From contig DAOWAS010000003.1 of the NCBI GenBank assembly GCA_030634465.1, positions 1 to 43,817 on the forward strand: a stretch of 43,817 nucleotides of DNA, written 5' to 3'. How positions within the stretch are numbered: position 1 is the stretch's first letter; every line of letters begins with the position of its first letter. Below the pieces are notes generated by a model. The model worked only from the letters and a program-made list of their open reading frames with translations. It did not search any database and was not told the DNA's origin. Positions 1 to 43,817 of this stretch are shown here, piece after piece. The position numbers and the translations under genes are program-made. The DNA comes from Alphaproteobacteria bacterium. GTDB taxonomy: Bacteria; Pseudomonadota; Alphaproteobacteria; Sphingomonadales; SMXR01.

Positions 1-786
1 AAAAACATAAGCCAGTGCCAAGTTTTGCCTGTGCTGTCTTTGTGCCTGTGGCTGTCTGGCAATGCCAAGTAAAATATCTATGGCCTTTTCGGTTTCACCC
101 GCAAGAACTAGCGATAATGCTTTGTTGCTAAGCAGGTTCAGGTTGTTGGCATTTATAGCCAAGCCCGCATCAAATGCTTTTTGGGCAGCACCGTGGTCGC
201 CAGTTAGCTCTAATGACACGCCAAGCCCAGAATATGCTGTGGCGGTGCGGCCATCAGTGTGGTCTGTGCGGTCGGCGCGGCCTGATGGGCGTCTAGCACC
301 AATATCTATGGCCTCAGAAAAATAACCACTAGCGGTGCCCGGTTTGTAAAAGGCTAAATATAACTGACCCAAGGTTATTAGCACCTCTTGGTCGCGACCC
401 CTTTTGTTTTTAGCTGACATTAGAACGTCTAGGGCATCGTCATACTTGCCAACAGCCATCAGGCTTTTGCCAAGTTGAACCAATGGCTCAACAGACATTC
501 TGTTTTTTTGATGCGCACTTCTGAAAAGAGGGATGGCGGCATTATGGTCGCCCTGCCTGGCAAATGTTTTGCCCAGTTCTAACATGGCATTTCCACTGTT
601 TGCGTGTGGTTGTGCATTTGCGGCGGGGGTAAGTGCCGAGGCACTGTTAATGCCTGAACCTGTCCAACCAAATGACGAGCAAGCGCTTAGCCCAACCAAG
701 CACAACATGGGTGCTATAGTTTTGCTTTTACGCATAAAACTGCTACGAATAATAGTATTAGTGCCTGAATTGTTCTTTGCGAACAT
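1..786 (-). CDS. TPR-repeat lipoprotein (TadD-like), C-terminus cut by window edge
   Basis: Open minus-strand frame from ATG at 786 to the edge, missing from the ORF track because no stop is inside the window. Translates MFAKNNSGTNTIIRSSFMRKSKTIAPMLCLVGLSACSSFGW... with lipobox-like LSAC and TPR-like repeats (AIPLFRSAHQKN, VLITLGQLYLAF, AFDAGLAINANNLNLLSNKALSLVLAGETEKAIDIL). Confidence 0.75.
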   Translation of the reverse strand, partial: MFAKNNSGTNTIIRSSFMRKSKTIAPMLCLVGLSACSSFGWTGSGINSASALTPAANAQPHANSGNAMLELGKTFARQGDHNAAIPLFRSAHQKNRMSVEPLVQLGKSLMAVGKYDDALDVLMSAKNKRGRDQEVLITLGQLYLAFYKPGTASGYFSEAIDIGARRPSGRADRTDHTDGRTATAYSGLGVSLELTGDHGAAQKAFDAGLAINANNLNLLSNKALSLVLAGETEKAIDILLGIARQPQAQRQHRQNLALAYVF

Positions 787-958
787 GATAATAGCTCCGC
801 TTTTTTTTAACGTTTATTTAGCGGATAATATGACAGCCTGCTTTAATTCTAAGTAAACGAAAGGAATGAATAAGAAGCAAATTTGATTAAAAATATAACC
901 ATAATAAACAGTCTTTTTCAAATTTTTTTGCTATACTGTTGCTTGGTTAAAAGCAGGA

Positions 959-2080
959 ATGAGAAGATTAATGAAAAAACCAGTTGTTATAACAGGCGTT
1001 AAACAATTGTTACGTGGCTTGGTTGCCATGCTTTTCATTACCTGTTTTGCATTTCAAACAGCTAGCGCCGCCACACTAAATTCAGCCCTTGATCGTTATA
1101 ATTATGGCGACTTCAGATCAGCAATTGAGCAGTGGGAACAATTAGCCAGAATGGGCAACCCTGATGCTTTGTTTAATTTGGGGCAGGTTTACCGTATGGG
1201 TAACGGTGTTGATATGGACATGGCCAAGGTTGAATATTTTTACAGGCGTGCCGCCCAAGGGGGACACGCCGAAGCCCAAAACAACCTTGCCACCCTGTAT
1301 TTTTTTGATGAAGAAAACACCACCCGCAAGGGTGAGGCACTGACATGGTGGCGTTTGGCCGCCAGAAATGGTCACGCCCAGTCACAATATATGTTGGCAA
1401 TTTTACACTATAATGGCGAATTATTACCCAAAGACAACATTCAGGCTTTTGCTTGGGTGGTGTTAGCCAGAGATGCTGGGGTTGAGGCCGCACTGGCGGC
1501 AGAGCGGGTTATGCGCCGCACTTTAAGTGCAAATGAAATGGCACAAGGACGGCTTTTGTCCAAAGGGTTGGTGGAAACGCCAGTAAATACACCTGACTAT
1601 AATGTTAACATTCAAGACCCCATGGGTTTGATGCCAACCTTCCCTACAGTGTCCGAGTTTCCTACCGTAACGCCGCCGCTTGTTGTTGATGCTCCGCAAA
1701 CACCGCCAACACCACCAAGTGCCACAATGGCAACACGGCAACCATCAGCACCGCCATCACCATCATCACCGTCCTCGCCACCTGTGGCGCAACAAGTTGT
1801 ACAACCAATAGCCGAGCTTGGTGGCCGCATTAGCGGGTGGAGCTTGCAAATGGGGTCATTCAGGTCAGTTGATAATCCAAATGCACTTGCCAACCGTATG
1901 AACAGGGAACAGCCGCAACTTATGTCAGGCTTAGAAGTTCAAGTGGCAGAAGCAGACCTAGGTGAGCGCGGTATATTTTACCGTTTGCTAGTTGGTTCAT
2001 TTGCAAACAAAGCGGCGGCACTGGCACATTGTCAGCAGTTTAAAGCTGTGGGTTATGACTGTATTGCCGTTGCCCCATAA
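959..2080 (+). CDS. Sel1-like repeat protein with C-terminal SPOR domain
   Basis: Signal peptide, Sel1-type repeats (GNPDALFNLGQVYRMGNGVDMDMAKVEYFYRRAAQGGHAEAQNNLATLY), Pro-rich linker, SPOR-like C-terminus (SLQMGSFRSVDNPNALANRMN...YRLLVGSFANKAAALAHCQQFK). Confidence 0.85.
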   Translation: MRRLMKKPVVITGVKQLLRGLVAMLFITCFAFQTASAATLNSALDRYNYGDFRSAIEQWEQLARMGNPDALFNLGQVYRMGNGVDMDMAKVEYFYRRAAQGGHAEAQNNLATLYFFDEENTTRKGEALTWWRLAARNGHAQSQYMLAILHYNGELLPKDNIQAFAWVVLARDAGVEAALAAERVMRRTLSANEMAQGRLLSKGLVETPVNTPDYNVNIQDPMGLMPTFPTVSEFPTVTPPLVVDAPQTPPTPPSATMATRQPSAPPSPSSPSSPPVAQQVVQPIAELGGRISGWSLQMGSFRSVDNPNALANRMNREQPQLMSGLEVQVAEADLGERGIFYRLLVGSFANKAAALAHCQQFKAVGYDCIAVAP

Positions 2081-2170
2081 AAAATTAAGCAAGAACCCAA
2101 GCAAAAAAATAGGACGAAGAATAACTCCGCCCTATTATATATTCACATAAATTTTTTCTTATGTTTTTTC

Positions 2171-2740
2171 TTAGAAATTAGGTTCAGCAGTTGCGGGCCC
2201 TTGTAGCCAGCTACCATCAGGTTGCAGGCAGGCCGTGCCATATGCGTTACGTTCAATCCCACCAATAATAACAACTGTTTGGTATTCGCGTGTTTGCAAA
2301 CAGGTTGTGCGTGCTTGTTGTGTTTGTGGTTGCTGCACATACACTACCCTTGTGGGGGCCGGTGGTCGTGGGTATGGTTGAACATAAGTTGTGCGGTACG
2401 TTGTTTGGTGTCGGGGTTCAGCACTTTTAATTAGCTGATAGGTTAGCAAACCTAGGCCAATTCCCAGAACAAGGTTGCCATTATTGTGGCGGTGGTGGCT
2501 ACGTCTATACCCACGGTTTCTTCGGTCATCATATCCATACCAAGGTGAGGAATAAGAGCCGCCGCCATAAAAGTGTGAAGGCCTATGTTCTCTGTGTTCT
2601 CTGGCATATCGTGTGTTTGGAGCATGGTTGGTTTGCTGAATGTAGGCACCAGACGGTTCCGCCTTAGCCGTGTTTACAGTTCCCAGCCCTGTCAGGCTTA
2701 GAGAGGTTATAGCCGTTAGCAAAATTGTTTTTATCATCAT
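2171..2740 (-). CDS. Secreted hypothetical protein, surface-antigen-like C-terminus
   Basis: Signal peptide, Gly/Tyr/His-rich middle, C-terminal CLQTREYQTVVIIGGIERNAYGTACLQPDGSWL typical of small alphaproteobacterial surface proteins. Confidence 0.6.
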   Translation of the reverse strand: MMIKTILLTAITSLSLTGLGTVNTAKAEPSGAYIQQTNHAPNTRYAREHREHRPSHFYGGGSYSSPWYGYDDRRNRGYRRSHHRHNNGNLVLGIGLGLLTYQLIKSAEPRHQTTYRTTYVQPYPRPPAPTRVVYVQQPQTQQARTTCLQTREYQTVVIIGGIERNAYGTACLQPDGSWLQGPATAEPNF

Positions 2741-2828
2741 GCGCTCCTTTATCTTATTCCATATTCGGACAAGACAATGGTCTCATCCGAATATGGTAAG
2801 AATAAGGAAAATTAAAGGCGCTATTTAG

Positions 2829-4079
2829 CTACAGGGCCTTCATATCGCCTTGGAACTTCTCAGAAAGTTGCTCCAAGTTTAAGGTTTGCTGTGCCAAATC
2901 TTCAGCCGCTTCGGTCATGCCCTTGGCGCTGGTTTTGGTTTCATTTGCAGTTTGCAATACCTTGTTGATATTTTCAGACACATCAATAGTGCCTTGTGAG
3001 GCCTCTTGAATGTTGCGGCTAATTTCCATTGTAGCGGCCGACTGCTCTTCGGTGGCTGATGCAATGGCTGCTGACACTTCGTTCAGTTCCTGAATTACGT
3101 CAGCAATTCCGTTAATAGCTCCAACAGAGGTGGCTGTTTTTTCTTGCATTGAAGATACTTGAGCTTCAATGGTTTCAGTAGCACCACCAGTTTGTTGTGC
3201 CAGTGCCTTAACCTCAGACGCCACAACAGCAAAGCCTTTGCCAGCCTCGCCTGCACGGGCGGCCTCAATGGTGGCGTTAAGCGCAAGAAGGTTGGTTTGC
3301 GAGGCAATATCGTTAATTAGTTTAACAACTTCGCCAATGCTTGTTGAGCTGTCTTTCAGGTCTGAAATGGTTTCACCTGCAGAATTTGCCTCAACAGTTG
3401 CCGAACTTGCTTTTTCAGATGTTGTTGCAACCTGTCTAGATATTTCCTCTACAGAGCTTAACAGTTCTTCGGTGGCTGATGCCACTGTTTGCACGTTCAC
3501 ACTGGTTTGCTCAGCCGCCGCCGCAACGGTGGATGATAATTCTTCGGTGTTAGAGGCATTGTCCATTAAATACCCTGCGGTATCTTTTGTGTTTTGTGCA
3601 GAAGTTTTAAGAGCTTGGGTTACCTCAACAACACCTTCAATATATGTGGTGGATATTTTGTCTTGGGCCGCTTTTCGCTCGCCATCCAAACGCATGTTAT
3701 TGCTGGCTTCGTTAATCAGCCCAGCTCCACGACCAAAGGCACCCATCATGCCTTGTGGTAAAAACTTTCTATAATAGTGACCTTCGCGCGCAGCTTCTAG
3801 TGATGCGCCCGCCTCTCTAATATAGGCATCGGTAAGGTCAAGCATGCCATTAACATCGCCTAAAACGCTAGACAGTTCGCCAAACTCATCCCAGTTTATA
3901 ATTCTGGCTTCCATGTCGCCAGCTCTAACTCTTTCAGCGGTTTCTTTAAGCACTGCGAAGGCACTTTTATACTGTTCCAGTTCGGAGTTCATGTTGCCGC
4001 CCCCAGAATTATCTGTTTTGTTTTCGGTACTGCTATCAGTTGCGCTTGTGTCTTGTGATTTTTTTGAAAAATTAAACAT
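2829..4079 (-). CDS. Methyl-accepting chemotaxis protein, apparently soluble
   Basis: MCP hairpin-tip signature [43 protein letters not shown]; no transmembrane segment visible. Start MFNFSKKSQ at 4079 preferred over 4100. Confidence 0.9.
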
Positions 4080-4081
4080 AA

Positions 4082-4612
4082 TTATTTCCCCACCTCCCAA
4101 ATAAATTCATCGTATGTGAGGCCTTTTTCTTCCAGAATATTAACCAACATATTAAAGCTCTCTTCCATGCCAACTTTTTTGCTGGAATGCTTTTTTTCTT
4201 CTGCTAACAGTTGTGAGTAAAGGGGCTGAATAATTGCCAGCGCGCTATCTTTTGGTTTTCTGCGATTTGAATGATAGCCAGATATATTACCATTAGCGTC
4301 ATAACTTGGTGTCACATGGGCAACAACCCAATAGTATTTACCCGTTTTTGACATGTTTTTAACATATGCAAAAATTTCTTTCCCCGCCTCAATATAATCC
4401 CACAAAAGTTTAAAAACTGCACGGGGCATGTCTGGGTGGCGAATAATGCTGTGGGGTTGGCCAACAACTTCGTTCGTGTCCATTTCTGCTACGCGGCAGA
4501 ATACGTCATTGGTATATAACAGGTGACCCTTTGCATTGGTTTTTGAAACGATAATTTCATTTTCGCCAAAGGTTATTTCTTCATCAGTTGGGGTTACATT
4601 AATTTTTGCCAT
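4082..4612 (-). CDS. Aer-like PAS domain protein
   Basis: PAS fold with Aer-type motif [49 protein letters not shown]; directly upstream of the MCP. Confidence 0.8.
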
Positions 4613-4858
4613 GGGATTTGCTCTTTAAATAATAAAATAACTACGTAAAACTTTAGATTGAACAACTCACACAAAACAACTGTGAAAAGATATAGGTCAA
4701 AATGGTTAACAACAAGTTTAGTGCGTTGTTCATAAGCTAGACTATTTTCGTTGTATTTCAGTATGTTGCACAAATTTTAGCCCGCAAACTGTGGGTGCGG
4801 ATAAAATAATGGCTCAGCAAATAAATGCTAAGCCACTGTTAATACTAGTGAAAAAAGT

Positions 4859-4934
4859 TGGTGGAGCCGATCGGAATCGAACCGACGACCTTTACACTGC
4901 CAGTGTAACGCTCTACCAATTGAGCTACGGCCCC
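4859..4934 (-). tRNA. tRNA-Ala (anticodon GGC)
   Basis: GGGGCCGTAGCTCAATTGGTAGAGCGTTACACTGGCAGTGTAAAGGTCGTCGGTTCGATTCCGATCGGCTCCACCA; cloverleaf, anticodon loop CTGGCAG, G3:U70 alanine identity pair, encoded CCA. Confidence 0.95.
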
Positions 4935-4950
4935 ACAATTATTTTAAGAA

Positions 4951-5343
4951 TTAGCTTTCGTCTTTAATGCTGCTGGTATCAACAACATCGTCTAGATTCT
5001 CATCATCATCATCTAGGCTAACATCAGCGATAACGCTCTCATCTTCGTCATCATCCTCTGTCTCAACCAGAAGGCCTGCTTCATCTGCTAATGATGCATC
5101 ATCATCACTATCTTCATCAGTTTTTTCAACTTCAGGCTTTTTCGGTTCTGGTCGTGCTACAACCGATGGGCGTGCTTTCAAGATGGGTTCATGCTTCCAG
5201 CTTTCGCCACAATCGATACAAACGATCGGATTGTCGTTACCCAAGTCATAAAAACGGTTGCCGCATTTAGGACAGGTTCTTTTTGTTCCCCATTCAGCTT
5301 TTGCCACGGTTAGCTCCTTCAGTCTTAAAGATAAGTCTCTCAT
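4951..5343 (-). CDS. TIGR02300 / FYDLN_acid family protein
   Basis: Zinc-ribbon-like KRTCPKCGNRFYDLGNDNPIVCIDCGESW followed by an Asp/Glu-rich tail; true start may be internal (VAKAEWGTKR). Confidence 0.9.
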   Translation of the reverse strand: MRDLSLRLKELTVAKAEWGTKRTCPKCGNRFYDLGNDNPIVCIDCGESWKHEPILKARPSVVARPEPKKPEVEKTDEDSDDDASLADEAGLLVETEDDDEDESVIADVSLDDDDENLDDVVDTSSIKDES

Positions 5344-5469
5344 TAATTTCAGCCGCTTGACTTGCCACGATACGGCTCTTCTGTCAAAGACTTCTTTTGC
5401 TTGTAAGTCATTTCTTATAATTTATGCTGTGAACAAGTGTAAAGATATGTTTTTAAACAAAAGGATAGT

Positions 5470-6111
5470 TTGGTGATTATTGCTATTGATGGCCCTGCGG
5501 CTGCAGGAAAAGGAACATTGGCTAGACGTTTGGCAAAGCACTTAAACTTTGCTTATCTTGATTCGGGTTCATTGTACCGTGCGGTTGCGCTTAACCTTAT
5601 TATTTCAGGGCAAGATGAAAATAATGAGGATGGTGTAATTGCGGCCTCAAAAAACATTGAGCCATCGCTTTTAGAAGATCCGCGCCTGCGTGATGAGGCC
5701 ACAGGGCATTTAGCATCTAAGGTAGCGTCCAATAAAATTGTGCGTGAAAACCTTTTACATTTCCAACAAAACTTCGCGGCTAACCCGCCAAATGGTGAGG
5801 CGGGTGCGATTGTAGATGGCCGCGATATTGGTACTGTTGTTTGCCCCGAGGCCGATTTGAAGCTGTTTGTAACCGCCACCGCAGATGAGCGTGCCAAGCG
5901 CAGACAGTTGGAGCTAGAGCAAAAGGGCATTGCCGCAAACCATGAAAATATCCTTAGTGACATTCAGGCAAGGGATAAGATGGATAGCGAACGCGCAACC
6001 TCGCCATTGGTGCAAGCAGAAGACGCAATATTGCTAGACACAACCAATTTAAATGCAGAAAAAGCCTTTCAGGCCGCTTTAGGCTTGATTAAACCTGCAA
6101 ACTTGGTATAG
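5470..6111 (+). CDS. cmk: Cytidylate kinase
   Basis: IAIDGPAAAGKGTLARRLAKHLNFAYLDSGSLYRAVAL and VDGRDIGTVVCPEADLKLFVTA; start TTG 5470 or GTG 5473. Confidence 0.95.
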   Translation: MVIIAIDGPAAAGKGTLARRLAKHLNFAYLDSGSLYRAVALNLIISGQDENNEDGVIAASKNIEPSLLEDPRLRDEATGHLASKVASNKIVRENLLHFQQNFAANPPNGEAGAIVDGRDIGTVVCPEADLKLFVTATADERAKRRQLELEQKGIAANHENILSDIQARDKMDSERATSPLVQAEDAILLDTTNLNAEKAFQAALGLIKPANLV

Positions 6112-6276
6112 AAGCACCCGCTTGAAGAAGATATTGCGAGTTTAGGCTCATTTTATAGTTTTCAAACATTAGTTAAAGCCCAACTGACTTTATTTAAGGT
6201 GAGCGATGAGCGCCACTTTGGTCAAAGGGTAGTCCACTGGTATCGTACCAGCAGGCACAACGAATTAAGGTTACTT

Positions 6277-8184
6277 ATGTCAACCGACCAAAACCAATTT
6301 CCAACAACAGAAGATTTTGCCGCCCTATTGGACGAATCACTAGGTGGTAGCAATAGCTTTGAGAAAAAAGTTATAACAGGAACTGTTATTTCTATTGAAA
6401 CAGATTTTGCCATTGTAGATGTGGGATTAAAAGCAGAAGGCCGCGTTCCATTACGCGAGTTTGGCGCACCCGGATCAGACACAGAAGTAAGTGTTGGCGA
6501 CACCGTAGATGTTTTTCTAGAGCGCATTGAAAATGCTGCCGGAGAAGCTATCTTGTCACGCGAGAAAGCTCGCCGTGAAGAAGCGTGGGTATTCCTAGAA
6601 AAAGCATATGAAGCAGAAGAGCGCGTTGATGGCGTTATCTTTGGCCGTGTTAAAGGCGGCTTTACAGTTGACCTTTCTGGTGCTGTTGCTTTCTTGCCAG
6701 GCAGTCAAGTTGACGTGCGTCCAATTAGAGACGTTGCGCCATTGATGAATATTTCAACTCCTTTCCAAATTTTGAAAATGGACCGTAAACGTGGAAACAT
6801 TGTTGTTTCACGTCGTGCCATTTTGGAAGAAACTCGTGCCGAACAACGCAATGAGCTTCTTGATAACTTGGCTGAAGGCCAAACAGTTGAGGGTGTTGTT
6901 AAAAACATCACTGATTATGGTGCCTTCGTTGACCTTGGCGGTATTGATGGCTTGTTGCATGTTACCGACATGTCTTGGAAACGCATTAACCACCCATCAG
7001 AAATTCTGACAATTGGTGAAACCATTAAGGTTCAGATCGTACGCATTAACCCAGAAACACAGCGTGTTAGCTTGGGCATTAAACAAATGCACGAAGATCC
7101 TTGGGCGGCTGTTGCTGCTAAATACACCATCGGCAGCAAGTTCACTGGTGTTGTAACCAACATCACTGACTACGGTGCCTTTGTTGAATTAGAATCAGGC
7201 GTTGAAGGTCTGGTTCACGTTTCAGAAATGTCATGGGTTAAACGTAACGTCCACCCTGGTAAAATTGTTGCTACCAGTCAGGAAGTTGAAGTTATGGTTC
7301 TTGAGGTTGATGCCGACAAGCGTCGTATTAGCCTTGGCCTGAAACATTGCATGGAAAACCCATGGGAAGCTTTCTCAGTTAAATATAAAGAAGGCACAAT
7401 CATTGAAGGCGAAGTGAAAAACACCACAGAGTTTGGTCTATTCATTGGCTTGGAAAATGATGTTGATGGCATGGTTCATTTGTCTGACCTTGACTGGGCT
7501 CGCCCAGGTGAAGAGGTTCTTGCTGAATACAACAAAGGCGACATGGTTAAGGCCATCGTTCTTGATGTTGATAGCGACAAAGAAAGAATTAGTCTTGGTA
7601 TCAAGCAACTTACAGACGACCCATTTGCTTCTGCTAAAAGCAAGCGTAAGGGCGAAACAGTGACTTGTACTGTTACAGCAGTAAACGATAAAGGCATTGA
7701 GGTTAGCGTTGGTGATAGTGGTTCAACCGCATTTATCAGACGCAACGACCTTTCTCGTGATCGTAACGAGCAACGTCCAGACCGTTTTGCCGTTGGTGAC
7801 AAACTTGACGCCATGGTAACAGCAGTTGATAAGTCTAAGCGTCAGCTGAACTTGTCAATTAAAGCATTGGAAATTTCTGATGAAAAAGCAGCTGTTGCTC
7901 AGTATGGTTCATCTGACAGTGGTGCAAGCTTAGGCGACATTCTAGGTGCGGCTTTAGAAAAGAAAAAAGCTACAACCGATGAAGATAAGCCAGCTAAGAA
8001 AGCTGCCGCTAAAAAAGCTCCTGCAAAGAAAGCACCAGCCAAAAAAGCTGCTGCAAAAAAAGCAGATGCTGATGTAGCTGAAAAGAAAGAAAAGCCAGCT
8101 AAGAAAGCTGCCGCTAAAAAAGCTCCTGCAAAGAAAGCACCAGCCAAAAAAGCGACAAAAGCAAAAAAGTCTGACGACAAATAG
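6277..8184 (+). CDS. rpsA: 30S ribosomal protein S1 with Lys/Ala-rich tail
   Basis: Multiple S1 motifs (EGQTVEGVVKNITDYGAFVDLGGIDGLLHVTDMSW, FTGVVTNITDYGAFVELESGVEGLVHVSEMSW). ATG 6277 (MSTDQNQFP) preferred over 6199. Confidence 0.95.
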   Translation: MSTDQNQFPTTEDFAALLDESLGGSNSFEKKVITGTVISIETDFAIVDVGLKAEGRVPLREFGAPGSDTEVSVGDTVDVFLERIENAAGEAILSREKARREEAWVFLEKAYEAEERVDGVIFGRVKGGFTVDLSGAVAFLPGSQVDVRPIRDVAPLMNISTPFQILKMDRKRGNIVVSRRAILEETRAEQRNELLDNLAEGQTVEGVVKNITDYGAFVDLGGIDGLLHVTDMSWKRINHPSEILTIGETIKVQIVRINPETQRVSLGIKQMHEDPWAAVAAKYTIGSKFTGVVTNITDYGAFVELESGVEGLVHVSEMSWVKRNVHPGKIVATSQEVEVMVLEVDADKRRISLGLKHCMENPWEAFSVKYKEGTIIEGEVKNTTEFGLFIGLENDVDGMVHLSDLDWARPGEEVLAEYNKGDMVKAIVLDVDSDKERISLGIKQLTDDPFASAKSKRKGETVTCTVTAVNDKGIEVSVGDSGSTAFIRRNDLSRDRNEQRPDRFAVGDKLDAMVTAVDKSKRQLNLSIKALEISDEKAAVAQYGSSDSGASLGDILGAALEKKKATTDEDKPAKKAAAKKAPAKKAPAKKAAAKKADADVAEKKEKPAKKAAAKKAPAKKAPAKKATKAKKSDDK

Positions 8185-8209
8185 TTCAGCCTAAAGCTTA
8201 AGAAAATTG

Positions 8210-8240
8210 AAAGCGGTCCCGTTAGGGGCCGCTTTTTTTT
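8210..8240 (+). terminator. Rho-independent terminator after rpsA
   Basis: AAAGCGGtCCC-GTTA-GGGgCCGCTTT followed by a T-tract. Confidence 0.9.
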
Positions 8241-8475
8241 AACGATTCGCTAAATGGCTTATTTCTTATATTCAAAGGCTTTTTGAAAAGTGAGAGTGTG
8301 TAATTAGGGGCTAAATATTGTTTTTTAAGTAATTTATTAAGGTTATTCGAAATAATATAGCAATTTAAGGCACTTAGACTTGACTAGAAGCTTTCAGGTT
8401 TGGCAAAATTTAGCTATACATAACTTAGGGGACGGTAAGTTAACTGGTTTAGTTTTAAGAATACGAGGGTAAGGT

Positions 8476-8757
8476 ATGATAAAGTCAGAGCTCATAGCTA
8501 AAATGGTAGAAAATAATCCGCATTTATATCAACGGGATGTTGAGAGAATTGTTGGCACTATTTTTGATGAAATTTCCACGGCACTTGCAAAAGGCGATAG
8601 GGTGGAGCTGCGAGGCTTTGGTGCTTTCTCTGTAAAATGTCGCCCGGCAAGAACAGGACGCAACCCACGCACAGGCGAAACGGTTGAGGTTGAAGAAAAG
8701 TTCGTTCCTTATTTTAAAACAGGCAAAGATTTAAGACAAAAATTAAACAAGGGCTAA
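8476..8757 (+). CDS. ihfB: Integration host factor subunit beta
   Basis: HU/IHF family: [34 protein letters not shown]...[31 protein letters not shown]; located downstream of rpsA. Confidence 0.95.
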
Positions 8758-8790
8758 TATGCGCCCCTGAGGTGTTTCTGAGGTGTCTCT

Positions 8791-9147
8791 GTGAAAAAAT
8801 TTATTATGGCCTTGCCCATTTGGGTGGTTGCAGTTGCACTGGTGTTTTTTGTTGTATCTAACCGCCACGGCGTGGTGGTCAATTTATATCCATTATCATC
8901 ATCTTTAGAAATGCCTTTGTACTTCGTGTTTTTCATGGGGTTGTTTTTGGGCTTAATTCTCGCTGGTTTTATTTTATTACTGCGCAGGGTTAATGCTGCG
9001 ACAAAAATGTATATGGCAAAACGCGAGAACGCTAGGTTACGTTCAAAAGTTGTCGATATGGAAAAGGTCATGGACGAACCAGACACAGACACCCTGCAAA
9101 ATAATAATGAGCAACTGGAACTTGCCAAGACCAGTTTTCAGAAGTAG
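8791..9147 (+). CDS. LapA-domain (DUF1049) membrane protein
   Basis: Two TM segments with VSNRHGVVVNLYPLSSSLEMPLYFVFFMGLFLGLILAGF, coiled-coil C-terminus; ihfB-lapA-pyrF context. Confidence 0.8.
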   Translation: MKKFIMALPIWVVAVALVFFVVSNRHGVVVNLYPLSSSLEMPLYFVFFMGLFLGLILAGFILLLRRVNAATKMYMAKRENARLRSKVVDMEKVMDEPDTDTLQNNNEQLELAKTSFQK

Positions 9148-9188
9148 TTACACGTTTGTGAACCATTGCTCTTGGAGATTAACCGCCG

Positions 9189-9908
9189 ATGACCAAAGTT
9201 TTTGAAAACCCTGTTTTTTGTGCACTGGACACACCTAGTGTTGATGCTGCTCTTGACCAAGCACAGCGCCTAAATGGCACAATTGGTGGCATTAAGCTGG
9301 GCTTGGAGTTTTTCCTAGCAAACGGCCCCGCGGCAATTAAACAAATGTCAGGTGCTGGCTTGCCTGTTTTTCTCGATTTAAAATTGCACGACATTCCAAA
9401 CACCGTGGCGGGTGCGGTACGCTCGCTCGCACCTTTGGGGGTGGATATTTTAACCATTCACACCCAAGGTGGTGCGGGCATGATGCGCGCCGCAGTGGAT
9501 AGCGCACACGATGAAGCCGCCAAGCTAGGCTTAACCCCACCTAAAATTATTGGTGTAACAATCCTAACCAGTTTAGATGGTGGCGATCTGTCAGGTATGG
9601 GTGTTAAGCACTCGGTTGAGGAACAGGTTTTAAACTTGGCATCACTAGCCAAGGAAAGCGGCTTGGACGGTGTGGTTTGCTCACCCTTAGAAATTAGCGC
9701 CATTCGCAGGGACATTGGCGATGACCTGATGCTTATTGTGCCGGGCATTAGGCCCGCAGGGGCGGTTGTTGGCGACCAAAAGCGTGTTATGAACCCAAGC
9801 GAGGCTGTAGCGGCTGGTGCTAATATATTGGTTATTGGCAGGCCCATAACTCAGGCCGATAATATCAGGAATGCGGCTCAGGATATTAAATCTAGTTTAG
9901 GTTTATAG
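9189..9908 (+). CDS. pyrF: Orotidine 5'-phosphate decarboxylase
   Basis: CALDTPSVDAAL, VFLDLKLHDIPNTV, TIHTQGGAGMM, VPGIRPAGA. Confidence 0.95.
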   Translation: MTKVFENPVFCALDTPSVDAALDQAQRLNGTIGGIKLGLEFFLANGPAAIKQMSGAGLPVFLDLKLHDIPNTVAGAVRSLAPLGVDILTIHTQGGAGMMRAAVDSAHDEAAKLGLTPPKIIGVTILTSLDGGDLSGMGVKHSVEEQVLNLASLAKESGLDGVVCSPLEISAIRRDIGDDLMLIVPGIRPAGAVVGDQKRVMNPSEAVAAGANILVIGRPITQADNIRNAAQDIKSSLGL

Positions 9909-10015
9909 AGATAAATATTTAATATTTTTTATTATAGCTTTGTCTTTGCTTGATGGCATAAGATAGCTATGAAATGAAGCTTGATGGTTATCATGTTTAA
10001 TAAAGGATATGCCCG

Positions 10016-10897
10016 ATGAACTGGCTTACTAATTATGTAAAACCTAAATTAGAATCTGTGCTTAACAGAAAAAAAGATACGCCAGATAACCTTTGGCACA
10101 AGTGTAAAGGTTGCGGACAGCTTATTTTCGCCAAGGAATTTAAAACCGCACTTTATGTTTGTTCAAACTGCGAACACCACGAACGTGTTAGACCGCAAGA
10201 CCGCTTTGAGCAATTGTTCGATGGTGCCAAGTTCTCAGTTCTGCCCATTAAAACTGGCCATGATGACCCTTTAAAATTTAAAGATCAGAAAAAATATACT
10301 GACCGCCTGCGGGATAGCCGTAAAAAAACTGGCGATGAAGATGCCATGATTGTGGCTCACGGTTTGTTGGGTGGCTATAACGCAGTTGTTGCGGCACAAA
10401 ACTTTTTCTTCATGGGTGGCTCAATGGGTGTTTCCGTTGGCAATAGCTTTCTCGATGGCGCTCGCAAGGCTGTTGAGCTAGGCGCGCCCTTAATTGCCAT
10501 ATCATCAGCAGGTGGCGCACGTATGCAAGAGGGCATCTTGTCCCTAATGCAAATGCCCCGCACCACTGTGGGTGTGCAAATGCTGCGTGAGGCGGGCTTG
10601 CCATATATCGTAATTTTGGCTGACCCCACAACTGGTGGTGTTACAGCATCGTTTGCCATGTTGGGCGATGTTCAAATAGCTGAACCCGGTGCTTTAATTG
10701 GTTTTGCAGGCGCAAGGGTTATTGAAGACACCATTAGAGAAAAACTGCCAGAAGGCTTCCAACGTTCGGAATACCTGTACGAACACGGCATGCTGGACAT
10801 GGTTGTGCATAGAAAAGAGCTACGAGACGAGCTTATTAAAATTATTGCTTTGCTAACCCATGACGGTGAACGTCATGGCAATAATAATGCCGCATAA
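10016..10897 (+). CDS. accD: Acetyl-CoA carboxylase carboxyltransferase subunit beta
   Basis: N-terminal zinc finger (WHKCKGCGQLIF...YVCSNCEHHERV) and SSAGGARMQEGILSLMQM carboxyltransferase motif. Confidence 0.96.
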   Translation: MNWLTNYVKPKLESVLNRKKDTPDNLWHKCKGCGQLIFAKEFKTALYVCSNCEHHERVRPQDRFEQLFDGAKFSVLPIKTGHDDPLKFKDQKKYTDRLRDSRKKTGDEDAMIVAHGLLGGYNAVVAAQNFFFMGGSMGVSVGNSFLDGARKAVELGAPLIAISSAGGARMQEGILSLMQMPRTTVGVQMLREAGLPYIVILADPTTGGVTASFAMLGDVQIAEPGALIGFAGARVIEDTIREKLPEGFQRSEYLYEHGMLDMVVHRKELRDELIKIIALLTHDGERHGNNNAA

Positions 10898-10915
10898 GCA
10901 TAGAGGAGTGGTTGC

Positions 10916-12256
10916 TTGACAGGCTCGTCATCAAAAGATTTAACTCCCATAGAAGAGATATTAAAGCGTGTGCTGGAGTTCCATCCACGCAAAATTGACC
11001 TTTCGCTTGACCGTATTTTACACCTGTTAGAAAAACTAGGCGACCCCCATAAACATCTGCCCCCTGTTATTCACATAGCAGGAACAAATGGCAAAGGTTC
11101 GGTTGTTGCCATGACCCGCGCCATGTTAGAGGCCGCAGGTTACCGTGTTCATGTATATACATCTCCGCATTTAGTTCGTTTTAACGAGCGCATAAGGCTG
11201 GCAGGACAGCTAATTGATGATGAGGATTTAAAAGATCTTTTAGAGCATTGCGAAAAAATAAATGATGGCGACGAAGTAACCTTTTTCGAGTTTATTACCG
11301 CTTGTGCTTTTTATGCATTTTCAACCGTGCCTGCTGATGTGGTTATTGTTGAGGTGGGTTTGGGCGGCAGGCTGGATGCTACAAATGTTATCGACAAGCC
11401 GTTGGTTTCAGCCATAACCCCCATTCACCTTGACCATCAGGTTTTTTTAGGGCGCACCTTGTCGCAAATTGCTACTGAAAAGGCAGGAATTATAAAAAAA
11501 GGCCAACCAGTTGTTTGCGCCCCGCAACCTGTTGCTGTGCAGGCCATTATTGCCCAAGCCGCAAAGTCGAGAGAAGCCCCTCTACTGTCATTTGGTCGTG
11601 ACTGGCATGTTGAGATATCACCAACAAATGCAGATGAGATTATCTATGAAGATAATATGGGGCAGTTAAACTTGCCGTTGCCATCATTAAACGGTGACCA
11701 TCAAATTAGAAATGCAGGTCAGGCCATTGCTATTTTACGCCACCAAAATGTGTTTAATGTGCCAAGTGCGGCCATAAAAGCTGGTCTGGACTGGGTTCGT
11801 TGGCCGGCAAGGTTACAATGTTTGGACGATACAGCTTTTGGTAATTTACTGCCAAGTGGCTCATCTGTTTGGCTAGATGGCGGCCACAACCCCGCCGCGG
11901 CACGAACCTTGAAAGCATTTTTCCGTGATTTAGATACTCAGGCATCGCCATTTTATATGGTTATTGGCATGTTGGCGGGCAAAGACGCACATCGTTTCAT
12001 TAAGCCATTTTGTGCGTTAGCTAAGGGCGTTATTGCAGTGCCCATTCAGGACCAGAAAAAATCTCGCCCCCCTGCGGAAATTGCCGCAGAGGCAAGCGCC
12101 CTTGGGGTGTCAGGTAAAATTGCTCGTGATGTGCCAGCGGCCTTGCGGGCAATAGCAAAAGAAAGTGACGATGCTAAACCGCCAACAGTACTTATCACAG
12201 GCTCGCTTTATTTAGCGGGCGAGGTGCTAAAACAAATAGGCGAACCGCTAAACTAA
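10916..12256 (+). CDS. folC: Folylpolyglutamate synthase / dihydrofolate synthase
   Basis: HIAGTNGKGSVVAMTRAMLEAAGYRVHVYTSPHLVRFNERIR, VGLGGRLDATNVI, WLDGGHNPAAA. Confidence 0.95.
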   Translation: MTGSSSKDLTPIEEILKRVLEFHPRKIDLSLDRILHLLEKLGDPHKHLPPVIHIAGTNGKGSVVAMTRAMLEAAGYRVHVYTSPHLVRFNERIRLAGQLIDDEDLKDLLEHCEKINDGDEVTFFEFITACAFYAFSTVPADVVIVEVGLGGRLDATNVIDKPLVSAITPIHLDHQVFLGRTLSQIATEKAGIIKKGQPVVCAPQPVAVQAIIAQAAKSREAPLLSFGRDWHVEISPTNADEIIYEDNMGQLNLPLPSLNGDHQIRNAGQAIAILRHQNVFNVPSAAIKAGLDWVRWPARLQCLDDTAFGNLLPSGSSVWLDGGHNPAAARTLKAFFRDLDTQASPFYMVIGMLAGKDAHRFIKPFCALAKGVIAVPIQDQKKSRPPAEIAAEASALGVSGKIARDVPAALRAIAKESDDAKPPTVLITGSLYLAGEVLKQIGEPLN

Positions 12257-12262
12257 TAGCGC

Positions 12263-12583
12263 CTAAGCTAGTGAGCTGTTAATCCAGTCGATAATGGCAT
12301 TTTTAGGCAATGCGCCAACTTTAGTTGAAACAACCTCACCATTTTTGAAAAGAACCATGGTTGGAATGCCGCGCACACCAAACTGCGATGGTGTCATTGG
12401 GTTTTCATCAATATTAATTTTAGAAATGCTAACGTTGGGTAGTTCGTTGGAAATTTCCTCCAGCGAAGGGGCTATTTGTAAACATGGCCCACACCATTCT
12501 GCCCAAAAATCCAAAACAACTGGTTTGTCTGATTGTAAAACGTCTGTGTCGAATGTTGCATCTGTAATTTTGTTGGTTGCCAT
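12263..12583 (-). CDS. trxA: Thioredoxin
   Basis: Active site FWAEWCGPC and [17 protein letters not shown]. Confidence 0.93.
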
Positions 12584-12670
12584 TTTGAATACCTTTTCTA
12601 AAATTTAATTACCAATATACTTAAGACTGACACAGGTGGTCGTCAAGGTGGCATGGTTATAGAATTCGCT

Positions 12671-15600
12671 TTATTGAAGATGTTTTTTAAGCAGCTCTTC
12701 AGGCAATGGCATTAAACGGGCATCTTCGGTCCACAATAATGCAGATTTTATTTTTTTGTCAGGGTAAATTTTTGCTACTAGTTCGCGGTATAATGCCATT
12801 TGGCGTAAATAACTTGCAGGCACTTTCTCCACTTCACTTGGTGGTGGTCGGTTGGTTTTATAGTCAACGATAAGCACCTCTTGCTCGGTTACTTTCAGGC
12901 GGTCAATTTGGGCGCTAATAATATTTTCACCAATTATGCCCGTTAGCGAAACCTCGCCTCTGCTGTCTGGTTCAAATATAGGGGCAAATTCTTGGTGGTT
13001 TAAAACCAGTTCTGTTTTTTGCCATATGTCATCGGCGCTTTCATTTTCAAGCTGGTGCGCTGGCTTATTTAAATATTCCAACGCCGCCGCTTTTCTTTTG
13101 TTTTTTGGCAATGGGGGTAAAATTTCCAATAGTTTATGAATTAAATTCCCTCGCAAAAAGCGCGATACTTTATCACCACCAAGCTTGCTTGTTGGGCTTG
13201 ATGCAGGCTCAACCTCATCACCATCAGACGACGGTGTTAATGGGCGTTTTAGGGGGCTTGTGTCTGTGTCAGGCGGGGTTAGTGCCCAAGGCGGCAGGTG
13301 AACATCTAGCGTGCCGCTTGTTTTTTCCTCCGCCGTGGCTTCTACAGTTTTTTCCTGCTCGCTTGAATATCTGTAAATAATTTCATCATGGCCGTATTTG
13401 TTTTGGCTAATTTCTTCTACACCATCAAGCTCGCCCATCCCTTGCTCTATAAGGTTATACCAACAGCCATCAGGTCTGGTTCGGTTGGTTTCCCAACCAC
13501 ATACATAAAGCCTGTCTTCTGCTCTGGTCATGGCAACATATAAAAGACGGCGATGCTCGGTTTCTTGTTTTTCTTTTTGTTGTGTCTGCGCTTCATCTAA
13601 AACGCCAACCTCAAGCTCTTTTGCGCCAGACCAAAAAAGCAGGTCAGATTTTTGCCGGACAGTATCTTTTGCGCCATCCTTTGTGGCACCTTTTGCGGTA
13701 ATGGCATCTTTTACTTTTAACAGCTTTTCACTGCTATTTTGTGGCACTTGGCAGGTGTCGGCTAAAAACACAATTGGTGCTTCCAAACCCTTGGCGCTAT
13801 GCACTGTTAAAATGCGCACCTCATTGCGGCCCAAGTCCATGTCACGTTTTAACTCGCTGTCGTCTTTACTCATCCAATGGACAAAACCCTGCAAACTGGG
13901 TTTGTGCAAATGTTCATATTGCAGGGTCAGGGACAACAGCTCGTCTATGGCATCGCCCGCATCAAAACCCAAGCGGGCAATAATTTTCTTTCTGCCGCCT
14001 TGGTTCAGGGCTTTTGAAAAAAACTGAAACGGCGTGCCAAAATCAGCCTCAGCCAAGACTTTTGCTAAAAATTCGTAAGCTTTAGTGTAATTGCCGTCAG
14101 TTTTTTTGCCCGCCAATACCTGCCACAAGCTTTTATCATTACGCTCATTAGCAAGGGCGAACAGCTCTTCTTCGCTTAACCCAACCAAGGGGCTTTTTAA
14201 TAATATTGCCAAGTTCAAATTGTCGTCAGGCAGTAGGGCAAAACCCGCTAAGCTCATCAAATCCATAACTGCGAGCTGTTCGGTTATAACCATGCGGTCA
14301 CTACCCGCAACATCAATGCCGCGGTATTTAAGGGCGCGAATAAGGTGGTTGTTAAAATCTTTTCTGCGGCGCACCAGAACCATAATGTCGCTTGCCATTA
14401 TGGGGCGCGCTTTTGAGGTTAATATTTCACCCCCCAAAATCATCTCTTTAATTTTATCGGCAATGCGAATGGCAAGGTGGCCTTCGGCTGTTTGGCTACG
14501 TTGTTGTTCGGTTGGGCTTTCCCAACTTTCTGGCGAAATCTTTTCGTCTGGCTCGGTGGGCGGCCACAGCTCAACCAACCCGGCATCCCTGTCCCTAAAT
14601 GTTTCGTGGGTAATTTCCTCATTTTCAGGGGTTAGGTTAGTGCCAGCAATTTGCGGTGTGAACACCTTGTCCGTCAGGTTTAAAACTGGTTTGGTTGAGC
14701 GAAACGACTTGTGCAGCCCCACGGGTTGAAAGCTAAAGTTTGCATTTTCAATTCTGGTTTTAATGCGGTCTTTTGCCAGTTTAAAGGCCAAGGGGTCAGC
14801 ACCCTGAAAGCTGAAAATTGACTGTTTGGCATCACCCACAGCAAAAACACTTCTTAGCTTTTCATCGGCTCTGGCACTGGCAAAAAACTCTTCGCTAAGG
14901 GTTTCAACCATGCTCCACTGCTCGGGGTTTGTGTCTTGGGCTTCATCAACCAAAATGTGGTCTATGCCGCCATCTAGCTTATACAGCACCCACGGGGCGA
15001 TGTGTGGTTGGGACAATAATTGATCAGTTTTAAAAATCAGATCATCATAATCCATCAGGCTTTGTCGGCGCTTATTATGGCTAAATCTGGTGATAATGGC
15101 ATCTGACAACCGCAGAATTGCCTTGGTGTTCCCAAATGCCTCAATTTTTTTCAAACCACTATCAAGCTTAAGCAACCACGCTGTATATTCTTCTATTAGC
15201 TCTGCGATGTCGGGGTGCTTTTCTAACAGGGTTTTGGTTGGGTATTTTTTAGCAGGCTCCAGTTTTTTTGTTAGAACCACCGCAAACAGTTCGGGTAGGG
15301 CGGTAACTCTGGTTTTTTCACTGGCAGTAAAGTTAGAAATTGCCTGGCTATAATCCTTCTCAATCTTTGAGCCATCTGCAAACATCTCAGCCAATTGTTT
15401 TAGTAATGGCAGGTTAATGGCGTCATCGCCTAGGTTGGCAGATAAAAAGCTGTCTTTGTTGGGGTTTTTGGGTAGCCCAAGCGCACCCGCGCAAGCATCG
15501 ATTAGATTATCAATGCTACCATGTGACGCCAACAATTGTTTGAAGTGCTTTCGTTCGCCTGAAATGGCTTTTAGCAGTTTCAGGAACTGTTCTTCGTTTT

Positions 15601-16156
15601 TTCTAATTGCTATGCGTTCAATTGCCTCTAGCAAGTTTTTGTCTTTGTTTTTTTGCGCTTCGCTTAACACTTCATCTCTGGCAATTAGCAAAAATTCGTC
15701 CGTGGTGCGTTCGTCCATTACCTGAAAGTGTGGGGTTAGCGATGCCTCGGCAGGAAAACGCCCCAACAGCGACTGGCAAAACGAATGTATGGTTTGAATG
15801 TTCATGCCGCCTGGCACATCCAACACTTGGGCAAATAACCCCCTAGCATGGCGTAGCATGTCTTGGTCTGGTTTTTCGTTGGTGCGTTTTGAAATTTCAA
15901 TGCTTAGGTCATGGTCGTTCATGCCTGTCCATTTGCCGAGCTCTTTAAAAATTCGGTTTTTCATTATGTTGGCGGCGGCTTTTGTATATGTCAGGCATAA
16001 AATTTTGTTGGGTGCGGTGCCGCGCACCAGCAGGCGCAGCACTCTGGCGGTTAGGACGTGGGTTTTGCCCGTGCCAGCCGATGCCGTAACCCAAACGCTG
16101 TCGGTTGGGTTGGTTGCCATAACTTGTTGTTTGGTCATGCTAAGGGTTTTGCTCAT
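12671..16156 (-). CDS. addA: Double-strand break repair helicase AddA
   Basis: UvrD-type Walker A ASAGTGKTHVLTARVLRLL, motif II ILVDEAQDTNPEQW, VAMTRAEDRLYVCGW, C-terminal nuclease motif LIVDYKTNRPPP. Confidence 0.95.
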   Translation of the reverse strand: MSKTLSMTKQQVMATNPTDSVWVTASAGTGKTHVLTARVLRLLVRGTAPNKILCLTYTKAAANIMKNRIFKELGKWTGMNDHDLSIEISKRTNEKPDQDMLRHARGLFAQVLDVPGGMNIQTIHSFCQSLLGRFPAEASLTPHFQVMDERTTDEFLLIARDEVLSEAQKNKDKNLLEAIERIAIRKNEEQFLKLLKAISGERKHFKQLLASHGSIDNLIDACAGALGLPKNPNKDSFLSANLGDDAINLPLLKQLAEMFADGSKIEKDYSQAISNFTASEKTRVTALPELFAVVLTKKLEPAKKYPTKTLLEKHPDIAELIEEYTAWLLKLDSGLKKIEAFGNTKAILRLSDAIITRFSHNKRRQSLMDYDDLIFKTDQLLSQPHIAPWVLYKLDGGIDHILVDEAQDTNPEQWSMVETLSEEFFASARADEKLRSVFAVGDAKQSIFSFQGADPLAFKLAKDRIKTRIENANFSFQPVGLHKSFRSTKPVLNLTDKVFTPQIAGTNLTPENEEITHETFRDRDAGLVELWPPTEPDEKISPESWESPTEQQRSQTAEGHLAIRIADKIKEMILGGEILTSKARPIMASDIMVLVRRRKDFNNHLIRALKYRGIDVAGSDRMVITEQLAVMDLMSLAGFALLPDDNLNLAILLKSPLVGLSEEELFALANERNDKSLWQVLAGKKTDGNYTKAYEFLAKVLAEADFGTPFQFFSKALNQGGRKKIIARLGFDAGDAIDELLSLTLQYEHLHKPSLQGFVHWMSKDDSELKRDMDLGRNEVRILTVHSAKGLEAPIVFLADTCQVPQNSSEKLLKVKDAITAKGATKDGAKDTVRQKSDLLFWSGAKELEVGVLDEAQTQQKEKQETEHRRLLYVAMTRAEDRLYVCGWETNRTRPDGCWYNLIEQGMGELDGVEEISQNKYGHDEIIYRYSSEQEKTVEATAEEKTSGTLDVHLPPWALTPPDTDTSPLKRPLTPSSDGDEVEPASSPTSKLGGDKVSRFLRGNLIHKLLEILPPLPKNKRKAAALEYLNKPAHQLENESADDIWQKTELVLNHQEFAPIFEPDSRGEVSLTGIIGENIISAQIDRLKVTEQEVLIVDYKTNRPPPSEVEKVPASYLRQMALYRELVAKIYPDKKIKSALLWTEDARLMPLPEELLKKHLQ

Positions 16157-19100
16157 TCTGCATCCCCCTTGCTATCGCTACTCTGTTCTTCGTTTTGCCA
16201 TTCTTTAACTCTGGCTAAATGGTCGTAAGTGCCATAACCCACCTCAATTGGGCGGGGCTTGGACAGGTACGGTGTTTTAACATTTTGAAAATCCACATAT
16301 AGCGATTTTAAGCCCGCTTCGGTGCGCTCTATTTCTTCACCTGTATCCAAACCTTTCAAGGTTTTAATTGCCACTGGCGGCGTGCCGCCACTTATTATCC
16401 AATATGCAAATTGCCCCACATTTGTTTGGCTAATGTTTTCTAACCCACCATTTTCAGCCATTAGGCCAAGCATGGGTAATTGGGGTTTAAAGCCCGCTAT
16501 TATTTGTTTTTTAGATGGTTCTTTGCCTGTTTTGTAATCAATAATTTCTAAGGTTTGATCGGCAACATTCAGGTCAATGCGGTCAGCTTTACCGTAAATT
16601 TTAAAAATGCCTGCGGTGGTTTCAATATCTGCATTGCCCCACACTTCATTGCCAATTGTTTGGTAGTTATCATTTCTTGCAATTTGTTCGCCAATAAATG
16701 CCTCAGCCGCCTTAACAAACCGTGGCCACCAAAAAGAGTAAACAGATGACTGGGGTAAAAATTTATCAAACGCTTTTTTGCCGTGGTCTAACAGTTCGTC
16801 AATGTCGCCCAGTTTAAAGTTACCAGTTTTGTCTTCCATAAATGTTTCTAGCGCTTCGTGAATAACCGTGCCTCGCAGGGCGGCATCGGGCTCGGCCTCA
16901 AGCTGGTCCAAGGGCGCAAGGTTTAGAATATATTGAGCATAAATAGAATAAGGGTCGCTCATCCAGTTTTGCACGGCGCTTACTGAAAACTTTTGCGGTC
17001 TGCTATCAACAGGCGGGGTTGGGCTAGGTGGTAATGTGGGGCAAACCTCACTTGGTCTGTCCAAAACCTGAAACCAGTTTAGCCACGGCTCGCTTTTTTG
17101 CGGGGTGGCGGCTAGGGCTTCCATACGCAATAACCAGCGGCTTGGCACCGTTGGTGCGCCTTCAGATTTTTCCGCACGGGTTAATATTACGGTTTCGCCA
17201 CCACAAGCACCCAAAAAGTCTAAGGCCGACTGACCAATGCGCTTTTCTGATGGCGAAAGCTTCATTTTTGTTTTCATGGGGCGGCTCATCCACGGGTCGT
17301 CCATAACTTGCGGCGGCCACGAACCTTCGTTCAGGCCGCTTAAAATCATGACGTCAGCGTGCTTCAGGCGTGCTTCTAAGGTTCCCCAAATTGAAATTCT
17401 AGGGTGGGTGCCGTAACTTTTGGTAATGTTGCGCCCACCAAGCAGGGCATCTAGCAATGCAGGGGCTTGCTCAGGTGTCATGCTATCCACATGTTTGCTG
17501 GCATCTAACAGTTCTGAAAAAAAGCTGGAAAGTGCATTACCATCATGTCCAGCCCATAAAACTTCCTCACCTTTTTTGTCGGGTTGGGCGGCAAGGCCTT
17601 GGGCGCAATCGATTAGGTTTTCTATAAATTCATTGAAGCTTATTTGTTCCTCGTGAAACAAATTTGCCAGCGGTTGCAGGGTTTTTTTCAGGCCTTTAAC
17701 AAAGTTTATAATGTCTTTGGCTATGGTTTTTTTTCTACTGTCTTTTTTTCTGGCGTCAATATTATGAGCCTCAATAGCAGATAAAATGCCTGAAAAGCCT
17801 GCGGCGGGCTTTTGTCCACGTAATATTTTGCTTTCTAACTGGCGGGTTAGGGTCAGCAGTTCCATTCTAGTCATGCCATTGCAGGCAAATGGGTGCTTTA
17901 ACAAGCTAAGCAATGCCACGGGTGAAAACCTGTGTGCGGTGGCTTCAGCCAACAGGCGAATGAAGGTGGCAGGTGGGCTGGTGGCAAGCGGTGTACCTGC
18001 ACTGTCATCAACCTCTATGCCCCAACGGGCAAGTTCAGCCCCAACCCTGTTGGCTAGGGTTCGGTCTGGTGTAACCAAGGCAACGGTTTTGCCCTCATCT
18101 TCCAATGTTTGGCGCATAATAAGGGCAACAACGCCTGCTTCTTCTCTGGGCGAGGGGCATTTCACATAACTCATATTGTGGAAATATGAGTTAACATCAA
18201 ATTTCAGGTCAAGCCAGTGTGGAACTGTTTCTGCGGGTCTTAGTGCCTCTTTTAAAAAACGAACGCGCTCATTTGATGCTTCGGTTTTGTCGGCAGTTTT
18301 TAGGGCAAAAGGCCACGGGTTAATCTCATGCCTGTTTATTTGCATCATGTGCAGCAGTTTGTGCATTATGTGCTGTGGGTGGGTTGGGCTATTTGCTATG
18401 GCATCCCATGTTTCATCATCCAAACCAACATCAAGTGCGGGTAGTATAACTGCGCCTAGTGGCTGGTTGGCAATTGCCCGCAACAGTTTGGCGGTAGAGG
18501 GGTTACTACCCGTACTACCTGCGGCAATTATGGGCTTGGCACTTGGGTTATTAGCTAAGTGTTCAGTTAGCAGGTTTATTTGGTGGTTGCGGAACGTTAC
18601 GGGGTCTGAAAAGCCACTTTCTTCAAGAATTTTAGGCCAATGCTCGCCAACTATCTCTAAAAACTGTAATACTTTTTGCCAATGCTCAGCCAGTTCTTCT
18701 GGTGCTAAATGCTCCAAATCGTCAAGAGAGCAGCTTTCGTTCTGTACTTGGTCTAAAAATTGGCAAAGGGTTTTTGCCAGTGCCACACCTTCTGCAGGGT
18801 TAATCTCACCCAAGCCCAGTTTTGGTGCCACCCGCAATATTTGCGTGGTTAAAAGTGTCTGGCGGGTAAGTTCAGGTATTGGCGGGTTTAGTTTTTCGTC
18901 ACCAATGGAATAAGCCCCTAAAAAACTGGACAGAACCTGTTCATCATCTGACAAATCGCCAATGGCGATTAAGCTAGGTAGCAATGTTGGCTTGCCGCCT
19001 GTTTCTCTAAGAATGCTTTTGCTTAGTTCACGAACCGAGCGGCGGTTGGGCAAATAAACTGTAAGGTCAGCAAGTTCAAGCGGGTTATGGGCAAACAGTT

Positions 19101-19191
19101 CTAAAATGGCACTGGCTAGCTCATCTACAAAAGAAACATTGTGAGGAAGTGTATATAGTGTTGGGCTATTGGCGCTAAAAAAACCAGCCAT
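16153..19191 (-). CDS. addB: Double-strand break repair protein AddB
   Basis: Alphaproteobacterial AddB type; RecB-like nuclease motif LEIIDYKTGKEPS; overlaps addA by 4 bp. Confidence 0.93.
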   Translation of the reverse strand: MAGFFSANSPTLYTLPHNVSFVDELASAILELFAHNPLELADLTVYLPNRRSVRELSKSILRETGGKPTLLPSLIAIGDLSDDEQVLSSFLGAYSIGDEKLNPPIPELTRQTLLTTQILRVAPKLGLGEINPAEGVALAKTLCQFLDQVQNESCSLDDLEHLAPEELAEHWQKVLQFLEIVGEHWPKILEESGFSDPVTFRNHQINLLTEHLANNPSAKPIIAAGSTGSNPSTAKLLRAIANQPLGAVILPALDVGLDDETWDAIANSPTHPQHIMHKLLHMMQINRHEINPWPFALKTADKTEASNERVRFLKEALRPAETVPHWLDLKFDVNSYFHNMSYVKCPSPREEAGVVALIMRQTLEDEGKTVALVTPDRTLANRVGAELARWGIEVDDSAGTPLATSPPATFIRLLAEATAHRFSPVALLSLLKHPFACNGMTRMELLTLTRQLESKILRGQKPAAGFSGILSAIEAHNIDARKKDSRKKTIAKDIINFVKGLKKTLQPLANLFHEEQISFNEFIENLIDCAQGLAAQPDKKGEEVLWAGHDGNALSSFFSELLDASKHVDSMTPEQAPALLDALLGGRNITKSYGTHPRISIWGTLEARLKHADVMILSGLNEGSWPPQVMDDPWMSRPMKTKMKLSPSEKRIGQSALDFLGACGGETVILTRAEKSEGAPTVPSRWLLRMEALAATPQKSEPWLNWFQVLDRPSEVCPTLPPSPTPPVDSRPQKFSVSAVQNWMSDPYSIYAQYILNLAPLDQLEAEPDAALRGTVIHEALETFMEDKTGNFKLGDIDELLDHGKKAFDKFLPQSSVYSFWWPRFVKAAEAFIGEQIARNDNYQTIGNEVWGNADIETTAGIFKIYGKADRIDLNVADQTLEIIDYKTGKEPSKKQIIAGFKPQLPMLGLMAENGGLENISQTNVGQFAYWIISGGTPPVAIKTLKGLDTGEEIERTEAGLKSLYVDFQNVKTPYLSKPRPIEVGYGTYDHLARVKEWQNEEQSSDSKGDAE

Positions 19192-19218
19192 GCACTTACC
19201 CCCCCCTTTTTTTACTTA

Positions 19219-19932
19219 TTAGCTATAAAATTTTTCAGCCGCCGCAACTTCCAACCCTGAACCCACATGGTGCCACATGCCTTTGTGCGAAATGCCAAAA
19301 AGACGCCCATTTTCACTGGCTTTATCATACACTTTATTAAGTGAAAAAACTTCATCTGAAAACTCAGCCATAATTGCTGGGCTGATAATTTGAATTCCTG
19401 TGAAAACAAATGGTCTAACCTTGCCATCATCTGGTCTGGATAAAAAATTTGCCCTGTCTAAGCAAAAGTCACCTTGCCCTTGGTAGTTTGGAATATTTTT
19501 GCTGGGATATACCAACAGCAAGGCATCCATTTTTTCTGCATCCCAAAACTGCAGCATGTTGGTAAGGGTGTTGCTTGTTCCGTCGGTCCACAAGGCATCG
19601 CTGTTAATTACAAAAAACGGATCGTTACCCAAGTGTGGCAGGGCGTGTTTTACACCGCCTCCTGTTTCTAAAAGCATATCAGTTTCGTGTGAAAAAACTA
19701 TTTCTGGGCCGCCAGTTCGCAGTGCCAAGTGATCTTTTAGCTGGTCTGATTTGTGGTGCAGGTTAACCACCGCTTTGGATATACCTGCTTGTTCCAACTT
19801 GTTTAAAACCCTGTTTATTAGCGATACTCCGCTAACCTCAACCATTGGTTTTGGTACGTCTGAGGAAAAGCTTCTCATGCGTTTGCCCAAGCCTGCGGCC
19901 AGTACCATTGCTGTTTTTGCTTCTGTAGGCAT
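19219..19932 (-). CDS. murU: Nucleotidyltransferase, probable MurNAc-1-P uridylyltransferase
   Basis: MVLAAGLGKRMRSFSSDVPKPMVEVSGVSLINRVLNKL and FFVINSDALW; paired with an AmgK-like kinase. Confidence 0.8.
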   Translation of the reverse strand: MPTEAKTAMVLAAGLGKRMRSFSSDVPKPMVEVSGVSLINRVLNKLEQAGISKAVVNLHHKSDQLKDHLALRTGGPEIVFSHETDMLLETGGGVKHALPHLGNDPFFVINSDALWTDGTSNTLTNMLQFWDAEKMDALLLVYPSKNIPNYQGQGDFCLDRANFLSRPDDGKVRPFVFTGIQIISPAIMAEFSDEVFSLNKVYDKASENGRLFGISHKGMWHHVGSGLEVAAAEKFYS

Positions 19933-19933
19933 T

Positions 19934-20968
19934 TTATAATCCCTTCAGTGGTTGTTGTCTTAGCTCTTTTGCAACGGCTTCATCCAGCAAGTTTTTTAGG
20001 GGCTTTAGGGTGGGATGCTTTAAGTTGCGCTCTAACATATCCCACACATGGGGGATCATTTTAGCATAAGTTTTTTTCTTATCTCTTTTCCAAAGGCGGG
20101 TGAAGATGCCAATTATTTTGGCATTTCTTTGCGCCCCTAAAATATTATATTCTTCTAGAAACTTGTCGCGATTTATTGGCAGGCCCCTTTGTTCCATAAG
20201 GCCAAAAAACTTGTCTATGGTTGCTTTTTCAAGCTCGGGTGAAACTACGCGTCTGGCATCTTGCAGCAATGAAACAAGGTCGTATGCCCTGTGACCTATT
20301 ACGGCATCTTGAAAATCTAACAAGCCAATTTTTTTAATATGCTTTCTGTCTAGCAGTATCATGATGTTTTCAGCATGATAATCGCGCAAGGTCAAAACCG
20401 ATGGCTTATCCAGTTTTTTGAACAGGCTTTCCCATGTTTTGTTTAATTCTTCGTTTAATGCGCCGTCACTAATGCCCAAACCTTTTCCCAAATACCAATT
20501 TGTAAATAGATCAGCCTCGCTCATTAAAAGGTCGTTGTCATAAAACGCTAGCTTGTGAGTTTTATCACCCATTAATGGCATGTCTTGGCTTGGTTTTTTT
20601 TGCTGCAGTGTTACCAACAGTTCTGTAGCTAAGGTGTAGTATTCAACCTCTCTGTCAGTGTTTTCTTTCATCAGCTTTTTTAAAAGCTTGTCGCCAAGAT
20701 CTTCCAGCAACAATAAACCTGTTTCAGTGTCCATTGCCTTTATGGCAGGGGCGGAAAACCCATGGCCTATCAAATATTTGTCGATAGCAATAAAAGGCGT
20801 TGTGCTTTCTTTTTTCGGTGGGGCAAGCATTAGGATGGCGCTTGAATTTTCCTTGTTCAGGCGTTCATAACGCCTGAATGATGCATCAGCCGCCAAAAGT
20901 GTGCGGGGAAGGTTGGCCCAGCCAGCCTTTTCCAAAAATTGCTTAATATCTTTTTCTTTTATTTTCAT
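19934..20968 (-). CDS. amgK: APH-family phosphotransferase, probable MurNAc/GlcNAc anomeric kinase
   Basis: Kinase motifs LTLRDYHAENIMILLDRKHIKKIGLLDFQDAVIGHRAYDLVSLLQDARR; context tsaE-amgK-murU. Confidence 0.82.
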   Translation of the reverse strand: MKIKEKDIKQFLEKAGWANLPRTLLAADASFRRYERLNKENSSAILMLAPPKKESTTPFIAIDKYLIGHGFSAPAIKAMDTETGLLLLEDLGDKLLKKLMKENTDREVEYYTLATELLVTLQQKKPSQDMPLMGDKTHKLAFYDNDLLMSEADLFTNWYLGKGLGISDGALNEELNKTWESLFKKLDKPSVLTLRDYHAENIMILLDRKHIKKIGLLDFQDAVIGHRAYDLVSLLQDARRVVSPELEKATIDKFFGLMEQRGLPINRDKFLEEYNILGAQRNAKIIGIFTRLWKRDKKKTYAKMIPHVWDMLERNLKHPTLKPLKNLLDEAVAKELRQQPLKGL

Positions 20969-21495
20969 AAGAGCGTGTTTTCATTTTCAATTAACATTGC
21001 CAAGTTGGGCTGTTCTTTAAGTATTTTTAACAGGCTTTTCCATGCTTGGCTTGAAATAAAATCAAGTTGGCGTGAATTTTCGTTATCAACAGCTTTAAAC
21101 TGAATGAATAATGTGTCTTTTGGCAGGTGACTAGCAATTTTTTCTGGCCATTCAACAATACTGATATTGCCGTCTATGTTTTCATCAAAACCAATTTCAT
21201 AAATTTCATCAGGCTTGTCCAGGCGATAAAAGTCATAATGCCAAATGTCGGCAATAGCAGGGCTGTCCGCAGGATAGTGTTGCGCAAGGGTAAATGTGGG
21301 GCTTGGCACCTCCATGTTTTTATCTTCTAAATACTCTTGAATAAAACATCGAGCAAAGCTGGTTTTGCCAGCCCCAAGCCCACCATGAAGCGCAAGACAG
21401 TTTGATGGTTGCAAACATGCTTTTATAGCTCTAGCCAAAAGCGGATAGTGTTTTTCCTCCACATGGCTGAGGCTGAATAAAATATCAGGCATCAA
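20965..21495 (-). CDS. tsaE: tRNA t6A biosynthesis ATPase TsaE
   Basis: ALHGGLGAGKTSFARCFIQEYL, VPSPTFTLAQHYP, IWHYDFYRL, IVEWPEK. Confidence 0.93.
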   Translation of the reverse strand: MMPDILFSLSHVEEKHYPLLARAIKACLQPSNCLALHGGLGAGKTSFARCFIQEYLEDKNMEVPSPTFTLAQHYPADSPAIADIWHYDFYRLDKPDEIYEIGFDENIDGNISIVEWPEKIASHLPKDTLFIQFKAVDNENSRQLDFISSQAWKSLLKILKEQPNLAMLIENENTLL

Positions 21496-24046
21496 CCGCA
21501 GGCCTTTTCATTGTGTTTTTGCGAGGCAGGGCGCAAACTACGGTTCTAACGCCATTTTTATTGTTTGAAACCGACAACTCGCCGCCATGAATTTTGATGA
21601 AGCTTTCCACCAATGACAAGCTAAGGTTTAGCTTTCTATTTGTGAGCTGTTCGTTTGCAATGCCAATTAGGCTGCTTTCTTCCTCATCAGTTAATATGGA
21701 AGCTGGTTTGGTATCAGAAATGCAAATGGATATTGTTTTCTTATTACCCTTCATCTCAACCTTAACCGAGCCGTCAGTTCCTGTGCGGCTGATGCCATCT
21801 GTAATAATGGTGTGAATGGCCTGTGTTATTCGCCTTAAGTCTCCCTCCACAGATGTGTCGGCAACACGGCCTTTAGTAAGGCTAAGGTTAACCCCTTTGC
21901 TTTGGGCGGTTTCTTGTGACATTGACATGGCTTTTTCAATAGCAGTTTTTATATCTACCTCTTCAATATCCAGCTCCATTTTATCTGCTTCAATTATGGA
22001 CAGGTCTAAAATGTCATCAATAAGATATTTTAATTTTACAGATGATGAGAGTATGGCGTCTATATAATCTTTTTGTCTTGGGTTCAGTGAGCCAAAATTT
22101 TCCAGATTTAATATTTCTGAAAAGCCGATAATTGAGTTTAGTGGTGTGCGCAACTCGTATGACATGCTGGCAATAAACTCTGATTTTAAGCGGTCAGCTG
22201 CTTTCATGGCCAAGTTTCTATCTTCCAGTGCTGCTGTTATTTTAGCTTTCGAGGTTTCGTCACTAATTGTAAACAGGCAGGCACCATCAGGCAGGGGAAC
22301 AATTGAATATTCAACAACCGTTCCGTTGCTTAACGTCCATTGTCCTGAGTGTAGCTCTCTTGAGGCTGTAATATTGATTAGATTATCCTGAAGCACTTCC
22401 CAGTTCTGATTGGAATTATCCAGCATTACTCTGGTTTTTTCGGTAATTTCTTTGATGTGTGGTTCGGCGTTTAAAAACTCAGGGTCTATTTGCCAAAGCT
22501 TGGCATAGTTTGAGTTAAATAGCTTAAGACGACCATCACTGCCAAACACAGCTACTGATTCGTGAAGGTTATTAAGGGTTTCGCGCTGAACTTCAATTAA
22601 CGTGTTGTAAGAGCGCTCTAATTCCAGCCTGTCGGTTACATCTTCAAACAAAACCAGTATGCCGCCAATTGGGTGTGGTTGGGTTACAACACGCAAGGTC
22701 CTGCCATTGGGCAGGTGCCATGTTTCTTCTGTTGGTTCTAGCAGCCCTACATACTGCGACAAAATATGTTTTTTCCAAGCTGGATAATCGGCATGTTCGG
22801 GCAATTGGCGTTTTTGCCGCCATGCCTCCAATAACTCACTATGGGTGGGTTCGCCGTCCAGCCACTTTGCTGGCAATTGCCATAGCTGGTTAAAAGCATG
22901 GTTGTAAAACCTCAGGGTGGTATCGGGGCCAAAAATGGCAACAGGCGTTGATAGCTTGTCCAAGGTTTCAGCATGGGCGGCTTTGTGTTGACCCAGTTCA
23001 GCATCTAAAAACTCTGCGCGGGTGACATCAATTGCAAAACCAATTGTTTCAAACTCATTGTTGGGTGATGGCACTTCGTGTACTTGCAAAGAGTGCCTTT
23101 GACCATCGATTGTAACAAAATGTTTTTCAACCTGCTCTTGGTGTTTGGCCAAGGCACGTTTGGCTATTTCCTGAAGCGGGCGTTTTTTGGCATCAATAAC
23201 CAGTTCAGCCTGAGCGGCAACCACGCTTGCAGAATTTTCTTTTTCCACAGCAGTTGCGTAAGAGCGATTTACCCAGCCGAGGGAAAGGTTTTTGTTTCTG
23301 CTCCAAACAGGGAAGGGTGCCACATCCAAAATTTGTGAAAGCATCATTTGCTTGCTCAGGCTTTCAGACAATTGTGCTGTAAGGTTGCTGTGCCCTTGGT
23401 CTAGTTCGGTTACGTTGTTGAACCAAATAACGTCAAATTGACGGTTTTTGTTCAGGTCGTTTTTAGCTTTTGTTCCCCTTACCAAGTAAATCCTGTCCAT
23501 ATTTGGCGGGCTGAATGTGTTTGTGAAGCTCTCCCCAGTTTTTACTAATGTTCTGATTTTATCAAATAAAACAGTTGTTATTTCTTTGTCTTGTGTTGCT
23601 GTCAGTCCAGCTTGTTCTAGTTTTTCCAGTGGAATAATTGATTCTGAAAATCCAAGCCAGCGCCGCAACCTTGGAGAGCAATAACAAGTGGTCCCATTGT
23701 GGATAGTAAAATATGCCAGCGAGCCCTCTTCAAGAACGGCATCTGAAAACTGAATTATAGCTTCGGCTTCGTTAGCACGAATTAGGGCGTCTCTTCGCCT
23801 TAGCACTGACCATAAAGCAATAAGCGAGGTGACAACTGCCATGGATAAAACAACCCAAAAGGCGGGGGTCATTTCTTCTTGTGCAGTTACACTCGCCGCC
23901 CAAACCTGACTAGGTGCGATCAGCAAAATCGTTGTTATAATGTGTAATAATGTTGGCAGCGTTTTTTTCATGGTCAAACTTTGCCGTGTGATGGCGTGAA
24001 AAACAAGAAAACAATGAGGATAATAAACAAAAAAGGGGGCTTGCAC
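21485..24046 (-). CDS. divL: Multi-PAS sensor kinase-like protein with Tyr at the phospho-acceptor site (DivL-like)
   Basis: N-terminal hydrophobic segments, several PAS-like regions, H-box ASMSYELRTPLNSIIGFSEIL with Tyr codon TAC (plus coordinates 22157-22159), degenerate ATPase region; sits between tsaE and ahcY, the neighbourhood of divL in Rhizobiales as I recall it. Confidence 0.75.
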   Translation of the reverse strand: MQAPFFVYYPHCFLVFHAITRQSLTMKKTLPTLLHIITTILLIAPSQVWAASVTAQEEMTPAFWVVLSMAVVTSLIALWSVLRRRDALIRANEAEAIIQFSDAVLEEGSLAYFTIHNGTTCYCSPRLRRWLGFSESIIPLEKLEQAGLTATQDKEITTVLFDKIRTLVKTGESFTNTFSPPNMDRIYLVRGTKAKNDLNKNRQFDVIWFNNVTELDQGHSNLTAQLSESLSKQMMLSQILDVAPFPVWSRNKNLSLGWVNRSYATAVEKENSASVVAAQAELVIDAKKRPLQEIAKRALAKHQEQVEKHFVTIDGQRHSLQVHEVPSPNNEFETIGFAIDVTRAEFLDAELGQHKAAHAETLDKLSTPVAIFGPDTTLRFYNHAFNQLWQLPAKWLDGEPTHSELLEAWRQKRQLPEHADYPAWKKHILSQYVGLLEPTEETWHLPNGRTLRVVTQPHPIGGILVLFEDVTDRLELERSYNTLIEVQRETLNNLHESVAVFGSDGRLKLFNSNYAKLWQIDPEFLNAEPHIKEITEKTRVMLDNSNQNWEVLQDNLINITASRELHSGQWTLSNGTVVEYSIVPLPDGACLFTISDETSKAKITAALEDRNLAMKAADRLKSEFIASMSYELRTPLNSIIGFSEILNLENFGSLNPRQKDYIDAILSSSVKLKYLIDDILDLSIIEADKMELDIEEVDIKTAIEKAMSMSQETAQSKGVNLSLTKGRVADTSVEGDLRRITQAIHTIITDGISRTGTDGSVKVEMKGNKKTISICISDTKPASILTDEEESSLIGIANEQLTNRKLNLSLSLVESFIKIHGGELSVSNNKNGVRTVVCALPRKNTMKRPAVDA

Positions 24047-24083
24047 CCATGCAAACCCCCAATAATTTTGCTTAAAGCTGTTT

Positions 24084-25379
24084 TTAGTAGCGATAGTGGT
24101 CAGGTTTGTAAGGGCCTTCCACTTTCACATCAATATAGTCAGCTTGTTCTTTTGACAGTTTTGTAAGCTTAACGCCCAAACGGTTAAGGTGAAGCGAGGC
24201 CACCTTTTCATCCAGATGTTTAGGCAAAACATAAACTTTTTTGTCGTAGGTTTTATAGTTATCCCACAACTCAATTTGCGCCATAACCTGATTGGTAAAA
24301 GATGCGCTCATAACAAAACTAGGGTGCCCAGTGGCACAACCAAGGTTTACTAGGCGACCTTTAGCCAGAATAATCAGACGCTTGCCATCAGGAAATTCTA
24401 CTTCGTCAACTTGTGGCTTAACTTCGTCCCATTTGTAATTATCCAATGCGGCGATTTGAATTTCGCTGTCAAAGTGACCAATGTTACAAACAATGGCTCT
24501 GTCTTTCATTTCACGCATATGATCCAAGCAAATAACATCAACATTACCTGTTGTTGTTACGAAAATATCACCAACTGGTGCGGCATCTTCTAAGGTTGTA
24601 ACCTCATAACCTTCCATTGCTGCTTGCAGGGCGCAAATGGGGTCAATTTCTGTTACCAAAACACGTGCACCTTGTGAGCGCAAGCTAGCGGCAGAACCTT
24701 TACCAACATCGCCAAAGCCACAAACAACAGCAATTTTACCCGCAACCATCACATCAGTTGCACGCTTAATGCCATCAACCAAGCTTTCACGACAGCCGTA
24801 AAGGTTGTCGAACTTGGATTTGGTTACGCTGTCGTTTACGTTAATGGCAGGCACTGCAAGGGTGCCAGCGCGCTCCATAAGGTACAGTCTGTGAACGCCA
24901 GTTGTGGTTTCTTCTGACAGGCCACGAACATCTTTCATTAGTTCTGGATAGTCATTGTGCATCATAATTGTCAGGTCGCCACCATCATCCAATATCATGT
25001 TAGGAACCCAACCATCTGGGCCTTTAATGGTTTGGTGAATGCACCATTCAAATTCTTCGTCTGTTTCGCCTTTCCATGCAAAAACAGGAGTTCCATACGC
25101 GGCAATGGCTGCGGCGGCATGGTCTTGTGTTGAGAAAATGTTGCATGAACTCCAACGAATTTCAGCACCAAGGTCTTCAAGTGTTTCAATTAATACCGCA
25201 GTTTGAATGGTCATGTGTAAACAACCAACAATGCGGGCACCCTTTAATGGTGCTTTACCTTTATACTCTTCACGTAATGCCATAAGGCCGGGCATTTCAG
25301 TTTCAGCAATGGCAATTTCTTTTCTGCCCCAGTCGGCTAGGGAGATGTCAGCAACTTTATAATCAGGTGAATTGTTCAT
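24084..25379 (-). CDS. ahcY: Adenosylhomocysteinase
   Basis: [61 protein letters not shown]-terminal [10 protein letters not shown]. Confidence 0.97.
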
Positions 25380-25490
25380 GGGTTATCTCTTCTAAAATTA
25401 TATGGTTGGGTTTATGCCGCGCGTTATAACAGGCACACTCAACCCTATCAAGCATAAAGATTTCTTTATATATGGTTAAGGTTGGTTGTT

Positions 25491-25796
25491 TTAGGTGTCT
25501 TCTTCAAATTTATTCTTAACTAAACCTTCAAGAGCATCTATTGCCTCTTGGGCTTGGGCCCCGTTTGCCTTGATGGTGATAACCTCGCCCTTTGCCGCAG
25601 TTAACAATAACAGCCCCATAATGGACGATCCCAAAACTTCGGTTTTGTCTTTTGAAACCATAATGTTGGCATCGAAAGTTTCTGCCAGCTTAACAAAGCG
25701 GGCGCTGGCACGGGCGTGCAAACCTCTTTTATTTGCTATGGTAACCTTAGCCTTATGGCTGAAGTTTTCTGAATTTGAATGTTGTTTGTCGCTCAT
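25491..25796 (-). CDS. HPr family phosphocarrier protein (PTS-Ntr type)
   Basis: KRGLHARASARFVKLAETFDANI with active His, VLGSSIMGLLLLTAAKG Ser-site region. Confidence 0.93.
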   Translation of the reverse strand: MSDKQHSNSENFSHKAKVTIANKRGLHARASARFVKLAETFDANIMVSKDKTEVLGSSIMGLLLLTAAKGEVITIKANGAQAQEAIDALEGLVKNKFEEDT

Positions 25797-25808
25797 TAGG
25801 TTTAGCCG

Positions 25809-26234
25809 CTATTTATCGGTTTCTGATAATATGTTCGAGGCACTGTTGATGTATTTCCTACCTGATTCGCAAGCGGCCTCAACCAGATCTGCAAGCTCAG
25901 ATGTTTCTCTAAGGCTAGCTAGTTTGATAAGCATGGGCAGGTTCACACCCGCGATAACTTCATAATTACCCTTGTCCATTATTGATATGGCAAGGTTGGA
26001 CGGGGTGCCGCCAAACATGTCGGTTAGCACCACAACACCCTTGCCAGCATCTACTTTTTTTGCCGCTTCTAATATTTCAGCTTGGCGTTGTTCCATGTCA
26101 TCATCTGGGCCAATGCATACCATTTCCACAGCTTCTTGCGGGCCAACCACATGCTCAGTAGCGGCCAAAAACTCTGTAGCCAGTTGACCGTGTGTGACCA
26201 AAACCATGCCGATCATTTTTATCTCCTTTAGCAT
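25809..26234 (-). CDS. PTS EIIA component, mannose family
   Basis: MIGMVLVTHGQLATEFLAATEHVVG and VVLTDMFGGTPSNLAI. Confidence 0.9.
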   Translation of the reverse strand: MLKEIKMIGMVLVTHGQLATEFLAATEHVVGPQEAVEMVCIGPDDDMEQRQAEILEAAKKVDAGKGVVVLTDMFGGTPSNLAISIMDKGNYEVIAGVNLPMLIKLASLRETSELADLVEAACESGRKYINSASNILSETDK

Positions 26235-26273
26235 TTCGCTTTATTGTTTTTTGATAGTGCCGCTATATTTTGT

Positions 26274-26687
26274 TCATGCCAAGCTTTTTAGGTACAGGCA
26301 CAGTTTTGCCACTGCTGAGGCATGTTTGGCACAAAGATAAATTTGCGGCAAACTAATCCCTTCAATTGTCACAGTGTCATCTTTGGGCATGCGCTCTAGC
26401 TTGTCAGTATCAACCAAATTTATAACAAGGTTTATTGTTGTCTGGTCTTTGTTTTTGGTGGCAATTATGCCAATGCCGTAAGCTTCAATTTTACCTTTAA
26501 TGTTTTTGGGAACCGTGGCTGTCAGGGAGTTTTTGGTGCTTTTAACTTCTGTATAGTCGTCACTTACAAGCACTGCACCCCTGTCCATCAACCGAATGGC
26601 AAGGTCGGATTTTCCAGCACCTGATGCCCCTGTTATGAACAGGCCGTGGCCATTAAACTCGACGGTTGTTCCATGTAAAAGTGTCAT
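26274..26687 (-). CDS. hprK: Short HPr kinase/phosphorylase
   Basis: P-loop ITGASGAGKSDLAIRLMDRGAVLVSDDYTEV; adjacent to EIIA and HPr; lacks the long N-terminal domain as in alphaproteobacteria. Confidence 0.9.
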   Translation of the reverse strand: MTLLHGTTVEFNGHGLFITGASGAGKSDLAIRLMDRGAVLVSDDYTEVKSTKNSLTATVPKNIKGKIEAYGIGIIATKNKDQTTINLVINLVDTDKLERMPKDDTVTIEGISLPQIYLCAKHASAVAKLCLYLKSLA

Positions 26688-26706
26688 AACTGCTCAATTG
26701 TTAAGG

Positions 26707-28377
26707 CTATAGGTTTGTGGGCAGGCACACGTTAAAACACGCCCCTAAAATTTTACCACTATCTGGATCTATTCTGTTGTTAGCGCTTATGGTTCCGTGG
26801 TGTGCTTCAACTATTTGCTTGGAAATGTTCAGCCCTAATCCTGAATGCATGCCGAAGGCTTCTTCTTTTGGACGCTCCGAATAAAAACGCTCAAATATTT
26901 TACTGCCAACCCCGTCGGGCAAACCCAGACCCTCATCTTCGACCATAATGTCAATGCGTTCATCGCCTTGTTTTATGCTAACCAAAATCTCCCCATCTTT
27001 GGGGGTGAAGGAAATGGCGTTATCGATAAGGTTTCTTATTACTTGCCCCAAGCGTTCATCTAAACCCTTCAAAAGATATGGTTTGTCGCTATCTCTAGAA
27101 ACGCTTACCTTGGCATGCAAACCATTGGTGCTAGTGTTGTATGAACTGGCAATTAGCTCAATCATTTCAGCAATGTCAAAAACTTCTGACCGCGCTCGTA
27201 ACAGCTCTGCATCCAAACGTGAGGCGTGGGAAATGTCACTTATCAAGCGATCCATTCTTTTGGTGTCATCTTCAATAATTTTAAGCAACTGTGCCTGAAT
27301 GGCAGGGTCACTGGTTCTTTTTATGCTCTCCACAGCGCTTCTAACTGAGCTTAGTGGGTTTTTAATCTCATGAGACACATCAGCGGCAAAGGTTTCAATG
27401 GCACCAATGCGGTCATACAAGGCACGGGTCATGGCACCAAGTGACAGGGAAAGGTCGCCAATTTCATCCTTGCGTCCTGAAAACTCTTTAAGGTCACGGG
27501 CGCGGCCATAACCACGCCTTACTTTGTCAGCAACATCAGACAGGCGGCGAATGGGGCGCACAATAGTGTTGGCAAGAAAGAATGACAGCAATGCCGTGAC
27601 CAAAATTGTCACCCCAAATACTTTAACAATACGCAGGCGCTCGCTTTCTATTACATTTTGAATGTCGACAGTGTCGGTGGTTAGCAATATTGCTCCCAAA
27701 ACCCGCCTGAAACGCTGTACTGGAACCGCAACGGAAATAATGGCGCCATCTGGTGATGAGCTTATTAATGTTTTACCCTCGCCGCTTAGGGCTGAAACCA
27801 CCTCGGCATAATCAAGTGCGGTTAGGTTGGGGTTTTCTTTATATGGTGGGTATTGGGGCGATGATGATAATTTATCTAGCGCACCGTTCATCCATGTTAA
27901 AAATATTTCTTTAATGCCGTCAGAACGTTCAGGCGGCGGCAGGGGAACACTATAAATACCCCGATCTTTAGTCATAAAGCGGCTGTCCACCAAAAGTGTG
28001 CCATGCAGGTCATAAAGTCTGGCGCGGTTGTTTGTTGCCCCCATCAGTCTTTCAATTATTTGTCTGGACTGCTCAATTTGAATTTCTGAGTTTTCGGTAT
28101 TGCCCGATGCGCTTTCACCAATAGCACCAGAAATAATGTCAGCCTGCGTGGTCAGGTTATCAACCCGTCTGTTTATCCAGCTATCTCTAAATTCATCCAA
28201 ATATAAAATGCCAGCGAAAAGCATGGCTAAAGCAATTATGTTAATTGCCATGATGCGTATGGTAAGCGGGGACAGGCGTCTGGCGCGCTTTCTTTCAAGC
28301 GTGGAGCCAGTTGCTGTTTCAAGCTCAGCTACGGGCTTATCACGCTCGGTTAAGGACTGTTCCTGTTTTGAAGTCAT
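26707..28377 (-). CDS. chvG: Sensor histidine kinase ChvG (ExoS)
   Basis: Two TM segments with periplasmic domain, HAMP, H-box FAADVSHEIKNPLSSVRSAVE, intact N/G boxes (NLIDNAISFTP, VEDEGLGLPDG, HSGLGLNISKQIVEAHHG). Confidence 0.92.
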   Translation of the reverse strand: MTSKQEQSLTERDKPVAELETATGSTLERKRARRLSPLTIRIMAINIIALAMLFAGILYLDEFRDSWINRRVDNLTTQADIISGAIGESASGNTENSEIQIEQSRQIIERLMGATNNRARLYDLHGTLLVDSRFMTKDRGIYSVPLPPPERSDGIKEIFLTWMNGALDKLSSSPQYPPYKENPNLTALDYAEVVSALSGEGKTLISSSPDGAIISVAVPVQRFRRVLGAILLTTDTVDIQNVIESERLRIVKVFGVTILVTALLSFFLANTIVRPIRRLSDVADKVRRGYGRARDLKEFSGRKDEIGDLSLSLGAMTRALYDRIGAIETFAADVSHEIKNPLSSVRSAVESIKRTSDPAIQAQLLKIIEDDTKRMDRLISDISHASRLDAELLRARSEVFDIAEMIELIASSYNTSTNGLHAKVSVSRDSDKPYLLKGLDERLGQVIRNLIDNAISFTPKDGEILVSIKQGDERIDIMVEDEGLGLPDGVGSKIFERFYSERPKEEAFGMHSGLGLNISKQIVEAHHGTISANNRIDPDSGKILGACFNVCLPTNL

Positions 28378-29108
28378 TATCCCTCTTTATAACGGTATCC
28401 AACCCCATAAAGGGTTTCTATACCCTCAAAGGTGTCGTCGACAGCTCTAAACTTTTTACGCAACCTTTTAATGTGGCTGTCGATGGTGCGGTCATCTACA
28501 TATATGTCATCAGTATAGGCCGCATCCATAAGCTGGTCACGACTTTTTACATGACCAGGGCGAATTGTCAGGGCTTGCAGAATTAAAAATTCAGTAACCG
28601 TAAGGTTTATATCTTTGCCATCCCACTTAACCATGTGACGAAGCGTGTCTAAAGTAAGCTTGCCGCGAACCATAGCCGCCTCTTCTTCCTCAGCCGGATT
28701 GTTCCCAGAATTTTTGCCTGGTTTGCTGCGCCGTAAAATTGCTCTGATGCGTTCAATTAAAAGGCGTTGGGAAAAAGGTTTGCCGATATAATCGTCAGCG
28801 CCCATTTTCAGACCTAGCATTTCGTCAATTTCTTCATCTTTGGAGGTAAGGAAAATAACTGGCATGTCGGTGTGTTGGCGCAGTTTTCGCAGTAGCTCCA
28901 TACCATCCATACGGGGCATTTTAATATCCAATACACCTAAATCTGCAGGGTTTTGTGATAATGCCTCTAATGCGGAAACGCCGTCAGAATATGTGCGCAC
29001 CTGAAACCCTTCTGCCTCCAAGGCAATGGTAACAGAGGTTAGAATATTGCGATCATCATCTACCAGTGCGATTGTGGTCATGTAACTATTCCTTTTATCT
29101 TTTCCCAT
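28377..29108 (-). CDS. chvI: Response regulator ChvI
   Basis: Receiver domain ([25 protein letters not shown]) plus OmpR-type winged helix; overlaps chvG. Confidence 0.92.
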
Positions 29109-29290
29109 AGTAAGGCAGATTTTCCCATTTCATGGCATTTAGGCCAAACCTGCAAGGCAAAAAAACGCTTTATTTAAAATCATATGCGCCGTAACCCCAA
29201 GTTAAGCAAAATTAATGCTATGGTATGCGCGTAAATTGGTCTAAATAATGGCGAAAATAAAACAGTTAAAAATAGTTTACGGTAAAATTC

Positions 29291-29821
29291 ATGGCAGGAC
29301 ACAAAAAAAGTTGGGGTTTCCCCCGTTGGGGCGAATATGGTCAGGACCGTGATACGGTTCCTGTTCGTTTGTGTGACTTTCATGGTTGCACCGATAAGGC
29401 CGACTTCCCTGCGCCAAAATCTCCACACTCTGATGCCAAATGGTGGTTTTGTCAGGCTCATGCGGGTGAATATAACAGAAGCTGGAATTTTTTTGAGGGC
29501 ATGAGTGCCCAAGATGCCAAAAAGGCCGAAGATGACGAACGCCGCACAGGCAAGGGCTACGCTCAAGCTGGCACTTATGGCTGGGGCGGGGCTGAGGGTG
29601 ATGATGGCCTAACAGCGTTGGAGCGCGAAGCACTTGATGTGTTGCAATTGGATGCCGAGGCCAGTGCCGGTGAAATTAAAGCCAGATACCGTGCTATGGC
29701 GAAAAAATATCACCCCGATCATAATCAGAATGACAAAGACGCTGAAAAAATGTTTCAGCGGGTTCGTGCCGCATATGAAGCGCTACAATTGCGGGTCGAT
29801 GTTAGAAGCTTTAGAATGTAG
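29291..29821 (+). CDS. J-domain (DnaJ-like) protein
   Basis: C-terminal J domain ALDVLQLDAEASAGEIKARYRAMAKKYHPDHNQNDKDAEKMFQRVRAAYEAL with HPD. Confidence 0.88.
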   Translation: MAGHKKSWGFPRWGEYGQDRDTVPVRLCDFHGCTDKADFPAPKSPHSDAKWWFCQAHAGEYNRSWNFFEGMSAQDAKKAEDDERRTGKGYAQAGTYGWGGAEGDDGLTALEREALDVLQLDAEASAGEIKARYRAMAKKYHPDHNQNDKDAEKMFQRVRAAYEALQLRVDVRSFRM

Positions 29822-29883
29822 CATTTAAAATGCAATAATCGTAAATTACTGAGAATTTGTTAATCAATAGAGACGGCCGTAGC

Positions 29884-30606
29884 TCAGAGCTTTGACAGGG
29901 CTACAATTTCATCTGTTTCAGACAATTCATTAATAATGTCTTGAATATAATCTTCTTCATTAACTTTAAGAGAGATACTATGTAGCTTACTTGCCATTTT
30001 ATCATAGAAATCAACGTCTCCTGTTAACTTATTCCAAAACTCAGACCCAACAAAAACGCCATATCCATGTTCCGCCTCAATATTGAGATAACTACCACTT
30101 AGCTCTTTGCGTTCTCCATATAAGACCCCTACAATTGAAGAATTAGGAGCAAGGTCTAATCCATCTAACATTGCTTTCTTACGTAATTTTGTGAACTTCT
30201 TTGTTATCGTTTCAACATCGTCTGCATTGATTGTATTGGGGCCAGCTTTTACCTGACAATACATCACAGGTTTATTGTCCACAGTTTGGTCTTCAAACTC
30301 AATATCAACCCCACCAATAGCGCTACCTTTAGCGTGGTCAATATTGGTTACAATAAAATTCTGCATTTTACTTCCAAATGTTGTTGTAACAGATGTTCCC
30401 ATTGCTCTTGGTAGGACTAAAGCTTTTGCCAAAGAAAGTGGAGATATATCCCCATACACAAAATTAGCAATGTATGGGTGTAAAAAAGGATTAATATTAA
30501 AAGCATTAGACTTTTTTAATTTTTTGACATTGGCTTTATGCTTTTCATAAACATCTTCCATCCACCAATCTTCTAATCTATCTAGCAAAATACCTGTATC
30601 AACCAT
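29884..30606 (-). CDS. Probable type II restriction endonuclease (PmeII-like)
   Basis: NINPFLHPYIANF, LPRAMGTSVTTTFGSKMQ, GGVDIEFEDQTVDNKPVMYCQVKAGPNTINADDVETI (PD-(D/E)xK-like with QxK); divergent to a C5 methyltransferase. Confidence 0.8.
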   Translation of the reverse strand: MVDTGILLDRLEDWWMEDVYEKHKANVKKLKKSNAFNINPFLHPYIANFVYGDISPLSLAKALVLPRAMGTSVTTTFGSKMQNFIVTNIDHAKGSAIGGVDIEFEDQTVDNKPVMYCQVKAGPNTINADDVETITKKFTKLRKKAMLDGLDLAPNSSIVGVLYGERKELSGSYLNIEAEHGYGVFVGSEFWNKLTGDVDFYDKMASKLHSISLKVNEEDYIQDIINELSETDEIVALSKL

Positions 30607-30680
30607 AACAATAACCTATCGATTAAACTATTATTAGAACATATATAATTTTAACCTTTACTAACAGTGAAATACATATT

Positions 30681-30719
30681 TTAATAACCCTGTATAGGGT
30701 TGTATAAGGTGGTTATTAA
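30681..30719. promoter_or_regulatory. Operator-like nested repeats between divergent REase and MTase genes
   Basis: TTAATAACC (30681-30689) - 21 bp - GGTTATTAA (30711-30719); nested AACCCT-N4-AGGGTT (30686-30701); tandem TGTATAGGGT/TGTATAAGGT (30691-30710). Confidence 0.5.
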
Positions 30720-30722
30720 GGG

Positions 30723-31955
30723 GTGAAAATGCATTACACAGTATCAGAAGCAGCTAAAAAACTTGGCGTTTGTTCAGAAACAATTCGCCGATGGGACAAT
30801 GAAAATAAGCTAACTGCAACAAGAAACCCAATGAATAACTATAGAGTTTATAAAGAAGAAGACCTTAATAAGGTTTCTTTCCTAAATGTTGTAAATTCAA
30901 ATGATGCGGAAGAACACCAGCATATAGAACCCAGAAGAAGATATACATCAATTGAATTGTTTGCGGGAACAGGAGGGCTAGCTCTTGGTTTAGAGCAAGC
31001 AGGAATTGAACATGTTCTTCTCAATGAAATAGATAAATATGCATGTGAAACATTAAGAATAAATCGCCCCAATTGGAACCTAGTAGAAGGAGACATAGTT
31101 CCTCTTGATTTTACACCTTATCTAGGAAAAGTCGACATCGTTACAGGGGGCTTCCCATGCCAAACGTTTAGCTATGCGGGAAAAAAGGCGGGCTTTGAAG
31201 ATGCTCGGGGAACCATGTTTTATGAATTTGCTCGTTGCATAAAAGAAACGGAGCCGCAAATCTTTATCGGAGAAAATGTTAGAGTTCTATTAAATCATGA
31301 TGGGGGCAATACCCTTAAGACAAGGATAAGAATTCTAGAAGACCGTGGGTATGATGTTATTAAGCCGCAAGTTCTTCGTGCCATCCATTATAAAGTCCCG
31401 CAGAAGCGTGAGCGCTTGTTGATCGTGGGTGTAAAAAAAGGAAGCGGTATTAAGTTTGAATATCCAATGCCACAGCCACATATTTATACATTGAATGACG
31501 CACTAAAAAAAGGACGTTTATTTAAATCGGATGTCCCTGTATCTACAGGTCAGTCATACCCGAAAAGAAAAAAAGAAATTCTAGATATGGTTTCTCCAGG
31601 AGGATGCTGGAGAGACCTTCCCGTAGATATTCAAAAAGAATATATGTTAAAAAGTTTCTATCTGGGAGGGGGGAAAACGGGCATGGCTCGTCGTATATCG
31701 TGGGATGAGCCTAGCTTAACACTAACTTGTGCCCCAGCACAGAAACAAACAGAAAGGTGTCATCCTGAGGAAACGCGTCCCCTTCAAGTTAGGGAGTATG
31801 CAAGAATTCAGACATTTCCCGATACTTGGGTCTTTTCTGGAAGTATGAACCAACAGTACAAACAAATTGGCAATGCGGTACCTGTAAATCTTGCATACTT
31901 TATAGGTCAGGCTGTTGTGAAAGCTTTAAACGAGGTGTCTAGGGACAGTTCATAG
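30723..31955 (+). CDS. DNA (cytosine-5)-methyltransferase with N-terminal MerR-type HTH
   Basis: HTH HYTVSEAAKKLGVCSETIRRWDNENKLTATRNPMNNYRVYKEEDL; C5-MTase motifs I (ELFAGTGGLALGLEQAG), IV (GGFPCQTFSYAGKK), VI (ENVRVLL), X (QYKQIGNAVPVNLAYFIG). Start GTG 30723 or ATG 30729. Confidence 0.95.
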   Translation: MKMHYTVSEAAKKLGVCSETIRRWDNENKLTATRNPMNNYRVYKEEDLNKVSFLNVVNSNDAEEHQHIEPRRRYTSIELFAGTGGLALGLEQAGIEHVLLNEIDKYACETLRINRPNWNLVEGDIVPLDFTPYLGKVDIVTGGFPCQTFSYAGKKAGFEDARGTMFYEFARCIKETEPQIFIGENVRVLLNHDGGNTLKTRIRILEDRGYDVIKPQVLRAIHYKVPQKRERLLIVGVKKGSGIKFEYPMPQPHIYTLNDALKKGRLFKSDVPVSTGQSYPKRKKEILDMVSPGGCWRDLPVDIQKEYMLKSFYLGGGKTGMARRISWDEPSLTLTCAPAQKQTERCHPEETRPLQVREYARIQTFPDTWVFSGSMNQQYKQIGNAVPVNLAYFIGQAVVKALNEVSRDSS

Positions 31956-32152
31956 CTAACTCAACACACAAATCAGGCCATACCCACAATCCAGCACATA
32001 ATGTAGCTTTTAATAAGCATGTGTCAGGCTTTAATTTGATTTGGCGTCAGCCCTGATAAATTTCTTCATTGACCTTAGGGCAAGGATGGCTAGACTTCAC
32101 GCCTAAACTAGCATTTAGCAAAATTATATTTTGATATTCAGGGGAGAATAAC

Positions 32153-33646
32153 GTGGCAGGTGCACATGAACAGTGGTCGTCAAGACTAGCATTTATTTTT
32201 GCGGCGGTGGGTAGCGCCGTTGGGCTTGGCAATATTTGGCGTTTTCCATATATGGCGGGCGAAAATGGCGGGGCAGCCTTTGTTCTGGTTTATATTGGCT
32301 TTATTGCCGTTGTTGGTTTGCCAGTTTTAATCGCTGAGCTTACAGTTGGGCGGCGGGGCAAACTAAGCCCGACAAACTCTATTAGAAAACTGTCGGAAGA
32401 AAGTGGTTCATCGTCCAAATGGGGGTGGATTGGACATTTGGCTAGCTTAACAGGCGGCCTTGGTCTGCTTAGCCTATATTCTGTTATTGCTGGTTGGGTG
32501 CTTGCTTATATTATTAAAACTGCCACTGCCACCTTTGTTGGGGTTGATGCCGCAGGGGCGCAGGCCATGGTTGGAGCATATGTTGGCTCGCCCGGCACAA
32601 TGGTTTTTTGGCACTTTATATTTATATCGCTAACTGTTTTTGTGGTGGCACGGGGCATTAACGCTGGCTTGGAAAAAGTTGTTACATACCTTATGCCAAT
32701 ATTGTTCCTGTTGTTGTTGGTGTTGGTTGGTTATGCCATGGCGGCGGGTAACTTTTTAGAAGCCCTTAGCTATTTATTCACACCAGATTTCTCAAAAATT
32801 AATGGCACGGTGTTGTTAAACGCTATTGGTCAGGCGTTTTTCTCGCTTAGTTTGGGTCTTGGTACCATGATCGCATATGGTGCTTATTTGCCAAAAAGCA
32901 TTAGCATTCACCGTTCTGCCGCACTTATTGCCTTGGCTGATACTGGTGTTGCGCTGTTGGCTGGCTTGGCAATTTTCCCACTGGTTTTTGCCTTTGGTTT
33001 GTCACCATCAAGTGGCCCTACACTAATTTTTGAAGTGTTGCCAATTGCCTTTGGTCAAATGCCAGGTGGTGTTGTTTTTGGTACAATGTTCTTTGTTTTA
33101 TTGGGCATTGCAGCCATCACATCATCCATTTCAATGTTAGAGCCCGCCGTTAGCTGGTTTGAAGAAAAGCAAGGCATAACCAGAGTGGGCGCGGCTATTT
33201 TTGGCGGCACGCTGGCCTTTGTGGTTGGGCTGTTAACAGTGTTTTCCAGCAACGAGTGGCAAAGCATTATTCCATTAGCTTCGCTTGGCGTTGTTGAAAT
33301 AAACGGCAACCCAGCAACTTATGCTGAGATTATCAGCTTTATAGTTTCTAACCTTATCATGCCCGTGGCATCACTAATGTTAGCCATATTCGTGGGCTGG
33401 TATGTTTCTCGTGACCATTTGCGTGATGAGCTAGACTTGCCCGAAGGTGGTATTTTTGAGCTGTGGCATGTGTCCATAAAATATGTGGCCCCTGTTGCTA
33501 TCGGTGTCATATTGGTTTGGGGTTTAATGCCGCAGGGTGAAGGTTTGCCTGTGGAGGAAGCAGCACCAGTTGAGATTAGCGAAGAAGCTCAAAGCACTTC
33601 GGATGCATCTGAAATTCAGGAAATAAGTATAAGTTCAACTGAATAG
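32153..33646 (+). CDS. Sodium-dependent transporter, NSS/SNF family
   Basis: WSSRLAFIFAAVGSAVGLGNIWRFPYMAGENGGAAFVLVY signature; many TM segments; GTG start. Confidence 0.94.
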   Translation: MAGAHEQWSSRLAFIFAAVGSAVGLGNIWRFPYMAGENGGAAFVLVYIGFIAVVGLPVLIAELTVGRRGKLSPTNSIRKLSEESGSSSKWGWIGHLASLTGGLGLLSLYSVIAGWVLAYIIKTATATFVGVDAAGAQAMVGAYVGSPGTMVFWHFIFISLTVFVVARGINAGLEKVVTYLMPILFLLLLVLVGYAMAAGNFLEALSYLFTPDFSKINGTVLLNAIGQAFFSLSLGLGTMIAYGAYLPKSISIHRSAALIALADTGVALLAGLAIFPLVFAFGLSPSSGPTLIFEVLPIAFGQMPGGVVFGTMFFVLLGIAAITSSISMLEPAVSWFEEKQGITRVGAAIFGGTLAFVVGLLTVFSSNEWQSIIPLASLGVVEINGNPATYAEIISFIVSNLIMPVASLMLAIFVGWYVSRDHLRDELDLPEGGIFELWHVSIKYVAPVAIGVILVWGLMPQGEGLPVEEAAPVEISEEAQSTSDASEIQEISISSTE

Positions 33647-33690
33647 AAATGTTTTTAACACCTAGAAGTATAGGTGAAACATAGGTTTAT

Positions 33691-33719
33691 AAAAGGGTCG
33701 CTCAGGCGGCCCTTTTTTA
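33691..33719. terminator. Bidirectional terminator between transporter and sufE
   Basis: AAAAGGGtCGCctcagGCGgCCCTTTTTT; A/T tracts on both sides. Confidence 0.8.
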
Positions 33720-34148
33720 TGCTTGCTCATTAGCCTCAGTTGCCATTTCACGAATGCGAGTAACCATCGAAAACAGGCCGTTACTGCGTGATGGTGTCAG
33801 GTGTTCTGACAGGCCAATTTGATCGAGAATTGCTCTGGCATCAATTTCGATGGCTTCCTTCGGGGTTTTGCCCGAATAAATAAGCATGGTTATGGCAACC
33901 AGACCTTTAACAATGTGGGCATCGCTGTCGCCATCAAAATAAAACCTTGGTGGGTTTTCATCACTTAGGTGGGGTAAAATCCACACTTGCGAGGTGCAGC
34001 CACGCACTTTGTTTTCGTCTGTTCTTGCGCCCTCAGGAAAGGGCGGCAACATGCGACCAAGTTCAATTACATAGCGGTACTTGTCTTCCCAATCATCAAA
34101 CAGGGAAAAGGTTTCTATTACGTCTTCAATGGTCAGGTCATCGATCAT
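33717..34148 (-). CDS. sufE: SufE family protein
   Basis: DWEDKYRYVIELGRMLPPFPEGARTDENKVRGCTSQVWI. Confidence 0.93.
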   Translation of the reverse strand: MIDDLTIEDVIETFSLFDDWEDKYRYVIELGRMLPPFPEGARTDENKVRGCTSQVWILPHLSDENPPRFYFDGDSDAHIVKGLVAITMLIYSGKTPKEAIEIDARAILDQIGLSEHLTPSRSNGLFSMVTRIREMATEANEQA

Positions 34149-34237
34149 ATAATTGTCCTTAGTCTTAGACCAAGGATGTGGCGTTCTTTATGATGAATGT
34201 CAAGCTTAGGCGGGGAATTTGTTTAAGGCACACGAAA

Positions 34238-34281
34238 GGGGGAGGCTTTGAAGGGTGTGTGCGGGGTTAATAGCCTCCCCC
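34238..34281. repeat. 10-bp perfect inverted repeat (hairpin), possible psp operon 3' end
   Basis: GGGGGAGGCT (34238-34246/7) and AGCCTCCCCC (34272-34281) just past the minus-strand pspC stop; no strong T-tract. Confidence 0.5.
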
Positions 34282-34307
34282 AGATTAAACTTTAAGAAAA
34301 TTGGCGG

Positions 34308-34694
34308 CTAGTCTTCTAGTTCACGCAACTCTCTATTAAGTTTAAATTGTTTTGAGGTTAAATAAGCTTCCATATGACGGGTTCTTTTTTCAATGTCGTC
34401 GTACCGTGACTGCATTTCCACCTTGGTATAAGCAGGCTTGGTGCGGGCTTTTTGCCAAAATTTTTCTTCTTCTGGGTCTTCAATAATTTCCTCAGGCTTC
34501 TCTTCCAAAACAAAGCCAAGCAAAAAATAAACAAACACAGTTGGAAAAAGCCCTGTCATGAAAAATGCAACGATAGTTAGCAGTCTGATAATGCCGGGGC
34601 GAATGTCGAAATAATCAGCAACCCCAGCACAAACTCCCATAAAACGACCGTCTTTGGGGTTTTTGTATAATCTGTTTGGATTAAAGGTGTTCAT
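34308..34694 (-). CDS. pspC: PspC domain protein with charged C-terminal extension
   Basis: RLYKNPKDGRFMGVCAGVADYFDIRPGIIRLLTIVAFFMTGLFPTVFVYFLLGFVL. Confidence 0.9.
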   Translation of the reverse strand: MNTFNPNRLYKNPKDGRFMGVCAGVADYFDIRPGIIRLLTIVAFFMTGLFPTVFVYFLLGFVLEEKPEEIIEDPEEEKFWQKARTKPAYTKVEMQSRYDDIEKRTRHMEAYLTSKQFKLNRELRELED

Positions 34695-34908
34695 GACTTT
34701 TGTGTCTCCAATCTGGAACCTCTTCATCAAGAATGCGTTCCATAATCTCTAGCCGCTCTTCTAACGTCTCAGAGTTTTTCTTCAATGTACTAAGCACATC
34801 TTGGTCTTCGGCTGTTATGCCGCCCTGTTTTTTCCAGATAGTTACATAGTGAAGTACAATCCAGAGCGGAACGACTATGACTGCCACTACTATAAAAAAA
34901 CTTTCCAT
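34681..34908 (-). CDS. pspB: Phage shock protein B
   Basis: N-terminal TM, VVPLWIVLHYVTIWKKQ, coiled-coil LEERLEIMERILDEEVPDWR. Confidence 0.88.
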   Translation of the reverse strand: MESFFIVVAVIVVPLWIVLHYVTIWKKQGGITAEDQDVLSTLKKNSETLEERLEIMERILDEEVPDWRHKSHEHL

Positions 34909-34941
34909 AATTCAAATCTCTCTTTGGTGGTTATTTGCAAT

Positions 34942-35160
34942 CTAATAATATGATGCGGTCGGTTTAGGGTCTAATGCCATGCCTAATAGGATATACAAAA
35001 TGGCAGTGGGGAAAAGGCCTGTAATAAGAAATGCTATAATTGCCGCTATTCTAATTTTACCTACACTAAACCCAAAATAATCAGCTAGCCCTGCGCAAAC
35101 TCCATTTATGCGCCCATTTCTGGTGTTTCGATATAGTTTTTTCATTTTAAACCTAGCCAT
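34942..35160 (-). CDS. Short PspC domain protein
   Basis: KLYRNTRNGRINGVCAGLADYFGFSVGKIRIAAIIAFLITGLFPTAILYILLGMALDPKP. Confidence 0.88.
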   Translation of the reverse strand: MARFKMKKLYRNTRNGRINGVCAGLADYFGFSVGKIRIAAIIAFLITGLFPTAILYILLGMALDPKPTASYY

Positions 35161-35187
35161 TATATTTTGCCCTATTATTAGGTTGTC

Positions 35188-35883
35188 TTACTTAGCTTTT
35201 TTTGGTGCTGTTTTCTTTGCTTCTGTCTTTTTCATTTTAGACTTAAGCGCAGTTAACTCACTTTCAATGGCTTCGTCTGTTTCCAGATCACCAATTTCTT
35301 CTGCTAAAGTGCGGCCTTTACCAAGCTCGTAGCTCTCACTTTCAGCTTCCATGCGGTCCATGCGTTGCTCAACCTTGTCAAAGCGGCCAAAGGCATCTTC
35401 AATGCGGCCATCGTACAAGTTTTTACGAACCCTAAGCTTGTTGGTGGCAGTGCTGTGGCGCGCATTCAATGCGGCTTTTTTTGCTCTGGCTTCGCGTAAT
35501 TTGCCTTCCAGCTTTTGCACATCGTCATCGTGGTGGCTGATAGATTGTTGCAAGTGCTCCAACTCCTCAGACAAGTGCTGTTCCATCTCGGCTACTTTTG
35601 ACTTTTCTATTAAAGCTGCTTTTGCCAAGTCTTCACGACCTTTAGAGATTGCAAGTTCAGCTTTTGCTTCCCAGTCGGCTTGAGCCGCTGTTAAGCGCTT
35701 TAGCTTTCTGGTTATATCCTTCTGGTCGGCAATGGTGCGCGCCGCAGAGGTGCGAACCTCAACTAGGGTGTCTTCCATTTCCTGAATAACCATGCGGATA
35801 ATTTTTTCCGGGTTTTCAGCCTTGTCCAAAATTGAACTAAGTTCTGAATTTACGATGTCTGTTAATCTTGAGAAAATTCCCAT
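35188..35883 (-). CDS. pspA: Phage shock protein A
   Basis: MGIFSRLTDIVNSELSSILDKAENPEKIIRMVIQEMEDTLVEVRTSAARTIADQK, coiled-coil. Confidence 0.95.
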   Translation of the reverse strand: MGIFSRLTDIVNSELSSILDKAENPEKIIRMVIQEMEDTLVEVRTSAARTIADQKDITRKLKRLTAAQADWEAKAELAISKGREDLAKAALIEKSKVAEMEQHLSEELEHLQQSISHHDDDVQKLEGKLREARAKKAALNARHSTATNKLRVRKNLYDGRIEDAFGRFDKVEQRMDRMEAESESYELGKGRTLAEEIGDLETDEAIESELTALKSKMKKTEAKKTAPKKAK

Positions 35884-35994
35884 TTTTTGTTTCCTTGTGT
35901 TTTAGTTCTTGCTGTCGTCACTCAGGCCGGTTGTTTAATAGTTGGCTTGAGAAAGAGTTTGGGAGTGTTTATCACTCCTCTTATTATAATTATG

Positions 35995-36165
35995 TTAGCT
36001 GTTTAGCTGGCCTCTAACCTTGCGGCTGGAATAAAGTACGAAGCTTGGCAGGCTTCTGTATTCAACAACCTTTAAATGGTTTTGCAGGCTAAAAATATTA
36101 TTAGTCAGTAGCTCTGTTTCATCTGTGTCCTGCATTGCCCGACTTAATTTTGATAAGATATTCAT
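35995..36165 (-). CDS. Unannotated 56-aa small protein upstream of pspA
   Basis: ATG at 36165, stop at 35997-35995: MNILSKLSRAMQDTDETELLTNNIFSLQNHLKVVEYRSLPSFVLYSSRKVRGQLNS. Below the length cutoff of the ORF track; lies between the sigma-54 promoter and pspA. Confidence 0.55.
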   Translation of the reverse strand: MNILSKLSRAMQDTDETELLTNNIFSLQNHLKVVEYRSLPSFVLYSSRKVRGQLNS

Positions 36166-36243
36166 TGTTCTAATCCCTAAAGTGCTGCGTTTTATGTTTT
36201 GTATGTTTAATCATTTTTATTATTGTTATTATGCCTCCTATAT

Positions 36244-36259
36244 TGCAACGCCCGTGCCA
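36244..36259 (-). promoter_or_regulatory. Sigma-54 (-24/-12) promoter of the psp operon
   Basis: Minus strand TGGCAC-GGGCG-TTGCA, exact consensus with N5 spacing, 79 bp upstream of the 56-aa ORF and divergent from pspF. Confidence 0.85.
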
Positions 36260-36390
36260 GTTTTAAAAAAATAAGCTAAGTTGTTGTTTTTACACGGCTA
36301 ATTTAACTTTTATTAACTTGCGGGCGGTGGAAAATAATGGTAATATGCACTATTATTTAGCAATATTCACCAGATTGTAGGGTTTTTACT

Positions 36391-37425
36391 GTGTCAAGCG
36401 AAGATCAAATTTCAGCTATTGGTGGCTCCCATGTTTTTCTGGATCTGTTGGATCAGGTGTCAAAAATTGCGGTGTTGGACAGGCCTGTTCTGGTGGTGGG
36501 TGAGCGCGGCACGGGTAAGGAGTTGGTGGCATCACGGTTGCATTTTTTGTCCCGCAGGTGGGACAGGGCTTTTGTTAAAATGAACTGTGCGTCGTTGGCT
36601 GAAAGCCTGATTGAAAGCGAGTTGTTTGGTTACGAGGCCGGTGCCTTTACAGGGGCAACACGCCAACGTGCGGGCAGGTTTGAGGTGGCTGATAACGGCA
36701 CGCTGTTTTTAGATGAGGTGGCTAGCCTTTCAGCATCAGCCCAAGAAAAATTATTGCGTGTGGTTGAGTACGGCGAGTTTGACCGTGTTGGTGGCAACCA
36801 GACAATTTCTGTCGATGTGCGGGTGGTGGCGGCGGCTAATGTTGATTTGCCTGAACTTGCTGACATGGGCGGTTTTCGCCATGACCTGTTGGATCGCTTG
36901 GCGTTTGACGTGCTAACCGTGCCGCCACTGCGTGCCAGACATGGGGATATAATGTTGCTTGCAAATCATTTTGCCACGCGCATGGCTAGTGAATTAGAAT
37001 ATGTATCAAGCCCGATATTTTCAAAAAATGCCGAAGCTGCTTTGCAAGACCACGGTTGGCCGGGTAATGTGCGAGAGTTGAAAAACGTGGTTGAGCGTGC
37101 GGTGTACCGTTGGCCTGATGAAGGCCCTGTGGAAGATATAATTTTTGATCCATTTGACAGCCCGTGGCGGCCTGATGCTGGTGCGGCGTTAGGCGTTTCT
37201 AAAAAGGAAGCGGGGTTTGGTTCACAGCCAGTGAGCCAAGATAAATATAAGCTAATGCCAGATGCCAGACAGCCGCTAGATCTAAAAAAATCATTGCAAA
37301 CAGTGGAAAAAGAGTTGGTAGAAGTTGCGCTTTCCTTTAACAAGTTTAATCAAAGAGATACGGCCAAGCACCTGTCCATGAGTTATGATCAGTTGCGTCA
37401 TATATTAAAAAAGCATGGCCTGTAG
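36391..37425 (+). CDS. pspF: Sigma-54-dependent activator PspF
   Basis: AAA+ motifs GERGTGKELVASRLH, ESELFGYEAGAFTGATRQRAGRFEVADNGTLFLDEV, C-terminal Fis-type HTH; no N-terminal receiver domain. Confidence 0.92.
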   Translation: MSSEDQISAIGGSHVFLDLLDQVSKIAVLDRPVLVVGERGTGKELVASRLHFLSRRWDRAFVKMNCASLAESLIESELFGYEAGAFTGATRQRAGRFEVADNGTLFLDEVASLSASAQEKLLRVVEYGEFDRVGGNQTISVDVRVVAAANVDLPELADMGGFRHDLLDRLAFDVLTVPPLRARHGDIMLLANHFATRMASELEYVSSPIFSKNAEAALQDHGWPGNVRELKNVVERAVYRWPDEGPVEDIIFDPFDSPWRPDAGAALGVSKKEAGFGSQPVSQDKYKLMPDARQPLDLKKSLQTVEKELVEVALSFNKFNQRDTAKHLSMSYDQLRHILKKHGL

Positions 37426-37528
37426 GTGGGGTGCTTTGTGGCTCTCAGCAAAACAAAGATAATTAAAGAACGAAGAGGTTAGGCGCATTACAGATAAGTC
37501 AGAAAAAACACCATCTAAGCGTAAAATT

Positions 37529-37795
37529 ATGTGGTCAAGGCGGGGGCCTTATTTGCTCATAGGCATTATATCGCTTCTAATTTATGTGGGTATTGAAATT
37601 ACTGAAGGGTTGGGCTGGTTAACAGCGCAAGACTGGCTCAATGATTTTACCTCGCTGTTGGGTGTGTTTGCCGTGGTTATAGTAGTTGCTATTTCTTTGG
37701 CTGTGGTCGTTTTGGTGTTGTTGCGTTTGTTTAAAAAACCAAAACAGTCTATGGATTGGAACAAGTTTGGTGACGATAATGAGGATGGGAGCTAG
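37529..37795 (+). CDS. Small two-TM membrane protein
   Basis: LLIGIISLLIYVGIEI and VFAVVIVVAISLAVVVLVLL; charged C-terminus. Frame extends upstream without an ATG/GTG/TTG that I can settle on. Confidence 0.55.
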   Translation: MWSRRGPYLLIGIISLLIYVGIEITEGLGWLTAQDWLNDFTSLLGVFAVVIVVAISLAVVVLVLLRLFKKPKQSMDWNKFGDDNEDGS

Positions 37796-37797
37796 TC

Positions 37798-39528
37798 ATG
37801 AAAATTTATGGGTTTTTATTAAGCATTGTTTTAGTTGCGGGTTTAGGTGCTTGCGATAGTGCAAACGAAGCAACAGGGACAAGCCATGCTGACAAGGTGT
37901 TTTATGCCAGCAAAATTTATACTGTTGATGAGGCAAACCCAATTGTTGATGCGGTTGCGGTTAAAAATGGTCGTATAGTATTTGTGGGTTCGGACGCTGA
38001 AGCGCAAGGTTTTATCGGCGAAACAACTGAGGTGGTTGATCTGGGTAGTGCCATAATGTTCCCTGGCTTTACAGATGGCCATGCCCATTTGCTAGGCATT
38101 GGCAGGCGTGAGGCAACGTTAAACTTGGAAGGTACAGCATCAATTGATGAGGTGCGCCGTAAGGTGGCAGATGCGTTGCAAGATATTGGTGTGGGCGAAG
38201 TTTTATATGGCCGTGGCTGGATTGAAACACATTGGCCTGAGGCAAGATTTTTAACCAAACACGACATAGACGACCTGTCGCCTAACAACCCTGTGGTTTT
38301 AACCCGTGCTGATGGTCATGCGCTTGTTGCCAACACACAGGCTTTAAACTTGGTTGGTATTGGTAAAAATACGGTAAGTGTTGATGGTGGTGAAATTCAC
38401 CACGACGACAATGGCGAGCCAAACGGTTTGTTAATTGATAATGCCCAATTTGAATTGTTGGCCATGGTTAGCAAGCAAAATGACGGGCAAAATGAAAAAT
38501 CATTTGAAATGGCAGGCGAGGTTTATGGTGCCTATGGTTGGACTGGCATTCATAACATGTCTGTTAACCCAAGTGATGTTAGCACAATAGAACGCTTGGC
38601 AGACAAAGGACAACTTGGCCTTAGGGTTTATAATTCAATTGATATGTCATCAGCTGGTGCGCTGAACAATATTGCGGTTAGCAGGTTATTGAACGATGGC
38701 CCCAGACAGTCACGTAATGGGCAGGTAATAACCCGTGCAATTAAAATTTATTTAGATGGTGCGCTCGGCTCTCGCGGGGCGGCACTGCTAGCGCCATATT
38801 CAGATGCGCCTCACACGTCTGGTTTAATGCGCAGTCAAAAAAGCGATGTAATGCCCATATTAAAAGAGGCGCTTCGTGTGGGTATTCAAATAAACACCCA
38901 TGCCATTGGCGACCGTGGCAATAGAATATTACTTAACTGGTATGAAGAGGCATTTGCCGCTGTGCCAAAGGGTGAGAGAACAATAGCAGAGCCACGCTGG
39001 CGCGATGAGCATAGCCAAATAGTTAGCCCTGATGATATTCCACGTTTTGTTGCTTTGGGCATAATTCCGTCTATGCAGCCATCACACGCCATTGGTGATT
39101 TGTTTTTTGCTCCTTCACGCCTTGGGGCTGAGCGTTTGGAGGGTGCATATGCATGGCAATCAATGCTTGATGCGGGCTCAATACTTGTTGGCGGCACCGA
39201 TGCGCCAGTTGAGCGCGGCGACCCTAGAATTGAGTTTTATGCCGCAGTGGCACGCATGTGGTTAGATGGTTCTTATGAAGATAGTTGGCACCGAGAAGAA
39301 GCTGTATCACGTGAAAACGCATTGAAAATGTTTACCTTGTGGCCTGCATATGCATCGTTTCAAGAGGGCAATTTAGGCAGTATTGAGGTGGGTAAATTTG
39401 CAGACTTTACTGTTTTCTCAAGCGATATTATGACAATTCCATATCAAGAAATTTTGCAAATTAAAACTGTGATGACGGTGATTGAAGGCGAAGTTGTGTA
39501 CAGCTCTCCTGAAAGCGTTCTTAATTAA
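37798..39528 (+). CDS. Amidohydrolase family (YtcJ-like) lipoprotein
   Basis: Lipobox-like VLVAGLGACDS; ADKVFYASKIYTVDEANPIVDAVAVKNGRIVFVG, MFPGFTDGHAHLLGIG, INTHAIGDRGNRILL, GGTDAPVE. Confidence 0.9.
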   Translation: MKIYGFLLSIVLVAGLGACDSANEATGTSHADKVFYASKIYTVDEANPIVDAVAVKNGRIVFVGSDAEAQGFIGETTEVVDLGSAIMFPGFTDGHAHLLGIGRREATLNLEGTASIDEVRRKVADALQDIGVGEVLYGRGWIETHWPEARFLTKHDIDDLSPNNPVVLTRADGHALVANTQALNLVGIGKNTVSVDGGEIHHDDNGEPNGLLIDNAQFELLAMVSKQNDGQNEKSFEMAGEVYGAYGWTGIHNMSVNPSDVSTIERLADKGQLGLRVYNSIDMSSAGALNNIAVSRLLNDGPRQSRNGQVITRAIKIYLDGALGSRGAALLAPYSDAPHTSGLMRSQKSDVMPILKEALRVGIQINTHAIGDRGNRILLNWYEEAFAAVPKGERTIAEPRWRDEHSQIVSPDDIPRFVALGIIPSMQPSHAIGDLFFAPSRLGAERLEGAYAWQSMLDAGSILVGGTDAPVERGDPRIEFYAAVARMWLDGSYEDSWHREEAVSRENALKMFTLWPAYASFQEGNLGSIEVGKFADFTVFSSDIMTIPYQEILQIKTVMTVIEGEVVYSSPESVLN

Positions 39529-39549
39529 GTTATTTGTTGAGCACAAAAT

Positions 39550-39581
39550 CACTTTATGTTACTAATTAGTAACATAAAGTG
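39550..39581. promoter_or_regulatory. 32-bp perfect palindrome, candidate TetR operator
   Basis: CACTTTATGTTACTAATTAGTAACATAAAGTG, core GTTACTAATTAGTAAC (39558-39573). Confidence 0.75.
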
Positions 39582-39594
39582 GGGTGAGGTGGCT

Positions 39595-40188
39595 GTGCGT
39601 AGCAAGGAAGCAACAAAAACTAAAATTCTAGATGCCGCCAAGGTTATTTTGGCTCGTGATGGCTTTGAGGGTTTAAAGATAAACAACCTAGCCGACGAGG
39701 CTGGTGTGGGTAAGCCGCTTATCTATAGATATTTTTCAGGTTTGGATGGTGTTGTGGCGGCATTGGCGCAGAATGCTGTTGCGAACGATAAGGACGGTGG
39801 GCAAAATATATTTGATATAAATGCGGGTGAAGTTGATGGTGATGTCTTGTTGCGAGATCTGCTTGCAGGTGGCAGGGGGTTGGCGTCAAACAGGTTAAGC
39901 CGTGACCTGTTGCTTTGGTCGCTAGCGTCAGACGACGCGCCTGATATTGCGGTGCTTGGTTCGGATGGCGGTGATTTGCCCGAGGTTGGCGGCGCTGATG
40001 GCACTGATGGCACTGATGCTGATGTAGACAGGCAGGCAACCTATGCGATTTTGAAAGCGGCTATTGCCTTTGTTGTGTTATATAGGGATCGTCATGACAG
40101 TTGGGCGGGCTTGCCCATAAAAACACCAAACAACATGGCGCGCATGGAGCGGGCGTTGGCAAAAATAGTTTCTAAAGTTTGGGGCTAG
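39595..40188 (+). CDS. TetR family transcriptional regulator
   Basis: HTH TKTKILDAAKVILARDGFEGLKINNLADEAGVGKPLIYRYFSGLDGVVAAL. GTG 39589 or 39595 preferred to ATG 39556, which lies inside the palindrome. Confidence 0.88.
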   Translation: MRSKEATKTKILDAAKVILARDGFEGLKINNLADEAGVGKPLIYRYFSGLDGVVAALAQNAVANDKDGGQNIFDINAGEVDGDVLLRDLLAGGRGLASNRLSRDLLLWSLASDDAPDIAVLGSDGGDLPEVGGADGTDGTDADVDRQATYAILKAAIAFVVLYRDRHDSWAGLPIKTPNNMARMERALAKIVSKVWG

Positions 40189-40244
40189 CTGGGGTTTGGA
40201 ATTAGTCAGGGTTTAGTGTTTGATGAAGCGTTGAGGAAAAACAA

Positions 40245-40457
40245 TTGAGTTTAGAGTTAACATTAATAATTTTGGCAGTGGGTGTTGTGCTTACGGCATT
40301 TTCAAACTGGAAGTCACGGCAAGAGTATTTGCCAGGCGAGTTGCCATTGTTGCCTTATAACGGTTTGCAGTTTGTCGGCATGATAATTGTTTTTGTGACA
40401 ATAGCCCATTTGATAACCATTTATACAGGCAAGCCGTTTACTGGTAGAATGGGCTAA
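40245..40457 (+). CDS. Small membrane protein
   Basis: 70 aa with two hydrophobic segments (LELTLIILAVGVVLTAFSNW, QFVGMIIVFVTIAHLITIYTG). Confidence 0.65.
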   Translation: MSLELTLIILAVGVVLTAFSNWKSRQEYLPGELPLLPYNGLQFVGMIIVFVTIAHLITIYTGKPFTGRMG

Positions 40458-40483
40458 GTTACCAATTGGTAACAAGTGGTAAC
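40458..40483. promoter_or_regulatory. Second TetR operator-like palindrome plus half-site
   Basis: GTTACCAATTGGTAAC (40458-40473), then a second TGGTAAC (40477-40483) 10 bp after the first TGGTAAC. Confidence 0.6.
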
Positions 40484-40670
40484 AGTTGGCATGTCGCTGT
40501 GCTTTTTAATGGCAAATTTCCAATAATAATTTTCTAATGACAATATTGTGACGTTATTTTTAAAATTGAATGCAGTATTGTTCATTTGGTTTTAAGGGTT
40601 TGGTTTAAATAGTGTTGGTTGTATCCAGCTTTCGTTGTTTAATATAAAGCTGGTCGGCAATAATTAAGAT

Positions 40671-41399
40671 GTGAGAATGAAAATTTTTAATAAGTTATCA
40701 ACCGAAGAACTACAAGAAATGGCTGATGCCGGTTTAGAAGTATTAAACTGCCACCGTGTGCTGGCAAAAACTGGCGATAATATTGTTGGTGAACTGTTAA
40801 AGGGTTTTGACGATTTTTTTGAATGGGATCATTACCCAAAGGGCGATGCCATAGACAAGGCGACCAACAGCCAAATGTTTTATCATTCCCATAAGGTTGG
40901 TGAACGCGAAGCCGAACACGGTCACTTTCACACCTTTCTACATAAAAAAGCTTTTCCCAAGGGTGTAGAGCCGAAAAATTTGCCTGATAAAGACGAACTG
41001 CAAAATGCCCACCCGCTAACCCATCTTATCGGCATTTCAATGGATCAGTTTGGCATACCGTTTCGTTTGTTTACGGTAAACAGGTGGGTAACTGGCGAGG
41101 TTTGGTATGATTGCAATGATATTGTTCAGGCGATGGATGGTTTTGAAATTGACCTTGCCCACCCGTCATGGGCGGTGAATATATGGCTAAGCAATATGGT
41201 GCAATTATTCAAGCCGCAAATAATTGAACTGTTGCTTGAGCGTGATAAAGTGGTAAATAACTGGAGTGCAAGTAAGCCAGACAATTATGTTTATGAGGAC
41301 CGAGAGCTTGAGGTAACATCTGTTGTTGATATATCCGTGGACAAGCAAATTAATGGTGCTGTGGACGAGTTGGCTAAAAGAAATATAAAAATAATATAA
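40671..41399 (+). CDS. Conserved uncharacterised protein (possibly DUF6969)
   Basis: 242 aa; His-rich MFYHSHKVGEREAEHGHFHTFLH, LTHLIGISMDQFGIPFRLFTVNRWVTGEVWYD. Start ATG 40677 (MKIFNKL) likely. Confidence 0.75.
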   Translation: MRMKIFNKLSTEELQEMADAGLEVLNCHRVLAKTGDNIVGELLKGFDDFFEWDHYPKGDAIDKATNSQMFYHSHKVGEREAEHGHFHTFLHKKAFPKGVEPKNLPDKDELQNAHPLTHLIGISMDQFGIPFRLFTVNRWVTGEVWYDCNDIVQAMDGFEIDLAHPSWAVNIWLSNMVQLFKPQIIELLLERDKVVNNWSASKPDNYVYEDRELEVTSVVDISVDKQINGAVDELAKRNIKII

Positions 41400-41418
41400 T
41401 AAAAATAAGGAAAAGTTT

Positions 41419-42846
41419 GTGAGCATCAAACAGACAATTACCAAACTAAACATCATAAAAATTACATTCACATTGCTGCTAATGTTGCAGTTTATCGTTA
41501 GCCCTGTTCAGGCGCAGGAGCTTGAAAATTTAAGTGCGGATGAGCTGTTAATTTTGTCCAAGGTGGATGAAATGATGGCTGAGCAGGTTCAGTTTTTAGA
41601 AACAGTTGTAAATATAAATTCAGGAACCATGAACACTGCTGGTGTGCGTGCGGTAGGGCAAGAGTTCAGACAGAAGTTTGATGAAATAGGCTTTGAAACC
41701 TCATGGGTTGAAATGCCTACGGAAATGAACCGTGCTGGACATTTAGTTGCGCGTCACTCTGGTTATACTGGCTCTGGTTTTCAGATGATGCAAAACACAG
41801 ATAGAGATGAAGTGAGGTCAGGCGAGCAGAGGGATGTAACGTCGTTTCAAAAAGAAAGCTCAAAGGTTTTATTGCTAGGTCACTTGGATACTGTTTTTCC
41901 AGTAGATAGCGAATTTCAAAAATTTGAACTTGATGGTCATATGGCAAAAGGCCCGGGCATTGCCGACATGAAGGCAGGCAATGTTGTTATTTTATACGCT
42001 CTAAAGGCGTTGAGCGATGCTGGTCTTTTAGATGATGCTTCAATTGATGTTATGTTTACTGGTGATGAGGAAAGCGCAGGTAGCCCATTTTCATTAAGCC
42101 GTGGCCCTATGGTTGATTTGGCAAAAGAAAATGACGTGGTGCTAAGTTTTGAAAGTGGCAGGGTTAATGATGCGGTAATTGCCAGACGCGGTTCAAGCAA
42201 CTGGAGCTTGGAGGTTACTGGCAAGCGCGCTCATTCAGCGGGCATTTTTCGTGATGCCATTGGTGCGGGTGCTATTTTTGAAGCCTCACGCATTTTAAAT
42301 GCTTTTTATGAGGAGGTTAGGGGCGAGGAATATTTAACCTTTAACCCTGGCATAATTTTAGGCGGCACAAATGTTGATGCCGACTTCGAGCACTCAACTG
42401 GCACAGCTTTTGGTAAAACCAATGTGGTTGCCCAAACCGTTAAGGTAAGTGGTGGTTTGCGATTTTTATCTGAAGAGCAAAAGACAAGAGCAAGGGCAAG
42501 AATGCGTGAAATTGTAGCAAAAAACTTGCCGCAAACTTCTGCAGAAATAACATTTGAAGACAGGTACCCTGCCATGTCACCAACTGAGGGTAATATGCAA
42601 GTGTTTGAAATATTACGTAAAATTAATGCTGACCTGAACTATTTACCCTTGTCGCCAGTTGACCCAGGACAAAGAGGTGCGGGAGATATTTCTTTCGTTG
42701 CTCCCTACATTTCGGGCATAGATGCGCTAGGGCCATCAGGTCGTTTTGGCCATACAATTTATGAAGAATTGGACATGCGTACAATTGAACCCATGACCAA
42801 AAGAGCGGCACTGTTAATTTATAGGCTTATAAATCAGCAGGACTAA
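41419..42846 (+). CDS. M20 family metallopeptidase, secreted (carboxypeptidase G2-like)
   Basis: Signal peptide ending VQAQ; VLLLGHLDTVFP, GPGIADMKAGNVVIL, MFTGDEESAGSPFS. Confidence 0.9.
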   Translation: MSIKQTITKLNIIKITFTLLLMLQFIVSPVQAQELENLSADELLILSKVDEMMAEQVQFLETVVNINSGTMNTAGVRAVGQEFRQKFDEIGFETSWVEMPTEMNRAGHLVARHSGYTGSGFQMMQNTDRDEVRSGEQRDVTSFQKESSKVLLLGHLDTVFPVDSEFQKFELDGHMAKGPGIADMKAGNVVILYALKALSDAGLLDDASIDVMFTGDEESAGSPFSLSRGPMVDLAKENDVVLSFESGRVNDAVIARRGSSNWSLEVTGKRAHSAGIFRDAIGAGAIFEASRILNAFYEEVRGEEYLTFNPGIILGGTNVDADFEHSTGTAFGKTNVVAQTVKVSGGLRFLSEEQKTRARARMREIVAKNLPQTSAEITFEDRYPAMSPTEGNMQVFEILRKINADLNYLPLSPVDPGQRGAGDISFVAPYISGIDALGPSGRFGHTIYEELDMRTIEPMTKRAALLIYRLINQQD

Positions 42847-42886
42847 AGGTTATCTAGTCTTTACAGAGCACCTTTGATATGTTCTT

Positions 42887-43513
42887 TTGCATGTAAGTTG
42901 TGTTGGGGCGAGTTTATTTAATTTTATTATCGGATTATTAGGGAGAGATATCTTGGCATTTTTGGGGAGTAAACACTCTATCGTTCTAGGGCTGGCCATA
43001 GTTTTATTTGGTTATGGTTTTGGGGGCGAAGTTACCGACGCTGTTGGCGAAAACCTTTATTATCTTATTATTGTTTTGGGTTTGGCACTTGCCGCTTTTG
43101 GTGTTTTCAAACAAGTAACTAGTGGTGGGGAAGACGGCGATCTTTCTGAGGAAGAGCTTAGAAATAAGGTTATTCTTCACACTTTAGCCAGAATGACCAA
43201 TGCAGATAGCAATGTAATGCAGGTCGAGGTTGAATCAGTTATAGAAACATACAAATCCATAACGGGTTCTGAAATATCATCTAAAGACATCAGAGTGGCT
43301 GCTTTAGGCGAGTTGTTTGAAGAAAAACCATTTTGTTCATATCTTTCAAGATCTGAAAAACGCATTTCAGTAGAAAGCAAAAAGAAAATTATGAAGGCGC
43401 TGTCCACCATTATGCAATCAGATGGTGTTGTTGACCCGCAAGAGGTTGAGTTTTTCAACACAGTGGCGAAATGCTTGAACATGCAAGCTGGTGATTTGGT
43501 AGACATTTCTTAA
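42887..43513 (+). CDS. TerB-like protein with N-terminal TM segments
   Basis: Two hydrophobic segments then TerB-like helices (LHTLARMTNADSNVMQVEVESV...IMKALSTIMQSDGVVDPQEVEFFNTVAKCLNM); true start may be downstream. Confidence 0.7.
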   Translation: MHVSCVGASLFNFIIGLLGRDILAFLGSKHSIVLGLAIVLFGYGFGGEVTDAVGENLYYLIIVLGLALAAFGVFKQVTSGGEDGDLSEEELRNKVILHTLARMTNADSNVMQVEVESVIETYKSITGSEISSKDIRVAALGELFEEKPFCSYLSRSEKRISVESKKKIMKALSTIMQSDGVVDPQEVEFFNTVAKCLNMQAGDLVDIS

Positions 43514-43540
43514 ATAAGATAATGCCAATTTAAGTTTTCT

Positions 43541-43574
43541 AAAGCCGTTCCATTAGCGTGGAGCGGCTTTTTCT
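43541..43574 (+). terminator. Rho-independent terminator
   Basis: AAAGCCGTTCCA-ttagcg-TGGAGCGGCTTTTTC. Confidence 0.85.
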
Positions 43575-43607
43575 TTTCATGATTTTGAATATATTATAAT
43601 TTAGGCA

Positions 43608-43631
43608 TAAAAAAACACGCAAATGCGTGTT
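43608..43631 (-). terminator. Minus-strand rho-independent terminator
   Basis: On the minus strand AACACGCA-TT-TGCGTGTT followed by T-tract; implies a minus-strand transcript entering from the right edge. Confidence 0.7.
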
Positions 43632-43649
43632 CAAATTTGTTGCTTCTAA

Positions 43650-43817
43650 AAAACCCGGTGACGAGAGGGGGACAAGCCCCCTCAAGTCTACGCATATGGT
43701 TACCCAATGTTAGCCATATGGTTGCGGGTTAGGCCGAGGCCTTAACCAGACAATTCCAACTATTCCTAAGAATAACCTTCCTTGTCCCAGTTCCGCCTTA
43801 GGTTTGTTCCGAAGAAC
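43650..43817 (-). ncRNA. Candidate structured RNA, family not recognised, runs off the right edge
   Basis: No sustained ORF. Consecutive hairpins: GAGGGGG/CCCCCTC (43665-43683), CATATGGTTA/TAGCCATATG (43693-43720), GGTTAGGCC/GGCCTTAACC (about 43727-43747). Upstream of a minus-strand terminator. Confidence 0.4.

Follow-up and report, generated by a model that had tools for sequence, protein, structure and literature searches.

A Probably Undescribed Small Protein Encoded between the Sigma-54 Promoter and pspA in One Alphaproteobacterial Order

In the window, by which we mean the whole 43,817-nucleotide stretch of DNA that was analyzed, the first gene of the psp operon is predicted to encode a 56-aa protein that is probably a real and undescribed accessory part of the membrane-stress (phage shock) response. 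Small proteins at the same position, 48 to 64 aa long and mostly arginine-tailed, occur in other members of one alphaproteobacterial order, and based on sequence comparison they probably constitute an undescribed family. That the small ORF is a genuine protein-coding gene is well supported by the conservation of its codons in relatives; from its context and composition, we infer that it is translated, that its product associates with the membrane and with PspA, and that it affects the response. The Psp response to membrane stress is widespread, and little is known about its parts outside Gammaproteobacteria; a conserved gene in the most promoter-proximal position offers a specific candidate for the tuning of PspA in alphaproteobacteria. 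The gene was overlooked because it is short and diverges quickly.

The psp locus

The small gene is an intact 56-codon ORF on the minus strand, with ATG at 36165 and TAA at 35997-35995 in the list of translated ORFs; coordinates and translation are exactly those given in the earlier note (Table 1). It has a GGGA-type ribosome-binding site and is present as a single copy in its own genome. The pattern TGGCAC-N5-TTGCW has one exact site in the whole window (chance expectation, 0.14), located upstream of the small ORF at a distance of 94 nt from its ATG. This bears out the claim of the earlier note that the ORF lies between a consensus sigma-54 promoter and pspA on the same strand, and a sigma-54 element is also found upstream of the leader gene in relatives. 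Downstream of the small ORF, the same strand carries pspA-pspC-pspB-pspC, and pspF is encoded on the opposite strand.

Table 1. Features of the psp locus in the window, listed in the order of the operon.
Feature	Position	Strand	Evidence or content
pspF, divergent sigma-54 activator	36391..37425	+	Pfam Sigma54_activat, E = 3e-59; HTH_8
Sigma-54 (-24/-12) promoter of the psp operon, TGGCACGGGCGTTGCA	36244..36259	-	Sole exact match in the window
Small protein gene, 56 aa, first in the psp operon; provisional label "psp leader small protein"	35995..36165	-	ORF, syntenic family, dN/dS in relatives, shuffle test
Spacer, 111 nt, small ORF to pspA	35884..35994	-	Weak hairpin, then GGCCTGAGTGACGACAGC, then the pspA ribosome-binding site
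pspA (PspA/IM30, ESCRT-III family)	35188..35883	-	Pfam PF04012 (PspA_IM30), E = 7e-42
Extra short pspC, 72 aa, between pspA and pspB	34942..35160	-	Pfam PF04024, E = 9e-16
pspB	34681..34908	-	Pfam PF06667, E = 4e-22
pspC, long form	34308..34694	-	Pfam PF04024, E = 2e-15

In the spacer between the small ORF and pspA, the weak hairpin has the form CUCA-A-GCC...GGC-C-UGAG, and GGCCTGAGTGACGACAGC is common to the window and its relatives. No terminator was found between the small ORF and pspA on the minus strand of the window. The short pspC was not found between pspA and pspB in the relatives compared; in genomes of family f8, a short pspC sits at the end of the psp operon instead. A further motif, GACAGCGA, is present in 21 of 44 promoter-to-pspA leaders, sometimes in two or three copies, before the small ORF and before pspA.

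A syntenic family within the order

A pairwise search of the window protein against 60 relatives returned no significant match, the best relative reaching E = 0.5. This best match is a 57-aa ORF in a genome of the same family (MNILMTLTEAMQ...YLRRRARIRQAA), and it lies exactly between the sigma-54 promoter and pspA. Because it occupied this slot despite its E value, pspA loci were collected from public genomes and from the order, and the promoter-to-pspA interval was read by position in each.

Five families of the order were found to have small proteins of 48 to 64 aa at this position: f1, to which the window belongs (six of the seven pspA-bearing genomes, missing in G001); f2 (1/1 genome); f4, the Kordiimonadaceae (most genomes, missing in L060, L069, and L071); f6, which includes Rhodothalassium (7/7 genomes); and f7 (2/2 genomes). 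The start codon, Shine-Dalgarno sequence, and length of the ORF are conserved across relatives, and its distance to pspA ranges from 34 to >180 nt. L063 and L065 have a shortened ORF of 37 aa, and the C-terminus is altered in L058, L061, L066, L072, L094, and L096, with loss of the basic tail in L058 and L061. In family f8, no such ORF is present in the promoter-pspA interval, and the promoter, where recognized, is mostly ~70 nt from pspA. Homology upstream of pspA in relatives, which the earlier note had named as a check, is thus not significant by pairwise score and is found by position in five families. Given its absence from G001, L060, L069, and L071, the small gene is dispensable for the psp operon.

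A class-wide profile search recovered the window and two short arginine-rich stretches in unrelated families, and nothing else; at the sensitivity reached, the family looks confined to this order.

Evidence for coding

An ATG-initiated ORF of 48 to 65 codons, with a Shine-Dalgarno sequence and located 50 to 175 nt below the promoter, is present in 30 of the 37 leaders of the order that have a recognized promoter, compared with 1.55 expected from dinucleotide shuffles; the related genomes that contribute these leaders are not fully independent, yet they span five families. For the window leader itself, the expectation is 0.005.

The earlier note had also named dN/dS on the ORF as a check, and this revealed purifying selection in the copies of relatives: dN/dS was 0.06 to 0.31 in six non-overlapping pairs with alignable codons, all of them pairs of relatives that exclude the window copy. 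Substitutions at codon positions 1, 2, and 3 numbered 37, 38, and 104, respectively, an excess at the third position with a binomial P of 1e-11. Small stress proteins that are invisible to homology searches can therefore be recovered by fixing the promoter and the neighboring gene and then testing for codon-level selection.

Features of the protein

The family consensus is MNxLxxLxxA...E...(linker)...RRxRRxxRxRR, in which the MNxLxxLxxA start is followed by a helix in the middle in which one acidic position is conserved, then by a linker that varies and often contains proline, and then by the basic tail. In the family alignment (window numbering), M1, R48, and R51 are invariant and R47 is nearly so. 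With the start MNILSKLSRAM and 56 aa, the window copy fits both the family start MN(I/L/K)(L/M)xxLxxA and the family length range, and it comes first among the ORFs that separate the sigma-54 promoter from pspA on the pspA strand, the position by which the family is defined. The family definition also calls for a basic C-terminal helix with at least six arginines; in the window copy this helix is predicted, but the whole protein has four arginines and three lysines, and its basic tail is reduced and degenerate, with both invariant arginines kept.

AlphaFold2 predicted a helix at residues 3-33 and a basic helix at residues 41-55 of the window protein (mean pLDDT, 74), and it predicted the same two-helix plan for a Kordiimonadaceae member (pLDDT, 68). 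A fold search of the PDB with the model of the small protein returned no match, as one would expect of a moderately confident model with two helices. In the window copy, the first 18 residues have a hydrophobic moment of 0.41 (shuffle p = 0.04); many Kordiimonadaceae members are weakly amphipathic at the N-terminus. The protein has no transmembrane segment.

No Pfam or NCBIfam family matches the small protein. Its only Pfam hit was DUF7173 at E = 0.099, far below the cut-off, and the lack of hits to PspA, PspB, or PspC agrees with the earlier note, which did not recognize it as a known Psp component. A phmmer match to complement receptor 1 in the PDB (3e-5 over 32 residues) is probably spurious, as no single stretch passes alone.

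The psp-leader family resembles DUF1127 (PF06568), in that both consist of basic, arginine-rich, helical proteins of ~50 aa, some with an N-terminal amphipathic helix; however, the arginines of the psp-leader family form a C-terminal helix that lacks the second half of DUF1127. Membership was rejected, because the PF06568 model matched 0 of 22 members, hhalign gave a probability of 0.04% between the two families, and no aligned member has a D[IL]G motif following its arginine-rich part. DUF1127 was found in 0 of 16 genomes sampled from this order and in 23 of 58 genomes across the class. DUF1127 proteins include Salmonella YjiS, which is not a sequence relative of the psp-leader protein; it is a 54-aa, arginine-rich protein with an N-terminal amphipathic helix that associates with the inner membrane, PspA was one of the proteins specific to its tagged co-immunoprecipitation, and its interactions were RNA-independent, with no sign of RNA binding found (PMC11707872). 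In Agrobacterium, DUF1127 proteins (SDPs) bind the sensor kinase PhoR (PMC12501420), and Rhodobacter CcaF1 binds RNA (cited in PMC12501420); basic small proteins of such build can therefore act on proteins or on RNA.

Accessory Psp proteins have been described in Gammaproteobacteria (PspD), Actinobacteria (PspM/PspN), and Bacillus (LiaI) (PMC11237479). The psp-leader protein is like these in being small, lineage-specific, and encoded in pspA operons, whereas it is set apart by having neither a transmembrane segment nor a Pfam or NCBIfam match. To our knowledge, they belong to other families, and none is a basic leader protein located between a sigma-54 promoter and pspA. The leader gene is unmentioned in the two comparative genomic surveys of Psp consulted; the literature covered was mostly open-access, so that an earlier report is possible.

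Proposed role

Based on its operon position, we infer that the small protein has a role in membrane stress. We tentatively favor a model in which it is a stress-induced, basic protein that acts at the inner membrane with PspA, tuning PspA assembly or the release of PspF. Membrane damage would free PspF from PspA, the sigma-54 promoter would fire, and the small protein, by virtue of its place in the operon, would be among the first products of the PspF/sigma-54 switch. It would then be a peripheral protein on the cytoplasmic face of the inner membrane, its long N-terminal helix lying on the membrane or packed against a Psp partner and its basic C-terminal helix bound to anionic lipid or to an acidic surface on PspA (or on PspB/PspC). 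Such binding might tune either the assembly of PspA or its release of PspF.

An association with the membrane and PspA is preferred because the family is tied to pspA and because small proteins with a membrane segment occur at this position in unrelated alphaproteobacteria. It is also preferred, on weaker grounds, because residues 145-217 of PspA are net negative (charge -2 to -7, negative in 12/12 proteins counted). The co-purification of YjiS with PspA in Salmonella is a precedent for a link between a small protein and PspA, although that link did not account for the infection phenotype under study (PMC11707872).

Alternative roles

The arginine-rich C-terminal helix might instead bind psp leader hairpins or other RNAs, making the protein an RNA-binding regulator of the translation or stability of the operon; we regard this as unlikely, albeit the best of the alternatives. 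Tails such as RRQRRQARRRR resemble arginine-rich RNA-binding motifs, and CcaF1, itself an arginine-rich alphaproteobacterial protein, offers a parallel. Candidate targets exist in Kordiimonadaceae, where loci L057-L098 carry a hairpin, GUCCyAAAAAAuGGC..GCC(C)GGGAC, ~60-25 nt upstream of pspA and directly before its ribosome-binding site. RNAalifold gave no convincing common fold over the ORF-to-pspA interval, and this one short hairpin was found to be conserved by hand alignment. Its MAFFT alignment was misregistered, and pair changes were judged by eye: GUCC/GGAC changes to GCCC/GGGC in L063 and to UGCC/GGCA in L076, and GGC/GCC changes to GGU/ACC in L063 and to GCC/GGC in L060, all of them compensatory. 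The hairpin persists, however, where the small ORF is lost (L060 and L069), and hairpins are weak or absent in the window's family, although that family keeps the protein. Moreover, the arginine tail of the window copy is poor. A search of the psp leader against Rfam at E values up to 1 returned nothing apart from an unrelated tRNA, ruling out a known RNA element, and the Kordiimonadaceae hairpin likewise has no Rfam match.

Less likely still is a role in feedback regulation, in which the protein would bind to PspF, alone or in complex with PspA, and influence how sigma-54 transcription starts or is shut off. The gene adjoins pspF and would be co-induced with PspA, the known inhibitor of PspF, and feedback from a small protein onto its own inducing regulator is common. 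Examples of such feedback are given in PMC11707872. Against this, the sequence bears no sign of contact with PspF, and family f8 has pspF and pspA without the small protein.

We consider it somewhat more doubtful again that the ORF is a cis-acting leader peptide, with ribosome movement or stalling on it controlling pspA and its product having no function in trans. It is the first ORF in a long leader, its runs of arginine codons could slow ribosomes, and in Kordiimonadaceae (e.g., L073, L098, L067, and L075) a strong, conserved G+C-rich stem-loop, GGCCCGG...CCGGGCC, directly follows its stop codon. This stem-loop lacks a U tract, spacer structure is not conserved across families, and in the window's family no conserved alternative structure or U-tract terminator was found between the ORF and pspA; purifying selection on the residues of the ORF and its variable distance to pspA also argue against a role in cis. 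The earlier note had proposed either a new membrane-stress small protein or a leader peptide. A real, unrecognized small protein is supported by synteny in five families, codon-level selection, a conserved start and Shine-Dalgarno sequence, and the lack of a Pfam or NCBIfam match; the leader peptide is disfavored, given constraint on residues at both ends, the 34 to >180 nt to pspA, and the lack of a conserved attenuator in the window's family.

Finally, it is very improbable that the ORF is not a gene and arose by chance in the psp 5' untranslated region: it has no significant pairwise homologue outside its own genome and no database family, and it is absent or altered in some relatives, but chance is rejected by the shuffle test and by dN/dS well below 1, and opposed by the third-position excess and the conserved start, Shine-Dalgarno sequence, and length.

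Other small genes at this position

Alphaproteobacterial psp operons may in general have a small gene next to the promoter. It is possible, though we hold this with less confidence than the PspA-associated role above, that the protein encoded first in these operons is generally small, evolves fast, is specific to its lineage, and acts as a partner of PspA in membrane targeting or in regulation. If so, a layer of Psp between PspF and PspA has been missing from view, arginine-tailed in this order and transmembrane or DUF1127-like elsewhere.

In a sample of the class, nine loci (L125, L126, L127, L129, L131, L133, L136, L143, and L145), two of them near-identical, carry ORFs of 46 to 66 aa with a C-terminal hydrophobic segment (xDxWxxFxAGxxxGxF) in the slot between the sigma-54 promoter and pspA. 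The small ORFs of L126 and L127 have dN of 0.13 and dS of 1.05, indicating purifying selection. These ORFs are like the psp-leader family in being the first gene or genes between the promoter and pspA; however, they have a C-terminal membrane segment rather than a basic helix, and no sequence similarity is evident. Locus L127 (family f36) has an additional ORF in the psp-leading slot that is weakly DUF1127-like (E = 0.0035). The slot in family f5 is taken by a different small ORF, which has a hydrophobic segment near its N-terminus (L116, L118, L119, L120, and L122) and no clear selection. L117 has a 162-aa ORF in the slot whose end is TonB_C-like (E = 8e-5, marginally below the Pfam cut-off).
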